Notes under the pieces: model-generated
Seen by the model: only the letters and a program-made list of their open reading frames with translations
Told to the model about the DNA's origin: nothing
Databases searched by the model: none
Source: Candidatus Hydrogenedentota bacterium
Lineage (GTDB): Bacteria; Hydrogenedentota; Hydrogenedentia; Hydrogenedentales; SLHB01
DNA: 64,000 nucleotides
Assembly (NCBI GenBank): GCA_029552745.1
Contig: JAKPDK010000152.1
Location: forward strand, 62,001-126,000
Direction: 5' to 3'
Shown: piece after piece, positions 1-64,000 of the stretch
How positions within the stretch are numbered: position 1 is the first letter of the stretch
How the letters are laid out: each line of letters starts with the position of its first letter
Program-made: the position numbers and the translations under genes

Positions 1-1
1 A

Positions 2-784
2 ATGGATACGGCCGAGGCGTTGACCTTTGATTCTCCGTTTTCTTTGCGCCTAGCTTGTGCTCATGACATTCCTGCAATAAGTAAAATCCACAACGCAACC
101 AACGCTGCAATACCTTGTTCTATTTTGCGAACGACCGCTCATTTCAAGAACCGCTGGGATCGTTGGCGCGACTGGTATTGCCTCGCCGATTGTCATGGCA
201 AGGTGGAGGGGTACTTTATAGCTCATAAGCATGGGACGGTTTTGGAGGTGGACGATGTGGGGATTGCGGAACCGATTTTCTGTGCCGCTGTAGTCGGCGC
301 TGTTGCGAGAATTGCATCCGAACAGGGGGCAGCCGCCATTCAGTTTTATGTGCCGCCGCAACACGTGCTGGCGCGGTATCTTTTGCAGTTCCGATCACGT
401 CACGAAATGCGCATCGAACGAAACGCGGGTGGTATGTTGACTTTTGTTAATGTTTTGGAGACGTTTGAAAATCTGATTCCCGAATGGGAAAGTCTTCTGA
501 CGAATAGTGTGTTTCGCGATGCGAAATGTGAGTTCACGTTCTGTGTGCGAGACGAAGTCTACCGGATTAGGGTCAATCATGGGGCTATTGATGTATCGGC
601 GTTTCCGGGTAAAAACAAGATAACCATTTCATCGCATGACTTGATGCATTTGATTACCGGGTATCGTTATGCAGAGGATATCTTGACGTTTGCGGGAGCA
701 AATGTCGCTCCTGAAATTCACAATATTATCATGACGTTATTTCCAAAACGCGCGCCTTATGTCTGGCGTTTCGACAGGTTTTAG
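2..784 (+). CDS. Eis-like GNAT acetyltransferase, 3' part
   Basis: The 260 visible residues look like the second half of an Eis/enhanced-intracellular-survival type acetyltransferase. Residues about 12-130 resemble a GNAT domain (a region beginning LRLACAHDIPAISKIHN, then a W-rich stretch and VEGYFIAHKHG). Residues about 155-260 resemble the SCP2-like C-terminal domain and end in the typical LFP...WRFDRF pattern. Family members are normally about 400 residues with two GNAT domains followed by the SCP2-like domain, so the true start probably lies upstream of the window and the ATG at 2 is probably internal. The substrate (an amine such as an amino sugar or lysine) cannot be read from the sequence. 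No tight downstream partner: 147 bases separate it from the tRNA. Confidence 0.7.
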   Translation: MDTAEALTFDSPFSLRLACAHDIPAISKIHNATNAAIPCSILRTTAHFKNRWDRWRDWYCLADCHGKVEGYFIAHKHGTVLEVDDVGIAEPIFCAAVVGAVARIASEQGAAAIQFYVPPQHVLARYLLQFRSRHEMRIERNAGGMLTFVNVLETFENLIPEWESLLTNSVFRDAKCEFTFCVRDEVYRIRVNHGAIDVSAFPGKNKITISSHDLMHLITGYRYAEDILTFAGANVAPEIHNIIMTLFPKRAPYVWRFDRF

Positions 785-880
785 GTCTGATTTTTCCTCA
801 TGAGGTGCAATAGGAGAAATTCTCGAACAGGGATACTGACAAAAATAATACTGTAACGGAAGGGGCTTTTAAGTAACGTT

Positions 881-910
881 TTGAATTGGTAGGTTCTCTT
901 ATTCTATACT
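881..910 (+). promoter_or_regulatory. Probable sigma70-type promoter of the tRNA-Leu gene
   Basis: A -35 box TTGAAT (881-886) and a -10 box TATACT (905-910) are separated by 18 bases. Transcription would start near 917, about 15 bases upstream of the mature tRNA. Each box differs from consensus at one position. Assignment rests on position and match only. Confidence 0.55.
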
Positions 911-931
911 ATCTTCGCGTCGCTGATAAGT

Positions 932-1018
932 GCCGGGGTGGCGAAATTGGCAGACGCGCCGGACTCAAAATCCGGTTCCCGCAAGGGAGTGGGGGTTCGA
1001 TTCCCTTCCCCGGCACCA
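932..1018 (+). tRNA. tRNA-Leu (anticodon CAA)
   Basis: The acceptor strand GCCGGGG (932-938) pairs with CCCCGGC (1008-1014), followed by discriminator A and an encoded CCA (1016-1018). The anticodon stem CCGGA/TCCGG encloses the loop CTCAAAA, giving anticodon CAA, which reads UUG. The long variable arm (TTCCCGCAAGGGAG region) is that of a class II tRNA, as expected for leucine. The T-loop TTCGATT is present. Total length is 87 with CCA. Confidence 0.96.
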
Positions 1019-1176
1019 TACCCTGATTTTCAATTCCTTTCCCCCAACGCTTTTCCCTTCTTGCGCAGCTCATTAAAGCTATCTGTTTTATCACAACGGG
1101 AAGTCATCGGCGGTTGCGATTTGCCCGTCTGCCTGTCCGTGTCATACTCTTATCTTGTCGCGGTAGGGTTTGCTGA

Positions 1177-2892
1177 ATGATGCCAAGAAAAGGATTTTTC
1201 TTATATTACGAGCGGGCGCTTACCTGGCTGAACTCCAGCCATGTTTTGCCTTTCCACGACGCCGTTCTCCTAATCATTATGACTTGTGCGGGTTTTGCCT
1301 CTTCTGGGGCATTGGTAGTCTTTGCCTATCATTTTATTGTGGTTTCTCCAAAAGACGTCGTTTTCTTGACAAGACTTTTGGCAAAAGTACTCGTTTTTGG
1401 AGGGATCTCCTTCACGGCCGGTTATGTTCTTAAAAGCACTTCCGCTCGTCCGAGACCGCTCGATGTTGTCGAGCCCCGCACCATGAACGGCCGCCGATCG
1501 TTGTTAGTGCAATTTTTTGTCATAGTGTGCCTTGCGGCAGTTTTTGTATTGCCCAACTTGGACAAATATCCATTCCCAGAGCCTGACGAAATGCATCATC
1601 TCATTGTGAGTCGAAATCTTTGCGAATACGGTGAGTATGCTTCCGGGCATCCTGAAACGGGATTCATCAGATTTGACTCCTATGATTCGGTGGGGCCCAC
1701 GCTATTGATCCCTATAGCGGCCTTATTTCGAGTGGCAGGAGTACATCTCAAGACAGCACGTCTTGTTGTAGGTCTTTTTTTCATTAGCTTATGTCTAGTG
1801 TCGGGTGCGTTCGCGAGGAGGTACTGGAACACGAGGTATTTCGTCGTTCCGGTAATTTGCCTGATAGGGGCGATACATTCGGTTTATTTAGGTAGGACGG
1901 TTTACGGCGAAGTGCCGGCACTATTGTTTTTTTTGTTGTCCTTACACTTTTGGGACAAGAGTCAATCAAACACGGCGCCAAGCAAAGTCTTTGCAGTACT
2001 TGCCGGTGTTTTTTTGGGGATGACTCTATTGGCAAAACTCTTCTTCCTAATTATTGTGTGGCCCTTATTCGGCGCCATGTATTACGAGTACTGTAAGGCT
2101 AAGAAGATCTCATATTCCTCGTCAATCATTGTTATGGTCACCTCTCTATTCATTGTCTTTATCTGGTGGCTGGCACAAGAGATCTTAGGAGATACCCAAA
2201 ATTCTGCTGATATGATGGGTATGTATCAAACCTTTTTAGTGTTTGGCTTTGATTCGACCAAGGCTGCTTTGCGTTGGTTTTTTACACGTCCTTTGCTGAC
2301 CATCTCGTGGTGTATCACAATCCTGCTTTTCATCCCTTTGGTTATGAACCAAGCTGATGGATTTCCGTCAAGAGTGATGCTGTTATATGTGGTATTTTTT
2401 CTGTTTTGGTGGATCTTTTTTACTCCCGGGCATATTTCCCGTTATCTGTGGTACAGTTCCGCAACCCTGGGGCTCATGGGCGGCCAGGTAGTTGAGCAAC
2501 TAGCAAAGCGATGGTTGCAGGAGAACCGACGCCCCTTGCGACGACTTGGTTACATTGCATTGACGGGGTTGGTTTGTATGCCTTATGGAGGACAACTCCT
2601 TGATCAAGGGAGACTTGTCTACGTTGCGGACGAAACCAGTGATTTACGTGAGTTAACGCATTTTATTGAGCAGCTCCCTGAAAACGCCCGAGTTGCTACG
2701 ACCTTCTGGCCATTAGAACGTTCCTTAAACTTTCTTACAGGAAGGGCTATTTCGAGGCTAAAAGCGGGAGTCGACTGTACCAAGAGCTTTGATGTGGTGG
2801 TCTCTTTTTCTCAGAATAGCCCCGACTTTGTCTCCGAGGCGATTCCCGTGGCAAAATTCGGGAAGTTCTGTGTATGGGACACGAGCAAATGA
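1177..2892 (+). CDS. GT39/ArnT-like membrane glycosyltransferase
   Basis: A 571-residue polytopic inner-membrane protein of the dolichyl-phosphate-mannose mannosyltransferase/ArnT (GT-C) type. Such enzymes move a sugar from a polyprenyl-phosphate donor to an acceptor on the outer face of the membrane. After two extra N-terminal hydrophobic segments (about residues 30-85) comes a membrane segment and then the first-loop acidic motif PEPDEMHH near residue 137, followed by ARNLCEYGEYA-like spacing, as in PMT_2 proteins. At least nine further hydrophobic stretches follow, then a soluble tail of about 80 residues. Tandem ATGs at 1177 and 1180 are possible starts. The stop overlaps the next gene's start (ATGA), so it is probably translated together with the GT2 that would make its lipid-linked donor. 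Confidence 0.75.
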   Translation: MMPRKGFFLYYERALTWLNSSHVLPFHDAVLLIIMTCAGFASSGALVVFAYHFIVVSPKDVVFLTRLLAKVLVFGGISFTAGYVLKSTSARPRPLDVVEPRTMNGRRSLLVQFFVIVCLAAVFVLPNLDKYPFPEPDEMHHLIVSRNLCEYGEYASGHPETGFIRFDSYDSVGPTLLIPIAALFRVAGVHLKTARLVVGLFFISLCLVSGAFARRYWNTRYFVVPVICLIGAIHSVYLGRTVYGEVPALLFFLLSLHFWDKSQSNTAPSKVFAVLAGVFLGMTLLAKLFFLIIVWPLFGAMYYEYCKAKKISYSSSIIVMVTSLFIVFIWWLAQEILGDTQNSADMMGMYQTFLVFGFDSTKAALRWFFTRPLLTISWCITILLFIPLVMNQADGFPSRVMLLYVVFFLFWWIFFTPGHISRYLWYSSATLGLMGGQVVEQLAKRWLQENRRPLRRLGYIALTGLVCMPYGGQLLDQGRLVYVADETSDLRELTHFIEQLPENARVATTFWPLERSLNFLTGRAISRLKAGVDCTKSFDVVVSFSQNSPDFVSEAIPVAKFGKFCVWDTSK

Positions 2893-3641
2893 GCAACACG
2901 GACAACGCGACGTTTTCAGTTTCTATTTTTTATCCGTGCTACAACGATTGGGGAACAATAGGTAGCATGGTCTTATTGACGTTCCACACTGTAGAACAGC
3001 TGGGGATAGACTACGAGCTTATTCTCGTTGATGATGGGAGTGACTCACATACCCAAGATGTTCTCTCGCAAATCAGCGCGAAATTTCCTTCGGTACGAGT
3101 TGTACGACATGAACAAAACCGGGGATATGGGGCAGCGCTTCGTACGGGGTTTTCCTGCGCAACAAAAGAATGGGTTTTCTACACAGATGGAGATGCCCAA
3201 TACGATGTGCGCGAGCTTGGGCTGTTACTAGAGCAAGCCAAACCCGATGTGGACATCGTCCAAGGATATAAAATACGCCGTTATGACCCTTTGCATCGCA
3301 TTATAGTCGGTCGGATTTATCACTGGATCGTGCGGTTAGGATTTGGATTGCCCCTGAAGGATGTAGACTGTGACTTCCGTCTCATACGGCGAAGACTGTT
3401 CGAGGAAGTCGAACTGACTCGTTCGAGTGGGGTCATATGTGCTGAAATGATGGCGAAATTTGTGCATGGCGGATACCATATTGTGGAAGTGCCGGTACAT
3501 CATTTTCACCGGGCACATGGTAAATCCCAATTCTTTAATTTCCCGCGTGTTTTTCGCGTCGTGGTCAACTTAATCGGCTTGTGGATTGAACTGTTTATTT
3601 TAAAAAAAGCATACACAAAAAAACGGAGTAAGAGTTCATGA
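2889..3641 (+). CDS. GT2 polyprenyl-phosphate glycosyltransferase (DPM1/ArnC-like)
   Basis: A family 2 glycosyltransferase of 250 residues resembling dolichol/undecaprenyl-phosphate sugar transferases, which load a nucleotide-sugar onto a lipid carrier at the cytoplasmic face. Visible motifs are FYPCYND near the N-terminus, LILVDDGSD (nucleotide-binding acid), NRGYGAALRTGF, and the metal-binding TDGDAQYD. DVDCDFRLIRR near residue 165 fits the DPM1-like subgroup. One hydrophobic segment lies near the C-terminus, followed by a lysine-rich tail. I chose the ATG at 2889, which forms ATGA with the upstream stop; an in-frame ATG at 2874 would add five residues. Its own stop overlaps the next gene's ATG. 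The sugar is not identifiable from sequence. Confidence 0.8.
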   Translation: MSNTDNATFSVSIFYPCYNDWGTIGSMVLLTFHTVEQLGIDYELILVDDGSDSHTQDVLSQISAKFPSVRVVRHEQNRGYGAALRTGFSCATKEWVFYTDGDAQYDVRELGLLLEQAKPDVDIVQGYKIRRYDPLHRIIVGRIYHWIVRLGFGLPLKDVDCDFRLIRRRLFEEVELTRSSGVICAEMMAKFVHGGYHIVEVPVHHFHRAHGKSQFFNFPRVFRVVVNLIGLWIELFILKKAYTKKRSKSS

Positions 3642-4735
3642 TCCCCTTTGTGGATTTTAAAGCACAACTGCGACCTCTCGAGAAAGAAATCCAAGCCGCG
3701 ATTCGAAGAGTCCTGAAAAGCGGTTGGTTTATTTTGGGCGAAGAATTGCGGGCATTTGAGGAGGAATTTGCTGCTTATGTGGGAACGCAGTACGCAGTCG
3801 GGGTGAATTCAGGCACCGATGCGATACATCTGGCTTTGTTGGCCGTTGGAGTTAAGCCAGGAAAAGAGGTCGTCACCGTAGCTAACACCTGTGTGCCAAC
3901 AATTTGTGCCATTGCTGCTACGGGGGCTCGGATTGTTTTGGCTGACATCGAACCCGAAACGCTCACGATGGACCCTGCCTCGCTGGAAAGCAAGATTACT
4001 TCAAAGACCGCGGCTATCGTTCCGGTCCACTTATATGGGCATCCTTGTAACATGGAAGAAATCTGTGAAATCGCCCGACAACGTAATATCCCAGTTGTTG
4101 AAGATTGTGCTCAGGCGCACGGAACGCTTTGGCAAGGACGCAAATGCGGCACGTTTGGTCACGCGGGAGCATTCAGCTTTTATCCCACCAAAAATTTGGG
4201 AGCGTACGGTGATGCTGGAGCCGTTGTAACCAATGACCCTGACGTGGCCGCTTTTCTGCGGAAATTGCGCAACTATGGGGAAGAAAAAAGATACACACAC
4301 GTGACACAGGGTTTTAACAGCCGACTAGACGAGATCCAAGCTGCGATTCTTCGTGTGAAGTTAAAATACTTAGATGAGTGGAATGTCGCAAGACGGATCC
4401 GTGCCGATTGGTACAGGCAGGGACTACGTAGCCGCTCCGTTGAAAAACCTGTCGAACACGGCGAAGCATATTGTATTTATCACTTGTATGTAATCAGAAG
4501 TCCTTATCGAGACGCCTTACAGAGCCATCTGCACGACCACGGAATTTCCACCCTTATCCATTATCCAATCCCCGTACATCTTCAACCTGCCTACCGGAAG
4601 TTAGGGTATCGTGAGGGGGATTTCCCAAACGCAGAAAAGGCATGTAAAGAAGTGCTTTCTTTACCGATGTACCCAGAGCTTAAGAAAAGCGCCATCAATA
4701 CTATTTGTTCGGCGATTAACACGTTTGACCCCTGA
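3638..4735 (+). CDS. DegT/DnrJ/EryC1/StrS (ArnB-like) sugar aminotransferase
   Basis: A 365-residue PLP enzyme of the DegT/DnrJ/EryC1/StrS family, which transaminates keto groups of nucleotide-linked sugars. NSGTDAIHLAL (about 57-67) is the phosphate-binding region, VVEDCAQAHG (about 153-162) carries the Asp that contacts the pyridine ring, and the PLP lysine is K185 in YPTKNLGAYGDAG. Length matches the family. The ATG overlaps the stop of the GT2 upstream (ATGA). Grouped with an ArnC-like and an ArnT-like gene, it probably makes the amino (or imino) sugar those enzymes transfer. ArnA- and ArnD-like genes are absent here, so a 4-amino-arabinose product is not supported. Confidence 0.85.
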   Translation: MIPFVDFKAQLRPLEKEIQAAIRRVLKSGWFILGEELRAFEEEFAAYVGTQYAVGVNSGTDAIHLALLAVGVKPGKEVVTVANTCVPTICAIAATGARIVLADIEPETLTMDPASLESKITSKTAAIVPVHLYGHPCNMEEICEIARQRNIPVVEDCAQAHGTLWQGRKCGTFGHAGAFSFYPTKNLGAYGDAGAVVTNDPDVAAFLRKLRNYGEEKRYTHVTQGFNSRLDEIQAAILRVKLKYLDEWNVARRIRADWYRQGLRSRSVEKPVEHGEAYCIYHLYVIRSPYRDALQSHLHDHGISTLIHYPIPVHLQPAYRKLGYREGDFPNAEKACKEVLSLPMYPELKKSAINTICSAINTFDP

Positions 4736-4785
4736 TACAGATTGGTGTCATAGACCGTGATTCACAGAAAGAACTTTTGCGGATA

Positions 4786-5544
4786 ATGAATCCTGAAGAA
4801 TACCGCATTATGTTTGAGCTCGAGGACCAACACGCGTGGTATGTTGGTTTGCGGAAGATGGTCGCCTTGTCCATGCAAAAAGCAAAACCCTCTTTTTGTT
4901 TTGAAACGTGTTCTTCTCAATCCTGTCGCGTTCTCGATGTTGGTTGTGGCACGGGAGCAACCCTTGTTTTCTTGAGACAGTTCGCAGTACCTTTTGGAAT
5001 AGATATATCCGAGCAGGCTGTTCGTTTTTGTCGGTCGCGATGCGAAGATCGAACTGCTGTTGGATCCGCTTTGGCTTTGCCTTTCCCAGACGAGTCGTTT
5101 AACGGGGCTTTCAGTCTAGATGTACTGTGCCACAAGGCAGTGACAGACAAGATTCAGCCGTTAAAGGAGGTGTTTCGTATATTACGCCCTGGCGGCGTAT
5201 TTGTTCTCAACCTTCCTGCTTTTCAGTGGCTGTATTCCTCGCACGACATAAATGTCCACACAGATCGGCGTTTCAGCCGCCCCGAAGTGGAACAAATGTT
5301 AAGACAAAATGGGTTCTCGATTCTTTATACGACCTATTGGAATACCCTGATTCTGCCTGCACTTCTCGGCGTTCGTTTGTGGCGCAAAATCGCTCCATCA
5401 CGGCAAAGTGATGTCGCATTCAGCTCAGGACCTCTTGCAACAAGGGTACTGAGCCTATCACTTTCCTTCGAACGTCTTTTGCTGCGTTGGGTGAGATTTC
5501 CCTTTGGCTTGTCTATCCTGGTCGTCGCGCAGAAGCCTGCCTAG
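4786..5544 (+). CDS. Class I SAM-dependent methyltransferase
   Basis: A 252-residue methyltransferase with a Rossmann SAM-binding domain: motif I is VLDVGCGTG (about 46-54), followed by GIDISEQAV (ribose-binding acid) and ALPFPDESFNGAFSLDVL (motif IV region), then LRPGGVFVLNLPAF. This layout is that of Methyltransf_11/UbiE-like small-molecule enzymes. I prefer the ATG at 4786 because MNPEEYRIMFELEDQHAWY matches the usual N-terminus of this family; a TTG at 4777 is in frame. It lies 50 bases after the DegT gene on the same strand, so its substrate may be the same sugar or lipid intermediate, which is inference. Confidence 0.8.
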   Translation: MNPEEYRIMFELEDQHAWYVGLRKMVALSMQKAKPSFCFETCSSQSCRVLDVGCGTGATLVFLRQFAVPFGIDISEQAVRFCRSRCEDRTAVGSALALPFPDESFNGAFSLDVLCHKAVTDKIQPLKEVFRILRPGGVFVLNLPAFQWLYSSHDINVHTDRRFSRPEVEQMLRQNGFSILYTTYWNTLILPALLGVRLWRKIAPSRQSDVAFSSGPLATRVLSLSLSFERLLLRWVRFPFGLSILVVAQKPA

Positions 5545-5557
5545 ACTAGAAGGAAGA

Positions 5558-6730
5558 TCAGCCTTCTTCTTGCTGTAATCGTTTGCGAGCTTCGCCATGG
5601 AAGAGGTCATGGGCTTCCCTCAGGAGTTTTGGGATAATCTCTTTGTGCGGGGAATTTTGCAAACACGTCGAAAGGTCCAGTTCGTCCAGTTTGTCGGCTT
5701 TGTTTCCGGGAAACCAATGGCCGCCGTTACCCAGAAGGTTGTACCGCATTTTCGCGAAATCTAGCATATCGAAAGCAAGTGCAAAATTCCGCAGACGAAG
5801 TATCCACGGAATGTTGACTTCTCCCGGCGTCTCGTACCATTCGGGAAGTCCTTCGTGCCAGGTTCTCACCCATTCACGACCCAAAACCTTTTCCATCTCC
5901 GCTTGCAGGCGTTCCAGTATGGGCTTTATGATCTCAGCCGCTTGGTCACTTTTTTCGGCAGTCTCTATGTGGATGTCGAAATCCTCTGGTTTGGCTACGC
6001 CGCAGCTTAGCGTGTGCACTTCCGGGTGTGTTAGGCAGAAAAGGCCATTAAAAACCAAGGGATGCAAGGGTGCGGTTAATTTTGTGAATTTAGGGCTCGG
6101 TTGAAACAATAAGCCCCCTTTGTCGTTGGGACTAATAATGAATACCCCCATATCTCGCCGATGCGCTTCTTCAATTGCTGGCCAGTTGTCTTGGAAGATG
6201 TAATAATAGTGCAAATTGACATAGTCGAATTCGCCGGTCTTGATGGCCTTGAGGATTGTAGAACAGTGTCCGTGTGTAGAAAAGCCGACGAAACGGATTC
6301 GCCCTTCTTTCTGATAGGTTCTAACTTGATCCAGGCAGTGCAAGGCATGTTCAAGGCATTCGTCGTTATTGATGCCATGAAAAGCAAATAAGTCAAGATA
6401 CTCCACCTTGAGGAGTCGCATAGACAATTCAAAAGTCTCTCGAAAACGGTTTATGTCCTCCATGCCGCCGATTTTTGTCTGCACAATGATCTTGTCTCGG
6501 GGCAATGTTGGCAGGATTTTCCCAAGTTGCTGTTCACTTGTGCCATAGCCTCGTGCGGTTTCGAAATGGTTTATCCCTAATTCGTAAGCACGGCGAACAC
6601 ATGCCTCCAGGTTCTTTTGACTTGCCTCGGAAACGGGGTCATCCGATTTCCAAGACTGCTGAAAACGCATGCCTCCACAGCTAATCACGGGAATGTTAAG
6701 ATTTGTTCTCCCAAAGCGTCTGTATTTCAT
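5558..6730 (-). CDS. Aldo/keto reductase, catalytic Asp replaced by Glu
   Basis: A 390-residue aldo/keto reductase (NADPH-dependent carbonyl reduction, TIM barrel). The N-terminus MKYRRFGRTNLNIPVISCGGM, the ETARGYGTSE region, QTKIGG and FAFHGIN mark the catalytic tetrad positions. At the usual Asp of 'DTAxxYG' this protein has Glu. The C-terminal 100 residues (to EARKRLQQEEG) form the extension seen in longer AKRs of environmental bacteria, but the ferredoxin-like cysteines of some of them are missing. The start at 6730 is preceded by GAAGGA on the minus strand; an upstream in-frame start at 6781 lacks this. It follows the ABC exporter operon by 68 bases on the same strand and may be its last gene. 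Confidence 0.8.
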   Translation of the reverse strand: MKYRRFGRTNLNIPVISCGGMRFQQSWKSDDPVSEASQKNLEACVRRAYELGINHFETARGYGTSEQQLGKILPTLPRDKIIVQTKIGGMEDINRFRETFELSMRLLKVEYLDLFAFHGINNDECLEHALHCLDQVRTYQKEGRIRFVGFSTHGHCSTILKAIKTGEFDYVNLHYYYIFQDNWPAIEEAHRRDMGVFIISPNDKGGLLFQPSPKFTKLTAPLHPLVFNGLFCLTHPEVHTLSCGVAKPEDFDIHIETAEKSDQAAEIIKPILERLQAEMEKVLGREWVRTWHEGLPEWYETPGEVNIPWILRLRNFALAFDMLDFAKMRYNLLGNGGHWFPGNKADKLDELDLSTCLQNSPHKEIIPKLLREAHDLFHGEARKRLQQEEG

Positions 6731-6798
6731 GTGCGTCAGTCCTTCTTTCTGAGGTCTCAACGCTTTGCGCTTGCAAAGCATTTGTTTATTTTGATGTT

Positions 6799-8679
6799 TT
6801 ATGTCCGCATCGCATTATTATGAAAGGAATATTGTAGCTGATACAAAGTGGCATACAAACCACCGGCATTAAGTAATTCGTTGTGAGTGCCTATTTCACG
6901 AATTTCTCCATGATGCAAGACGATGATTTTGTCCGCGTGGCGAACAGTAGACAGACGATGTGCGATAACAATACTTGTGCGGTTTAGCATGAGTTTTTTG
7001 ATGGCATCTTGTATGAGTTGTTCCGTCTCTGTATCCACATTAGACGTAGCTTCGTCGAGAACCAACACGTCTGGGTTGTACGCTAATGCACGCGCGAAAG
7101 CAACAAGTTGTCTCTGTCCATTGGACAGTTTGCAGCCACGCTCACCCACCGGGTAGTCATAGCCTTTGGGAAGCCGTTCCAGAAACGTATGTACGTTAAC
7201 GTATCGAGCATATTGGCAAAGTTCTTCTTGGGACATATTTGGTGAACCAAACTTTATGTTTTCCGCGACAGAACCTGAGAAGAGAAACGTATCCTGTAGT
7301 ACCAGACCTATTGCCTGACGCAAGGACGCCCTCGTATATTCGCGGATATCTTTGCCGTTTATCCGGATTAGCCCTCGTTGCGGGTCATAGAATCGGCACA
7401 AAAGGTTCGCAATGGTAGACTTTCCAGCACCTGTGTATCCTACGATGGCGACGTGCTCTCCCGGAGCTACCGTGAAACTCACGTCTTTCAAAACCCACTG
7501 GTCTTCTTCATAAGCAAACCAAACGTGTTCAAACTCGATAGATACGGCTGGACGGACGAGAGGCACTGATTTCTCGATATCGGGCTCTTCAACAGGTGTA
7601 TCCAGGAGCGAAAATATCCTTTCCGATGATGCCATTGCCTCTAGCAAGGTGTTATAGCGGTCTGCCAGACCTCGAATGGGACCATAAACACGGTCTGCCC
7701 ATTGGATGTAAGCAAACATTGCTCCCAGCGAAACTCCTTGGGTTGAGTCAGGATTTACGTGGAGTATCTTGAAACCTATGTAAAGAACAATTAGTCCTAT
7801 TGATAAACTACTTAGAAACTCGATACTGGGAAAGTAAAGAGCAAAATTTCTGATCTGACGAAACCATTCATCTCGATGTTCTGCGTTCCGTTGTGCATAC
7901 CGTTGGAACATCTTATCTTCTTGGGAAAATGCTTGGATGATTCGCATCCCTGATATGCTCTCTTGCATAAAGGCATTGAGATGGGCGATCTTCTTTGCGA
8001 TGTTGAGGTACGACTCCCGCGCATATTTTTTGAACAAGAGGCTGACCACGAAAACCAGAGGTACCGTACACAGCGCGATACACGCCAAAGCCCAATTAAC
8101 CCATATCATGAAAACCAGCACGACAAGGATGGTACTCACATCGCCGATAACCTGCACCAAGCCCGTGACGATCGTCTGTTGTATGCGTTCCACATCGTTT
8201 GTGAGACGTGTCATAAGCCTGCCAATGGGGTTCTTATCGAGGTAGCTTACTGGAAGTTTTTGAATATGTGTGAAGAGGGACATCCGCATATCAAACATGG
8301 TGCGCTGGCCGACGTAGGCGATTAAAAGAGAATGGACATAACGCACGCCTGCCTGCAGGACGAGCAGGATACAGATAATGCCCAGCAGTTCCAGAAGTCC
8401 CGTCTCGATGTCCTCCTGTTCTTCTGGTTTAGTTTCGAGGTTTGAGATTGCGGCGCCTGGCTGGGGGTGTTTTGCAGACTGGTTGATGTACCGGTCGATG
8501 GCACGCATGTTGAGCAGTGGGACAATGTTAGAGAGGACAGAGGCGAGCAATAATAATATGATTGCGTAAACCAAAAGGGCCCTATAGGGGCGCAAAAACA
8601 CCAACAAGCGTTGCAACAAGCTGCGGTCATAAGGCCGTTCTGTGACCTCATCTTCGATATGATAGCTCTGTGCCGTCAT
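6799..8679 (-). CDS. ABC exporter half-transporter, consensus ATPase subunit
   Basis: A 626-residue type IV (MsbA/LmrA-like) ABC exporter half: transmembrane domain about residues 25-355 with six helices, nucleotide-binding domain about 375-615. Walker A is GYTGAGKST, the Q-loop is VLQDTFLFSGS, Walker B is VLVLDEATSNVD with catalytic Glu, and the switch His is in IAHRLSTV. The signature motif is LSNGQ instead of LSGGQ. Its start overlaps the stop of the next half-transporter (ATGA), so the two are made together and very likely form a heterodimer. The changed signature here and the changed Walker B Glu in the partner would fall in the same, degenerate ATP site. Exported substrate unknown. Confidence 0.88.
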   Translation of the reverse strand: MTAQSYHIEDEVTERPYDRSLLQRLLVFLRPYRALLVYAIILLLLASVLSNIVPLLNMRAIDRYINQSAKHPQPGAAISNLETKPEEQEDIETGLLELLGIICILLVLQAGVRYVHSLLIAYVGQRTMFDMRMSLFTHIQKLPVSYLDKNPIGRLMTRLTNDVERIQQTIVTGLVQVIGDVSTILVVLVFMIWVNWALACIALCTVPLVFVVSLLFKKYARESYLNIAKKIAHLNAFMQESISGMRIIQAFSQEDKMFQRYAQRNAEHRDEWFRQIRNFALYFPSIEFLSSLSIGLIVLYIGFKILHVNPDSTQGVSLGAMFAYIQWADRVYGPIRGLADRYNTLLEAMASSERIFSLLDTPVEEPDIEKSVPLVRPAVSIEFEHVWFAYEEDQWVLKDVSFTVAPGEHVAIVGYTGAGKSTIANLLCRFYDPQRGLIRINGKDIREYTRASLRQAIGLVLQDTFLFSGSVAENIKFGSPNMSQEELCQYARYVNVHTFLERLPKGYDYPVGERGCKLSNGQRQLVAFARALAYNPDVLVLDEATSNVDTETEQLIQDAIKKLMLNRTSIVIAHRLSTVRHADKIIVLHHGEIREIGTHNELLNAGGLYATLYQLQYSFHNNAMRT

Positions 8680-10514
8680 GTTCTTTTAAGCTGCTCTTCG
8701 ATCATTTGACGCCTGCAGATTTCGGCATAAACTCCATGAAGAGACAGTAAGTCCGCGTGTGTTCCCTGTTCAACAATTCTTCCATCCTTCAAAACGAGGA
8801 TCATATCTGCATGTTGTATCGTGGAAATTCGGTGGGAGACGACGATACTGGTGCGTTCGGAAAGGTATGTCCGTAGCCGAAGCATGATCTCCTCTTCGGT
8901 GTGGGTGTCGACGCTTGAAAGCGAATCGTCGAGCAGAATTATAGTCGGATTCTTCAATAACGCTCGCGCTAATGCTAATCGTTGTTTTTGTCCCCCTGAT
9001 AAGTTGATGCCGCGTTCACCCAGCAATGTGTCGTACCCTTGCGGCAGCCGTTCCAACGTCTCGGTAAACTGGGCAATGGCACACGCCTGATTCAGTTCTT
9101 CTTCCGATGCGTCCGGTTTTCCCAAGAGAAGATTCTCGCGCACAGTGTCTGAGAACAAAAAAATGTCTTGCGGGGCATAGCCAATTGCGCCACGCAAGAC
9201 GCGTAACGGGATTTGCCGTATATCTACGCCGTCTATGAGAATTTGCCCGGCCGTTGGGTCATATTCGCGGCAGATTAAAGAAAGTACCGTAGATTTGCCA
9301 GATCCCGTGGGACCGACAATGGCAACGCTCTTGCCCGCTGCCACCTGAAACGAAACGTGGTCCAAGACAGGCTCTCCGTCGTAGGAAAAAGTCACATCGT
9401 CGAAAATTACTTCGCCACGAATGGACTGGATGGAGGTCTTTGTTATTGAAGAATCTTTGATATCCGGTTCCATTGCCATTATTTCTATGATGCGGTTCAT
9501 GGAGGCAGCTCCGCGCTGATACAAAGATAGCACCCAGCCCCATTGGGCGATAGGAAAAGCCAACATGATCAAGCAGACGATAAAACCGGTGAAATCAGCG
9601 AAAGTGAACGGTGTCATTACGAACTGGATTCCACTGGCAGTCCACACGGGGCGTCCGACTAAGGTTTGTCGTATGACCATCAGCCCTCCCCTCCATATGA
9701 CCAATAAAACAACGAGTCCCATCGCGAGTTCGATGGCAGGCCAAATGAGCGCCATGACGTAGGAAAGTTTAAGGCTTTCGCGCATATAGGTTGTGGATGC
9801 CTGTTCGAAGCTAGCAATTTCCTGATCCGCAGCATTGTATGCTTTAACGATCCTCGCACCTGCCAAATTCTCTTGTGCCCGGGCTGATACGACGGAAAAC
9901 TGTTCTTGTACTTTTTGGGATTGTTTATGCATGTACATGACGAAAAAATATACGGCGAGTGAAATAAAGGGAATGGAAGACAATCCCAGAGCAGTGAGAC
10001 GTATACTAAAATATGCCATAAGAGATAACACGATTGGGAGCCGTATCATATCTATGGTTCCCATGACACCGGGGCCTAAAAACAAACGGACATAATTCAG
10101 ATCATTTGTTGCACGGGCCATGATGTCGCCCGTGGGCGTGTTTCGGAAAAACCGCAACGAGAGTCGCTCAATGCGTCGGTAATATTCATTTCGAAGGTCG
10201 TACTCGAATTTTCGTGAAGCACGGATGATAAGAGTTCGTTCCCAATAACGAGCTACTCCCGCCAATAAAGAAGCGACGATTAGAATCGAAAACAATAGGA
10301 GAAGAAGATTCCAGCTCATTTGTCTCGATTCAAATCGCCCTACGATGGCACGTAACACCAGCGGGGTTGCTTGTTCCATGCCCATAAAACCCAAAGAGAA
10401 AAGAACCCCAATTATGTAATCGCGCGCATACGGGCGATTGAGATATAACAAAGTTTTGAACGGACGCCCAACAAAAACTTGGGGCTTTTTTATGGATAAA
10501 TGTGAAGGAATCAT
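8676..10514 (-). CDS. ABC exporter half-transporter, degenerate-site subunit
   Basis: A 612-residue ABC exporter half with six membrane helices (about 30-330) and a C-terminal ATPase domain. Walker A is GPTGSGKST, the signature is canonical LSGGQ, and the switch His is in VSHRISTI. Walker B reads IILLDDSLSSVD, so the catalytic Glu is Asp. This is the pattern of the less active subunit in heterodimeric exporters such as TM287/288 and BmrC/BmrD. It is coupled by ATGA overlaps on both sides: its ATG overlaps the stop of the hybrid kinase gene and its stop overlaps the start of the partner half-transporter. Localisation is the inner membrane. Confidence 0.88.
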   Translation of the reverse strand: MIPSHLSIKKPQVFVGRPFKTLLYLNRPYARDYIIGVLFSLGFMGMEQATPLVLRAIVGRFESRQMSWNLLLLLFSILIVASLLAGVARYWERTLIIRASRKFEYDLRNEYYRRIERLSLRFFRNTPTGDIMARATNDLNYVRLFLGPGVMGTIDMIRLPIVLSLMAYFSIRLTALGLSSIPFISLAVYFFVMYMHKQSQKVQEQFSVVSARAQENLAGARIVKAYNAADQEIASFEQASTTYMRESLKLSYVMALIWPAIELAMGLVVLLVIWRGGLMVIRQTLVGRPVWTASGIQFVMTPFTFADFTGFIVCLIMLAFPIAQWGWVLSLYQRGAASMNRIIEIMAMEPDIKDSSITKTSIQSIRGEVIFDDVTFSYDGEPVLDHVSFQVAAGKSVAIVGPTGSGKSTVLSLICREYDPTAGQILIDGVDIRQIPLRVLRGAIGYAPQDIFLFSDTVRENLLLGKPDASEEELNQACAIAQFTETLERLPQGYDTLLGERGINLSGGQKQRLALARALLKNPTIILLDDSLSSVDTHTEEEIMLRLRTYLSERTSIVVSHRISTIQHADMILVLKDGRIVEQGTHADLLSLHGVYAEICRRQMIEEQLKRT

Positions 10515-13500
10515 GTTGTGGAGATGGGAGCAGATTCAGAAAAGTTTGTTCCTAACGCTCCTTTAATCAGTTCGACGAGTTCTTTAGAACGAAAAGGTTT
10601 CCACAGAAATCCGTCAAATCCGGCATCTTGAATGTGTATATTTACGGTATCCAATGGTTTTGCAGTGACCATAAAGACTTTTAGACCTACGGTGTTAGGA
10701 ATTGCACGAATGCGACGGCAGGTCTCAAAGCCATCGAGTCCTGGCATAGCGATGTCCAGCAAAACGACGTCGTAGCCGCCAACAGACAGCCGTTCAAGAG
10801 CCTCTTCGCCCGATTGGCACCAGTCTACCGAATATCCCTCTGCCTCAAGGGAGCGCGAAATGAATTCCACAACTTCGGGATCATCATCCACACAGAGAAT
10901 TCGGTTCGTGTCGGCAGTTCGTCTTTTTGCCGCATAGCCCAAAACATAGTGAATGGCACTTAACAACGTACTTTTGCGAAAACCTGGTTTGATTCGTGCC
11001 GTAAGCCCTGAAGAAAACTTCTCGTATAATGTATCGTCACTAGTAAAAACGACCCAGGGGAGACTTTGCTGTTCCCGTATCTTTTGTAAGCCGGCGGCTA
11101 TCTCATTTGTTATTCTGGCGTTTTCCAGATCAAGTATGGCGCAATCGGGGCTATAACGCTTTGCAAGGAAAGATGCATGCTGAAAGCTAGAAGACACCAC
11201 TACGTCAATCCCTTCGCCTTCAAGAAGACTTCTAATCTGATTTACAAAGGAGCGGTCCTCGGAAATAACCTCAACCAGCTGACGTGTCTGGCTTACATTT
11301 CGTCGGTCTTCTTCGCCTTCTTTGGTCCCGCGCTCCGGTTTCAAAAGGGGGAGACGAAGCGAAAATGTGCTTCCTTTTCCTACCTCACTGGATACACAAA
11401 TCTTAGTGCCGTGTAGCCGGGCAATGTCCTGAGCGATGCTCAAACCGATACCCGCGCCGCCGTACTTTCTCGTTGATGAACTGTCATATTGATAAAAGCG
11501 GGTGAATACCTTCTCTTGTGCCTCAGGCGGTATGCCGATTCCTGTATCTGTGACCCGTACTTCCACCGAGTCGCCGAATAATTCGAGGGTAACAACCACA
11601 CTGCCTCCGTGGTGATTAAACTTTACCGCGTTGGACAATAGATTTGTAAATACTTGGCCCAGCTTGCCTTTGTCGCCGCGCACCAGCACAGGTTCTTCGG
11701 GAGCATTTAGTTCTAGAGTGATTTCCCGGCTCTCAGCAACGGGGCGCATGATCTCCATGCTGGAAGATACGCAATCCCGCAAGTCAAAATTGTCGAAAAC
11801 GAGCGTTTCAGATCCTCGATGAAGTCGAGAGAAATCGAGCAGGTTTTCGATCAAAGTGACCAATTTCTCGATGTTGCGCAGCGAAATGGCTAAATACTCT
11901 TCTTGTTTTTCAGTTATGGGACCTGCCTTTCCGTTGTAAATCATGTCTGTGTACCCCAGGACGGCAACGAGAGGGGTGCGTAATTCATGGGACACGTTCG
12001 ACAACAGATTAGTTTTCATCTCATCCAAGGTTTTTAGTTCTTCATGGGCTTCGCGGAGTTTTTCTTGGGCTTTTGTCACTTCCTCCAAGGATACCTGAAG
12101 GTTTTCGAGTAACTGGGCGTTTCGCAGTGCCACAGCGACGTGCGGAGCGATATGTTCCATGATTTCTACGTCATGAGCTGTGAATGCGGAGGGCTTTAAC
12201 GACCCCAGATTGAATGTTCCCAATATCTTCCCGGATGCATGTAATGGTACACAAAGACAACTTCGAATGTTCTCAGGAAAATCATTCAGGTGGACTTCGC
12301 CGGGTTGCGCCAAATCCTGAATGGCTAGGGTGCGTTGCTCGCGCGCAACTAAGGGCGCCGCCCAATGGTCTTCCGTGACCGAACAACTTTTTCGTTGCGC
12401 GTTGCTGTCATCCGGCCAGAGTTGGCGTATTTCAAAGCGGTCACCTGTTTCGGAAAGTAGGGCAATGGAAGCCGTGTCAAAGTCAACCAACTTTTTGACT
12501 TCGACCACCAAACTTTCGTATAGCCTGCCCGCTTGAAGACTGGAGTTGATGACATTGGCGATTTGGTTGATGGCACTGATTCGTTCGGCGCGTTCTCGGG
12601 CTTCATGTTCCAATTGAACGTTTTTTGTGATGTCGCGGTAAACGACCTCAAAACCGAGTTCCGCGCCTGAATCACTCGTGAGGATGCTGCCGGAAAACTC
12701 GAGACATATCCGCGCGTAGTCTTTGCGGGTCACCCAGATTCGTATCCGTTCCAGAAAACCTCTCAGGCGCAATTCTTCGAGCGCATTCGCCAATTGTTCT
12801 GATTCTTCGAAGAGACTCTTCAACGGTTTTCCTATGATGTTTTCTGGCTTTTCGAAACCCAGAATTTCCGCTGCCGCTGGATTTGCAAGGGCCACGATTT
12901 CAGCAAGGTCAGCCTGGATCATCCCATCGCGCATCGAAGTAAACAGGCGTCTATACTTTTCTTCAGAAGCTTCCAGCCTGCCAATATTCTTCTTCAGAGC
13001 AAGCGCCATCTTGTTAAAGGACTGTGCCAGCTCTTGGATCTCATCGCCCGTTGCGATTTTTAATTTCAGGTCTAGGTCTCCCTGGCCTATGATCTGCGCC
13101 CCTTCATTAAGCAGCAAGACGTTTCTCACGATGTTGTTATGAACGTTTCTATAGGCGTTTAAGTAAAGAAAAGCAATGACGATTATCGCCACTATCAGCA
13201 TTCCCGCAGCAGCTCGGTTCACGTTCCAAAAGACTTCCGATTCCGGTCGAGAAATGAGCAAATAGACGGGATGATCCTCAAAAATCTGACCACAAGCGGC
13301 AAATACATCCTTCTTTTTGGTATTAACCGAGTAATCCCTCAACCTTAGGCTGAAAGCTCCCTCGTGTTTAGAACTTTCATTCAAGATTTTCGTGAGTCGA
13401 GGATCAAGACGTTCACGAAGGTCGCTGGGGAAAATGGTATTGGAGTTTTCCAGGAACTGAACAGACCAGCAAACGTCTTCTGCAGGGTATAGAATCTGAT

Positions 13501-14146
13501 ACTGATAGTTCTCAAAAGCTTTCTTATCTTTCTCAGATGCCGTGCGAAGCGTTTCTTCAATAAGTCGCTGAAGGTTGGAGTAGGCAAGAACATACTTTGA
13601 GGGAGAAGAGTCTGCAAGTTCTCTCAAAGGTAGCGAGACAGCTACCAGAATCTGTTGGCTTAAGGCATCGTAGATTACATTTAAAGCGGGCTCACTTGAA
13701 TGCGAGTCAGGTATGTTTTGAATCAAGGACTTTGCGGTTTCGTCGGCAGTAGGGGAATAGATCAGTCCCTTTTGCTTGTCAAGAGCGGCAAATGACCACA
13801 GACGCGAACTCTCGGTGATTATTTGCAGCAGATTTGCAACTTTTTGTTTATGGGGCGAAAGGGACGTGTCATCTGGGGTTTCTTCTTGGGAAAGTGCGTT
13901 TTGGATCTCTTCAGCCGAGGCTAAGAGATAGAGTGTTTCCCGTTGGCCATCCACGGTCATACGGAGCGTGCCCATTGTCTTGGAGAGGGCTGTAACCAAG
14001 AATTCTTCTGCGAGTTGCCGTTGCCAATCTCGTAAGAAAAAGTATCCCGAAACGAAAATGAAACTGAGCGGGAGGATTCCAAACCACAGGATGGATGTTA
14101 GGATTCTTCGTTCTATACCGCTACGAGGCGTTTCAGTTTTCATCAA
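10511..14146 (-). CDS. Membrane hybrid sensor histidine kinase with two receivers
   Basis: A 1211-residue sensor kinase. Order: membrane helix about 16-38, extracytoplasmic sensor about 42-305 (Cache-like size, not recognised with certainty), membrane helix 311-330, HAMP 331-385, PAS 390-510, GAF 525-680, coiled coil, HisKA with phospho-acceptor H720 in SHELRTP, HATPase about 815-935 (N box NLLSNAVKF, DTGIGI, GGAGIGLS), a first receiver-like domain 957-1075 (D1006, K1053 present), and a canonical receiver 1082-1200 with CVDDDP and D1131. The stop overlaps the start of the ABC exporter gene (ATGA). The HTH-receiver gene 172 bases upstream on the same strand is the obvious output partner. The stimulus is unknown; coupling to an exporter suggests sensing of an exported or toxic compound. 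Confidence 0.88.
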   Translation of the reverse strand: MMKTETPRSGIERRILTSILWFGILPLSFIFVSGYFFLRDWQRQLAEEFLVTALSKTMGTLRMTVDGQRETLYLLASAEEIQNALSQEETPDDTSLSPHKQKVANLLQIITESSRLWSFAALDKQKGLIYSPTADETAKSLIQNIPDSHSSEPALNVIYDALSQQILVAVSLPLRELADSSPSKYVLAYSNLQRLIEETLRTASEKDKKAFENYQYQILYPAEDVCWSVQFLENSNTIFPSDLRERLDPRLTKILNESSKHEGAFSLRLRDYSVNTKKKDVFAACGQIFEDHPVYLLISRPESEVFWNVNRAAAGMLIVAIIVIAFLYLNAYRNVHNNIVRNVLLLNEGAQIIGQGDLDLKLKIATGDEIQELAQSFNKMALALKKNIGRLEASEEKYRRLFTSMRDGMIQADLAEIVALANPAAAEILGFEKPENIIGKPLKSLFEESEQLANALEELRLRGFLERIRIWVTRKDYARICLEFSGSILTSDSGAELGFEVVYRDITKNVQLEHEARERAERISAINQIANVINSSLQAGRLYESLVVEVKKLVDFDTASIALLSETGDRFEIRQLWPDDSNAQRKSCSVTEDHWAAPLVAREQRTLAIQDLAQPGEVHLNDFPENIRSCLCVPLHASGKILGTFNLGSLKPSAFTAHDVEIMEHIAPHVAVALRNAQLLENLQVSLEEVTKAQEKLREAHEELKTLDEMKTNLLSNVSHELRTPLVAVLGYTDMIYNGKAGPITEKQEEYLAISLRNIEKLVTLIENLLDFSRLHRGSETLVFDNFDLRDCVSSSMEIMRPVAESREITLELNAPEEPVLVRGDKGKLGQVFTNLLSNAVKFNHHGGSVVVTLELFGDSVEVRVTDTGIGIPPEAQEKVFTRFYQYDSSSTRKYGGAGIGLSIAQDIARLHGTKICVSSEVGKGSTFSLRLPLLKPERGTKEGEEDRRNVSQTRQLVEVISEDRSFVNQIRSLLEGEGIDVVVSSSFQHASFLAKRYSPDCAILDLENARITNEIAAGLQKIREQQSLPWVVFTSDDTLYEKFSSGLTARIKPGFRKSTLLSAIHYVLGYAAKRRTADTNRILCVDDDPEVVEFISRSLEAEGYSVDWCQSGEEALERLSVGGYDVVLLDIAMPGLDGFETCRRIRAIPNTVGLKVFMVTAKPLDTVNIHIQDAGFDGFLWKPFRSKELVELIKGALGTNFSESAPISTT

Positions 14147-14318
14147 TTCAAACTAAATTCATTTGTTCAAGGTTATCGCGCTTTTTTCAGCATAACGGTA
14201 AGGTATTTTCCGGAACTTTCCCATTGTCGATACAAACAAACACGAAACATATACGCATCCGCATGCCCAGCATAGTCTGCACCGATTGAACCGAGGGCTC
14301 GTTCCGAATTACGCGCCT

Positions 14319-14903
14319 TTAGGGGTTGACACGCGTGCTACCAACAAGGTCGCGCACTTTTTGAAGGAGATCGTCGGCCTTAAAGGGCTTTGCTAAATAA
14401 TCATCTGCCCCACAAGCGAAAATACGCTCGATATCTTGTTCTTTGGTCAGGCAGGTGACGGCCATGATAGGCGTGTTGCGCGTCAGCTCGTCACCACGTA
14501 GCGCCTTGCAAACCTCGAATCCATCGATTTCCGGCATAAGAAAATCCAACAGAATAAGGTCGGGCGAAAGTTGTGCCGCTTTCAGCCCAACTTCTGTGGC
14601 ATTGCTTACCTTAATCAATTCAAACCCTTCATCGGTCAAAATCTTCTCCATTAACGCCAGTGCATCCGGGTCGTCGTCCACAATCATAACCCTCTTTTTG
14701 TGAGAAGATTTTTCCCGCGGGAACATGTCGTATTTTTCTCGGAATGCGTCAAGATCTTCCTCCAAAATACGATAGTGTCCTCCTGGAGTGCGCGAGGCTT
14801 TGATGAGCCCTTGCTTTATCCAATTCTTGATGCTGTGATGGGTGACATGGCAAATCTTTGCCGCGTCAAATGTTGTATATGCTTTTTGTTCACGTTCACT
14901 CAC
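14319..14903 (-). CDS. MerR-type HTH plus receiver domain regulator
   Basis: A 194-residue protein with a DNA-binding domain first and a receiver second, the reverse of most response regulators. Residues about 9-58 (TTFDAAKICHVTHHSIKNW...GGHYRILEEDLDAF) are the excisionase/MerR-type winged HTH. Residues about 70-190 form a receiver with MIVDDDPDA, the phospho-acceptor Asp in LILLDFLMPEIDG, the conserved Thr in MAVTCLT and Lys in LAKPF. The start is GTG with a strong AGGAGGT ten bases upstream. It sits downstream of a consensus promoter and upstream of the hybrid kinase, so it probably takes phosphate from that kinase and may control this operon. Confidence 0.87.
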   Translation of the reverse strand: MSEREQKAYTTFDAAKICHVTHHSIKNWIKQGLIKASRTPGGHYRILEEDLDAFREKYDMFPREKSSHKKRVMIVDDDPDALALMEKILTDEGFELIKVSNATEVGLKAAQLSPDLILLDFLMPEIDGFEVCKALRGDELTRNTPIMAVTCLTKEQDIERIFACGADDYLAKPFKADDLLQKVRDLVGSTRVNP

Positions 14904-14985
14904 GTCTCAATTACCTCCTGAAATGTACCCCAGACTGCTTGTTTTCCCTGTACCCGATTTCACAGTTTGCACAGATTCTAGATTG

Positions 14986-15014
14986 ATTATAATCTCCTCC
15001 TAAAAAATTGTCAA
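14986..15014 (-). promoter_or_regulatory. Full-consensus sigma70 promoter for the regulator/kinase/exporter operon
   Basis: On the minus strand TTGACA (15009-15014) and TATAAT (14986-14991) are separated by exactly 17 bases. Both hexamers match consensus at all six positions. Transcription would start near 14979, leaving an untranslated leader of about 75 bases before the GTG at 14903. The direction and position fit the HTH-receiver gene, and the operon may run through the kinase and both ABC genes to the aldo/keto reductase. Confidence 0.85.
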
Positions 15015-15092
15015 CTACAAGTTAATTTTTTTCTAGTTTTTTACATATTGGCGAAGTGCACGTCTTGGTACATTTTCGCCTTTCATTATTCA

Positions 15093-16694
15093 TTATTTTA
15101 GCAATTGGATTATTGACCTTACAAGTTCCGCTTCCTCTTTTCCCAGACCAGTGCCCATCAAACCCACTTGCCAAGGATAAAGGCCAAAAATGGCCCGGTA
15201 GAAAAGTACCCAACAACTTCCCGTTATCAGAAGAGAGCCCGTGGCGATTCCGTAGAAACGGCGTGCCAGAACGATAAATGCATTTCGATATGCTTTCACA
15301 GCCGCAGAAGGAAGAGGGGAGACCGATTCGGGAACCAACCTCTTGACTAATGCGAATTTTCTGGGTTTTAGTACTACAAAGGGATATGCCCCTCCTAATA
15401 GGACAAAAAAGACAAGAACAGCCAACCAGATGGTGTGAAAGAGTTGATCGTTCAAAGTGGTTGATTTTTCATTGTATTGAAACAAAGTAATAAAAGAAGC
15501 CAAGACAAATATGCAGCTTATCCCTGCCAAGTAGAAAGATAATGCTTTCCAGTTATGGGGGATCGTCCAGCGTTCGTTACGGGAGCCGATGAAAATGCCC
15601 AGCATGAAAAATAAAAGGTAAAAAGCACAAAAAATACCCAATGCATCAAGGATAATTCTGGTTGTCATTAGGTAATGTTTTAGTTCTTCTGAAACTTTAC
15701 TGGGCCACAGACGTTCAAATTCCTCCAATTGGTTTTTTGCAGAAGTAAGGAGTTTTTGGCGGTCTTTCAGTATAGGATCGAACTCGCTTCCTTCGGTTTC
15801 ATGCACCAGCTCACGAAGTTGCAGTGCGGTAAGCTGGATATTAACACCTGCCAAAGCTTGAATGGCAGCGCCAGGGGCATTCGTCTCCGCGGGGGGATTG
15901 GATAGGGCATCGAGTACCAGACGGTTTCCCATTCCTTGAACTTTTTCCAACCATGAGTCCCAATACTGGAGCCTTTTTTCGGTTATGCTTTGGCGTGCTT
16001 CGCGCGCAACATGCTCGCTGAAATAAAGTAACGGGAAACAGACTTCTTGAACAATTTGACGTCGCGCCTTGGCATACCAAACACCGGTTTGAGGCAAGTT
16101 CGGAGACCAAAGCGGGCGCGGGATTTCGACCAGTTTTCCGCTATTATTCGCTTTGGCAATCAATGCCAAAGATTTTCTAAGGTCTTTACCCTCTTCTTCC
16201 ACCCACGGTAGAGTGGCCGCCTCTAAGAATAGAGGCAGTGCATTTTCTGGATCATGGCGCATGGCTTCTCGAAACTTTTCACGTGCTTCTGCAAAATGGC
16301 CCTCAAGAAACAATCGACAACCGTAACGAATCGTTAACTGGGGATTATTGGGATCAAGTCGGTAGGCTTTTTCATATGTTTCGAGAACCAAAGTATCCTC
16401 TTCCCGTTCGGCAAGTGCTTGAAGGTATTTGGGAGTCGAAATATCTGGCGTTGCCTCGTCCAGTTTTACAGCCTGTCTTAGAAAGGGCCGCGCCGCTTCC
16501 GGCTCGAGCGTCAAAGCGCGTAAGTAAAGGCGCTCCGTGGGGTCGTAGCGCAGAAAACTTTCTGAAAACCAGAGCATTGCAGTTACGAAGACGCTAGTGA
16601 GAACCGCCAATCGGAACGAACGTCTTTTCCGAATACACCCGAGGCAATCGCCGCCGTCGCCGTATTCGGGAAATCGTTGAGGTGTTTCAGTCAC
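15093..16694 (-). CDS. TPR-containing polytopic membrane protein
   Basis: A 533-residue protein of no recognised named family. An N-terminal cytoplasmic piece contains CLGC. A membrane helix lies at about 28-47, then a TPR-rich extracytoplasmic region (about 50-160, with repeats such as LETYEKAYRLDPNNPQLTIR and REKFREAMRHDPENALP), a mostly helical segment with coiled-coil character, and at least four membrane helices after residue 345. The GTG start overlaps the stop of the glucose-6-phosphate isomerase gene (GTGA), so the two are translationally coupled. The TPRs suggest a scaffold for protein contacts in the envelope. Function unknown. Confidence 0.8.
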   Translation of the reverse strand: MTETPQRFPEYGDGGDCLGCIRKRRSFRLAVLTSVFVTAMLWFSESFLRYDPTERLYLRALTLEPEAARPFLRQAVKLDEATPDISTPKYLQALAEREEDTLVLETYEKAYRLDPNNPQLTIRYGCRLFLEGHFAEAREKFREAMRHDPENALPLFLEAATLPWVEEEGKDLRKSLALIAKANNSGKLVEIPRPLWSPNLPQTGVWYAKARRQIVQEVCFPLLYFSEHVAREARQSITEKRLQYWDSWLEKVQGMGNRLVLDALSNPPAETNAPGAAIQALAGVNIQLTALQLRELVHETEGSEFDPILKDRQKLLTSAKNQLEEFERLWPSKVSEELKHYLMTTRIILDALGIFCAFYLLFFMLGIFIGSRNERWTIPHNWKALSFYLAGISCIFVLASFITLFQYNEKSTTLNDQLFHTIWLAVLVFFVLLGGAYPFVVLKPRKFALVKRLVPESVSPLPSAAVKAYRNAFIVLARRFYGIATGSLLITGSCWVLFYRAIFGLYPWQVGLMGTGLGKEEAELVRSIIQLLK

Positions 16695-18058
16695 TTGTCA
16701 GCTCCCATTAGCTGTCGTGCAATCTTCTTGCCTTCCTCTACGCCCGGTTGGTCAAAGGTTTGGACATTGTACAAACGGCCCGCCATTGCAGTCTCGACTT
16801 CGAGCATATAAAGCAGTTGGGCTACAAAGTACTCGTTAATGCGTGGAAGACGAATACGGATCACCGGTCGTTGACTGATTTTCAGTGCGTCAATAGTTCC
16901 GGTCAATTCTGCGGCGAGGAGCTTGTTCATCGTAGCATTACGCAAGTACTCTAGTTCGGGAATATGTTCCAGCGTATTTGGAATCCGTAGGGTTACGTCA
17001 AAGCGTTGTACCTCCAGAACCGTGATGATTTTGTCGTTCGGACCTTCTCGGTAGAGCTGGATTTGAGAGTGTTGATCGGTGACTCCCAGCGCTTTCACGG
17101 GCGTTTGGCCTGCATAGACTTCTGTTCCATCTAAGGCAAATCGTTTTCCAAGACTCTCCGCCCAGAGCTGTCGATACCAGTCCGCAACATCGGCTAACCC
17201 GTCGGCATACGGCATCATCACTGAAATGCGTTTGCCTTTACGCACGTCCGCAATGTATTGGTAGGCAGCGCATAGATACGCGGGATTCTCGAGCAGCTCG
17301 GGTGTTTGACATTTGGTATCCATGGCATGGCAACCCTGCCGGAAAGCATTGAGGTCCATACCCAGAAGAGCCGCCGGGAACATCCCCACTGGTGAGAAAA
17401 CGCTGAAGCGGCCACCCACGTTTAGAGGTACGGTAAACTCGTGGAGACTGTATGTGTCCGCGACAGGATGCAAGAGGCTGGGCTTTGCTCCGGCACCGCG
17501 CGGGTTTGTGGTAACTACTACATGATTTTTCATTTCAGACTTGCCGAGTTTTTTTTCTATTAACTCAACGATGATCATTAATTGAGCCATCGTTTCGGCG
17601 GTCTCACCCGACTTGGAAATCACGTTGTAGATCGTTTTGGAAGGTGGGCAAATTCGCATCATCGCTTTGAAGGTGGTAGGGTCGATGTTGTCCATAACAA
17701 ACAGACGCGGTTTATTTTTCCTTGCTCGGCGCGACAACAAATTATAGAAGGGTGGTTTTAGTGCAGTTGCCAAAGCTTTTGTCCCCAGAGCGGAGCCGCC
17801 AATTCCCAGGATGACGAGGTTGTCAATCTGTTTGCTGAGAAACGCCTCGGCTGTTTCTTTTACGCTAGCGAAGGTTTGCTCGTCCTTATACAAGTCCCAG
17901 AAGCCGTATTTACCTTGGGCGCGCTCTTCTTGAAGTTTCTGATGGGCTTCGGAAATCCGAGGCTCAAGTTCTTGGACTTCTCTGGGGGTGACCCCATGCT
18001 CAGGTCCGACTGCTTTTGCCGTTGCTCGGGAAACATCCACTAGAATCTCTGATTTCAT
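16691..18058 (-). CDS. pgi: Glucose-6-phosphate isomerase
   Basis: A 455-residue cytoplasmic enzyme interconverting glucose-6-phosphate and fructose-6-phosphate. Hallmarks are VILGIGGSALG, the phosphate-binding SKSGETAET and the GGRFSVFSPVGMFPAAL segment, with DQHSQIQLYREG and FDQPGVEEGK near the end. The length fits the shorter bacterial/Bacillus-type isomerases. The start has GGAG upstream on the minus strand. It follows the helicase gene by 16 bases and overlaps the TPR gene downstream, so it belongs to a three-gene operon with no obvious metabolic theme. Confidence 0.93.
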   Translation of the reverse strand: MKSEILVDVSRATAKAVGPEHGVTPREVQELEPRISEAHQKLQEERAQGKYGFWDLYKDEQTFASVKETAEAFLSKQIDNLVILGIGGSALGTKALATALKPPFYNLLSRRARKNKPRLFVMDNIDPTTFKAMMRICPPSKTIYNVISKSGETAETMAQLMIIVELIEKKLGKSEMKNHVVVTTNPRGAGAKPSLLHPVADTYSLHEFTVPLNVGGRFSVFSPVGMFPAALLGMDLNAFRQGCHAMDTKCQTPELLENPAYLCAAYQYIADVRKGKRISVMMPYADGLADVADWYRQLWAESLGKRFALDGTEVYAGQTPVKALGVTDQHSQIQLYREGPNDKIITVLEVQRFDVTLRIPNTLEHIPELEYLRNATMNKLLAAELTGTIDALKISQRPVIRIRLPRINEYFVAQLLYMLEVETAMAGRLYNVQTFDQPGVEEGKKIARQLMGADK

Positions 18059-18074
18059 TTTCTATCTCCTACTG

Positions 18075-20651
18075 TTACGTGTAAAACTCGCGCAAAGCCG
18101 CGAATATAGTTTCTTTAGAGCCCTGTACCATTCTAATCCCCGGTAGTGACTCGAGAAAAGCTTTTCCATAATACTTTCGCGTAATTCGTTTATCTAACAC
18201 AATGACCGAGCCGCGGTCTGTTTTTCGACGAATAAGCCTTCCAAAACCTTGGCGAAACTTGATGACCGCCTGCGGAATGGTATACTCAAGAAAGGAATTG
18301 CCTCCCGCGGCGTCAATCGCTTCCGCCCGGGCTTCCAAAACCGGTTCGGTAGGTACGCGGAAAGGCAAACGGGTGACAATCACACACTGAAGTGCTTCTC
18401 CCGCCACGTCGACTCCTTCCCAAAAACTATCTGTCGCAAACAAAACGCTGGAGACATCTTCTCGGAACCGATCGAGCAAACGGGTGCGCGTGTCATCGCC
18501 TTGTTTTAATGGCATGATACCGTTAGCTTTAAGAAAGGGTTCCAGTTTCGTGTAGGTGTGGTCTAGGGCATAAAAAGATGTAAATAATATGAGGGCATGT
18601 CCCTTCGTTATAGAAAGAATCTCGCTCATGCATTGAGCCGACTCTTCAAGAAAATGTGGGTCGTTCGGCTCGACAAGATTGGTCAACATACATAAGAGCG
18701 CTTGTGTTTGAAAGTTAAAGGGTGTCGGTAATATATGAAACTCGCATTTTTCGGGGTTTATTAAAGACAATCCCACACGTTTTTTAAAAAAGGAGAACTC
18801 CTGTCGTACGGATAGCGTGGCAGATGTCATGACGGCAGTTTTCAGGTTATCATATACCCAATCTGCCAGTAACTCCCCCAGTTCAATCGGACACTCTGCT
18901 AATCGCACAATATTGGCATTCTTGCCGTCGATTTCTATCCACCGCACCACTGTTGGTGGCGGGTCTTCGTTCAACACCCGCGACAGGAATGAGGCCATTC
19001 CCTTCAGTCGCTCCGCATAACTTTGAAGTTCCAAAATCTCAGAAATGTAAGAGGATTCTTTGACGGATGGTTCGGCTGCCCTGATCTCCCTAACTCTTTC
19101 AATTAAATCGAGGCATAGGGCGGCGCAGCGGCCGAGTTGTTCCGATGTTGGTAAAACATGCGTCTCATAAATCGAGCGAAGTTCAGGTTCTTGTAGGATT
19201 TGTGGGGTCAATCGTAATTTGACTTCTCTTCCGACCAGGTCTGTTCGTTGAGAAACAAAACTTCGAATACGCTCAAAAGTATCCCGAACTATTTCTCGGA
19301 CAACAGATACAAAAGGATAAAGTGTATGATCGATGAAAGATAGAATTTTTTCGACGGCCTCTTCGTTATCCGAGGTGGCTTCGCGGAAGAGTTTGATACG
19401 AAGGTAAGGCAATAGCCCTCGCTCGTGTTGTTTTTCGATTCGAACGATACGTCCCAATACAGAAAGAAGCGCGAACCGAGAAATTTCTTCGCCAAAGAAC
19501 TCCGTAGCCGAATCCTCGATACTATGTGCCTCATCAAAGATAACACGCTGATAAGCCGGCAGCACAGCCAAGGCACTGAAGCGGCCGAGTTCTCGCTTTA
19601 TAGCAAGGTCAGAGAACAGCATGTGATGATTTACGACGAGGATATCGGCTTTTGCCATGGCTTTTCGAGCGCGATTGACAAAACATTTCTCTATGTCTGG
19701 ACACGTTGTTCCCCGACACGTGTCGGCTTCGGAACAAATCTCAGCCCACAGGTCTCGCGGCGGGACAAAAGGGATGTCGGCAAGACTCCCATCTTGTGTG
19801 TGTTCCATCCAATCGGCCAACGCCGACAATACTTGTGCGTTTGTTTCGGTGTCAAAAAGGTCTTTCTCCGAAACGACTCTGGCAAAACGGCGGCGACAAA
19901 GATAATTATTTCTTCCCTTGACCAGAACGGCGTTAAAAGGCACTCCTAGACATTTTTGGAGCAGGGGAATGTCTTTATAGATGATTTGTTCTTGTAAATT
20001 AATTGTCCGTGTGGAGATGATCACCCTTTCTCCATTTTGTCGGCTCCAAAATACAGCCGGAATGAGATACGCTAGCGTCTTGCCAACGCCGGTGGGTGCC
20101 TCGACAACCGCAATTTTTTGATCATTGAATGCACGTGCCACTACCGCCATCATGTGATACTGTTGAGGTCTAATCTCAAATCGAGGTAGTTCGTTCGAAA
20201 GTCGAGAGCCCTGAGTCAGCAGGTTGCAGAGAGTCTCCGGATCGAGCTTTTTTTCATCCTGCTCACGTTGTGGTTCCACCACAACATAGACCCTCGATAT
20301 CTCGTTATCGACAATAAAGACTCCATGCCCTTGGAACGAAAAAATGGAAGCGAGCTGAAGATCCGCCTCTGACGGTGCGACATTGCTTGATGGATGGTTA
20401 TGGATAACTACTTCTCTGCTTTTCAGACCTTCGAATAAAGCGGGTACGGCACCTTCATTCCCTCGGGCTACAACTCGAACTGAACTAATTTTACCATCTG
20501 AATTCAGCGTACCAGCAAAAAATACCTCTCGACCGCCTGTTCGCACTATACTTTTTCGCATTTCCTCTGCAGCGGTTGAGGTGATACGTTCCGAAGCAGA
20601 TTCTCCGAAAGTCTTTTCCACTTCAGGCGTAATAGTTTCTTTTTTATCCAT
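18075..20651 (-). CDS. JAMM-domain/DinG-family helicase fusion
   Basis: An 858-residue fusion. Residues about 30-130 are a RadC/JAB (MPN+) domain with all metal-ligand positions visible: E42, H84-N-H86-P, S94 and D97. Residues about 165-858 are an XPD/DinG superfamily 2 helicase, with Q-motif-like start, Walker A EAPTGVGKT (184-192), DEAH in IFDEAHS, and motif VI region QGFGRLIRR. Cysteines C252, C312, C317 and C323 have the same spacing (x4, x5 for the last three) as the 4Fe-4S ligands of E. coli DinG. DinG unwinds 5'-3' at forks, R-loops and G-quadruplexes; the N-terminal domain could be a metal-dependent isopeptidase or a nucleic-acid accessory, as in RadC. First gene of the operon with pgi. 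Confidence 0.88.
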   Translation of the reverse strand: MDKKETITPEVEKTFGESASERITSTAAEEMRKSIVRTGGREVFFAGTLNSDGKISSVRVVARGNEGAVPALFEGLKSREVVIHNHPSSNVAPSEADLQLASIFSFQGHGVFIVDNEISRVYVVVEPQREQDEKKLDPETLCNLLTQGSRLSNELPRFEIRPQQYHMMAVVARAFNDQKIAVVEAPTGVGKTLAYLIPAVFWSRQNGERVIISTRTINLQEQIIYKDIPLLQKCLGVPFNAVLVKGRNNYLCRRRFARVVSEKDLFDTETNAQVLSALADWMEHTQDGSLADIPFVPPRDLWAEICSEADTCRGTTCPDIEKCFVNRARKAMAKADILVVNHHMLFSDLAIKRELGRFSALAVLPAYQRVIFDEAHSIEDSATEFFGEEISRFALLSVLGRIVRIEKQHERGLLPYLRIKLFREATSDNEEAVEKILSFIDHTLYPFVSVVREIVRDTFERIRSFVSQRTDLVGREVKLRLTPQILQEPELRSIYETHVLPTSEQLGRCAALCLDLIERVREIRAAEPSVKESSYISEILELQSYAERLKGMASFLSRVLNEDPPPTVVRWIEIDGKNANIVRLAECPIELGELLADWVYDNLKTAVMTSATLSVRQEFSFFKKRVGLSLINPEKCEFHILPTPFNFQTQALLCMLTNLVEPNDPHFLEESAQCMSEILSITKGHALILFTSFYALDHTYTKLEPFLKANGIMPLKQGDDTRTRLLDRFREDVSSVLFATDSFWEGVDVAGEALQCVIVTRLPFRVPTEPVLEARAEAIDAAGGNSFLEYTIPQAVIKFRQGFGRLIRRKTDRGSVIVLDKRITRKYYGKAFLESLPGIRMVQGSKETIFAALREFYT

Positions 20652-20705
20652 GAAAGAAGTCCGTGATCATGTGTCCAAATCTAATTTTGATATACTACAA
20701 TCTGT

Positions 20706-22028
20706 ATGGCAAAACCACTGGTCTATTGTCTCATTATCAATTGGAATGGCATCGAACATCTTCCCGATTGTTTTGAGTCGCTGATACGTTCCACTTACCA
20801 GAACGTCAAGTTTTTACTCCTCGACAACGGGAGTTCTGATAGTTCGATTGAGTTCATAAAAAAAGAATATGGTAACTACCCTCAAGTTGAAATTCTTGCT
20901 TTCGGCAAGAATTTGGGCTGGTCGGGGGCAAACAACGCGGGCATAAACTATGCCGTCTTGCGCAACGCAGATTATGTCTTTTTGTTGAACAATGATACAA
21001 AAACTCATCCTGATGCAATATCTTGCCTTGTTGATGTTGCAGAAACTAATCCAAAAATGGGTGCCCTAGCTCCAAAACTTCTTTTTTACAGTCATCCGGA
21101 ACTTATCAACTCTATAGGGCTTGAATGTTCCGTTATCGGCGCAGCTTGGGATCGGGGTATTGGTCGATTGAACGACACCCGCTGGAACGAGTCCTGTCCC
21201 GTGATAGGGGTTTGTGGAGCCGGCTGGTTCTTGCGCAGTCAAGTACTAAAACATGTAGGACTCCTTGCGGAAGATTTTGGTATTTATTTTGATGACTTGG
21301 ATCTATGTTGGCGGATCTGGAATGCCGGCTACGAAATATGGACATGCCCAGAGGCTGTTGTCTATCACAAGTTTAGTGCCACTATGGGCAGTCCAGAACA
21401 AGAGAAGCGCAAATATTATCTTAATACGCGGAACCGGTTTCGCTTTATGCTGCGCAATTTCCCTGCAGAGAAACTTGGGTGTATAGTGACGAAAAGTATC
21501 TACGGGGAAGTTAAGGCCGTTGGGCGGGCTGCCTGGGACCGAGAGTTTTGGAAGATTATGGCACATATCCGGTCGTGGTTGGAGATTCCTATGTATCTGA
21601 GAAAGGCGCTGAAACACCGGCGTAGCGCGGTCACCACGGGAAATAAGACAGGTGCGCCATGGGACCTCGTCCGAGATGAACCTTTGTTTTTTCAAGGTTT
21701 CGAGTTACCTGAGGATGGTTGGTACCGCGCGCGTCAAATGAGCCAGGATTTAGTTCGTCCGATATCAAGAAATGCCACGATGAAAGTAGGGCATGGGCGT
21801 TTGCGGGTCATTTCGCTTAATTGTTATCCTCACTTGGGCGCGGTAGATATAGAAATTTTGTTGAATTCCGTTCCAAAAGCCAGGTTACGAACACAGGGGA
21901 GAGACGAGATCGTTTTGGAAACCATTCCAGGCGTGCTCACTTTTTCCGCGCAACGTATTTTTTTTGCTGAAGAAACGGGGGAAAAGAGTGACTTTGGCGG
22001 ATGGTTGGCAATTCAGTCTATCGAGTAG
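20706..22028 (+). CDS. GT2 family glycosyltransferase with C-terminal extension
   Basis: A 440-residue rhamnosyltransferase-type GT2. It begins with LVYCLIINWNG, has LLLDNGSSD (nucleotide-sugar binding), NLGWSGANNAGI, LLNNDTKTHPDA (metal site) and the acceptor-side DDLDLCWR. About 310 residues cover the GT2 domain. The remaining 130 residues (from about PWDLVRDEPLFFQG) form a small predicted beta-rich domain that I do not recognise; it could bind sugar. The gene diverges from the helicase gene with a 54-base gap and is the first of a three-gene run with the polyprenyl synthase, which fits lipid-linked glycan assembly. Confidence 0.82.
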   Translation: MAKPLVYCLIINWNGIEHLPDCFESLIRSTYQNVKFLLLDNGSSDSSIEFIKKEYGNYPQVEILAFGKNLGWSGANNAGINYAVLRNADYVFLLNNDTKTHPDAISCLVDVAETNPKMGALAPKLLFYSHPELINSIGLECSVIGAAWDRGIGRLNDTRWNESCPVIGVCGAGWFLRSQVLKHVGLLAEDFGIYFDDLDLCWRIWNAGYEIWTCPEAVVYHKFSATMGSPEQEKRKYYLNTRNRFRFMLRNFPAEKLGCIVTKSIYGEVKAVGRAAWDREFWKIMAHIRSWLEIPMYLRKALKHRRSAVTTGNKTGAPWDLVRDEPLFFQGFELPEDGWYRARQMSQDLVRPISRNATMKVGHGRLRVISLNCYPHLGAVDIEILLNSVPKARLRTQGRDEIVLETIPGVLTFSAQRIFFAEETGEKSDFGGWLAIQSIE

Positions 22029-22048
22029 GAAATTTGAAGGAACAAGTA

Positions 22049-22909
22049 ATGAGCGAACAAGCCGTGGCACGCTACACGCTGGAGCAGAAGATTCTAATAG
22101 AACAAGCGCTGGATAATGTGTTGCCAAAGTCGGGGGAAGAGCCTCAAAAAATTCACGAGGCGATGCGTTACGCGGTGTTGAGCGGAGGCAAGAGGCTGCG
22201 TCCGATACTCACATTAGCGGTGAGTGATTTTGCTGGACAACCCAGGGAGCGAGTGATTCACGCCGCTTGCAGTATCGAGCTAATTCATTCCGCATCGCTT
22301 ATTTTGGATGATTTACCAGCCATGGACAATGCCGTGGAACGCCGTGGACAGGCTTGTACCCATGTGAAGTTTGGTGAGGCTACGGCGATTCTCGCTTCAC
22401 TGGCACTCGTGTCTTTGGCGTTTGATATTTTGACGCAGCATGTCAACGGTGGCACGCGTGACGTGACTGGTGCCATTCACGAGTTGGCGGTCGCGATAGG
22501 GACACAAGGCACGATTGGCGGGCAGTATTTTGACCTCACGTCTGCGATGGTAAAGAACGGCGTGGAGGAGATTGAAGCAATTCACCGAGAGAAATCGGCG
22601 GCGTTGTTTCGCGCTGCCGTCCGAATTCCTGCCCGAATTCTTGACCTGCCACAGAAAGAAATAGATGCCTTGACCGTTTTTGCTCAGCATTTGGGTCTTG
22701 CTTTCCAAATATGTGATGATCTTCTGGACGCACCCAAAGATTCCTTCGAAACCAGTCAACGAACGCACGTGGCGCATCTCGGCTTGGAAGGTGCCCGACG
22801 ACGGGCAGACTACCATGTAGCAAAAGCCATAGAAGCATTGGAACCTTTTGGCAGACGCTCAGAAATATTGTGGGCATTTGCGGAATATGTCAAAACGCGT
22901 ACTCATTAA
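22049..22909 (+). CDS. ispA: Polyprenyl (farnesyl/geranylgeranyl) diphosphate synthase
   Basis: A 286-residue trans-isoprenyl diphosphate synthase that condenses IPP with allylic diphosphates. GGKRLRPIL marks the IPP-binding region, the first Asp-rich motif is DDLPAMD (DDx4D, bacterial type) in HSASLILDDLPAMDN, and the second is DDLLD in FQICDDLLDAP. Length and the two residues inserted in the first Asp motif fit bacterial FPP/GGPP synthases; chain length cannot be fixed from sequence. I chose the ATG at 22049, which has GAAGGA seven bases upstream, over a start at 22001 that would overlap the GT2 gene. It overlaps the next gene by 23 bases. Confidence 0.88.
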   Translation: MSEQAVARYTLEQKILIEQALDNVLPKSGEEPQKIHEAMRYAVLSGGKRLRPILTLAVSDFAGQPRERVIHAACSIELIHSASLILDDLPAMDNAVERRGQACTHVKFGEATAILASLALVSLAFDILTQHVNGGTRDVTGAIHELAVAIGTQGTIGGQYFDLTSAMVKNGVEEIEAIHREKSAALFRAAVRIPARILDLPQKEIDALTVFAQHLGLAFQICDDLLDAPKDSFETSQRTHVAHLGLEGARRRADYHVAKAIEALEPFGRRSEILWAFAEYVKTRTH

Positions 22910-25187
22910 TTTATCGTTCTTGTTGCTCCCCATTGTCATGGTGGGAGTTGTTTTGTTGGCTGGCTTTGCCGGCAGTCGGGTGGGGCGGTATTACCGATTG
23001 AAAGACGTGTCTGCGTCTAAAGAAAACGCTGGTCCTGAGATGCAGCAATCTTCTCAGAGCGGGGCGGAAAAGTCCGTACACGATTTTGACCCGCCGGTGG
23101 CTTTCGGTTTTGGAACGGCAACGGGTGTTGATCAGGCGGCAATTGAAGAAGAGGTGCGCATGGCCGCCGAGGCAAACATTCATACCATCGTGGTGCCGTT
23201 GACGCCAGACTGGACTTCCGGTGATAGTCGTCTTTCCACTAGTTGTGAGATTTTGGATGCGATACTGCGGGCAAATCCGAACGCAAAGTTCTTCTTGAAA
23301 GTCGATCTCAATCCCACGGAAACTTGGCTAAAAGAGAATCCGACTGCACGGGCTCGCATTTCGGGTGAAGAATCCACTTTTGCGTGTATCTCATCTCCCA
23401 CTTGGATTGAAACGGTACGAACCATTCTTAGTACGACCATTTCATTTCTTCAAAACAAAAAATACCCTTTGGTGGGATACATACCTGAATGTCTTGCAGA
23501 AGGCTGTTGGCAATACCCACTTGGCTATGATTCCAGTGAGATGATGGTCAACACGTTTTCCGAATGGTTAAAAACGCGCTATAACTCGGTGGAAGCTTTG
23601 CGCAGTGCTTGGGGAAACCCTGATATTTCTTTTGAAACCGTCCAGATGCCTACAATGGCTTCGGATGAAACAAAGACGAAAGTTCTTCTGAGTCTCCCTG
23701 GAGAGCAAGCGGTTTTAGACGCAAACCTATTTTTCTCTGAGTTAGTGGCAGATACGATTGCTACCGTGACAGCAACTATCAAGAAACATGCCGGCAAGGA
23801 CGCAAGGATCCTAGTGCCTTATGGGTTCACTTTCGAAAGCAATAGTCCAGGAAGTGGGCATTTTGCGCTGGCGCGTCTTCTCGACTCACCTATTGACGGT
23901 TTTGTGAGTCCTATTTCTTACTTTGACCGTGGCATTGGGGGTGTGGGAGGGTTCATGGGACCTGTTCATTCTGTCATTGACCGCGGTAAATGGTGGTATC
24001 TTATTGACGACACACGGACAGGAGTCTCACGCGATCCATCTTCTGGCGCGCCTCTGTGGATCTCGGGTATTCGATTGGAGGATGTGGAAAGGGTCTTGGA
24101 AAGAAACTTTGTCGCCGCTGTTACACAAAACATAGGTATTGTGTGGATGGACAGAGACTCAAAAGGCGCCTTTTTTGAACCCCGGTTGTGGAAATCCTTC
24201 AGTGAAATGCGGCAAATCTATGAAGATGTTCGCCGTTTAAGGTCCTCCAAGTCATTCTTAGAAGATATATTTGACCCCTATCAGCGCGATGTGGTCAATG
24301 TGGTCATTGACGAAAACTCGCGTTTAGTTCAATGTAACAACGATAAACTGAATCGTGTATTTCTTCTAAGTGGACGTGACGCCGCTTTGGTATGCGGCTT
24401 GCCCACGCGTTTCTATCTGTTAAGTGATGTGCTTGGCGGGAAAGCAAAGCCCGCCAGCGTCTATTTATTCTTGAATACTTTTTGTCTGACCACAGATGAG
24501 CGCAGCATGCTCCATCAACTTTTGGCTAGCAATGGAGCCACTGCCATATGGACCTATGCCGCCGGATACTTTGGGGACACACCTTCTGCGGAAAACATCA
24601 CAGCGACAACAGGGATAAAAGTCGCTATGTTTGAGCAGCCTGTCCCCGGCGGTTCGGTATGTCCTTTTGATGCGAACGTACTTCAAAAAGGTCAAGTGTT
24701 TGGGGAGTCTATCCCTTGGCAGCCGCTCTTCTACATTGATGACCCGGATACAAACCTATCTGTACTCGCCCATTACCGCGAAAATGAAAAGCCCAGTGTG
24801 GCGATTAAATTCATGCCGGAAGGCTGGACGTCTGTCTATTTCGCAGAACCATGTGTAGACCCGAGTGTCTTGCGAGAAGTGCTGCTCATCTTGGAGAAAT
24901 CCGTGATGGTTGAGACACAACGCAAGAGCAAGTACGACGCCATGTATTTTGGTCGGCATCTGATTGGAATACATGGGAGAGACGAGACCTATCGGGAACG
25001 CGTCATTCTTGTAGACAGACCCTACAACGTTGATGACTTACTTGATCCCAAAGTGGGGTGGACAAATCGAATGGATATTGATATCCCTCTGTCTTTCGGA
25101 GAGACGAGACTTCTGCGATTTAACACCCCGACCATCGGACGTCTAGAGCTACGTCAACCGGTGCAAAATGACAACACTGCAGAGTAA
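22887..25187 (+). CDS. Membrane-anchored GH42-like glycosidase
   Basis: A 766-residue protein anchored by one N-terminal hydrophobic segment (about 7-27), with a long extracytoplasmic region. Residues about 65-440 resemble the TIM barrel of family 42 beta-galactosidases: FSEWLKTRYNSVEALRSAWG is close to the family's 'WL..RY....LN..WG' helix, and VGYIPE precedes it. The following region (about 470-640) resembles the GATase-like trimerisation domain. The catalytic Glu pair is not assigned with confidence, so it may be a divergent or inactive member. The ATG at 22887 lies inside the end of ispA, so translation is probably coupled. No downstream gene in the operon; 25188 onward starts a new unit. 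Confidence 0.65.
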   Translation: MSKRVLINLSFLLLPIVMVGVVLLAGFAGSRVGRYYRLKDVSASKENAGPEMQQSSQSGAEKSVHDFDPPVAFGFGTATGVDQAAIEEEVRMAAEANIHTIVVPLTPDWTSGDSRLSTSCEILDAILRANPNAKFFLKVDLNPTETWLKENPTARARISGEESTFACISSPTWIETVRTILSTTISFLQNKKYPLVGYIPECLAEGCWQYPLGYDSSEMMVNTFSEWLKTRYNSVEALRSAWGNPDISFETVQMPTMASDETKTKVLLSLPGEQAVLDANLFFSELVADTIATVTATIKKHAGKDARILVPYGFTFESNSPGSGHFALARLLDSPIDGFVSPISYFDRGIGGVGGFMGPVHSVIDRGKWWYLIDDTRTGVSRDPSSGAPLWISGIRLEDVERVLERNFVAAVTQNIGIVWMDRDSKGAFFEPRLWKSFSEMRQIYEDVRRLRSSKSFLEDIFDPYQRDVVNVVIDENSRLVQCNNDKLNRVFLLSGRDAALVCGLPTRFYLLSDVLGGKAKPASVYLFLNTFCLTTDERSMLHQLLASNGATAIWTYAAGYFGDTPSAENITATTGIKVAMFEQPVPGGSVCPFDANVLQKGQVFGESIPWQPLFYIDDPDTNLSVLAHYRENEKPSVAIKFMPEGWTSVYFAEPCVDPSVLREVLLILEKSVMVETQRKSKYDAMYFGRHLIGIHGRDETYRERVILVDRPYNVDDLLDPKVGWTNRMDIDIPLSFGETRLLRFNTPTIGRLELRQPVQNDNTAE

Positions 25188-25292
25188 AGGGTAACAAGTG
25201 GTCAGAAATCGATACGGTTCTGTTTTAAAAAGCTACCAGAAGGATTTTAGATTCGTCTGAAAGTGCCAGTTTTAGTGACAAGTTCTAAAGGG

Positions 25293-25321
25293 TTGACTCA
25301 TCAAAAACAGGGAAATATAAT
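25293..25321 (+). promoter_or_regulatory. Promoter of the riboswitch/prepilin transcript
   Basis: TTGACT (25293-25298) and TATAAT (25316-25321) are separated by exactly 17 bases. Only one of twelve positions departs from consensus. Predicted transcription start is near 25328, directly in front of the cobalamin riboswitch. Confidence 0.82.
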
Positions 25322-25339
25322 TAGCCATGTTTCAAACCT

Positions 25340-25545
25340 ATAACTTAGAAGGAGGTGATTTGGCTGGAGTCTAGCGCTCACAGATGCAGGGAAGTACGGT
25401 GTAAATCCGTCGCAGACGCGCTGCTGTAACCGGAGACGAAAACCGCACGTAAGCCACTGCGCACCTAACGAAATGACGGTGTGTGGGAAGGCGCGGTAAG
25501 TAGGATGACCCGGAAGCCAGAAGACCTATCTGTGTGCAAGATGTT
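25340..25545 (+). ncRNA. Cobalamin riboswitch
   Basis: The core conserved elements of the cobalamin aptamer are present in order: GGGAAGTACGGTGTAAATCC (25389 onward), the GC-rich CGCAGACGCGCTGCTGTAAC segment, GGGAAGGCGCGGTAA (25485 onward), and the B12-box-like AAGCCAGAAGACCTATC (25514-25530). The 5' AGGTG (about 25352) can pair with ACCT of the 3' box. Boundaries are approximate. The next start codon is 25707, of the prepilin-like gene, about 165 bases on. The expression platform is unclear: a small hairpin (GTTGT/ACAAC) follows at 25543-25555 and a larger one at 25574-25608. Confidence 0.9.
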
Positions 25546-25573
25546 GTGCGACAACTTCGCGGGAAGGGTTGAC

Positions 25574-25608
25574 GCAGGTTTGGTCTCTTTTCAGACCGTT
25601 GTTCCTGC
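25574..25608 (+). terminator. Hairpin after the riboswitch, possible expression platform
   Basis: GCAGG (25574-25578) pairs with CCTGC (25604-25608), and inside it GGTCT (25582-25586) pairs with AGACC (25593-25597). The tail is pyrimidine-rich (CTTCTACTCCCCCC) but has no clean T run, so a Rho-independent terminator is only one possibility; it may also be a spacer hairpin. Confidence 0.35.
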
Positions 25609-25706
25609 CTTCTACTCCCCCCATTTTCAAAAAAACTTGTCCACGTCTCGAGAAATGAGTTTTTCAAACAAAACCCTAATTTGGGCATGAAAGGGGAAAG
25701 GTATCC

Positions 25707-26609
25707 ATGAGAAGGCTATATCGTAGTGCTGCGACGATGGTGGGGCGCGATAAAGGTTTTACGCTTATTGAGTTGCTGGTGGTCATTGCGATTATTTCGA
25801 TTTTAGCCGCATTGCTGTTACCTGCTTTAAGCAGAGCACGCGCACAGGCAAGGTCGGCGCAATGCATCAGCAACCTTCGACAGTTGTATTTTGCCAATGT
25901 GATGTTCGCCAGCGAGCATAAAGGGCATTATTGTCCTGGGGCTCCTGATATGTACTGGGGCGGAGACAACTGCACCCGGTGGCACGGAAAACGAAAAATC
26001 ATAAGTGGTAGTGGTTGGAGTGCCGTCTACAGTGATTATGATCCCAACGATGGACCGCTGGCAGAATACCTGCCTGACGGAAGGGTGAAAGAATGTCCGG
26101 AGTTCACTATGTACCGTAGACAGGGCGAAGTCGCCAGTGCCTACGAGTCTGGCGCCGGGGGATATGGTTACAACTATGTGTATGTCGGAGGTGCGCAACA
26201 TATGTATCCTTGGTGGGACACCCAAGCGTATACGGTCACCGCGCTGGATTCCAGGATATTTGAGCCCTCGAGAACCATTATGTTTGCGGATGCGGCTTTT
26301 CCCACCTCGGAAGGACTCATCGAGAATGGGGAATTGGTCCCACCGTACTACCCCAATCCACAGAACCCCACGGGCGATCCCAATCATCCCACCGACCCGG
26401 GATTTCCAGGAAGTCCTAGTATGCATTTTCGTCATTTTGGACGGGTGAATGTGATCTGGTGTGATGGGCATGCCTCTAGTGAAGCATGGGGGTGGACGCA
26501 CCAGTTGTCCAATTGGTATGGTGGTAACAACTATCAGGGGTTCGGTTGGTTTGGTCCTAAGAACAATTCCCTGTTTTATACTGGTCCGAAAACCGATTTT
26601 GCGCCTTAA
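25707..26609 (+). CDS. Prepilin-type N-terminus, H-X9-DG family protein
   Basis: A 300-residue pseudopilin-like secreted protein. It has a short basic leader ending in G, then [20 protein letters not shown], the type IV prepilin cleavage and helix motif (cleavage expected between G17 and F18, methylation afterwards). The signature near the C-terminus, [12 protein letters not shown], is exactly the H-X9-DG motif used to define this prepilin-processing-associated family, which is expanded in Planctomycetes, Verrucomicrobia and Lentisphaerae. Function of the family is unknown; a role in a type II secretion-like or surface system is inferred. AAAGG lies upstream of the ATG. Transcription starts at 25328 and passes through the cobalamin riboswitch. 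Its stop shares TTAA with the convergent gene. Confidence 0.88.
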
Positions 26610-29461
26610 TGGGCAGAAGAGTCTGGTAAATCGGGTGTAATAAGAACCAGGGTACCTGTGGGTATTCTAGAATAAGCGGTTATGGCATCACTGTTTCTTA
26701 ACCTGATGCATCCGTGAGATGCCGGGGTGCCTATAAGCTCTTCGCCATTGGTCCCGTGTATGTAGATTTGGCGGCGATACGTATCCACGTCGCCGCCTTT
26801 ATTTTTACCAGACTCTTCGCCGGTTAGAAACAATACTCTTGTTAAAACGAGATCCTCGACAACCGATTGACCGGGCTGCCAGACCTCACAGGTTGGTTTT
26901 CCTGCACGAAACACCCTACCCCAAGGTTCCCCTTCTCCCGCTTTGGAACAAACAGAATGCCAGCCAATGGGGGTTTGATTGCTGTTTAGTCGGTTTCCTG
27001 TGCCAGCGGCTGCAGTGCTGCACGGTGTTTCCCACAAAACCCATTGGTCATTTATGAGTCTGAGTTTTTGTTCCTCCACTGATACCCAAACGGCGAGTTT
27101 TGTTCCTACCCTTTCCTGCCAACCATATTTTTTCAGAAGGTCGGCTTCCCATTCGGTCAAGGTTCGCACGGCTTGCTGAAGTTCCTCCTGGATAAGCACC
27201 GGTATTGATAACGAAGGTTCTGTTACTACAGGGAATCCCGGTGGAACCCGCAGAATGAATCCGTTGGTCGAGTCGTAATTCACGCTAATGAACCCAAAAG
27301 GAAACGGCATTTTTAGGGAAAACGCAGTTAAGTTTTGTGGAACGTGAGGTGAAAACTTGATAGATTTCCACCCGGGTTCGTGTGGGGTGATTCCAACTAA
27401 CCTTTCGGCGATAAGAAATATTGGGCTACTGCTCCAGGGGTGACACCAGCTCGTATTCCATTTTTGCTCAGGTCCCCACACCTCCATGCAGGTTGTCGCG
27501 CCACTCCGCAGCATCTCCACCCATGAGTGTTCATCGGTCGACGTGAGCAAATCAAATCCCAGTCCTGCTGCACCATGTTCATAACACGCCTCAATGACGA
27601 AAGGTGCAATCAAGGGCCCACAAGAAAGGCGTTTTTGTCGTATAAAATCTAAAATGTGACTTCTTTTGTCCTCGGGTACCATTCCAAAAGCCAACGGTAA
27701 AGCATTGGCGTGCAGAGAAGCATGCGATGAACCAGGGGCATCTATGTAAAGTCTTTTTTCCGGATCGTAGTTCTTTCGATTGAAAACATTGCGTACTTGC
27801 TCTGCCTTGGAAAGGTATTCCTGCGCTTGCAGCTCTAGGTTAAATTCCTTGCACAATTTCCCGGCCGTGGATAAGGACGCGTAATAATAAGCATTCAGCA
27901 CCGTGTTTTCTCGGGTCTTGGCATATTCATAATCGTAGTCATCACGTAAATTAGCAGGCCAATCGACAAGCACCCATTTCTCAGTTAGGCCAGACAGTAA
28001 TCCGTCGGCAGATTCATAGTTCTTGAAATAACCAAAAAGTTCGGGAAAACCATCCGCGGCCATTTTTTGGACAAAATAGCGGTCGCCCGTGTAGCGGTAA
28101 TAGTTGGCAAGCATCAAGGGCCAAAGGAGGGAATATTCGGCGATTTCTTGGTGAAAACTACCGGGAGCTACTGCCATCATCCCTGGACAAATGCGTTGAG
28201 AGTACCGGAAGTCCTGAAGCGTTTTTTGGGTAAGACACGGGTCTCCCGTGAGGATTAAGTGAGACCGACTCGTAATGAAAGCGTCGCCAAGATAGGGACC
28301 TTTTTCTCGTGTCGGACAGTCTATAAAAACTCCTTGAGCGCCAAAACGAACGCCGTTCTTGCAAAGCTCCCAAATTGCGGTCAGCTTCTCGTCAGATGAA
28401 GCAAAGAATGAAGAATCGGAGTGAAAAGGATGATGCCGCACCTCAACCCACACCCCAGGCATCTCAGGACTATTCAAAACTTCCACATAGCGGAATCCCT
28501 TGTAGTCATAGAACTCAACCAGGTCTTCTTCTCCAGAAAGAATAACTTGTTCGCGATATTCGCATTTTGCGCGTAAAGAGTATCTGGCTGTACCATCCGC
28601 GTTTAGTTCTTCCGCATGTCTTATCTCAATGATGTGTCCTGCAGGCCCTAAAACTTTAACTCGTGTTGAACCGACTAGCTCCGTACCAAAGTCGAATAGA
28701 TAGTTGCCCGGCGCAATTTCTTTTATGACTGTAGGAGTAGCGCGAAGAACCTGCAATGGGGGAGTGACTGAACGAACAAAAACATGGTCTTGTCGGTCTA
28801 CCAAAGGGTTAAGCCAAGACGAGTCGTCAAAACCGGGTGAGCGCCATCCGATGGGGATCTCGCGCATGTCGATATCTTCCAAAAATTGAGTTTGATATCC
28901 GGTAGTTCGAGAGGAGAAATAGGCCGTAGAACGCCGGCATTTCCAGGATTCGTCCGTGACTATTCGTTGGTTCGTTCCGTCTTCAAACGCGATATCCAGA
29001 AGGGCAATGAGTCCCGACCGATTATCCGCACTGTTCCATACACGGTTTCGAAGTCCCTGGTAATACACATGAGCAGCCAAGCAGTTCGTGCCTGTAAGAA
29101 GTTCGGAAGTTATGTCCAATGTGTAAAAAGGATGCGCGAAGGGGTACGCAGGGGCAGGTCCCTGAAACACATATGCTCCGTTGACATAAAAACGAACGTA
29201 ATCATCTGCTGTGACATGAAGTTTAGCTCGAACAGGCTTCTTGGACAACACAAACTCTTTTCGGAAGTAGGTATGAACATTTTGAGGGCCGGTGGAGTTC
29301 GGCAGCTCGTCTTTGCCTTTTTTGAAGTAATCTATTACCGGGATATTTCGAAATATGGGATCTCGAATCCATACTGCCTCATCCAAGACTTCTCCGACAC
29401 ATGGAAAACAAAACAAGACACCTATCCCAAGGAGTAAAATAATGAACAAATAAAGTGGCAC
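26606..29461 (-). CDS. GH78 alpha-L-rhamnosidase-like/L,D-transpeptidase fusion
   Basis: A 951-residue exported protein with a signal peptide (about 1-23). Residues about 60-340 match the N-terminal beta domains of bacterial alpha-L-rhamnosidases, and 350-770 the (alpha/alpha)6 catalytic domain and C-terminal beta domain: [14 protein letters not shown] (391 region) is a variant of the family's catalytic loop, and [10 protein letters not shown] (656 region) carries the second conserved Glu. After a helical linker (about 755-785), residues 788-945 form a YkuD L,D-transpeptidase domain with H902 (IHGTNG) and the catalytic motif SHGCIRLRN, Cys918. Reading frame is unbroken. The start is GTG with AGGTGAT upstream. 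The enzyme half should cleave rhamnosides; the second half should crosslink or modify peptidoglycan, or tether the protein to it. Confidence 0.88.
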
Positions 29462-29546
29462 GTTATCACCTCTGTTGGAACTCTTTCTGATATTATGGGT
29501 TCCACATTACGAGAACCATGAGAGTCAATTCAAAAGGGTAGATATT

Positions 29547-30509
29547 ATGAACTCCGGGACTCAAGTTGGACTATGTTTGTTGACGATTCTGCCCCATTTT
29601 TTAGCAATGGGAGAACTTGAACCTCGTAAAGAGGTCTCACACGGGGCGATAGAACATGATGGTCTAAAAAGAACCTTCAGGTTTGTCCTTCCGACGAATA
29701 CCGCCCACGGAAAAAGTTTACCTTTAGTCTTGGTATTGCATGGTGGTTTTGGGACAGGCGAAAAAATGGCAAAACTGTCGGGTTTTGACATTCTCGCCAG
29801 ACGTGAAGGATTCATTGTAGTTTATCCTGACGGAGTTAATCGGCATTGGAATGACGGGCGAGGACAACATTCCGATGCAGATGATGTCGGCTTTATACGT
29901 AAACTGATAGACCATTTCATAGGTAGATTTGGAGCGGACCCTACCCGTGTTTATGTCACCGGTGCCTCGAATGGCGGCATGATGGCTCTTCGGCTTGCTT
30001 GTGAGTTGTCGGATAAAATCGCTGCGGTTGCCCCTGTAATTGCTTCCATGCCCGAACCTCTTATCGGGATGTGTCGACCGACTCATCCCATGCCGGTTCT
30101 TATCATGAACGGGGAACAGGATCCCCTTGTACCATGGAACGGTGGAGAAGTCCGTTTTCAAAGGCGAAAACTTGGAAAGGTCGTATCCACTCCGAACACG
30201 GTTTCATTTTGGGTTCGATATAATGGGTGTCAATCGGAGCCTCGTGTGGAATTCTTGCCTGACCTTTCCCCAGGCGACGGAACCAGAATTCGTGTGGAAC
30301 GTTACGATGGGGGACGTGAGGGCAGTGAAGTTGTCCTTTACGCAGTGGAGGGCGGAGGTCACACCTGGCCGGGAGGACCTTCCTATTTGCCAAAGTGGCT
30401 GATAGGAAAGACAAGCCGAGATATTCAGGCGTCTGAGGTCATTTGGGATTTTTTCAAAAAACATAGCCGCTGCATACAAAGCTCTAAAGACTCATCAGTT
30501 GAACGCTAA
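29547..30509 (+). CDS. Secreted PHB-depolymerase/feruloyl-esterase-like hydrolase
   Basis: A 320-residue alpha/beta hydrolase of the polyhydroxybutyrate depolymerase/LpqC-like esterase type. A signal peptide (about 1-22) precedes PLVLVLHGGFGTGE (oxyanion region), the nucleophile elbow TGASNGGMMA with Ser, an acid in NGEQDPLVPW and the His in GGGHTWPGG. The usual substrates of this family are polyesters or feruloyl/acetyl groups on plant polysaccharides, and the surrounding glycosidase genes favour the latter. I chose the ATG at 29547, which begins the signal peptide; an upstream start at 29475 adds 24 poorly typical residues. It diverges from the GH78 fusion gene. Confidence 0.82.
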   Translation: MNSGTQVGLCLLTILPHFLAMGELEPRKEVSHGAIEHDGLKRTFRFVLPTNTAHGKSLPLVLVLHGGFGTGEKMAKLSGFDILARREGFIVVYPDGVNRHWNDGRGQHSDADDVGFIRKLIDHFIGRFGADPTRVYVTGASNGGMMALRLACELSDKIAAVAPVIASMPEPLIGMCRPTHPMPVLIMNGEQDPLVPWNGGEVRFQRRKLGKVVSTPNTVSFWVRYNGCQSEPRVEFLPDLSPGDGTRIRVERYDGGREGSEVVLYAVEGGGHTWPGGPSYLPKWLIGKTSRDIQASEVIWDFFKKHSRCIQSSKDSSVER

Positions 30510-30536
30510 CCCCCTCTGACTCTAAACTCGGACTCT

Positions 30537-32063
30537 ATGAAAGGCCCTCGGAAAAGTTTCTTTGTCCAATTACGATTGCGTCACCCGGTGGTGTACGACT
30601 TCGTATCGATGGCGTTCTACGTTTTATTCGTTTACGGTCTCGGACTGGGGATCTCGCCATTAGGACGCGATTATGCGACCCTTGCGGAACCCTTTCGTCA
30701 TTTGCCTCGGTTCAGTGCTCTTGTCCTGGCTGCGGAGATTGAGCATTTTGGTGACAATGTCGTCCTCTATCATCTTCTGAATTTGGCTTTGCTTTATGGG
30801 TGTATGCTTTTTCTTTCTGTGCTCTCGGCACGTCTTTTCCGCGCTCCTTTCTGGCTCGGCACGTTGACCGCGACTTTATTCATGGCAAACCCCGCCTATG
30901 GAGAAGCGGTCCTGAATGTCACCGGGATTTCAGATCTCTTGCCGTGTTTTTGGGGACTTTTGGCGATAACCGTAATTTGTTTAGGAAAATCTCCGAAACC
31001 TGTTTTCAAGGTTCTTGTTGAAATTATCCTCTTGCTTGTTGCCAGCATTCCTTTCCCAACGAACGCATTGCTGCCCTGGGTGGCTGTCGTCGCAGAATAT
31101 GGGTTGAGAAAGCCTAACGAGAGACGTCCATTTCGGTTAATAGGTTATTCTCTTTGCGGTCTGTTTTCGACTCTGTTTCACAGTCGGTTTGTCTTTTTGA
31201 CCGGAGGAACACTTATCGATCGTTTCGCGCCTTTGTATTTCTTGTTCTATCCGTTGGGCTTACTTCCCAAGACCGCTTATGCATTACATGAACACGCTTG
31301 GCTGGGATGGATTAGTGCGCTGGTAATTCTCGCTGTCATTGTCGGTATTGCTCGTAAAACGCAGAATAAAATCTTTCTTTTCGGAATCATGGCATGTGGC
31401 ATAGTGAGGGCTGCCGGCAGTGTTCGGCAAATTGATCCCGTTCATCTGATCGGGGCAGGACAGTTGTTACTGCCTAGTGCCTTTTACCATCTGGGTCTCA
31501 TCGGTTTGATATCGCGTATGATGGAGAATCCCAAATGGCGCGTGACACTGACGTCAGCGACTACCATTTGGTGTGTAGTCTATTTTGCTATTCAAATCAA
31601 TCAGGTTGTTATCTGGCGCCAGGCTTCCAAATACGTCGAGGGGTTTAAGAAGGAATGCAATCAGGCCGCCTCGGTCGCTCCTGACCAGGAAATAGTCATT
31701 TGCCCTGATTTCCTTTACTACAGAGGTGCTCCCGTGTGTCTATCTGAAGCCATATCTTATGACACGCCTTTTTCTAACCGTGTGCGTTGGACCAACCTAC
31801 TGGTCATGAACTATTTTCCTGTCCGTCAGATGAAATGGAAGATCGAAAACTGGTCAGAGCGTGAAGCACAGATTGTAGTGTCGGGGGTGAGACCCGTCGA
31901 TGTGGCATGTGCACCGGACTTTGCGCTTGCAAAACGTAATCAACCCGTAAAGACAGTTGGTGGAGAAGCAGAATTGGTCGACGTAAGCGCTGATAGATTC
32001 CGATTGATGGTCCATTTCTCAAGACCCTTGCGGCGAGACGCAGTACTTCCGTCAGAACCCTAA
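30537..32063 (+). CDS. Polytopic membrane protein, GT-C-like
   Basis: A 508-residue protein with about nine to ten hydrophobic segments over residues 20-365 and a soluble C-terminal region of about 140 residues. The overall layout, including an early loop (GRDYATLAEPFRHLP) and the segment ANPAYGEAVLNVTGISDLL, resembles membrane glycosyltransferases of the GT-C fold found in this bacterial group, but the Asp/Glu pair that would define a donor site is not clear. I do not assign a function. It lies 27 bases after the esterase gene and 34 before the heparinase-like gene, probably one operon. Confidence 0.65.
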   Translation: MKGPRKSFFVQLRLRHPVVYDFVSMAFYVLFVYGLGLGISPLGRDYATLAEPFRHLPRFSALVLAAEIEHFGDNVVLYHLLNLALLYGCMLFLSVLSARLFRAPFWLGTLTATLFMANPAYGEAVLNVTGISDLLPCFWGLLAITVICLGKSPKPVFKVLVEIILLLVASIPFPTNALLPWVAVVAEYGLRKPNERRPFRLIGYSLCGLFSTLFHSRFVFLTGGTLIDRFAPLYFLFYPLGLLPKTAYALHEHAWLGWISALVILAVIVGIARKTQNKIFLFGIMACGIVRAAGSVRQIDPVHLIGAGQLLLPSAFYHLGLIGLISRMMENPKWRVTLTSATTIWCVVYFAIQINQVVIWRQASKYVEGFKKECNQAASVAPDQEIVICPDFLYYRGAPVCLSEAISYDTPFSNRVRWTNLLVMNYFPVRQMKWKIENWSEREAQIVVSGVRPVDVACAPDFALAKRNQPVKTVGGEAELVDVSADRFRLMVHFSRPLRRDAVLPSEP

Positions 32064-32097
32064 GTTCGTTTTAGGCTGAATTCACCAAGGAGTGAAG

Positions 32098-34569
32098 TTG
32101 ACCGTGTCATTTCTGGGCTTTCTCCCAATGGTCCTCGTGATCACGTATCCTTCTTCTGTTTATCCGCCTGATTACAAGTCGGAACAGGCGAATTCGCTGA
32201 GAGAGTTGGTCGCGCCGGCGCTTGATTTGTCTTTGGAAGCGTTGATGGAAATTGTGCCCACTCAATCTGGGATTTTTTTCTGTGGTTGTCCAAACTGCAA
32301 GGGGGGTTCTCATGGGGCAGGAGTGATGACCTGGAGGCTTGGGATGGGGGATTCTGTGAAGTGTAAGTACTGCGGCATACTCTTCCCGAATACGCAATTT
32401 CCTGAAAACCAAGAACTGGTTATCCGCGCACCCAGCGGCGCTAGACAGGTTTATCGTTGGTATAAAGCTCCTGACGGTTTGGAGTACCACTTCCAGGGAA
32501 GGGCTTTATATGAGCGTTACCTCTGGTGCGAGAAAATGGCTTATCTGTTAGCGAATATCTATGCCCTTACGGGCGATGCCCAATGCGGAGACCGTGCAGC
32601 AGTTGTTCTTGGCCGTTTCGCACAAGTCTTCCCTGATTACGCGGTGAGATACAACTATCCTTTTCAACCAGTGAAATTTTTCCCTGCCGACCAGAAATTC
32701 CCTTACGAAGGCGTCACAGAGCCATACCGTGGCGCTAAACTGAACTGGTGGGCCTACGCCGACATTCCCGAAAGACTGGCGCGTGCTTACGATCTCTTGC
32801 GTGATGGAGACTCGTTTGAAAGAAATGCAAACCTTCTTGGACAAGATATCCGTGCAAGAGTCGAAAAAGATTTGCTTCGTCTTGCTTATGATTTCACAAA
32901 TGCTAACCCGGACCTTCTTACCAATATGATGCCCGGGACTTATCGAGATATGATTGTCGTGGGGCGAATTCTGAAGGATCCTGCCATTGTCCACGACACG
33001 ATCCAAAGGTTCCAGAAATTCATCAATTCCACTTTCACAATGGATGGGTGGTGGAAGGAGCTTACCCCGAGTTACCACTGGCAAGTAGTCAATTCACTGT
33101 TGGGCGTGGTGCAGGCAGCGCAGGGATATACTGATCCCCCTGATTGGTCATGCAATAGGTTTGATTCCCTGGATTTGGCAATCACTTCAGACTTATTGCA
33201 AAAGGCTATCGAGGTGGGTTCTCAAGCTGTTCTGCCTGATGGACGACTCATTCCGATAAACGACACATGGGCAAAAGATCGCCGCGAGCCCTTAGAAACG
33301 TCGGTGTCGCATTTGTGGCAGGGCATGGGGCACGCAGTCCTAGCAGATGGAGACGGAGACAAACAATTTCAGGTTCACCTGAACTGGAGCGGAGCGTATG
33401 GGCACAGTCATGCCGACAACGGCTCCATCCTACTCTGGTCTTTTGGCAAGGAAATGCTGTCGGACATAGGTTATACCCACACGAAATACAGAAACTGGAC
33501 AATCAACACGGCTTCACACAATACCGTGGTGGTGGATTGCAGGTCTCAACTTTTGGGAAACCCTGAGAATCCTTCCACGGGTAACCTCCTCTTCTATGAC
33601 GATACAGATCCTCAAGTCAAGATTATCGAAGCGGATGTTTCTCCGGCCTATCCGGCTTGCAGCGTGTATCGCAGATGTCTACTATCCATTCAGCCTGCGC
33701 CCGGGGAGCACTATGTTCTTGACATTTTTGACGTGGAAGGTGGACAGCTGCACGACTACTTTTTGCACGGTAGTGCGGATGAAGAAGGAGTTTTTGAAAG
33801 TGACTTTTCTTCGACGGAGAAGGTAGATTCTCTTGTTCCTGACTGGGGTGGGCAAGAGGAATATATAGGCGAGAATTGTCTAGACCTTTCTGGGGAACGT
33901 TTTCACCCGTATATGTTTTTAAAAAATATTGTGAGAAGCCCGTTGGAGTCTTCCGGCACTGTTTCTTGGCGATATGAGGCAGTCGGATTGCGTATTCACG
34001 TCTTTCCCGAACCAGGAATGGAGCTGTACACCTTTCGATCGCCTTCAATAAGGCCTGCTGAAGAAGACAACCGACTTTTGGACAGTGCTTTTCGGCGAGG
34101 TTTTCTCATCAGGCACCGTGGTCCAGTCAGCAAATTTGTTTTGCTTCTGGAACCTTTTCAAGAGATGCCCTGGATAACTTCGGCAAAGGCAACTACGGAT
34201 GGCATAGTGGTACAACACAAGGTTTCTCAAGAAACAATTTCATGGAACAATGACCGGCTTGTTGTCGAGTCTACTGCAGGTTGGAAATACGATTCAGGCG
34301 TCAGTAAGGAATTTGGATTTACGGCGGTTAGCCGGCAGAAACCCTTTGCGTTGGTGGCGGCTGAAGAAGCCGTTTCTACGAATTTTGTCCGCGTTTCATT
34401 TGGAAAAAGAAGCATCGGTTATCGTGTGCGAGGATCAGAGGGAAACAAATTCTTACTTGAAGATGATCCCGGGTTTGAAATCGATGCCGCGTCGGGTTCC
34501 TCGCGGTTGGCATATTTTCCCTTTACAGAGTTTCATGAGATGCCCCGTCTGATAGTCCGTGTCAAATAG
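32098..34569 (+). CDS. Heparinase II/III-like polysaccharide lyase
   Basis: An exported protein of about 823 residues: hydrophobic leader, an N-terminal part with a four-Cys zinc-ribbon-like insertion (CGCPNC ... CKYC) seen in many environmental heparinase II/III proteins, an alpha-helical toroid with LLANIYALTGD and YRDMIVVGRILKDP, and the heparinase II/III-like beta domain with WSGAYGHSHADNGSILLW and NTASHNTVVVD, where the His residues are expected active-site groups. The natural substrate is an acidic polysaccharide, identity unknown. Start choice: AAGGAG lies at 32087-32092, so TTG at 32098 (five bases) or GTG at 32104 is more likely than the GTG at 32092 that overlaps it. Confidence 0.8.
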   Translation: MTVSFLGFLPMVLVITYPSSVYPPDYKSEQANSLRELVAPALDLSLEALMEIVPTQSGIFFCGCPNCKGGSHGAGVMTWRLGMGDSVKCKYCGILFPNTQFPENQELVIRAPSGARQVYRWYKAPDGLEYHFQGRALYERYLWCEKMAYLLANIYALTGDAQCGDRAAVVLGRFAQVFPDYAVRYNYPFQPVKFFPADQKFPYEGVTEPYRGAKLNWWAYADIPERLARAYDLLRDGDSFERNANLLGQDIRARVEKDLLRLAYDFTNANPDLLTNMMPGTYRDMIVVGRILKDPAIVHDTIQRFQKFINSTFTMDGWWKELTPSYHWQVVNSLLGVVQAAQGYTDPPDWSCNRFDSLDLAITSDLLQKAIEVGSQAVLPDGRLIPINDTWAKDRREPLETSVSHLWQGMGHAVLADGDGDKQFQVHLNWSGAYGHSHADNGSILLWSFGKEMLSDIGYTHTKYRNWTINTASHNTVVVDCRSQLLGNPENPSTGNLLFYDDTDPQVKIIEADVSPAYPACSVYRRCLLSIQPAPGEHYVLDIFDVEGGQLHDYFLHGSADEEGVFESDFSSTEKVDSLVPDWGGQEEYIGENCLDLSGERFHPYMFLKNIVRSPLESSGTVSWRYEAVGLRIHVFPEPGMELYTFRSPSIRPAEEDNRLLDSAFRRGFLIRHRGPVSKFVLLLEPFQEMPWITSAKATTDGIVVQHKVSQETISWNNDRLVVESTAGWKYDSGVSKEFGFTAVSRQKPFALVAAEEAVSTNFVRVSFGKRSIGYRVRGSEGNKFLLEDDPGFEIDAASGSSRLAYFPFTEFHEMPRLIVRVK

Positions 34570-34614
34570 AAGACACGGGGTAGCTATTGAACGCAATCCT
34601 GCGCGCTGGAAAAT

Positions 34615-35739
34615 TCATAGAACTTGTGAAATGACACAGGTGAGATACTCCGTCTCAGGCATTGACATCAATACCGGGTGGTCTGGCGAAGCTCCACGAA
34701 CTTCTAGGATGCGTATTTCTTTCCTGGCGGAACGCGCGGCTCGTTTCAACGCCTCCAAGAAATCCATACGGCTTACGGCATGAGAGCATGATGACGTTAT
34801 GAGGATACCTCCGCTTGTTAAGGCGTCGAGGGCAGTACGGTTTAACGCTTGATGAAATGAAATCGCTTTGTTTCGATGGCTTTCGGACTTGGCTAGCGCC
34901 GGCGGGTCAAGAAAGACCGCCTCATAAGGACCACTTTCCGCAAGGACTGCAGCCACATCTCCGCAATGAAATTGACACGCCGTCGCTACGCCGTTTATTT
35001 CGGCGTTTCTTTGAGCCATTTCGATCGCTTTTGCGGAGGAGTCGACCCCGAACACCGAATGCGCGCCTGCACGTGCCGCCAAGCAACTCCATAGTCCGAG
35101 ATAGCAATGGCCATCGAAGACACGCTTTCCAGAAAGGTATCTCATAGCAGCAAGACTATTCTCCCGTTGGTCTAAAAAAAGGCCCGTCTTTTGAGGGTTG
35201 TCTAGGTCTACACTCAGTCGGAGACCATTGACTTCTACCAAAACAGTGGATGGAACGTCACCAAACGTGAATACCTGGCCACGAATTTCCATACGTACCC
35301 CGCGAATTTCGTTGTAGGAAAGCCACGCGTCCGCAAGAAGATTTGCATGATGTACATAAAAGGTGCATGTGCTTTTCGCCACAACTACTTCAGAATAACG
35401 GTCTGCAGTCAACCCAGGCAATTTGTCGCTTTCCCCGTGTATCCACCGATATACCAATTCCCTCGGATATAAAAGCCTGCGTAAGTAAAGCGCCTCGGAA
35501 AGCCGTTTGGCGAAGAAAGGTAGGCTGATTTCCTGTTGGTGGCGTGAAAGAATTCGAACAGCGATACCGCCTTCTGTTTGGTAAAACCCCCTTCCAACAA
35601 AGCGGCCATTCGCAGAAAAGACATCAACAATTTCGCCATCGTCTGCCGAAATATCCGTGGCTAATTCGTTGCGAAAGACCCAAAGGTGTCCTCGTAAAAT
35701 TCTCTTTTCTTCATTTGGCTTCAGTGTTAGATTTTTCAT
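34615..35739 (-). CDS. rlmI: RlmI-like 23S rRNA (cytosine-C5) methyltransferase
   Basis: A 374-residue class I methyltransferase of the RlmI (YccW) type, which methylates C1962 of 23S rRNA. An N-terminal PUA domain (about 1-75, RGHLWVFRNEL...) is followed by the central domain and the SAM domain: NPQKTGLFLDQREN (motif X region), VFDGHCYLGLWS (motif I), a ribose-binding acid in GVDSSAKAIE, and motif IV FLDPPAL. TSSCSHAVS near the end carries the cysteine expected at motif VI. 374 residues is near the family norm. Motif I has YLGLWS where most members have YTGGFS, a small divergence. It stands alone, ending 46 bases from the heparinase gene. Confidence 0.85.
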   Translation of the reverse strand: MKNLTLKPNEEKRILRGHLWVFRNELATDISADDGEIVDVFSANGRFVGRGFYQTEGGIAVRILSRHQQEISLPFFAKRLSEALYLRRLLYPRELVYRWIHGESDKLPGLTADRYSEVVVAKSTCTFYVHHANLLADAWLSYNEIRGVRMEIRGQVFTFGDVPSTVLVEVNGLRLSVDLDNPQKTGLFLDQRENSLAAMRYLSGKRVFDGHCYLGLWSCLAARAGAHSVFGVDSSAKAIEMAQRNAEINGVATACQFHCGDVAAVLAESGPYEAVFLDPPALAKSESHRNKAISFHQALNRTALDALTSGGILITSSCSHAVSRMDFLEALKRAARSARKEIRILEVRGASPDHPVLMSMPETEYLTCVISQVL

Positions 35740-36001
35740 GTTATTAAAATAGCTCCTGGCGAGATTCGTTCGTTATTTCAGTCGACGACTTCTTAGGAAG
35801 CATAGCATACATTCGCGGCAATTTGAGCACGTAACGGGTTTCGGGTAAAAAACATGCAATTTGAAAATAGATTCCCGGAACCCGAAAGGCATTTGCGGTG
35901 TTTAAATAGACGGGATGGTCTGTCTTCAGCATAATTTACTGCAGACAGCTCCCATAAAGCAGTGCTCCGAAGACTATTTAGCCTAAACCAGGGTAAGGAT
36001 C

Positions 36002-37879
36002 ATGAATATTTCTTTGCGCGGTCTCAAGACAAAACGGATGATCTTATCTGCAGGTATTTTGGTTTTTCTTGTAGTGACGCTATTCGTCACGGTCAGCGCG
36101 CTACGCTCAGACAGCACCGCCGAAAAGTTGCGTCCTTTGTTTGAAGCACAACGTGGTCCTCTCAGTATTACCGTCAGCGTATCCGGTACCATCAAAGCGA
36201 TGGACCGAGAGATACTAACATGTGAAATAGAGGGACAAACGACGATTCTGTACATTATTCCCGAGGGGGAACATGTCAAACAGGGAGACCTGTTAGTAGA
36301 GCTCGACGCCAGCAGACTTCAGGACCAACTCGTGGATCAGGAAATCCGAATACAAAACGCAGAAGCGAGTTTTATTAAGGCGCGAGAAGACCTTGAGGTT
36401 GTCAAAAGTCAGGCTGAGAGCGATATCGAAAAGGCCAAATTGAACTATCAGTTCGCCCAGGAGGACTTGCAAAAGTACACGGCTGGTGATTTCCCATTGA
36501 AGTCCAAGAAAGCAGAGGCGGATGTAACCTTAGCCAAGGCCGACATGAACCGTGCGTTGGAAAAGGTAGAAGGTTCTCGCCGGCTGGCAGAACGCAATTT
36601 CATAACTAAAATTGAACTTGAGGCGGATGAACAAGCGGCCTTGAAGGCACGTTTGGACAAAGAAATGGCTGAAGAACAATTGAAGTTACTTCACGAGTTT
36701 GAATACAAGCGTAATCTAACTCAACTGCAAAGTGCCGTCGAAGAGGCGCGTAAAGCTCTGGAACGCACCGAAAGAAAAGCAAAAGCCGACATCGTTCAGG
36801 CAGAGGCACAGTTCCGAGCGCGCCAATTGGAATTGGATAGAGAAAAGAGCAAGGGAGACAAACTTCGTGAGCAAATATCGAAAGCCAAAATCTACGCTCC
36901 TAGAGATGGACTTGTCGTCTACGCAACAACTGGTCAAAGTAGTCGCCGAGGAAGCACGGAACCTCTCGCGGAAGGGCAGACGGTTCGAGAGCGTCAAGAA
37001 CTTATTTACTTACCTACGACCGATTCGTATAAAGCCGAAGTAAAAGTTCATGAATCGAGTCTTGCTAAGGTATCGGTGGGGTTGCCGGTGCGTCTTGTAG
37101 TGGACGCGCTTCCGGGGAAGACATATGAGGGAACGGTAGAATATATTGCACCCTTGCCCGATGCACAGAGTGTTTGGATGAACCCAGACCTAAAAGTCTA
37201 CAACACAGACATCAAAATTATTGGAAGCACGGAAGGTCTTCGGACGGGCATGAGTTGCCGGGGCGAAATTCTGGTTAAGGAGTATCAAGATGTCGTATAT
37301 GTCCCCGTACAGTGTGTCGTGCGGGAAAGCGGCGAACCCACAGTATATGTGATGAATGGTCAAAAAGTGGAGCGCCGCAAGGTTAAGTTAGGGCTTGACA
37401 ACAATCGTATGGCGTGTATCGAAGAGGGTCTGAAAGAAGGGGAAATGGTGTTACTCGCGCCACCGTTAGCCGCTGATGAGCTGCGCGGGGCGTCCCAAGG
37501 TGGCCCCGGAGGTGAATGGGCAAACTTTGGAAAAACCGTGAATGGGCAATCCGCGCCTCAGGAGACAGGGGGTATTCCATCGGGACAGGTTGGCGAAACG
37601 ACGCCCCCTTCACCACCAGGTGAATCTCTCGCTCCCCCCGAGGCAGGTACCCCGAAGGTAGACCAGCCGCGTCAAGAGGGGACAAATTCATTGAACTTTG
37701 AAGATCTCAGAGAGCGTTTCCGAAACGCCACACCGGAAGAACGGGCAAAAATGCGACAGGAAATGGAACAACGGCTTCAGAATATGAGTCCCGAAGAACG
37801 GCAACAGTTGATGGAGCGGATGCAGCGTTCGCGCGGAGGGCGTCCACCACGTAGGGAGCAACAGGAGCCAACGGAATAA
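36002..37879 (+). CDS. MacA-like periplasmic adaptor with long C-terminal tail
   Basis: A 625-residue HlyD/MacA-family membrane-fusion protein. An N-terminal membrane helix (about 13-34) precedes a lipoyl half (SVSGTIKAMDRE), a very long coiled-coil hairpin (about 110-290), the second lipoyl half (IYAPRDGLVVY) and beta-barrel/membrane-proximal domains (about 340-490). Residues after 500 form a Pro/Gly-rich stretch and then a charged, repetitive helix with TPEERAKMRQEMEQRLQ followed by SPEERQQLMERMQR, resembling Spy-type periplasmic segments; ordinary MacA proteins end near 400. The gene is followed at two bases by its ATPase and then the permease. It should link the inner-membrane MacB-type pump to an outer-membrane channel, which is not encoded here. 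Confidence 0.85.
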   Translation: MNISLRGLKTKRMILSAGILVFLVVTLFVTVSALRSDSTAEKLRPLFEAQRGPLSITVSVSGTIKAMDREILTCEIEGQTTILYIIPEGEHVKQGDLLVELDASRLQDQLVDQEIRIQNAEASFIKAREDLEVVKSQAESDIEKAKLNYQFAQEDLQKYTAGDFPLKSKKAEADVTLAKADMNRALEKVEGSRRLAERNFITKIELEADEQAALKARLDKEMAEEQLKLLHEFEYKRNLTQLQSAVEEARKALERTERKAKADIVQAEAQFRARQLELDREKSKGDKLREQISKAKIYAPRDGLVVYATTGQSSRRGSTEPLAEGQTVRERQELIYLPTTDSYKAEVKVHESSLAKVSVGLPVRLVVDALPGKTYEGTVEYIAPLPDAQSVWMNPDLKVYNTDIKIIGSTEGLRTGMSCRGEILVKEYQDVVYVPVQCVVRESGEPTVYVMNGQKVERRKVKLGLDNNRMACIEEGLKEGEMVLLAPPLAADELRGASQGGPGGEWANFGKTVNGQSAPQETGGIPSGQVGETTPPSPPGESLAPPEAGTPKVDQPRQEGTNSLNFEDLRERFRNATPEERAKMRQEMEQRLQNMSPEERQQLMERMQRSRGGRPPRREQQEPTE

Positions 37880-37881
37880 CG

Positions 37882-38580
37882 ATGACAGAAGCCCATTCGA
37901 ACGGTGTTGTCGTGCTCGAGGATGTTCGCAAGACCTACCTGATGGGCTCGGAACAGGTTCATGCGCTGGCTGGGATCTCCCTGAAAATCGAGCCGGGAGT
38001 ATTTTGCGCCATCATGGGACCTAGTGGTTCCGGGAAAAGCACCCTGCTGAACTTGCTGGGGTGTTTGGATCGTCCTACGTCAGGTAAATATTTCTTGGCT
38101 GGAAACGACGTCAGCAAATTGAACGATGACGAACTCAGTGAACTGCGTCTTAAATATCTCGGATTTGTTTTTCAGAGTTTCAATTTGATTCCACAACTGA
38201 CGGTGCGTGAAAACATTGCCCTGCCTCTATTCTACCTGGGATGGGATGCCGCCAAAAGTGCTGCCCGAGCGGTTGAACTTGCCGAAATGGTGGGACTAGG
38301 AAATCGAATAAACCACAAACCATCTGAACTGTCCGGTGGGCAGCAGCAACGCGTTGCCATAGCCAGGGCATTGGCAAATGACCCCAAAATTATCCTCGCC
38401 GATGAGCCGACGGGAAATTTGGATTCTGCGACCGGGGAGCAGGTGATGGAGCTCCTGAAATCGCTCAATGAAAGTGGGAAAACCATTATTATGGTCACGC
38501 ATGAGCCAGACATCGCCGCCTATGCAGGTCGGCGAATCCACATGCGAGATGGCCACGTGGAATATATTGAAAATGTTTAA
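37882..38580 (+). CDS. MacB/LolD-type ABC transporter ATPase
   Basis: A 232-residue ATPase of the MacB/LolD/FtsE group. Walker A is GPSGSGKST, the Q-loop VFQSFNLIPQLT, the signature LSGGQQQR, Walker B IILADEPTGNLDS and the switch His in MVTHEP. It begins two bases after the adaptor gene and overlaps the permease gene by eight bases, so the three make a tripartite efflux or lipoprotein-release pump with ATPase and permease on separate chains, unlike E. coli MacB where they are fused. Confidence 0.92.
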   Translation: MTEAHSNGVVVLEDVRKTYLMGSEQVHALAGISLKIEPGVFCAIMGPSGSGKSTLLNLLGCLDRPTSGKYFLAGNDVSKLNDDELSELRLKYLGFVFQSFNLIPQLTVRENIALPLFYLGWDAAKSAARAVELAEMVGLGNRINHKPSELSGGQQQRVAIARALANDPKIILADEPTGNLDSATGEQVMELLKSLNESGKTIIMVTHEPDIAAYAGRRIHMRDGHVEYIENV

Positions 38581-39850
38581 GTTGGAGCGGCTTCGTCTAC
38601 GGCAAAATATAGAACTGGGCATCAAGAATTTAATGCTCCATAAGCTCCGTTCGTCCTTGACGATGCTGGGAATTGTGTTCGGCGTGGCAAGTGTCATCGC
38701 CATGTTGTCCATTGGGGAAGGGGCGAGCAAAGAAGCATTGGAACAAATCCGCAAGCTTGGTAGCCGTAACATTATCATCACATCTATAAAACCTGTTGAG
38801 GATAGGCAGGCTGCTGCTACCACCAGTTTCATGAGTGTTTACGGTCTTTACTATGAAGATGAACAGAGAATTCGGGAGGCTTTTCCCCAGGTTGTCGCAA
38901 CAGCACCCATTAAGCTCATTCGGAAGGAGGGGCGTTTGTTCGAGCGTGCCCTGGAATTAAGAGTTGTCGGTACAACGCCGGAATGGTTTGAGTTAGTGAA
39001 ACGGCGAATTGTGGCCGGGCGACCTTTGTTGCCGAGAGATATCGACAAGTCTTCGCCGGTTGTTGTTTTGACAGAATATGGCGCCCGCCGTTTGCTGGCG
39101 ACCGAAGAAACGATTGGACAATTGCTTCGGATAGGAAGAGATTATTTTGAGGTGGTGGGTATTGTTCAGAGTGAAGAAGGGGGTAGCAGTGGGATTCAGA
39201 TGCCTGACCAGGAAGTTGATGCCTATATTCCCATTAACGTAGCGAAGCAGCGGTTCGGAGATATTTTTACGTTGGTCACGTCCGGTAGCAGAGAGATGGA
39301 AAGAGTGGAATTACATCAACTAATTGTTGAGACCGCTACAAACGAAGATGTGGAACCCACGGCGGCTGGAATTTCCGCAATGTTGCAACGCTTTCACAAG
39401 AAGGTGGACTACCGAGTCGATATCCCCTTGGCACTGCTTCGGCAGGCTGAAGCAACGAAACGCACCTTTAACATCGTTCTGGGTTCTATCGCTGGGATAA
39501 GCCTTCTAGTTGGCGGTATAGGAATTATGAATATCATGTTGGCAAACGTGACAGAACGGACGCGGGAAATCGGTATTCGTAGAGCCATTGGGGCAAAACG
39601 TAAACAGATTGTTATTCAGTTTCTCGTAGAGACGGTCGTCCTTTCGACTATTGGAGGGTTTATTGGGATTCTTTTGGGTGTGGCAATCCCTCTGGCTGTA
39701 ACCTATCTTGCCAAAATGCCCACAGTAGTGACCTTGTGGAGTCTTTTGCTCTCTGTTGGGATCAGCATGAGTGTTGGGGTCATTTTTGGTTTATATCCGG
39801 CGATACGTGCGAGCAATCTTGATCCCATCGAGGCTCTACGTCACGAGTGA
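38573..39850 (+). CDS. MacB-type ABC transporter permease
   Basis: A 425-residue type VII ABC permease (MacB/FtsX family). One membrane helix near the start (KLRSSLTMLGIVFGVASVIAM), a periplasmic MacB_PCD domain (about 50-290), then the three-helix FtsX domain with GIGIMNIMLANVTERTREIGIRRAIGAK and a final GLYPAIRASNLDPIEALRHE, the usual C-terminal signature. I chose the ATG at 38573, which overlaps the ATPase stop; the longer reading from 38468 only duplicates ATPase coding sequence in another frame. Together with the two genes upstream it probably drives mechanotransmission export of a small molecule or lipid-linked substrate. Confidence 0.9.
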   Translation: MFKLERLRLRQNIELGIKNLMLHKLRSSLTMLGIVFGVASVIAMLSIGEGASKEALEQIRKLGSRNIIITSIKPVEDRQAAATTSFMSVYGLYYEDEQRIREAFPQVVATAPIKLIRKEGRLFERALELRVVGTTPEWFELVKRRIVAGRPLLPRDIDKSSPVVVLTEYGARRLLATEETIGQLLRIGRDYFEVVGIVQSEEGGSSGIQMPDQEVDAYIPINVAKQRFGDIFTLVTSGSREMERVELHQLIVETATNEDVEPTAAGISAMLQRFHKKVDYRVDIPLALLRQAEATKRTFNIVLGSIAGISLLVGGIGIMNIMLANVTERTREIGIRRAIGAKRKQIVIQFLVETVVLSTIGGFIGILLGVAIPLAVTYLAKMPTVVTLWSLLLSVGISMSVGVIFGLYPAIRASNLDPIEALRHE

Positions 39851-39869
39851 GGCTCCTGCGCAATCATGG

Positions 39870-40262
39870 TCATTTCTTGTGGTCTAACTGTCGACCTCTG
39901 ATCTGGCACTCTGTGCCACTGCAGGCACCACTTTCCGTCATAGACCATTTCTCGCCGTTCTTTTCGTAATAGAAGGTATACCCAACATATCGTTCTTTGT
40001 CTCCCGCATCATTGGCAGCGATATACAAAGCGACTTTTCCAAAGGGTTGTCCCCAAAATAAGTATTTTTTGCTTGTCGTTGTCTCAAAACCAACAACACG
40101 TATACTAGGATCGAACTGGAGATAATCGATTATCTGGGGCTTAGCTACTTCCAGTAGTTCCTTTTTCAGGTTGGAGGAATCAATATAATTAAAAATCCCA
40201 CCTACAGCGAGCCCAGCTAAACTTAACACAAGGAAGGTCTGTCGGAGTTGCATTTGTTTCAT
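39870..40262 (-). CDS. Small exported or membrane-anchored protein, unknown
   Basis: A 130-residue protein with a hydrophobic N-terminus (about 8-27) and a soluble rest predicted to lie outside the cytoplasm. It contains a pair of cysteines close together (GACSGTEC) that could form a disulfide. AAGGA precedes the ATG on the minus strand at a good distance, supporting a real gene. No family recognised. It is convergent with the MacB-like permease gene, 19 bases away. Confidence 0.65.
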   Translation of the reverse strand: MKQMQLRQTFLVLSLAGLAVGGIFNYIDSSNLKKELLEVAKPQIIDYLQFDPSIRVVGFETTTSKKYLFWGQPFGKVALYIAANDAGDKERYVGYTFYYEKNGEKWSMTESGACSGTECQIRGRQLDHKK

Positions 40263-40398
40263 CCTTATTAATAAGCCTTACGATATACCGATTTGGGCGG
40301 CAGTGCAAGGAAGCATTGACATGGAATAAGGTATCCTACTAAACTGGTTTAACTCTGATACCAATTCAAAACCCATTTGGCAAAAAGGAGGACAGCTT

Positions 40399-40950
40399 AT
40401 GAAAACGGTATTGGTACCGCTTGCTCAGGGCTGTGAAGAGTTGGAAGCGGTCACTATCATAGACCTCTTGAGACGTGCCGAAGTTACGGTTGTCACCGCT
40501 GGTCTGGATGACCAGCCGGTCACGGCGAGTCGTGGTGTCAGGCTTATCCCAGATACAACATTAGATGAAGCATTGAAACGTGAATATGACATGGTTGTGC
40601 TGCCCGGCGGCCTTCCGGGCGCCGATAACCTAAACAATGATCCCCGGATTCAGGCGCTGCTCCAGAAAATGGCATCGCAGAATAGATACGTGGCTGCAAT
40701 TTGTGCAGCGCCTGCCATTTTGGGCAAAGCGGGTTTACTGAAAGGCAAGAAAGCAACAAGTTATCCCGGTTTTCTAGACAAGATGGGACTTCCCGATGTA
40801 CAGTACACGGGCGCAGCAGTAGAATGCGATGGAAACGTTGTGACTTCCCGCGGTCCTGGTACAGCGATGGATTTCGCTCTTAAACTCATCGAGATCCTGC
40901 GAGGCCCCGATGTGAAAAAGAAGGTGGAAGACGGTCTAGTACGTTCGTAA
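40399..40950 (+). CDS. DJ-1/PfpI family protein, YajL-like
   Basis: A 183-residue protein of the DJ-1/ThiJ/PfpI superfamily. The reactive cysteine lies in the elbow VAAICAAPAIL (C102), with the conserved acid near residues 13-16 (GCEELEA) and VVLPGGLPGA, TSYPG and TSRGPGTAMDFAL, all typical of YajL/DJ-1. Members act as stress proteins, often described as protein or nucleotide deglycases or redox chaperones; the exact reaction is debated. AAGGAGG lies eight bases before the ATG. It is followed by the sugar isomerase gene 38 bases on. Confidence 0.88.
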   Translation: MKTVLVPLAQGCEELEAVTIIDLLRRAEVTVVTAGLDDQPVTASRGVRLIPDTTLDEALKREYDMVVLPGGLPGADNLNNDPRIQALLQKMASQNRYVAAICAAPAILGKAGLLKGKKATSYPGFLDKMGLPDVQYTGAAVECDGNVVTSRGPGTAMDFALKLIEILRGPDVKKKVEDGLVRS

Positions 40951-40988
40951 TATCACATTTTGAGTAGTCGGAGTAGGGGAATACGGTT

Positions 40989-41843
40989 ATGTTTTTTTCA
41001 GGCATATCGGATGAGGCGGGTCAGTCCTTAACGACCCAAATCAAAGCGCACAAGGAGTTGGGGTGGTGTTACATGGAGTTGCGGGTGGTGGACGGTACGA
41101 ATATCACTTCTGTACCTGATGACAAGTTTGAAGAAGTATGTCGCCAACTCTCTGAGAACGGCATGAAAGTCTCGTGTTTTGCCTCCGCAATCGCAAATTG
41201 GGCTCGTCCTATCACCTGCGACCCACAGATCGACATAGATGATTTAAAACGAGCGATACCCCGCATGCACCGACTCAACACGCCCTTTATTCGGGTGATG
41301 AGTTATCCTAACGATCCGAAGAATCCTTTGCCTGAAAACGAGTGGAGAAACGAAGCTATCCGACGAATGAAAGTCTTGGCAAAAATTGCCGAGGACGGTG
41401 GCGTTGTTATGGTACACGAGAATTGCAGTGGCTGGGGCGGTCTCTCTGCAGAAAACAGCAATATTTTGCTGGGAGAAGTCAATAGTAAAGCGCTGAGAGT
41501 AGTCTATGATACAGGTAATCCGGTCACCTATGGGCAAGATCCTTGGGAATATTACAAAGCCGTTTTCAAAGACATTGTCTACGTTCACATTAAAGATGCA
41601 AAAAAAGTTAACGGGGAAGATATCTACACCTATTGTGGCGAAGGCGACGGAAGAGTGAGAGATATTGTTCGAGATTTATTGGCAAATGGATATGATGGCG
41701 GATTCTCCATTGAGCCTCATCTAGCCGCGATTATCCATACGGGACAAAAGGCGCAAAGCGAAGCGGCTTTGTATGAATCATACACAGAATATGGACGCCG
41801 CCTGATGAAGATTGTAGAGGAAGTCAAGCCTTCTAGTCTGTAG
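40989..41843 (+). CDS. Sugar phosphate isomerase/epimerase (AP-endonuclease 2 fold)
   Basis: A 284-residue TIM-barrel protein of the xylose-isomerase-like family 2 (IolE/hydroxypyruvate isomerase relatives). FFSGISDEAG begins the barrel, VMVHENCSGWG carries an expected metal-binding Glu, VVYDTGNP the Asp, VHIKDAKKV the His/Lys pair and GFSIEPHL the final Glu. Such proteins isomerise or epimerise keto sugars and inositol derivatives. It is adjacent to the DJ-1-like gene and convergent with the epimerase gene, overlapping it by eleven bases. Confidence 0.83.
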   Translation: MFFSGISDEAGQSLTTQIKAHKELGWCYMELRVVDGTNITSVPDDKFEEVCRQLSENGMKVSCFASAIANWARPITCDPQIDIDDLKRAIPRMHRLNTPFIRVMSYPNDPKNPLPENEWRNEAIRRMKVLAKIAEDGGVVMVHENCSGWGGLSAENSNILLGEVNSKALRVVYDTGNPVTYGQDPWEYYKAVFKDIVYVHIKDAKKVNGEDIYTYCGEGDGRVRDIVRDLLANGYDGGFSIEPHLAAIIHTGQKAQSEAALYESYTEYGRRLMKIVEEVKPSSL

Positions 41844-42795
41844 AAACTTGGCGGGAAAGATACCACGCCACCGTTTTTTCAATGCCCTCTTCCATAGAGT
41901 ATTTTGGGGCGTAACCAAGAAGCTCCCGCGCTTTGTCAATGTTTGCATAGGTGATGGAGACATCTCCGGGTTGCAGGGGTTGTTGCTCGATTAACGCTTT
42001 TTTGCCGAGAGCTCGCTCAATCAGGCGGATCAGATCTAACAACGTGGTAGTCCGGCTCTCGCCGAGGTTGAAAATCTCATACCGAAAAGGTTTGTCAATC
42101 GCTTTTTCCAAACCATCAAGTATGTCGTCAATAAATGTATAGTCTCGCTGTGTGGATCCGTCCCCAAACATCGGTACCGGTTTCTCTCTATCGATAAGAC
42201 GTATAAACTTGTGGATGGCCATGTCGGGTCGTTGCCGTGGACCGTAGACAGTAAAAAAACGCAGCATGGTAACGTTCAAGCCGTAAATATGACTGTAGAC
42301 GTGGCCTTGAAGTTCATTCATGCGTTTGGTTGCAGCATAGGGACTTATCGGTGTCATCACAGGGTCTTCTTCGCTGAAAGGGACTCGGGTGGACCCACCG
42401 TACACAGAGGAACTCGACGCAAATACCAAATGCGAAGGACGAAAGTCCCGACATGCATCCAGTATGTGTTGAGAACCAATAACATTTACCCTGTTGTAAA
42501 GATTGGGGTCTTTTAGAGAGGGACGCACGCCCGCCCGTGCCGCAAGATGAACGACCACATCTGGACGTTCTTTTCCAAAAACATCTCGAACAGCTTGTTC
42601 ATCACAAATGTCCATTTCGTACAGGCGCCAGTTGGGGTGTTGAGCCGCCTTCGCAATGTTGTCCCGTTTCACCGACGGATCGTAATAATCATTAAAATCA
42701 TCTATGCCGATAACGCAATCGCCGCGGCTTAAAAGTCTATCTGCTAAGCTCGAACCAATGAAACCCGCGGCACCGGTGATTAAAATTTTTCTCAT
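41833..42795 (-). CDS. NAD-dependent UDP-sugar epimerase (UDP-glucuronate 4-epimerase-like)
   Basis: A 320-residue extended short-chain dehydrogenase. TGAAGFIGSSLADRLL binds NAD, FASSSSVYGG provides the catalytic Ser, and SPYAATKRMNE the Tyr and Lys. NPQK-like loop, RQRPDMAIHKFIRLID and FGDGSTQRDYTFIDDI are typical of UDP-glucuronate 4-epimerases and their relatives (CapI/GalE-like). It supplies UDP-galacturonate or a similar sugar nucleotide for envelope polysaccharides. The ATG at 42795 lies close behind AAGGTCAAGGAA; the in-frame 42834 start adds 13 residues ahead of the Rossmann start and is less likely. Confidence 0.85.
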   Translation of the reverse strand: MRKILITGAAGFIGSSLADRLLSRGDCVIGIDDFNDYYDPSVKRDNIAKAAQHPNWRLYEMDICDEQAVRDVFGKERPDVVVHLAARAGVRPSLKDPNLYNRVNVIGSQHILDACRDFRPSHLVFASSSSVYGGSTRVPFSEEDPVMTPISPYAATKRMNELQGHVYSHIYGLNVTMLRFFTVYGPRQRPDMAIHKFIRLIDREKPVPMFGDGSTQRDYTFIDDILDGLEKAIDKPFRYEIFNLGESRTTTLLDLIRLIERALGKKALIEQQPLQPGDVSITYANIDKARELLGYAPKYSMEEGIEKTVAWYLSRQVSTD

Positions 42796-43035
42796 TTCCT
42801 TGACCTTCGAAATAGACACGAAAACGCGTAGCATCCTACCAACCCCAATTGTCTTGTAGCAAATGAATGTATAAACCTCGTTGTTTTGGAAGTTTATGTT
42901 TGAGTTGTCATTTGAAATAGCGCTTTTGCATCAAAAATAAGGGAAAATGGCAACCCAAGTACCGTTTAGAGTTTGTCAGGGCAGTCAAAATCCTTGCAAA
43001 TATAGCCAGCTTGTGCCTAACAGTACCGATTTACA

Positions 43036-43067
43036 ATGTAAGCGCCAGGTAGAGCCAATGCTTACAT
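43036..43067. repeat. Inverted repeat ATGTAAGC/GCTTACAT
   Basis: ATGTAAGC (43036-43043) and GCTTACAT (43060-43067) are perfect inverted copies around a 16-base centre. Outer bases CCGAT and ATCGG flank them and can extend the pairing with a bulge. It could be an operator or an RNA stem. Confidence 0.6.
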
Positions 43068-43104
43068 CGGTGTTACGACAGCGTCTTGTGGCTCGTTATA
43101 GGTC

Positions 43105-43147
43105 GGGTGGGACTACGCCCGGCTAGTAAAAGGGTGAGACTGCGTCC
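43105..43147 (+). repeat. Two tandem, similar hairpins
   Basis: GGGTGGGACTACGCCC (43105-43120) and GGGTGAGACTGCGTCC (43132-43147) agree at 13 of 16 positions and begin 27 bases apart. Each folds into a five-pair stem (GGGTG with CGCCC or CGTCC) with a six-base loop (GGACTA or AGACTG). The one stem difference turns a G-C into a G-U pair, so pairing is kept. Function unknown. Confidence 0.55.
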
Positions 43148-43276
43148 AACAGTAAATAACTCCTACCGCTGATAGTTTCGAACAACCGTTGCGAAACGAA
43201 GATTTGACCTCGAGGAGTATCTGTGTTTTAGTATTCGACTCGGGTTACCTTGAAAGCAATAAAAAGGTGAAGTTCT

Positions 43277-45925
43277 ATGAACCGTCATGCTTTGATCATT
43301 CTAATTACAGCCTGCCTTATGTTGGAACAGCTTGGTTGGAGCGAGTCAGAACAAAGGATCCCCGCAATGACTGAAGCAAAGATTACGAAAACCGGGAAGA
43401 GTCCATATGCTTTGTTAGATGGGGTAGGGATAAACCACGTATCGATTACAGGGGGTTTTTGGAAAGCCAAGAGAGACGTCAATCGATTACAAACCATACC
43501 CCACCAGTACAATGAATGTGAGCGGACCGGGCGTATCGACAATTTTCGCCGAGCCGCCGGACGCGCCACCCTTCACCCTTATGTGAGTTACTCCGGGAAA
43601 TGGGGTATCTCGGTGAAGCAGTCAGGCCATCCCATATTTTCAGGTCTTTCTAACCCGATATATCTTGTCAGTACAGGTGTACCCACGCATGACGAATGTT
43701 GTTACTGGGATGACCCGGATACTATTAACGGCGTTTGGTTGGCGGATTGGGAAAAACCGGGCAAGAAGGTTGTCTGTGCGGAATACACTCATGGCAAGGG
43801 CAAAGTCATCGTTGTTGGGACGGGCGCTTATTTTTGGTTTGATGAAGGCAAACTGAACTCTTATCGCCCCAATTTGGAGAAATTTACCCAGAATATTTTG
43901 AACTATTTAGGGGAAGGTCCTGTTGCCTTTCTTGTCGGATCAGAGAAAGCCGCCGAGCTGCCAGCAGAACAAAGGGCTGCTTGGGAATGGTTGCAAGCAA
44001 AGCGACAAAGTGAACGTGTTCCAATTGAAAGCGTTAACGCCACTTCCGATTGCCTTCGACGTTTCCGTGTGCTTTGGTGGCACCTTTCAGATATTCCTGA
44101 GATCCCTCAGCTTGCTAGAACAAACGAGTTCACAAAGACGGTTCGCGCCTTTCTCAAATCCGGTGGCGGGCTTTTTCTCAGCGGTTTTGCTCCTCAATAC
44201 CTCACAGTTTTGGGCATAGAGCCGACGCCGCCAAGCACTATTCGGCAAGTACCTAAGGAAGGATTCCGCGGGATTTATTTCAATGATTCCGATGTGTACA
44301 AGTGGATGGAAGCGGCGGCTTGGAGTCTTGCCGCAGACCCGGATCCTGCTTTGGACGCTCAATTGGATGAGCTGATCGAACTGGTGGGCGCCGCGCAATG
44401 CGATGATGGTTATCTCAATACCTACTTTATGTTTGAGAATGCAGGCAAGCGTTGGACGGATTTGACTAACATGCACGAGTTGTACCTTGGGGGACACATG
44501 ATCCAAGCCGCCATCGCCCATCATCGGACGACAGGCAAAACCTCTTTTCTGAACATCGCTCAGAAATGGGCAGACCACGTCTGTGGGCGGTTTGGACCGG
44601 ATAAGCATGTCGGAGCGCCGGGACATCCCGAGGTGGAGATGGCTTTGGTGGAGCTCTATCGGGAGACAGGCGAACAAAAGTACTTGGATTTGGCTTGTTT
44701 TTTCATCGAGAATCGGGGAAAAGGAGTTCTGAACGGTTCAGAAAACCTGCAAGACCATCTTCCTATTCGTAAACAAACCTATGTAACGGGGCATGCAGTC
44801 CGCCAACTTTATCTTTGCGCTGGAGTTACGGATATTTATGCGGAAACCGGCGACAAATCACTTCTTGAGACTCTGGACAAGCAATATGCGGATTTTGTGA
44901 ACACCAAAATGTATTTTACGGGCGGGGCAGGTGCCCGTCACGAAGGTGAAGCGTTCGGTGAACCTTACGAGTTGCCAAATGATACGGCTTATGCGGAAAC
45001 GTGCGCGGCAATTGCATCCTTCATGTGGAACTGGAGAATGCTGCAAATTAGTGCAGATTCGCGTTTTGCAGACGAAATGGAACGGGCATTATACAACGGA
45101 ATTCTGAGCGGGATGTCTTTGGATGGCAAAGAGTATTTCTATGTGAATCCGTTGATGAACCGAGGCGATCACAGAAGAACGACTAAACATTTTGACGGAT
45201 GCGCTTGTTGTCCGCCAAATCTTGCACGGACTTTTGCTGCTCTTCCGGGCTATATCTATGGTGTCTCTAAGGACGGGCAGCTGTATGTGCATCAGTACGT
45301 ACAATCGACGAGTGACGTCGATCTCGCAGGCGTACATGTCCGGATTATTCAGGACACCCAATACCCGTGGGACGGCAAAGTTGTTCTGCACCTATCTATG
45401 TCCACCCCGCAACGCTTTGATTTGTTTTTACGCCGTCCTGCTTGGGCAGATACGATGACTGTTCGGGTCAACGGGGAAAAAACTCGCCCCCCGAAACTTG
45501 TCCGCGGATATGTCCGTATTTCAAACTTGTGGAAGAACAGGGATACTGTGGAAGTAGAGTTTCCTATGGAAGTTGTTCGCTTGACTGCTGATCCGCGGGT
45601 AGCTAGTGACCTCGGAAGAGTTGCGATTAGACGAGGTCCTATCGTTTACTGTGTGGAACAAGCTGACCAGAAAGAGATAGACTTGAATAGGGTCGTTATC
45701 CCGAAATCTCCGTGCTTCACCTTCCTGTATCGAGAAGATTTGCTTGGTGGGGTAGGTGTGATCCAATTTGACGCCTTGTACTTTCCGGAAGAGCACCCGC
45801 TGTATCGTCCTTTTAAAACTGCAACCAAGGGCGATCTGGTACGGATTCAAGCTGTTCCCTACTTCTCGTGGGCAAATCGTGATCCGGGTATGATGCTCGT
45901 TTGGTTGCCTCAGGCTTGTTACTGA
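43277..45925 (+). CDS. GH127 beta-L-arabinofuranosidase-like enzyme with inserted domain
   Basis: An 882-residue exported glycosidase (signal peptide about 1-22). Its GH127 (DUF1680) parts are SITGGFW...RIDNFRRAAG (about 55-95), resuming at GIYFNDSDVYKW (333 onward) through the (alpha/alpha)6 barrel and C-terminal beta domains. E574-x-C576 and C644-C645 (in CACCPPN) match the Glu and Cys residues that hold the catalytic zinc thiolate of HypBA1. Between them and the N-terminus, residues about 97-326 are an extra domain not found in ordinary GH127 proteins, resembling the GATase-like DUF4960 domain but with its halves in the opposite order. AAAGGTGA precedes the ATG. Expected role: removing arabinofuranose from polysaccharides or glycoproteins in the periplasm. 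Confidence 0.87.
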   Translation: MNRHALIILITACLMLEQLGWSESEQRIPAMTEAKITKTGKSPYALLDGVGINHVSITGGFWKAKRDVNRLQTIPHQYNECERTGRIDNFRRAAGRATLHPYVSYSGKWGISVKQSGHPIFSGLSNPIYLVSTGVPTHDECCYWDDPDTINGVWLADWEKPGKKVVCAEYTHGKGKVIVVGTGAYFWFDEGKLNSYRPNLEKFTQNILNYLGEGPVAFLVGSEKAAELPAEQRAAWEWLQAKRQSERVPIESVNATSDCLRRFRVLWWHLSDIPEIPQLARTNEFTKTVRAFLKSGGGLFLSGFAPQYLTVLGIEPTPPSTIRQVPKEGFRGIYFNDSDVYKWMEAAAWSLAADPDPALDAQLDELIELVGAAQCDDGYLNTYFMFENAGKRWTDLTNMHELYLGGHMIQAAIAHHRTTGKTSFLNIAQKWADHVCGRFGPDKHVGAPGHPEVEMALVELYRETGEQKYLDLACFFIENRGKGVLNGSENLQDHLPIRKQTYVTGHAVRQLYLCAGVTDIYAETGDKSLLETLDKQYADFVNTKMYFTGGAGARHEGEAFGEPYELPNDTAYAETCAAIASFMWNWRMLQISADSRFADEMERALYNGILSGMSLDGKEYFYVNPLMNRGDHRRTTKHFDGCACCPPNLARTFAALPGYIYGVSKDGQLYVHQYVQSTSDVDLAGVHVRIIQDTQYPWDGKVVLHLSMSTPQRFDLFLRRPAWADTMTVRVNGEKTRPPKLVRGYVRISNLWKNRDTVEVEFPMEVVRLTADPRVASDLGRVAIRRGPIVYCVEQADQKEIDLNRVVIPKSPCFTFLYREDLLGGVGVIQFDALYFPEEHPLYRPFKTATKGDLVRIQAVPYFSWANRDPGMMLVWLPQACY

Positions 45926-45951
45926 CTATGTAGATTTTTAAAAGAAAATTC

Positions 45952-45980
45952 TTGACGTTTTTTCGCTGTTCTTTCATAAT
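45952..45980 (+). promoter_or_regulatory. Probable promoter of the PAS histidine kinase gene
   Basis: TTGACG (45952-45957) and CATAAT (45975-45980) are separated by 17 bases, one mismatch in each box. The expected transcription start is near 45987. An unusual feature is a purine-rich AAAGGGGGAAAG around 46000 that is not followed by a start codon at normal distance. Confidence 0.6.
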
Positions 45981-46088
45981 CTAACCAGGATTAACAAAAG
46001 GGGGAAAGCAGAAAATAACTCTTCTACTCTTATTTTGGTCTTCATCTATAGTCTCAAAAACGGAATTGGCACGGGCCAAAAAAAATTA

Positions 46089-47630
46089 ATGCAATCTCTT
46101 GATAGCGAAAAACGTCTTCAGCGTTTGATGGATAACCTACCAGGAATGGCATACACCTGCCGTAACGACCCGGAATGGACTATGACGTTTGTGAGTAGCG
46201 GTTGCCAAGCGCTTACGGGTTACAGCAAGCAGGAAATCGAGTTCAACTCCACTGTGTCTTATGCTCAACTGATCCATCCCGAAGACCGTAGCCAAGTATG
46301 GGACGCCGTTCAAGTTGCCGTTCTGCGAAACCAACCTTTTCAAATCACGTATCGAATTCTAATCAAGCAAGGGGAGGAAAAGTGGGTGTGGGAGAGGGGA
46401 TGCCCCGTTTGGGACGCAGAAGGGCGTTTGCTCGCATTAGAAGGGTTTATTTGTGATGTTACGAGTCGAGTTAGGGCAGAGCAAGCATTGCGGGTCGCTT
46501 TAGAACGATTAAATGCGGCATTGGAGGCTGCTGCTGACGGCGTGTGGGAGTGGGATCTGACAACCAACAAGACCTTTTTCAGTCCCCGCTGGTTCATGAT
46601 ACTAGACTATGAACCCGACGAGCTGAAATGCCATTACGAGACGTTTCGTTCGCTTGTACACCCAGAAGATTTACCGAGGGTGGAAGGAGAATTAAACGAT
46701 TGTCTCAAAGGGAAACGGCCAGCTCTGCAAACCCGCTTTCGAATGCGTGCTCGAATTGGAGAATGGCGTTGGATATTAAGTCGTGGGAAGATTACACAAT
46801 GGAGCGATGAGGGTCAACCGCTGCGTTTTGTCGGAACGAATCATGATATTACAGAAGAAATAGAGACCCAGAAAAGGCACGCTAAGCTTGAAGAACAAAT
46901 TCAATATGCTCATAAATTGGAAAGTCTTGGCATTCTCGGTGCAGGGATAGGCCACAATTTTAACAACCTTCTGATGGCGGTTCTGGGGAATGTGGAACTA
47001 GCTCAGCGCCTGTTAACTTCAGACCATCCTGTCAGTCCTCTCATTGAAGAGATTGAAGCGGCGGCACGTCGCATGGCTGCACTGTGTCATCAGATAATGG
47101 ATTACGCAGGCAAAAGTACCTATCTTATAGAGCCTACGTATCTTCCCCCAGTGCTTCAAAACACGGTAGAGTTATTTCGCGCTTCGCTATCGCGCAAGAT
47201 TATCTTAACGAGCGACATTCCAGAAGACTTACCGCATGTCCTTGTGGACGTTGGGCAAATACGCCAGACGTTAGTAAGCCTGCTCATGAACGCCGCAGAG
47301 GCAATTGGAGATAGCACGGGTTCTATCAGCGTCTCTGCACGCGAAATTCCAGAAATTCACCCGGAGAATGAATCCAATTTGCTCGATTTCACCAACAAAC
47401 AGGGACTTCAAAAAGGCTATGTTTCCATAGAAGTACGGGATACCGGTTGCGGTATGTCTGCCGAAGAGATCAAGAAGATTTTTGAGCCTTTTTTTACAAC
47501 CAAGTTTTTGGGGCGAGGCTTGGGATTACCAGCAGTTTTAGGAACCATCCGAAACCATAAAGGCGCCATTTCGGTTCATAGCGAGGCAGGAAAAGGCAGC
47601 ATCTTTCGTGTTTTCTTGCCTTGTGCATAA
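46089..47630 (+). CDS. Soluble PAS-PAS sensor histidine kinase
   Basis: A 513-residue cytoplasmic kinase without membrane segments. Two PAS/PAC units (about 5-130 and 145-265, each with a W-rich core such as VWEWDLTTNKTFFSPRW) precede a HisKA-like region with phospho-acceptor His in GIGHNFNNLLMAVLGN, the NtrB-type form, and a HATPase domain with LLMNAAEAI (N box), DTGCGM and FLGRGLGLPAVLGT. No receiver or regulator gene is adjacent, so it is an orphan kinase. The ATG at 46089 begins directly before the first PAS; a TTG at 46035 is also in frame but has no ribosome-binding site. Confidence 0.85.
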   Translation: MQSLDSEKRLQRLMDNLPGMAYTCRNDPEWTMTFVSSGCQALTGYSKQEIEFNSTVSYAQLIHPEDRSQVWDAVQVAVLRNQPFQITYRILIKQGEEKWVWERGCPVWDAEGRLLALEGFICDVTSRVRAEQALRVALERLNAALEAAADGVWEWDLTTNKTFFSPRWFMILDYEPDELKCHYETFRSLVHPEDLPRVEGELNDCLKGKRPALQTRFRMRARIGEWRWILSRGKITQWSDEGQPLRFVGTNHDITEEIETQKRHAKLEEQIQYAHKLESLGILGAGIGHNFNNLLMAVLGNVELAQRLLTSDHPVSPLIEEIEAAARRMAALCHQIMDYAGKSTYLIEPTYLPPVLQNTVELFRASLSRKIILTSDIPEDLPHVLVDVGQIRQTLVSLLMNAAEAIGDSTGSISVSAREIPEIHPENESNLLDFTNKQGLQKGYVSIEVRDTGCGMSAEEIKKIFEPFFTTKFLGRGLGLPAVLGTIRNHKGAISVHSEAGKGSIFRVFLPCA

Positions 47631-47650
47631 AATGAATCAGAAAAACTGCT

Positions 47651-49195
47651 TTAGGTTTCGTCAATAGATAAATCTAGGCTATCTCCAACTTGTTCTTGCC
47701 ACTGAACGATTTTTTTCTTTAACGACCTAATTCTGGGTTCGTGTTCCGGCTGTGTGAAAAGGTTCTTTGTTTCCCCGGGGTCCTTTGCGAGGTGGAAAAG
47801 TTGATTCTTGTCTCCGGTGTGAATGCAAAGCTTCCAACCATCTTGGGTAATGATAGCACGAGAAGAAATTTTCTCCTGATTTGCCTCGTCACGTAACCGC
47901 CCCCCAGGATTTCTTCCCTCTGCCAATTTTTTTACCGCGTTCCACTGAACAAAAACAGGCTCCACCATCTTGCGTCTACCGCTCAGAAATGGCACCAGGC
48001 TTTTGCCAGGCAGATCATCGCGTTGTGGTTTGTTCATAAGTTCCAACAGGGTGGGAACCAGGTCGATGTGGCTCACATGTTCTTTAACCCGCCTATGTTG
48101 TGAATAGGGTTTGGGTAGGCGGATCATCCAAGGGACCCGCAAGGCTTCCTGATACATAATGCTTTTTTCAATAAGGCGATGAGACCCCATCATATCTCCA
48201 TGGTCTGAGGTGAAGACAACGATCGTATTGTCAGCGAGTCCCAATCGTTCCAGTTCCGTCAAAATCGCGCCCACGCTGATATCAACCTGACTTACGAGAC
48301 CCCAGTATTGAGCTATGAGCCTACGCCATTCTGATTCTTTTGACAGATCAAACTTTCCCGAATACATTCCTGTGTATTTTGCTGCCCGTTCTCTGTAGGC
48401 TTCGGGTTCGTTTTCTTCGAGGGGGTCATCGAAATTACTGGGTAAATATACTTCGTCTGGCCGATGGTACTCATTCAAAGGACCGGTGAAAGGCATGTGA
48501 GGTTCAAGAAAATTGACATAAAGGATAAACGGTTCTTTTTGGTGACGACGTAAAAAATCGCACGCCTTTTGCTCAAGAAACTTGGGCTTGCAATGTTGAA
48601 TCGGCAGAGCCGCGGCGAACTCTCGGCTGAAGTCTCCCCGGGACGTGTCCGGCTCATAACCGAGCTCTTTCAGCCATGCGCAATAGTCGCTTTTCTTGTC
48701 AATATCTCTATTCTCTCTGTAGTATCGCCAGTACATGTCTTCAATGCTTTGCCATTCCTGAAAACCGTGCTGTGGGAAGATCTCATCTCCAAGGTGCCAT
48801 TTTCCAAAGTAGCCTGTGCAATAGTCGTCGTCATCCAGTAATTCCGGAAAGGTCGGGGTAGTCTCGTCCAGTGCCACATTATTCTGAGTGCAGCCATTTT
48901 GGTGAGGCCAGAGTCCAGTCATTACACTGGATCGGGAAGGAGTACATACCGGTTGGGTGACATAGGCATTCTCGAAAACAATACTCTCTCGCGCAAGCTG
49001 AGCCAAATTCGGTGTTTTTATCTTGTTGTTGCCATAGACAGATATCGTGTCGGCGCGCTGTTCATCGGTCCACAAAAACAATAGATTTGGTTTTGAATTT
49101 CGGTGTTTTATCGGTCTTTTCGGAAGGGTGGTAGCAAGAGTTCCGGCAGCCACCATGTTTCCTAAAAATTTTCTGCGAGAGTTTCTTATGGGCAT
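47651..49195 (-). CDS. Tat-exported formylglycine-dependent sulfatase
   Basis: A 514-residue type I sulfatase that hydrolyses sulfate esters. The N-terminus NSRRKFLGNMVAAGTLA has a twin-arginine signal. LLFLWTDEQRADT supplies the first metal-binding Asp residues, and VCTPSRSS contains the C-x-P-x-R motif whose Cys84 is converted to formylglycine by a sulfatase-modifying enzyme. GKWHLGD and FTSDHGDMMGSH are further hallmarks. Family S1 members in this group desulfate algal, mucin or host glycans. The gene is convergent with the kinase gene and diverges from miaB. Confidence 0.92.
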   Translation of the reverse strand: MPIRNSRRKFLGNMVAAGTLATTLPKRPIKHRNSKPNLLFLWTDEQRADTISVYGNNKIKTPNLAQLARESIVFENAYVTQPVCTPSRSSVMTGLWPHQNGCTQNNVALDETTPTFPELLDDDDYCTGYFGKWHLGDEIFPQHGFQEWQSIEDMYWRYYRENRDIDKKSDYCAWLKELGYEPDTSRGDFSREFAAALPIQHCKPKFLEQKACDFLRRHQKEPFILYVNFLEPHMPFTGPLNEYHRPDEVYLPSNFDDPLEENEPEAYRERAAKYTGMYSGKFDLSKESEWRRLIAQYWGLVSQVDISVGAILTELERLGLADNTIVVFTSDHGDMMGSHRLIEKSIMYQEALRVPWMIRLPKPYSQHRRVKEHVSHIDLVPTLLELMNKPQRDDLPGKSLVPFLSGRRKMVEPVFVQWNAVKKLAEGRNPGGRLRDEANQEKISSRAIITQDGWKLCIHTGDKNQLFHLAKDPGETKNLFTQPEHEPRIRSLKKKIVQWQEQVGDSLDLSIDET

Positions 49196-49338
49196 TTGCT
49201 GAACTCCACTTATCGTTTTTTTGCCTCTTCCATTAGGGTTTATTCTGAGAAGAGTCCGAAAAACGTTGCCACTCTAACATAAAATAAGATATCATTATCC
49301 CAAAAGTCATTATAACCTATCTGCTTTTTGTGAATGCC

Positions 49339-50673
49339 ATGACACCTGCAGTTCCCAAATTCTTTATTCAGACATTCGGCTGTCAAATGAATGAACATGA
49401 CAGTTTTAGAATGTCGGAGATATTGAAGCACTGCGGCTTCGAAGCGACCGACTGTCCAAGTCAGGCTGATGTCATTCTAATCAACACGTGTTCGGTTCGC
49501 CGCAACCCGCAGAATAAGGTTTTCAGCCTTCTTGGACAATTACGGAGGCTAAAAAAGTCTCGCCCTAATCTGATTATTGGTGTTGCCGGCTGTGTGGCGC
49601 AACAGGAGGGCGAGAACATCCTTCGGTGCGAAAGAGCCGTGGATATGGTCTTTGGACCTGACCATTACTTTCGTTTACCAGAGATTTTGGAGAGAGTACG
49701 CAAGGGCGAACGAGTTGTACTGACGAATAGAACGGATGATATTTACGAGCGGGTAGACAACTTCATACCTGACAACTGGCTGGAAGCCGGCCACGTGGAA
49801 GGATGCAAAGCATATGTAGTCATCATGAAAGGATGTAATAACTTTTGTGCGTTTTGTGTTGTGCCCCATACCCGCGGCAGAGAAGTTTGCCGAGAGCCCC
49901 AAAATATCCTTCGCGAAATTAAAACAGCTGTGGAAAAAGGCGCAAAAGAAGTGTGGCTCTTGGGACAAAACGTCAACTCGTATCGTGCACATGGGATGAC
50001 TTTTTATAATCTTCTCGATGAGGTTTCACAAATAGATGGTTTATTGCGGGTTCGTTTCACTTCTTCTCACCCCAAAGATTGGGACAATACATTATCCGAT
50101 TTGATGGCGGAACGTCCGACCATTTGCAACCAACTCCATTTGCCGTTGCAGTCGGGGTCCAACCGAATTCTCGATCTGATGAATCGTCGTCATACGATTG
50201 AGGAGTACTTAGAAAAAATACGTTATCTGAAGAATAGACTTCATGATATCGAGTTGAGTACGGATATAATTGTGGGATTTCCAACCGAAACCGAAGAGGA
50301 TTTTGAAGCTACCCTGCGAGTTTTGGAGGAAGTCCGTTATAGTCAAGTGTTTAGCTTTAAATATTCTCCGCGTCCCAATACTCGCGCTGCAGAAATGCCC
50401 GATGACATACCGCAGAAGGTCAAGGAAGAGCGACTGCAACGCCTGATCCATCTTCAAGAGAAAATAAACGGGGAACAAATACAGTCTTATATAGGTACCG
50501 TCCAGTCCGTCTTGATTGACGGCTCCCATCTTCGTGATTCGCGCATCAAGAACGGCCGCACAGAGGGGTACCGTCCCGTGAAAATTCGAGATGCCGGGTT
50601 GAAGGTCGGCGATCTAGTAAACGTGCGAATTACAGGATTTGAGAACCATTGGTTGGAAGGCGTCCTTCAATAA
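49339..50673 (+). CDS. miaB: tRNA-2-methylthio-N6-dimethylallyladenosine synthase
   Basis: A 444-residue radical SAM methylthiotransferase acting on i6A37 of tRNAs. An N-terminal UPF0004 domain (FIQTFGCQMNEHDSFRM, NTCSVR, GVAGCVAQQ) holds three cluster cysteines. The radical SAM motif is GCNNFCAFCVVP (CxxxCxxC), and LPLQSGSNRILDLMNRRHT and the C-terminal TRAM domain (about 375-444) follow. Start: ATG at 49339; a GTG at 49330 is in frame and neither has a clear ribosome-binding site. It is followed by an mtaB-like gene in the same direction, one base after the stop. Confidence 0.94.
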   Translation: MTPAVPKFFIQTFGCQMNEHDSFRMSEILKHCGFEATDCPSQADVILINTCSVRRNPQNKVFSLLGQLRRLKKSRPNLIIGVAGCVAQQEGENILRCERAVDMVFGPDHYFRLPEILERVRKGERVVLTNRTDDIYERVDNFIPDNWLEAGHVEGCKAYVVIMKGCNNFCAFCVVPHTRGREVCREPQNILREIKTAVEKGAKEVWLLGQNVNSYRAHGMTFYNLLDEVSQIDGLLRVRFTSSHPKDWDNTLSDLMAERPTICNQLHLPLQSGSNRILDLMNRRHTIEEYLEKIRYLKNRLHDIELSTDIIVGFPTETEEDFEATLRVLEEVRYSQVFSFKYSPRPNTRAAEMPDDIPQKVKEERLQRLIHLQEKINGEQIQSYIGTVQSVLIDGSHLRDSRIKNGRTEGYRPVKIRDAGLKVGDLVNVRITGFENHWLEGVLQ

Positions 50674-50674
50674 G

Positions 50675-51982
50675 ATGATGCAAAAACGGGCATGTGTCTA
50701 TACCGTAGGCTGTCGTCTAAACCAGGCCGAGTCCGGCATCATCGAGGATAAGTTACGTGATGCTGGATATGTCATTGTGCCTTTCGGAAATGAAGCCGAC
50801 GTGGGAATAATCAACACGTGCACCGTGACGCGCGAAGCGGACGCCAAGTGCCGCCAAGCAGTAAGATCGTTTATTCGAAAAAATCCAATGGCATACACTG
50901 CGGTGGTGGGATGTTATTCGCAGCTCGCTTTCAAGACTTTGGCGGAGATTAGAGGCGTTGACCTGATTATCGGCACGCAAGAAAAACTAAACGTCGTCAA
51001 TTACATCACCGACAAAAAGAATCCCATTCCTGTTGTTGTTCGAGACACTATTCAGCGTGATGACTTTACGATTGATGCCTCTGGCTATACGCAGATTCAA
51101 GAGCGCACCAATCTGAAAATACAAGACGGGTGCGACTTTATGTGTGCTTTTTGTGCCATTCCTTTTGCTCGGGGCAGGGCGCGAAGTCGTCAGTTCCGTA
51201 ATACTCTGGAAGAGGCACGGCAACTTGTGGACCGTGGCGTGCGCGAGATTATTCTTACGGGCGTCAATATCGGGATGTACCGCTCCGAGAATTATACCCT
51301 CTGTGATGTAGTGGATGCCCTGGCGGCAATCCCTGGTCTTACACGCATTCGTGTGAGTTCGATCGAACCCACTACGATTCCCGAGGGATTACTCGACAGG
51401 ATGGTGGCTTATGATCACCCCTTAGTGCCTTTTCTTCACATCCCTGCCCAGTCTGGGTCGAATCGCATTCTGGAACTCATGAAAAGAAGGTATTCCCGAG
51501 AAGACTTTCTAGAGTTTATCCAACTGGCAGTGAACAAAGTCCCCGACCTTTGCATCGGCACCGATTTGATGGTCGGTTTTCCTGGAGAGACGGATGAAGA
51601 TTTTTGGGCAACCTACACTCTGTTAAAAGAGAGCCCCATTGCATATGCCCATGTTTTCAAATATTCCGAGCGTAGGAATACGGCCGCTTCGCGCATGGTT
51701 GATAAAGTAAGTAATGCAGTTCAGGACAAACGAAGCGCACTTTTACGGGAATTAAGCAGTGAAAAAAGGTCGGCATTCCACGAGAAATTCGTGGGACGTA
51801 TCAGGACAGTTCTTTTCGAATCGGAAGTTGGTGATGGGTTGTGGTGTGGCCATACGGACAATTACATTACGGTCTTGGCGAAATGGAAAGACGGTAAGGC
51901 AAACACCTTTGTTCCGGTGCGCATCCAGAAATTAAGTGGCGATCACGTAATCGGGAGTATTGAGAATCGCAATGTTCAATAA
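50675..51982 (+). CDS. mtaB: MtaB-like tRNA t6A37 methylthiotransferase
   Basis: A 435-residue radical SAM methylthiotransferase of the MtaB (YqeV) group, which adds methylthio to N6-threonylcarbamoyladenosine at position 37. It starts with VYTVGCRLNQAES and NTCTVTREAD (UPF0004 domain), has the radical SAM CDFMCAFCAIPFARG (CxxxCxxC) and IPAQSGSNRILELMKRRY, and ends in a TRAM-like domain. VGCRLNQAE rather than GCQMN separates it from MiaB. Two ATGs (50675, 50678) are possible. It begins one base after miaB ends. Confidence 0.9.
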   Translation: MMQKRACVYTVGCRLNQAESGIIEDKLRDAGYVIVPFGNEADVGIINTCTVTREADAKCRQAVRSFIRKNPMAYTAVVGCYSQLAFKTLAEIRGVDLIIGTQEKLNVVNYITDKKNPIPVVVRDTIQRDDFTIDASGYTQIQERTNLKIQDGCDFMCAFCAIPFARGRARSRQFRNTLEEARQLVDRGVREIILTGVNIGMYRSENYTLCDVVDALAAIPGLTRIRVSSIEPTTIPEGLLDRMVAYDHPLVPFLHIPAQSGSNRILELMKRRYSREDFLEFIQLAVNKVPDLCIGTDLMVGFPGETDEDFWATYTLLKESPIAYAHVFKYSERRNTAASRMVDKVSNAVQDKRSALLRELSSEKRSAFHEKFVGRIRTVLFESEVGDGLWCGHTDNYITVLAKWKDGKANTFVPVRIQKLSGDHVIGSIENRNVQ

Positions 51983-52796
51983 TCCAGAACCTCTCTCAAT
52001 AGAATCTGAAAAGAAAGAGACTTTCTTGAAAGAGCATCTTCGCGGATTGACCAGCGTTGCGGTGGCTTTTTCCGGAGGAGTTGATTCCGCATACCTAGCT
52101 GACGTGGCTCATGAGGTCCTTGGCGAAAATGCCCATATTGTGTTGGCGGATTCTCCGAGTATACCGCGGTCAGAACTAAAAGAAGCCTCTGATCTTGCGC
52201 ACGCGCGAGGATGGAATTTCCATATTGTAAAGACGTTTGAATATCAGAATGAGCAGTATCAGAAAAATGATGGAACAAGATGTTATCACTGCAAACTGGA
52301 ATTATTCCGCGTATTAAAAAAATATGCCGCCGAACACCATGTCGTGCACGTTGTTTATGGCGCGAATATGGATGACTTAAAGGACCCAACTCGACTGGGT
52401 TCAAAAGCTGCGGAAGAATGCGGCGCCATCGCTCCTCTTCAGCTTGCCGGTATGACGAAAGAAGACATTCGAATATTGAGCGCCAAACGACATTTGCCCA
52501 CCGCAGATAAACCCTCCTTTGCTTGTTTGGCGTCTCGTTTTCCCAGGGGAACTACCGTGACTGTGGACGGTCTAGAAAAAGTCGAAAAAGCTGAAGAGGT
52601 CTTGAAGGCACTAGGGTTTCGTCAGTACCGCGTTCGACATCATGGCGAGTTATGTCGTATAGAGGTGGAGCTGAGCGACTTTGAAAAATTTCTTCAACCG
52701 CAAGTGCGCGGAGAAGTCATCCGGAATTTGAACTCCCTTGGTTACCGATTTGTGACACTTGACCTCGCAGGGTATCGCACAGGCAGTACGGCGTAA
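51972..52796 (+). CDS. larE: LarE-like ATP-dependent sulfur transferase
   Basis: A 274-residue PP-loop protein of the LarE family, which adenylates a carboxylate and donates sulfur, in known cases for the nickel-pincer cofactor of lactate racemase. The PP-loop is FSGGVDSAYLA, TRCYHCK is a CxxC segment, and FACLASRFPRG holds the conserved Cys, which is sacrificial in the Lactobacillus enzyme. The three cysteines together resemble those of iron-sulfur LarE forms (inference). The ATG at 51972 overlaps the mtaB stop. LarB and LarC are not in the window. Next to two methylthiotransferases, it may serve another sulfur-transfer role. Confidence 0.82.
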   Translation: MFNNPEPLSIESEKKETFLKEHLRGLTSVAVAFSGGVDSAYLADVAHEVLGENAHIVLADSPSIPRSELKEASDLAHARGWNFHIVKTFEYQNEQYQKNDGTRCYHCKLELFRVLKKYAAEHHVVHVVYGANMDDLKDPTRLGSKAAEECGAIAPLQLAGMTKEDIRILSAKRHLPTADKPSFACLASRFPRGTTVTVDGLEKVEKAEEVLKALGFRQYRVRHHGELCRIEVELSDFEKFLQPQVRGEVIRNLNSLGYRFVTLDLAGYRTGSTA

Positions 52797-52853
52797 CTGG
52801 AAACGTGCGGTAGTGAAGAACGCGTTTGCCAAAAACCTAACATCAAGTTTTTC

Positions 52854-54212
52854 TTATGGCGAGACTCCACTAAACAGGATGATCGTGCTAGCTTCATAAA
52901 TTGCAGCCACTGCCAAAATAATTGCGGAAAAAAGTGTTGTACCAGTGAAGATATCAAGACTCTCCTTCATGCTTTTCGTGAGTTCACCTGAGAGCAAGCC
53001 TTTTAGAATCTTCCATGGAAACAAGACGGTTGCAAAACACGCTAGTATGTAGGCCTCAAACTCTAATGCCATGGTAATGCAGTGATACGACATATGTAAG
53101 GCCGTATCACTCCAAGTTGGCGCCATCAGGAAACCTACGAGTGCAAAGCTGAGAAGTGTTTTGGCGAGACCCCAAAACGGAATAACGATGGAAGGCAATA
53201 ATGTCAGGGTCAAGGTGGCGGCGCCGAAATTCCATGCCCACGTAGCAAAAGACGCTCGCAAGATATCGCCGCTTGCATAAGCATCTCCAATAAACTGCAG
53301 ATTTCCATCCCGAAACATGCCTGAGGTGAGGTCAACAAGTTGACGTCTTAGCAGGGGAAACTGTTCACCAGCGAAAAGGAAGGCAAAAAAGGTCCCATAG
53401 AGAACGAAATGTATGTTAACTAGGAGCCGTCGATGATCCTTAAAAATTCCAAAGGATTTTGCCCAAAAGCTTCCCTCTGTACTCCTGTGTACTGTAAATA
53501 GAGTACACCAGAGGACCGATGCTCCATACGCTACCAGTAGCAGTGCCAAGATGTTCCAACCAGCTAAATCAGTATCCAGAGGAAAATCTTCCCCGAGAAA
53601 AACAGGTTTCTCTGCAGTTCCTTCGATTGTTTCCTGGATTGACTCATTGTCCTGTAGATTTGACAAACCCGAGGGGGCTAGCCAACCAGTGATCCAGTCC
53701 TCGGAATCCTCTTGTTGGCCCTCGGATAGCACTACGTACGAAAAAGCCAGGGCGCCCACCGCACGTTTAAGTTTACCAACAACTTGGTAATGTTTGCCCT
53801 TAAAATCAAATGATGAAAGATCGCAAAAGGCACCTGCAACGGCTTCTTCCTTTCCGGGCAGCGGTGGCCTTCCGTCATCTAGTAAAGTGTCCCAGTCAAC
53901 TTTATCCGTTGGAATAGAGACCACCGTATGCTGCCAGCGTAACGAAACATAAGGATTATTTTCTTCTCCCCAGAATTGCAGCAGAGAAGAAAGCTCCTCT
54001 CCCGTATCATTAGAAAGAGGAGCAATTCCTATTTTAATCATCTCTGACCACGGCGCTGTGTCCATAACCGCAATGACCATATCGGCATGAGGAATCGAGG
54101 AACGCCTTTGGGCTTGCACGAAACTTGACACCAAAAAAACCAAGGGCGCCAAGAGAAGAAAGACCCCCGCAACTAGGATAATGCGAAAAATGTTGTTAAA
54201 GGGTATGTTCAT
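52854..54212 (-). CDS. Polytopic membrane protein, possibly SpoIIM-like
   Basis: A 452-residue protein with one N-terminal helix (about 8-32), a large extracytoplasmic domain (about 35-225) and five or so membrane helices after residue 230. The C-terminal membrane part, with a long GDAYASGDI...TWAWNFGAATL region and a polar MSYHCITMALEFEAYIL segment, loosely resembles SpoIIM-like (DUF95) proteins; I am not confident. The ATG at 54212 is preferred; an in-frame TTG at 54242 adds ten residues. It follows the ceramidase-like gene closely on the same strand. Confidence 0.65.
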   Translation of the reverse strand: MNIPFNNIFRIILVAGVFLLLAPLVFLVSSFVQAQRRSSIPHADMVIAVMDTAPWSEMIKIGIAPLSNDTGEELSSLLQFWGEENNPYVSLRWQHTVVSIPTDKVDWDTLLDDGRPPLPGKEEAVAGAFCDLSSFDFKGKHYQVVGKLKRAVGALAFSYVVLSEGQQEDSEDWITGWLAPSGLSNLQDNESIQETIEGTAEKPVFLGEDFPLDTDLAGWNILALLLVAYGASVLWCTLFTVHRSTEGSFWAKSFGIFKDHRRLLVNIHFVLYGTFFAFLFAGEQFPLLRRQLVDLTSGMFRDGNLQFIGDAYASGDILRASFATWAWNFGAATLTLTLLPSIVIPFWGLAKTLLSFALVGFLMAPTWSDTALHMSYHCITMALEFEAYILACFATVLFPWKILKGLLSGELTKSMKESLDIFTGTTLFSAIILAVAAIYEASTIILFSGVSP

Positions 54213-54245
54213 CAAAATCGGCAAGGCAGTATGTTTGTACAACGT

Positions 54246-55649
54246 TCAGTTTTGGACGACTGCCACTTGGGGAAATAACATACCTGTCATGTATTTGCAA
54301 AGACCCGTAAAAAAGGCCTCTTGGTTTGGGCCACACCACGACATCAAATACATTTCGTAACCTTCTTTTCTCTTGTCTGCCGATTCGTAATATCTATCGG
54401 GCGAAATATATCCCGCGTAATCGCCGTTAAAACTGAGACACCACAGGTCGATGCCGTTCTTTTTCGCCCAATCATGAAGTTCTGAAGATATTTCGCCACT
54501 AAAATCAGCGGGAAAACCGCAGATCATGGTATTTCCAATACGTATCGCACCGATCCAACCATCGGAATCAAGTCCTACCAATCGAAACAAGACAGGCGAC
54601 ATGCGCCAATTCTTGCTGATCCTTAACTGCATGGGCGGCAAGTGAATTTGTGTCCCAACAGGTGTGACGTCCACTTTTTCTTGAAAATCCAGAGCCTCTG
54701 AAGACTTTAGAACTTTTTGAGCCAGCGCCTCGCCCATAGCATGGGCGCGAGCAAACGCATCTTTGCCCTCCGGCGGCTTGGGACCCATACTGCCTACGGC
54801 GCCTCCCAGATATACGGCCATACCCTTTGTTTCACTCTCAATGGCCCGCTGCAAAAATCCAGGATAGTCACCGCTGAATTGCATATTGTCGCCACCAAGT
54901 ATTGTGGGATGGGCAGAGTATCTGATTACATAGCAGCGGTCGCCATCCTCCTGTTGTAAGAGGAAAAAGTTTAACATGTCATCTACCCCGGCATTCCTGG
55001 TCCTATTACGGATATATTCCGGTGATGGAACGCATCCTCCTAAAGCGATGGAACCTGGCTCCATGTTTTGTACTGCTTTCGTTATTGCACTAACAAAAGC
55101 CTCGGTTAGAACGGTTGGAATCTCCGGAGAGTATTCCCCTGCAAATTGTTTTGCCAAGAATCCCGGAGCAAAGGCGCCGGGACCTGAGTGGGTATGAGAC
55201 GCATTCAGTAGGATTTGGTAAGGTTCGAGATTCACTCGTGCGCGCGCGTCTTCCCAAATCCTATCTGTTACATTTTCAGGGACAATGAGCATATCTGAAC
55301 CCACAATGACGGCCGTATCGGTTCCATCACTTAATGCGACAGCCTTGACCCAAAGTGAATCATGGGTACCTTGTGAGGGTGCTCCTTTCCGATTGCCGTA
55401 ACCGGCAAGGGGTGTTCCAGCGGGGAGCAAGAGTTCTGCTTTACCCCAACCGACTTGCAGACGACTCACCGTTTCAGAAGTCCCAATATGAGGCGAGTGG
55501 TTTCCTAAATCGCTCAAGGCCTTCTGATATGCTGATAGCTGAGTAACGTCTCCCGCATTGTACGTTGGCCAAGGACCTATTAGAGTTATGACGATACCAG
55601 CCAGCATTGCCCCAACCGCGATTATGCCAAGAACGACCTTCTTCAACAT
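54246..55649 (-). CDS. Neutral-ceramidase-like secreted hydrolase
   Basis: A 467-residue protein with an N-terminal signal or membrane anchor (about 7-27) and a domain resembling the N-terminal catalytic domain of neutral/alkaline non-lysosomal ceramidases: VGWGKAELLLPAGTPLAGYGNR, DMLIVPENV, then NASHTHSGPGA, the zinc-binding region, and a second His region SAHPTILG. Ceramidases are usually over 600 residues with a C-terminal immunoglobulin-like domain, which is lacking here. Many proteins with only this domain occur in Planctomycetes and relatives; true substrates are unknown. It lies within a four-gene minus-strand operon. Confidence 0.8.
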   Translation of the reverse strand: MLKKVVLGIIAVGAMLAGIVITLIGPWPTYNAGDVTQLSAYQKALSDLGNHSPHIGTSETVSRLQVGWGKAELLLPAGTPLAGYGNRKGAPSQGTHDSLWVKAVALSDGTDTAVIVGSDMLIVPENVTDRIWEDARARVNLEPYQILLNASHTHSGPGAFAPGFLAKQFAGEYSPEIPTVLTEAFVSAITKAVQNMEPGSIALGGCVPSPEYIRNRTRNAGVDDMLNFFLLQQEDGDRCYVIRYSAHPTILGGDNMQFSGDYPGFLQRAIESETKGMAVYLGGAVGSMGPKPPEGKDAFARAHAMGEALAQKVLKSSEALDFQEKVDVTPVGTQIHLPPMQLRISKNWRMSPVLFRLVGLDSDGWIGAIRIGNTMICGFPADFSGEISSELHDWAKKNGIDLWCLSFNGDYAGYISPDRYYESADKRKEGYEMYLMSWCGPNQEAFFTGLCKYMTGMLFPQVAVVQN

Positions 55650-55655
55650 GATTCT

Positions 55656-55916
55656 TTACCTTTTTCCATTTTTCGGCGGAGTGAAAGATTGTTCCGTGAA
55701 AGGAAACACGGAAGAAGAACGAAGCTTTTGGAAAGACCGCTTTACCTTACGCATTCTCATGACGGCGACAACAGTCAGCGCGATCACAATTATAACGAGT
55801 GAGGCAAAATACCAGCCTGTTCGAATGCCAAAAACGTAAGGCCAAAAGGAGATTAACCCAACCAAAAGCGTCAGTTTCTCAAATAGAGGGTAGATATGAA
55901 ATCGTTCGTTTCTCAC
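55656..55916 (-). CDS. Small membrane protein, two helices
   Basis: An 86-residue protein with two hydrophobic segments (about 13-30 and 36-53) and a basic, soluble C-terminal tail. The GTG start overlaps the stop of the dehydrogenase gene (GTGA), and its stop lies six bases before the ceramidase-like gene, which strongly supports a real, coupled gene. No family recognised. Confidence 0.7.
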   Translation of the reverse strand: MRNERFHIYPLFEKLTLLVGLISFWPYVFGIRTGWYFASLVIIVIALTVVAVMRMRKVKRSFQKLRSSSVFPFTEQSFTPPKNGKR

Positions 55917-56944
55917 TGGTCTATGGATACCTTGAGTACGCCGTCGCGGTACTCCGCCGCAATTTCAAAAGCTTTTCCGACATCATCGAGTGAAAAACTA
56001 TGAGTGACCAACGACCGCAGATCAATTTGCCGCGACACTGCCAAATGGATGGCTGTGGGATAGTTAAACAAAAAACGTCTACACCAGGTGACCGTGAGTT
56101 CTTTGCGCCGTGCCACATCCACGGGGAAGACTCCTTCACTTTCACCAGATATGCCCGTTAGTATGACTCTTCCAGCTGGTTTTACCACGCGACAGGCTAT
56201 GGAAGGGGTTAATGAAGAACGTGCGCAGTCAAATACAATGTCCACGCCTCTGCCGCGAGTCTGTTCGAGAATCCACGATACGGTATCGTCTTGAGATGCG
56301 TTGCAGGTGGCATCTACTCCGTATCGACGGCCAGCTTCTAATCTAAAGTCAAACAAGTCGGTTCCATATAGGTACGAAATTCCGCAGAGTTTCGCAATCT
56401 TAGCAGTCATTAGGCCGATCGGCCCCAGACCAAGAACAGCAGCCGTATCACCCGGCCTCACTCGGGCAAGTTCCACCGTGTGAACGGCAACGGCAAGTGG
56501 TTCAATCAAGGCAGCTTCTGCTGCGGAGATCTCATCCGGTACAGGGAAACAAAAATCAGCATGCACGGTCATATATTCGCGAAAGGCACCGTGGTTAGGA
56601 GGTAGGCCCGGAAACTGCAGTTGTGGACAAACATTATAGTGTCCCGATCGGCACCACTCGCAACGAAGACAGGGAATGCCAGGTTCTACCGCAACACGTT
56701 TTCCTACCAGGGAGGAATCGGCGTCCCTGCCCACGGATTCTACAATTCCCGCATATTCATGCCCTAATACCAGTGGCTCCCGGACTACCGTATCTCCAAT
56801 TCGGCCATCTGTATAGTAGTGAAGATCAGAACCACAAATGCCCGAAGATTCCACGCGAACCAACGCTTCATGAGGCGCTGGCGTTGGTTTTGCCATATCA
56901 ACTTTTTGGAATGTCCGAGGGCTTGTTAAAACCATGGCTTTCAT
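55913..56944 (-). CDS. Zinc-dependent medium-chain alcohol dehydrogenase
   Basis: A 343-residue medium-chain dehydrogenase of the sorbitol/threonine dehydrogenase group. Catalytic zinc ligands are C in SSGICGSDLHYY and His in LGHEYAG. The structural zinc site is CLRCEWCRSGHYNVC. NAD(P) binding is at VLGLGPIGLMTAKIAK. Likely oxidises a polyol or a sugar; the specific substrate is not readable. It is the first gene of the operon leading to the ceramidase-like gene and overlaps the small membrane protein gene by GTGA. Confidence 0.88.
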   Translation of the reverse strand: MKAMVLTSPRTFQKVDMAKPTPAPHEALVRVESSGICGSDLHYYTDGRIGDTVVREPLVLGHEYAGIVESVGRDADSSLVGKRVAVEPGIPCLRCEWCRSGHYNVCPQLQFPGLPPNHGAFREYMTVHADFCFPVPDEISAAEAALIEPLAVAVHTVELARVRPGDTAAVLGLGPIGLMTAKIAKLCGISYLYGTDLFDFRLEAGRRYGVDATCNASQDDTVSWILEQTRGRGVDIVFDCARSSLTPSIACRVVKPAGRVILTGISGESEGVFPVDVARRKELTVTWCRRFLFNYPTAIHLAVSRQIDLRSLVTHSFSLDDVGKAFEIAAEYRDGVLKVSIDQ

Positions 56945-57059
56945 TGAAATGGGCTCCCAAAGTGACCAAGACGAGTGATTATTTTACGAAAAACAGGGCT
57001 AAACTACAAAACCCTCATCAGCAGAAAGGGGGGTGTCGCGGACACAAACCATGTTGATA

Positions 57060-57626
57060 TTAGTGAGCAAACACTGGCTGGGAAGAAAAAGCAGTATTGT
57101 CCGTAGACATCATACGCGTCAGCTCGCGATGTCGTTCCATCGCAAGTCGAATGAAATCATCGGCAAGGTTTGCATGTACAGGGAAAGTGGTAACCGTATA
57201 CCCGAAACCCTTAACGAATTGCTCCAATTCGTCTCTCAGGCGTTTTAACACATGATGAGCGCCTTCTTCAGGCGTTTCTATGAGCAACAGGGCTAAACCG
57301 TGATCACTCAGTTTGAACACCTGATCGGTGGCTCGCAACTCGCCGGCGATTCGCTGACCAAGACGGGGCATCGCCTCAGCCTGCTCTTGACGAACACACA
57401 ACGTCACCAGGGAAGTGGCGGCAGGGTATCGAATGGACCTTTCGATCTCTTCCCGAACGCGGGCATGGAGATAACTTTCGCTATTCAGTCCCGTGAGAGG
57501 GTCTCGTACGGCAAGTTTTTCCAATAACGCACACCGTCTTTCCAACTCAATACACCGAAGTGTTTCGTGACGCAGCTGGCGCTGCAACTCTTCAACTTCT
57601 TGTCGCAAACGTTCAATTTCTTCCAT
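57060..57626 (-). CDS. Degenerate GGDEF-domain protein
   Basis: A 188-residue soluble protein: coiled coil (about 1-36), then a diguanylate-cyclase fold starting with RDPLTGLNSESYLHAR. The catalytic GG(D/E)EF loop is replaced by SDHGL (about 107-111), so cyclase activity is not expected; it may bind GTP or cyclic di-GMP or act as a scaffold. The ATG at 57626 has AAAGG a few bases upstream. It diverges from the regulator gene at 57900. Confidence 0.78.
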   Translation of the reverse strand: MEEIERLRQEVEELQRQLRHETLRCIELERRCALLEKLAVRDPLTGLNSESYLHARVREEIERSIRYPAATSLVTLCVRQEQAEAMPRLGQRIAGELRATDQVFKLSDHGLALLLIETPEEGAHHVLKRLRDELEQFVKGFGYTVTTFPVHANLADDFIRLAMERHRELTRMMSTDNTAFSSQPVFAH

Positions 57627-57814
57627 TATGCCTTTGAATCTCCTTAGCATTGGGATAGCAAGAATAGTGCCAGTTATTAGCACAAAACTAGTTTATACTG
57701 CTAGTCTTTTTCAAACATTTTACAAATGAAGTTTTTCCAAATGGCGATTTTTGAACATAGCGAAGACATATATTTATCAAGATTGATATATATTTTATCA
57801 ACGGTTGATTATGC

Positions 57815-57843
57815 TTGACTTTGAAAACATTTACGTTTACCAT
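57815..57843 (+). promoter_or_regulatory. Possible promoter of the pseudo-kinase/sigma54 activator operon
   Basis: TTGACT (57815-57820) followed after 17 bases by TACCAT (57838-57843, four matches to TATAAT). The surrounding sequence is AT-rich. The weak -10 leaves this uncertain. Confidence 0.4.
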
Positions 57844-57899
57844 AAAACTGTCTGTGATAGAAGTACGTCTTTTCAAAAAACATAGATAAAGTGGAAATC

Positions 57900-59582
57900 A
57901 TGCCCGACGAGTTAAAAATTGACAGCATCAGAAACAACCAACCTCAAATCCTCTTGGTCGAGGACAATGTAAGTCAGCAAAATTTCCTGAGTGAGGTTCT
58001 TTCTTACAATGGGTTCGGTTGTACCCCAGCCTCCAGCATTCGAGAAGCTAAACTCATTTTCCAGCCTGGCAAATTCGCCTGTACGTTGATCGATTTGGGT
58101 CTGCCCGATGGCGATGGTATCACCCTGGTGAAACATTTTGGCGAACTCGACAGTCAAGTCGTGCGTATCGTTTTAACGGGTGACGTTTCTCCTGAGACCG
58201 TGATAGGTTGTATGCGCGCCGGTGCATTTGATTATCTGACAAAACCGGTTGATGTCACTACACTATCTGCGAGTATCTCGAGAGCGGTGGAGCATCATTT
58301 TGTCTTATTGGAAAGGGCGGAGCTTTTCAGGTTACTCCACGAGGAGCGAGAACACCTGAGGGCTATGGTGGATGCCGCAACTCAAGACATTAGAAAGTAT
58401 GCGGCAAACTGTGAAGCCGGCAATGCGCGTCTGCGATCTTTGCTGCAGTTGGTACAAGTGCCCAACAGTTATTCCTCCGAGCAGGAACTTGTGCGCCGTT
58501 TTTTCAGTGAAGCTCGGGTCCATGTGCCGTTGCGTGCCGTGGTACTTTGCGACCACAGTATTCGTAAGGGCGTGGCTGTTTACCCTAAAGATCCTGATAT
58601 CGTAGCCGACAAGGATCTCACTGCTATTTCGAAAACCTTAGACGAATTGGAATATGACCCGTTGTTGGCTGAAGCGGAACCAGAAAAAGTGTTGGCAAAT
58701 TGGCTGAAAAGACAGACCGGATTGAATATCGCGGGGATGCAGATTTTCTCTTACCCACTCACTCAGTGGAGACAATCACATTGTAAGGTGGCTTTTTTTG
58801 CAGAGAGCTCGCACCTTTTGGGGCCAAATGATCGTGAGTTTTTAGACATGTGCGCGTACCTGTTGGCGTTTGAGTGGGAACGGAACAAGCTTCTTGTGCA
58901 TATCGCCCATCAAGCCAGTTTGGGAAATATTGCGGTGGAACTGGTGCGAGGATTCATTCAACCTTTGACTGCCCTGCGTACAGCAGCAGATTTTCTAAGC
59001 GAAATCATTCCTTCTTCGGAGGCATTGGAAGGAATACGCGTGATTGAAGAAAACGCCGAACGATTATGGCGTCAAGCGCAAGGATTCAGGAAACTGTCTC
59101 TTCTTAGGGAAAATGCCGTAGAAACCGTTCGTGTAGAAGACTATATCAATCAAGCGCTCGATATGTTAAGTGTGACAATTCAAAATAAGAATATCACGAT
59201 TGAAAAAGTGATTCGTACCGATGGGGAATGTCTTGTTATCAATGGAATTGCACTCGCCAGAACCTTCTTGGATGTCATTCTTGCAGCTCTGCGATCTTGC
59301 GAAGTAGGGGGCACTGTCCGGATAACGTTACGCAATGTTAGTGAGGAGCATGTCGCCTTTGAGCTTCAGCATACGGGAGGACAGAAGAGTGCATTTGTAG
59401 ATTCATTTTTGTCTTCTATTGGTCCGATTTCTGTCGGAGACAGCGTCGATTTAGGTCTAAGACTTGCGGAGAGGACAGTCCATTCCTGTGGAGGTACACT
59501 GAGCATAGAGACCGAAGGTGAAGGAAAAGGACTCCTGCGCATCACGTTGCCTCGAGGGGTCAAGCGTCTTGCTGAAGATTAA
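57900..59582 (+). CDS. Receiver plus pseudo-histidine kinase protein
   Basis: A 560-residue soluble protein. A complete receiver (about 16-133) has LLVEDN, phospho-acceptor D65 in LIDLGLPDGDG, Thr in VLTGD and Lys in LTKPVD. A helical linker and a GAF-like region (about 180-335) follow. Then QASLGNIAVELVRGFIQPL lines up with the NtrB-type HisKA helix, but the phospho-acceptor His is Arg (R350). The ATPase-like domain keeps its length but has lost the N-box Asn (VILAALRSCE) and DTGxG (QHTGGQ). It cannot be an ordinary kinase and is more likely an allosteric partner driven by receiver phosphorylation. I prefer the ATG at 57900; a GTG at 57891 adds three residues. It is followed 17 bases on by the sigma54 activator. 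Confidence 0.85.
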   Translation: MPDELKIDSIRNNQPQILLVEDNVSQQNFLSEVLSYNGFGCTPASSIREAKLIFQPGKFACTLIDLGLPDGDGITLVKHFGELDSQVVRIVLTGDVSPETVIGCMRAGAFDYLTKPVDVTTLSASISRAVEHHFVLLERAELFRLLHEEREHLRAMVDAATQDIRKYAANCEAGNARLRSLLQLVQVPNSYSSEQELVRRFFSEARVHVPLRAVVLCDHSIRKGVAVYPKDPDIVADKDLTAISKTLDELEYDPLLAEAEPEKVLANWLKRQTGLNIAGMQIFSYPLTQWRQSHCKVAFFAESSHLLGPNDREFLDMCAYLLAFEWERNKLLVHIAHQASLGNIAVELVRGFIQPLTALRTAADFLSEIIPSSEALEGIRVIEENAERLWRQAQGFRKLSLLRENAVETVRVEDYINQALDMLSVTIQNKNITIEKVIRTDGECLVINGIALARTFLDVILAALRSCEVGGTVRITLRNVSEEHVAFELQHTGGQKSAFVDSFLSSIGPISVGDSVDLGLRLAERTVHSCGGTLSIETEGEGKGLLRITLPRGVKRLAED

Positions 59583-59599
59583 CCTGAGGACTGAAAAGT

Positions 59600-61105
59600 A
59601 TGGAAGAAGAGTTTGCCGAGATCGAATCACAGGGACAGCGGCAGACGGAACCTTACGTTGTGATTGTGTTGGACACGGATCCAGGGGTTCGCTGGGCTCT
59701 TGAAAAAGGCTTACAACGTTCCGGATACGATGTTCGAGTGACTTCCATCGCCGCAGAAGCCATGCGGTTGCTTTTTGAACAACCGGTAGCAGTTGTCATC
59801 ATGGAGCTTCTCCCTGAAGCCGGTTTTACGCTTGAGCTGCTAACCAGTATCTTGGAAAGTCCTGCTTCCCCAAAGGTTATATGTGTTTCAATCGACACAG
59901 ACCCCCAAATGGTCATTGACTGTGTGCGCCATGGTGCAACGGACTTCTTGCCTAAGCCGTTCAGCCTCGACGAAGTCCGCTCAGCGGTGGCACGTGCCTT
60001 GGCTTCAGAGCAGGAATGGCGGATGGTACGGCGTTCGGCTAATGTGCCACAGTTGGCTACTGCAGGTACTTTGCTGATAGGGATAAGTCCCCCGATGCAG
60101 GAACTTCGAAATCTCATCCAACAAGTAGCGAAGACCAATCTGAATTGCCTAATTCGAGGGGAAAGTGGCACGGGCAAGGATTTAGTGGCAAGGGAAATTC
60201 ACCGATTGTCAGCTAGAAAGGACAAGCCTTTCATTAAGGTAAACTGCAGCGCTTTGCCGGAACACTTGCTCGAAAGTGAACTTTTTGGTTACGAGAAAGG
60301 CGCATTTACCGGGGCAACCTTTTCGAAACCGGGGCGTTTCGAATTGGCAAATCATGGGGTCATTTTTTTGGATGAAGTAGCAGACATTCAACCCAATCTT
60401 CAGGCAAAGTTGTTACAAGTTATTGAACATAAAGAGTTTACAAAGCTTGGCGGGAGAAAACAGGTAAGTGTCGATGTCCAAATCCTTGCAGCAACTAATG
60501 CAAATCTAGAGCAGAGAACACAAGAGGGTTCCTTCCGCCATGACCTTTACTTTCGTTTGAACGAAGTGTGTATCTGGGTGCCTTCCCTGTCCAGTCGGAA
60601 AGAGGACATACCTCTGCTTGTCCGCCATTTTATTCAAAAACACGCGCATTTTGGCGCTGGAAAATCTTTGGAGATTAACGCTGAAGACCTGGAACGGCTT
60701 GCTGCTTATCCCTGGCCGGGGAATGTACGCGAGCTGGAAAGTATGGTGAAACGCTGGCTGGCATTTGGTAAGAAGATATACCCCGAAGTGGCGCCATCAC
60801 CTTTACAAGATACTGTTCTTAACAAACTTGAAGAGAATGGGGAAGAGTCAGAATCTCCTGTCGGATTCGTGGGGATGAAAGACTCTGATTTGTCGCCGAA
60901 GGTTTACGAGCACGAAAGCGATAAAAACAAAAAGGTCTTGGAGGAAGGGGACGACGAAGAAACTCTGGATGATGCGGAAATCATCGTCAAGACCTTGGAA
61001 CGTTGTAAATGGAATAGAAAGAAAGCAGCTGAAATGCTCGGAATGAGCTATCAGAAATTGAGAAGGCGTATACAACGTCTTAACTTGGACAAAGACCTGA
61101 GGTAA
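59600..61105 (+). CDS. NtrC-family sigma54 activator with Glu at the phosphorylation site
   Basis: A 501-residue enhancer-binding protein. The receiver (about 18-140) keeps DTD at the acid pocket, S97 and K119, but the phospho-acceptor Asp is Glu (E69, in VVIMELLPEAG). The AAA+ domain (about 150-385) has Walker A GESGTGKD, the sigma54-contacting loop GAFTGA, Walker B IFLDEVAD and LAATNANLEQ. A long acidic linker leads to a Fis-type HTH (about 455-497, NRKKAAEMLGMSYQKLRRRI). It should bind upstream sites and activate RpoN promoters, and a match lies just downstream at 61257. With Glu it may be active without phosphorylation or be gated by the neighbouring pseudo-kinase. Confidence 0.9.
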   Translation: MEEEFAEIESQGQRQTEPYVVIVLDTDPGVRWALEKGLQRSGYDVRVTSIAAEAMRLLFEQPVAVVIMELLPEAGFTLELLTSILESPASPKVICVSIDTDPQMVIDCVRHGATDFLPKPFSLDEVRSAVARALASEQEWRMVRRSANVPQLATAGTLLIGISPPMQELRNLIQQVAKTNLNCLIRGESGTGKDLVAREIHRLSARKDKPFIKVNCSALPEHLLESELFGYEKGAFTGATFSKPGRFELANHGVIFLDEVADIQPNLQAKLLQVIEHKEFTKLGGRKQVSVDVQILAATNANLEQRTQEGSFRHDLYFRLNEVCIWVPSLSSRKEDIPLLVRHFIQKHAHFGAGKSLEINAEDLERLAAYPWPGNVRELESMVKRWLAFGKKIYPEVAPSPLQDTVLNKLEENGEESESPVGFVGMKDSDLSPKVYEHESDKNKKVLEEGDDEETLDDAEIIVKTLERCKWNRKKAAEMLGMSYQKLRRRIQRLNLDKDLR

Positions 61106-61148
61106 GAACGGGAGACAACTATATAGTTTTCTGTTTTGAATTTTTTTA

Positions 61149-61192
61149 TAGCAAATTTGAATAACATTTTTTTTTACAAACCTAGCAAACTT
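61149..61192 (+). repeat. Direct repeat TAGCAAA(T/C)TT, possible activator sites
   Basis: TAGCAAATTT (61149-61158) and TAGCAAACTT (61183-61192) are 34 bases apart, close to three helical turns. They lie about 65-110 bases upstream of the -24/-12 promoter, a normal distance for an enhancer-binding protein. Binding is inferred only. Confidence 0.4.
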
Positions 61193-61228
61193 TCGTCTTT
61201 GGTCTGATAACTGCCAGAATAACGGCAC

Positions 61229-61242
61229 AAAAGCGCGCTTTT
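61229..61242. repeat. Perfect 14-base palindrome AAAAGCGCGCTTTT
   Basis: AAAAGCGCGCTTTT at 61229-61242 is an uninterrupted palindrome 15 bases upstream of the -24 element. It could be an operator or a binding site. With no loop it is a poor terminator candidate. Confidence 0.5.
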
Positions 61243-61256
61243 AGTAGATTGGCTTG

Positions 61257-61273
61257 TTGGCATGTATATTGCT
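61257..61273 (+). promoter_or_regulatory. Sigma54 (-24/-12) promoter of the PEP-CTERM gene
   Basis: TTGGCATGTATATTGCT matches the sigma54 consensus TTGGCACG-N4-TTGCW with one mismatch (T for C). GG (61259-61260) and GC (61271-61272) are separated by exactly 10 bases, the required spacing. Transcription should start near 61284, about 115 bases before the GTG at 61399. The gene for a sigma54 activator ends 150 bases upstream. A weaker sigma70-like pair TTGACA (61311-61316) and AATAAA (61334-61339) lies downstream. Confidence 0.82.
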
Positions 61274-61398
61274 CCTATACTCCTAGATGTTGAAAATTGA
61301 ATCTGGAATATTGACACGTCAGATCGTGTTGTAAATAAAGTTGAATAAATAAATCGTGCTGCATTAAAACGTAATACGTAGGGATGAGGAGAAGAACA

Positions 61399-62217
61399 GT
61401 GAACAATTTCAGAACGCTATTAGTTGCCGCGCTAATAAGTGCGGTAGCCTTGTCGGCGTCGGCGACTTACGCCCCGCCGGAAGCACCGTGGGTGCCGGGA
61501 GACCCGGGGGCAGAGTACAACTTGTATGAAATATACAATGTGTTGTACGCGCCTTTGGTCCCTGTGACCAACGCGGATTTGGATGGGTTGCGGGTGCCGT
61601 GGGAACTTTTCGATCCATCAGCCTTCGGGGAATTTGATTCGATTTCCCTGGTTGGCGTTTGGCGAAATGCCTGGATGGAAGAGAACTTTGGATATTACAC
61701 AGTGAATCCGGATGATTCATTAAACTATTTCTATGTGTTTTCCATCCCAGGCATAACAACTCTGAATCCGACAAGCGCCGATATTAGAGGCGATGGATAT
61801 CAGTTTGAGTTTATGCCGGAAGGCACCATTGGCTTCTTTAACAATTCGATGATCTATGGTGACGATTTAACGTCGACTTCACCTACCGCATGGGGGCCTC
61901 TCCATTCGGAGGCTGGCCGCAACAACTATTACAACCCGTATGCAACAGACCCACCTTACATGGGCGGTTCGTTGTCCACCTGGCCTAACATGTATTCGGA
62001 GACCCACTTCTTAATCCTTCAAACGCCGGACCCTGACGTATTCTTGCTGGCGTTAGAAGATTTGCCCTATGGTCACTTGGCAAGTCACCGTGATTACAAC
62101 GATTTGCTGGTTGAGTTACGAATTAATCGCGAGGTGGTTCCTGAGCCAGCGTCCATGAGCCTGTTAGCTTTGGGTGTTGCAGGTCTACTTCTCAGAAGGT
62201 TTAAGCGAGTTCGCTGA
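61399..62217 (+). CDS. PEP-CTERM sorting-signal protein
   Basis: A 272-residue exported protein with a signal peptide (NNFRTLLVAALISAVALSASA) and a C-terminal PEP-CTERM signal: VPEPASM, a hydrophobic helix (LLALGVAGLLL) and basic RRFKRVR end. Such signals are cut by exosortase, which is not in this window. The mature part is Tyr/Pro/Asp-rich with no recognised domain; these proteins often sit in the envelope or extracellular matrix. I chose the GTG at 61399, which has AGGAG seven bases upstream, over the ATG at 61384, where GGGATG leaves no room for a ribosome-binding site. It is preceded by the sigma54 promoter and followed by a strong hairpin. Confidence 0.85.
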   Translation: MNNFRTLLVAALISAVALSASATYAPPEAPWVPGDPGAEYNLYEIYNVLYAPLVPVTNADLDGLRVPWELFDPSAFGEFDSISLVGVWRNAWMEENFGYYTVNPDDSLNYFYVFSIPGITTLNPTSADIRGDGYQFEFMPEGTIGFFNNSMIYGDDLTSTSPTAWGPLHSEAGRNNYYNPYATDPPYMGGSLSTWPNMYSETHFLILQTPDPDVFLLALEDLPYGHLASHRDYNDLLVELRINREVVPEPASMSLLALGVAGLLLRRFKRVR

Positions 62218-62245
62218 AGCATTTTATACTCTTAGGAGATTACAT

Positions 62246-62279
62246 TGTGCGGCGTCTCTCGGCGCCGCACATGCATTTT
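62246..62279 (+). terminator. Intrinsic terminator after the PEP-CTERM gene
   Basis: TGTGCGGCG (62246-62254) pairs perfectly with CGCCGCACA (62263-62271), a nine-pair GC-rich stem with an eight-base loop. The tail TGCATTTTG has a short T run. Position 29 bases past the stop fits. Confidence 0.7.
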
Positions 62280-62303
62280 GGGGGTAGCCTAAACCTAAGA
62301 GAT

Positions 62304-63200
62304 TTACAGTAGACCAAGTTCATCAAGCTGACGTTTGAATTCTTTTTTTTCTGTAGTGGTCAATTCCCTTTGGGGAGGTCGCACGCTTCCAGCTTCAAAA
62401 CCGCGCAATCGTAACCCCTCTTTGTAATAAGCAACCATTGCGCCGTAATGAAACACCCGAGTGGCCCTTGTCAATAGCTTCTGATGTTGTAGGGCTTTTT
62501 TGAAATCACCTTTTTTGACGGCGTTGAAAATTGAGAGGAAAACCTCCGGAATGACATTTGCCGTGCTTGAAACCGACCCGCGGGCTCCGCCCATGAGTGC
62601 ATGAAATGTAAACTCGTCGCACCCGTTAATGACGACAAAATCATCTCGCGTTTCTATAATCATCTGGTTTTGTGCTTGTAAAACGCCCCCGCTGTCTTTG
62701 ATGCCCACAATGTTCTCTATCTCGTTTGCCAGCTTTGCCACTAGAGCGGGAGACAACACATTCTTGGCACAACTTGGGAGGTTGTACAAGAGGACAGGGA
62801 AACCAGGGACGGCCTCGGCAACCGCTTTATAGTAATTCCAAAGGGCATTTTCGTCATAGGAATAAAAGCCGGGTGCAACCACCCCTGCGGCATAAGCGCC
62901 GATAGAGGCGGCATGTTCTGTAAGTTGACACGTGGATGACAAGTCTAGGCACCCGGTATGAGCGATTACCTTAATCCGTTCTCCAGCGGATTTGAGAATT
63001 GTCTCCAGCAACTTCTTGCGCTCTTCGAGGGTCATAAGTAAGCCTTCTCCGGTTGTACCGCAAAGAAAGACTCCATGCACCCCTTGTTGGGCGAGCCGCG
63101 ACGCGAGAGACACAGCGCGGTCGTAGTCTACCGTCTTTCCACCTTTGGTAAACGGTGTCAACATGGCAGGAATTACGCCTTCTAGCTCAAACTTTTTCAT
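62304..63200 (-). CDS. DapA/NanA-family aldolase
   Basis: A 298-residue TIM-barrel enzyme of the dihydrodipicolinate synthase/N-acetylneuraminate lyase family, which forms a Schiff base with pyruvate. GTTGE (48-52), Tyr139 in LLYNLP and the Schiff-base Lys168 in GIKDSGG are all in place. GVIPAMLTPF at the start and the absence of other lysine genes suggest a catabolic keto-acid aldolase rather than DapA, but sequence alone does not decide. AAGGAG lies upstream of the ATG. Confidence 0.87.
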   Translation of the reverse strand: MKKFELEGVIPAMLTPFTKGGKTVDYDRAVSLASRLAQQGVHGVFLCGTTGEGLLMTLEERKKLLETILKSAGERIKVIAHTGCLDLSSTCQLTEHAASIGAYAAGVVAPGFYSYDENALWNYYKAVAEAVPGFPVLLYNLPSCAKNVLSPALVAKLANEIENIVGIKDSGGVLQAQNQMIIETRDDFVVINGCDEFTFHALMGGARGSVSSTANVIPEVFLSIFNAVKKGDFKKALQHQKLLTRATRVFHYGAMVAYYKEGLRLRGFEAGSVRPPQRELTTTEKKEFKRQLDELGLL

Positions 63201-63291
63201 TTGGTATAAACTCCTTAGATATTTCGTAAGAGATTCTGACGTTTTTTACAGCAATAGCAGCAACACCTGAAATAGAAATTCCCAAAAAACA

Positions 63292-63320
63292 AGTATATGC
63301 CGTTTGTTTGGGTTTTACAA
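63292..63320 (-). promoter_or_regulatory. Probable promoter of the aldolase gene
   Basis: On the minus strand TTGTAA (63315-63320) and TATACT (63292-63297) are separated by 17 bases. Transcription would start near 63285, about 85 bases before the ATG at 63200. Confidence 0.58.
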
Positions 63321-63363
63321 TTTTTCACGAGAAATATTTAAAATAAATGACCGTCATGAGACG

Positions 63364-64000
63364 TTATTGCGGGGAAGTGAAATAAAGGTCTCCAAAGAGT
63401 TCCGGTCGATGGAAGTTTAGTTCTTCAGCCAAAGGTTGCCACGAAGCCCAGTGGGGTTGGCTCACATGTTCCGCACACTTGTAGAAATTGCCTTTCCAGC
63501 AGCTTCCCTCAATCGGGCCCAGCTTGCCTACAAAGTGTTCCAAGATGGATAAAGGCAGTGAATACTGGATTGTCCAGATTGTGGGCTCAATAATTTCGCT
63601 ATCGTCTGGTGGCTCAAGAGAGTGATAAATCTCAATTTTTTCCGCTAATTCCTTGGGAACCGGTGTCGCTTTTGCTAACCCAGACGGCGTTCGTGTCGGA
63701 TCTTCGACGTATGAGATAAGCATCACGCCGGCGCAGTTTGTTTCGAAATTGAAATATCCCCTAGTCTTCTGGGGTTTGACAAAAAACTCGACGCACGAAT
63801 CCAAATACACGGGGTCCTGGTAGTTTCTATGCTGGGCTCGCACATAGCAGTCATGCACAAGAAAGGCTAGATGGAGGGCGTCGGCTGAATACAACATACG
63901 TACCATCGTTTTAGGCCTGTGAGGGCTGCTTGCGGCGTGGAAGTGGCAAATCTCCGTAATTTCCCCTTGGCCCCATTCTGACGAAAAAAACGGGCTGCCT
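63364..64000 (-). CDS. CBM9-like carbohydrate-binding protein, 3' part
   Basis: The frame stays open to the window edge, so the gene starts beyond 64000; the ATG at 63906 is internal in my reading because SPFFSSEWGQGEI upstream already looks like the start of the domain. The visible 211 residues resemble the family 9 carbohydrate-binding (CBM9_1-like) domain, with TMVRMLYSADALHLAFLVHD, LDSCVEFFVKP, YFNFETNCAGVM and a final W..W pattern. Proteins of this type bind xylan or other glycans, or act as modules of secreted enzymes. The upstream part and any signal peptide are not visible. Confidence 0.72.
   Translation of the reverse strand, partial: GSPFFSSEWGQGEITEICHFHAASSPHRPKTMVRMLYSADALHLAFLVHDCYVRAQHRNYQDPVYLDSCVEFFVKPQKTRGYFNFETNCAGVMLISYVEDPTRTPSGLAKATPVPKELAEKIEIYHSLEPPDDSEIIEPTIWTIQYSLPLSILEHFVGKLGPIEGSCWKGNFYKCAEHVSQPHWASWQPLAEELNFHRPELFGDLYFTSPQ

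Follow-up and report, generated by a model that had tools for sequence, protein, structure and literature searches.

Several GH127 enzymes have been solved, including HypBA1, Ara127N (4qjy) and BT3674 (6ex6), and the roles of Cys417 and Glu322 of HypBA1 have been described (PMC8106489). The protein reported here resembles these enzymes in its three Pfam domains, the catalytic E/E/C/C/C set and three active-site histidines, but the three solved proteins, like 42 aligned relatives, lack its 229-residue insertion. The other described system close to this locus is the DUF4960 domain, recently recognised as a levan-binding domain. The DUF4960 protein Lev-Lev5 binds levan with an apparent affinity of 10-20 nM and has been proposed as a new CBM (PMC10076258). 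The C-terminal DUF4960 domain of BT1761, a levan-binding SGBP, is the ThuA-like levan-binding domain of the levan utilisome, and both W297 and W359 are needed for levan binding (PMC7618045). The inserted domain described below has the complete set of sequence blocks of the BT1761 domain, but its halves are reversed, it is nested in another domain, and the loop corresponding to that of W297 is opened and lacks the tryptophan.

Both features of this arrangement have precedents. In the GH5 enzyme MtGlu5, a CBM29-like module is likewise inserted within the catalytic domain and raises substrate affinity; its fold and enzyme family are different, and its abstract reports no permutation (PMC9063844). 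The binding-module families CBM36 and CBM60 are likewise related by circular permutation, but they have another fold, and no single copy nested in another domain is involved (Montanier 2010, cited in PMC4725902). Circularly permuted inserted domains are also known among RNAP insertional domains (mentioned in PMC13114784), which limits the surprise of the present case. None of the papers searched describes a GH127 with a permuted insertion or circular permutation. The novelty is therefore one of combination: binding-domain insertion and circular permutation are each known, and no other copy of the two together was found. The locus offers a clean natural case of both, which are mostly encountered apart, in a carbohydrate-active enzyme, and extends DUF4960 to a predicted beta-L-arabinofuranosidase, an enzyme that would release arabinose from glycans.

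The window, a stretch of 64,000 nucleotides from a Candidatus Hydrogenedentota genome, contained a gene at 43277..45925 (plus strand, as are all features of the gene given below) encoding 882 amino acids, identified from the ORF list and Pfam matches as an apparently intact GH127, predicted to be a beta-L-arabinofuranosidase, with an inserted permuted DUF4960. It was a single open frame without stops in a 410-kb contig of a multi-contig draft genome. A hydrophobic helix at residues 3-18 (43277..43330), also helical in the AlphaFold2 model, was a predicted export signal, in which ITAC with C13 is a possible lipobox. The GH127 N-terminal segment (residues 47-96; 43415..43564) ended in NFRRAAGR and was aligned with residues 7-55 of 6ex6 and with 42 GH127s, with pLDDT above 90 over most of its length. 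After the insertion, the (alpha/alpha)6 catalytic domain resumed at residues 326-657 (44252..45247), and the Pfam match to this domain spanned residues 330-657 (PF07944, profile 50-375, E 2e-107). It was followed by the middle beta-sandwich domain (residues 668-764; 45278..45568; PF20736, E 7e-24) and the C-terminal domain (residues 768-878; 45578..45910; PF20737, E 9e-22).

A full-length AlphaFold2 model, built with 42 GH127 homologues in the alignment, had pLDDT above 90 over most of the GH127 part, and Foldseek matched the modelled protein to solved GH127s (4qjy, E 5.6e-55). The score against the NCBIfam aceric acid hydrolase model (499 bits) was far below its cut-off of 950. The residues of the putative catalytic Zn-thiolate set (44948..45211), E558 (acid/base), E574, C576, C644 (nucleophile) and C645, were aligned with HypBA1 E322, E338, C340, C417 and C418, respectively, and were invariant in 43 aligned GH127 sequences. 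In addition, H400, H450 and H506 corresponded to the active-site histidines H142, H194 and H270 of HypBA1.

The stretch from N89 to K342 comprised 254 residues, as against 24-34 in the 42 aligned GH127s from many phyla. The insertion occupied about residues 97-325 (~229 residues), was in frame and interrupted the N-terminal part of the GH127 barrel. At this site the nearest GH127 (L075) reads NFRRAAGRLKADFQGIFFNDSDVYK, and the present protein reads NFRRAAGR, residues 97-325 and then PKEGFRGIYFNDSDVYK; alignment with GH127s of the same phylum left a clean gap from NFRRAAG to KEGFRG. The interrupted N-terminal barrel is a variation and concerns neither a catalytic nor a family-defining criterion of GH127. 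A preliminary description of this DNA had placed a domain at residues 97-326 inside a GH127 with its Zn-thiolate residues kept. The alignment with 42 GH127s put these boundaries right to within about a residue and, together with Pfam, bore out the nesting, and the comparison with HypBA1 agreed on the catalytic residues. Codon usage and GC of the insert matched the rest of the gene, with uniform composition, and no duplicated DNA, repeats or leftover DUF4960 halves were found around it.

Pfam found DUF4960 (PF16324) in the whole protein as two stretches. Part 1 of the insertion (residues 97-213; 43565..43915), searched alone, matched profile positions 124-250 (E 1.7e-10), the C-terminal half of DUF4960, and contained the motifs GHPIFSGL and EYTHGKGKVIVVGTGAYFW and the final helix NILNYL. 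Part 2 (residues 214-325; 43916..44251), also searched alone, matched positions 7-103 (E 4.2e-07), the N-terminal half, with the motifs VAFLVGSE, RVLWWH and GGGLFLSG; both halves scored above the cut-off. The solved BT1761 chain (PDB 8a9y/8aa0/8aa2) was likewise matched in two swapped pieces (E 1.3e-9), part 2 corresponding to chain residues 206-310. The original C- and N-terminal ends were joined through GEGP (residues 212-215; 43910..43921).

The order was examined by a rotation test with an HMM built from 56 ordinary DUF4960 domains and 200 shuffles as control. The natural order gave a best single match of 81.9 bits, which rose smoothly on rotation to one match of 170.8 bits (model positions 3-220) when the insert started at residue 216; the maximum among the shuffles was 1.7 bits. 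With the halves swapped back, the insert was aligned end to end with ordinary DUF4960 of the same phylum at about 30% identity. Half-domain models found the C-half followed by the N-half in the window only, and the N-half followed by the C-half in 56 listed loci, a few of which overlap the same gene, leaving about 55 other copies. A permuted-order model (A2) gave one match in the window (positions 2-221) and two matches, in the opposite order, in ordinary copies.

At the level of profile matches, the insert was thus confirmed as a complete DUF4960 domain with its halves in reverse order, because residues 97-213 match profile 124-250 and the second half matches 7-103; judged in this way, it counts as a permuted relative of DUF4960 rather than as an ordinary member of the family. 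The preliminary description had named DUF4960 and had given a shared order in ordinary members as a ground for refutation. The separate searches and the rise from 82 to 171 bits upheld both the name and the swap, and a shared order was excluded by the copies running the other way. That the swapped order might be an artefact, either of a chimeric assembly or of ordinary DUF4960 also occurring in this order, is exceedingly improbable: nothing in its favour was found beyond the genome being a multi-contig draft, and against it stand the opposite order of about 55 other copies, the uninterrupted frame in a 410-kb contig, the clean in-frame joints at both ends and the uniform composition. Tandem duplication of DUF4960 followed by loss of the outer halves is a plausible simple origin, of which no trace is left.

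The first reading had called the domain GATase-like, and as the name of a fold this suits the ThuA-like DUF4960 reported for BT1761 (PMC7618045). The position of the nucleophile elbow reads LFLSGFAP, without the catalytic Cys of class I glutamine amidotransferases, and therefore amidotransferase activity would not be expected of the insert. AlphaFold2 gave the insert a pLDDT of 33 when it was modelled by itself, and values mostly under 50 within the full-length model; the model was poor because the alignment contained no homologues of the insert. We infer from the matched blocks that the two halves would fold as one compact domain. It had also been suggested that permutation suits insertion because the ends of a permuted domain meet. 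This explains little: only about four residues (GEGP) link the original ends, which must therefore be close too, and insertion would also have been open to an unpermuted domain.

The insert was present in this genome only, and in none of the other genomes of the phylum (68 genomes examined). Close GH127s of the phylum, at about 45% identity, were without it. One close GH127 (L046:1267-3651, plus strand) has a C-terminal F5/8 type C domain, and several relatives in the phylum carry a C-terminal extension of similar length, absent from the present protein. A scan of GTDB contigs matched at least 587 GH127 relatives, the best 80 of which also lacked the insert; among the matches listed, the closest GH127 cores had about 50% identity and came from Chloroflexota, Planctomycetota, Armatimonadota and others. 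The search for GH127 proteins with the same insertion, proposed at the outset, returned none in the 42 aligned or other GH127s examined. Samples of Bacteroidota, Verrucomicrobiota, Chloroflexota, Planctomycetota and Armatimonadota contained DUF4960 in ordinary order only or not at all. Genome contigs scanned with the insert alone and viral contigs scanned with four queries gave no match, and plasmids contained no permuted copy and only one ordinary DUF4960, from Bacteroides. A weak match at L043 was rejected as chance, the protein being an aldolase/SDR protein. The permuted form is known from a single example and so offers no conservation in favour of the binding role proposed below. This rarity would suit a tolerated relic without function, or halves that are not packed together in one chain, as the homologous insertion was found nowhere else in the searched sets. 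Such a reading appears improbable, given that the domain lacks none of its parts, retains its core motifs and scores 171 bits after rotation, that the insert agrees with the gene in codon usage and GC, and that there are no stops.

The closest ordinary relative found was a Planctomycetota protein with the architecture DUF4960-LamG-GH32 (L237:2604-5486, minus strand), aligned with the insert at 46% identity in the C-half (L237 residues 142-247) and 36% in the N-half. It differs in its canonical order, its N-terminal position and its fructanase-like GH32 enzyme, and so allows a direct comparison. Its gene adjoins a second GH32 gene (5480-6877, minus strand), and this pair supports a fructan link of DUF4960 outside Bacteroidota. 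In a Bacteroidota protein (L243:1168-4740, minus strand), an ordinary DUF4960 lies N-terminal to a six-hairpin (MGH1/GH116-like) glycosidase. Further, about 20 genomes of the phylum encode proteins of ~1300 aa with an ordinary DUF4960-like N-terminal domain (L031:1312-5319, minus strand; L032, L033, L035-L042); in the three that were scanned, the middle domain was of the hydrazine synthase alpha type and an FGE-sulfatase domain stood at the C-terminus, and two of them had a weak cytochrome match. Another large DUF4960-bearing protein (L034:322-4614, minus strand, genome G006) was split by a TAG between the domain halves into ORFs of 261 aa and 1169 aa, which may reflect gene breakage, readthrough or an error in sequencing.

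The complete permuted DUF4960 is probably, in our assessment, a non-catalytic glycan-binding module beside the GH127 catalytic domain, for which GH5 MtGlu5 with its inserted CBM is a working precedent. The protein would be an exported GH127 beta-L-arabinofuranosidase with a Zn-activated cysteine nucleophile. In-frame insertion has placed the DUF4960, predicted to be ThuA/flavodoxin-like, after the N-terminal segment and ahead of the DSDVYK part of the catalytic barrel. The original DUF4960 ends are joined via GEGP, and the chain opens in the variable loop that separates the halves. Held rigidly beside the catalytic domain, the insert may present a glycan chain to the enzyme, and the opened loop, which in BT1761 is near the ligand site, would face the GH127 junction and bring bound glycan near the catalytic domain. 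If so, the locus would show how the open ends of a binding module can be relocated to bring its ligand face close to a catalytic domain.

Glycan binding by the insert, and which glycan, we infer by homology with the DUF4960 members above. The W297 loop of BT1761, located between the DUF4960 halves, is the very site where the chain is opened here; the equivalent loop reads PPSTIRQVP, without Trp, in the present protein and NAPSTWKEE, with Trp, in the GH32-linked relative. One alignment placed W144 opposite BT1761 W359, whereas another placed it opposite a Trp nearby. The putative ligand-contact residues of BT1761 were poorly kept in the insert in the alignments, and no GH32 was found in this genome. 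With no GH32, a W297 loop lacking Trp and a W359 match that depends on the alignment, levan is doubtful as the ligand and is one candidate only.

GATase-like domains play structural roles in other glycosidases, for example GH42. A permuted DUF4960 serving here in stability, oligomerisation or the rim of the active site, and not itself binding glycan, would account for the poorly kept contacts, the cut through the binding loop and the genome without GH32. This is a serious but rather unlikely alternative, as those DUF4960 members that have been solved or tested do bind glycan and ordinary DUF4960 occurs, in the manner of a binding module, on several different glycosidases. The glycan-binding reading might be extended to a natural ligand-gated glycosidase, in which sugar binding by the insert would be relayed to the active site of the GH127 by the two segments that anchor the insert. 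An engineered switch made by domain insertion is known from a xylose-stimulated xylanase chimera (PMC4896006); by this analogy, gating here is conceivable but most unlikely.

The neighbouring genes encode a DJ-1/PfpI protein, a xylose isomerase-like TIM barrel, an NAD-dependent epimerase, a PAS histidine kinase and a sulfatase, with a GH78-type rhamnosidase and a heparinase II/III-like protein about 10-15 kb away from the gene. These genes do not make up a polysaccharide utilisation locus, and therefore the context does not name the substrate. At 26606-29461 (minus strand), a 951-aa ORF encoded an alpha-L-rhamnosidase with GH78-type domains and, at its C-terminus, a YkuD L,D-transpeptidase domain. 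It is unusual for a glycosidase to be coupled to a domain that cross-links peptidoglycan.
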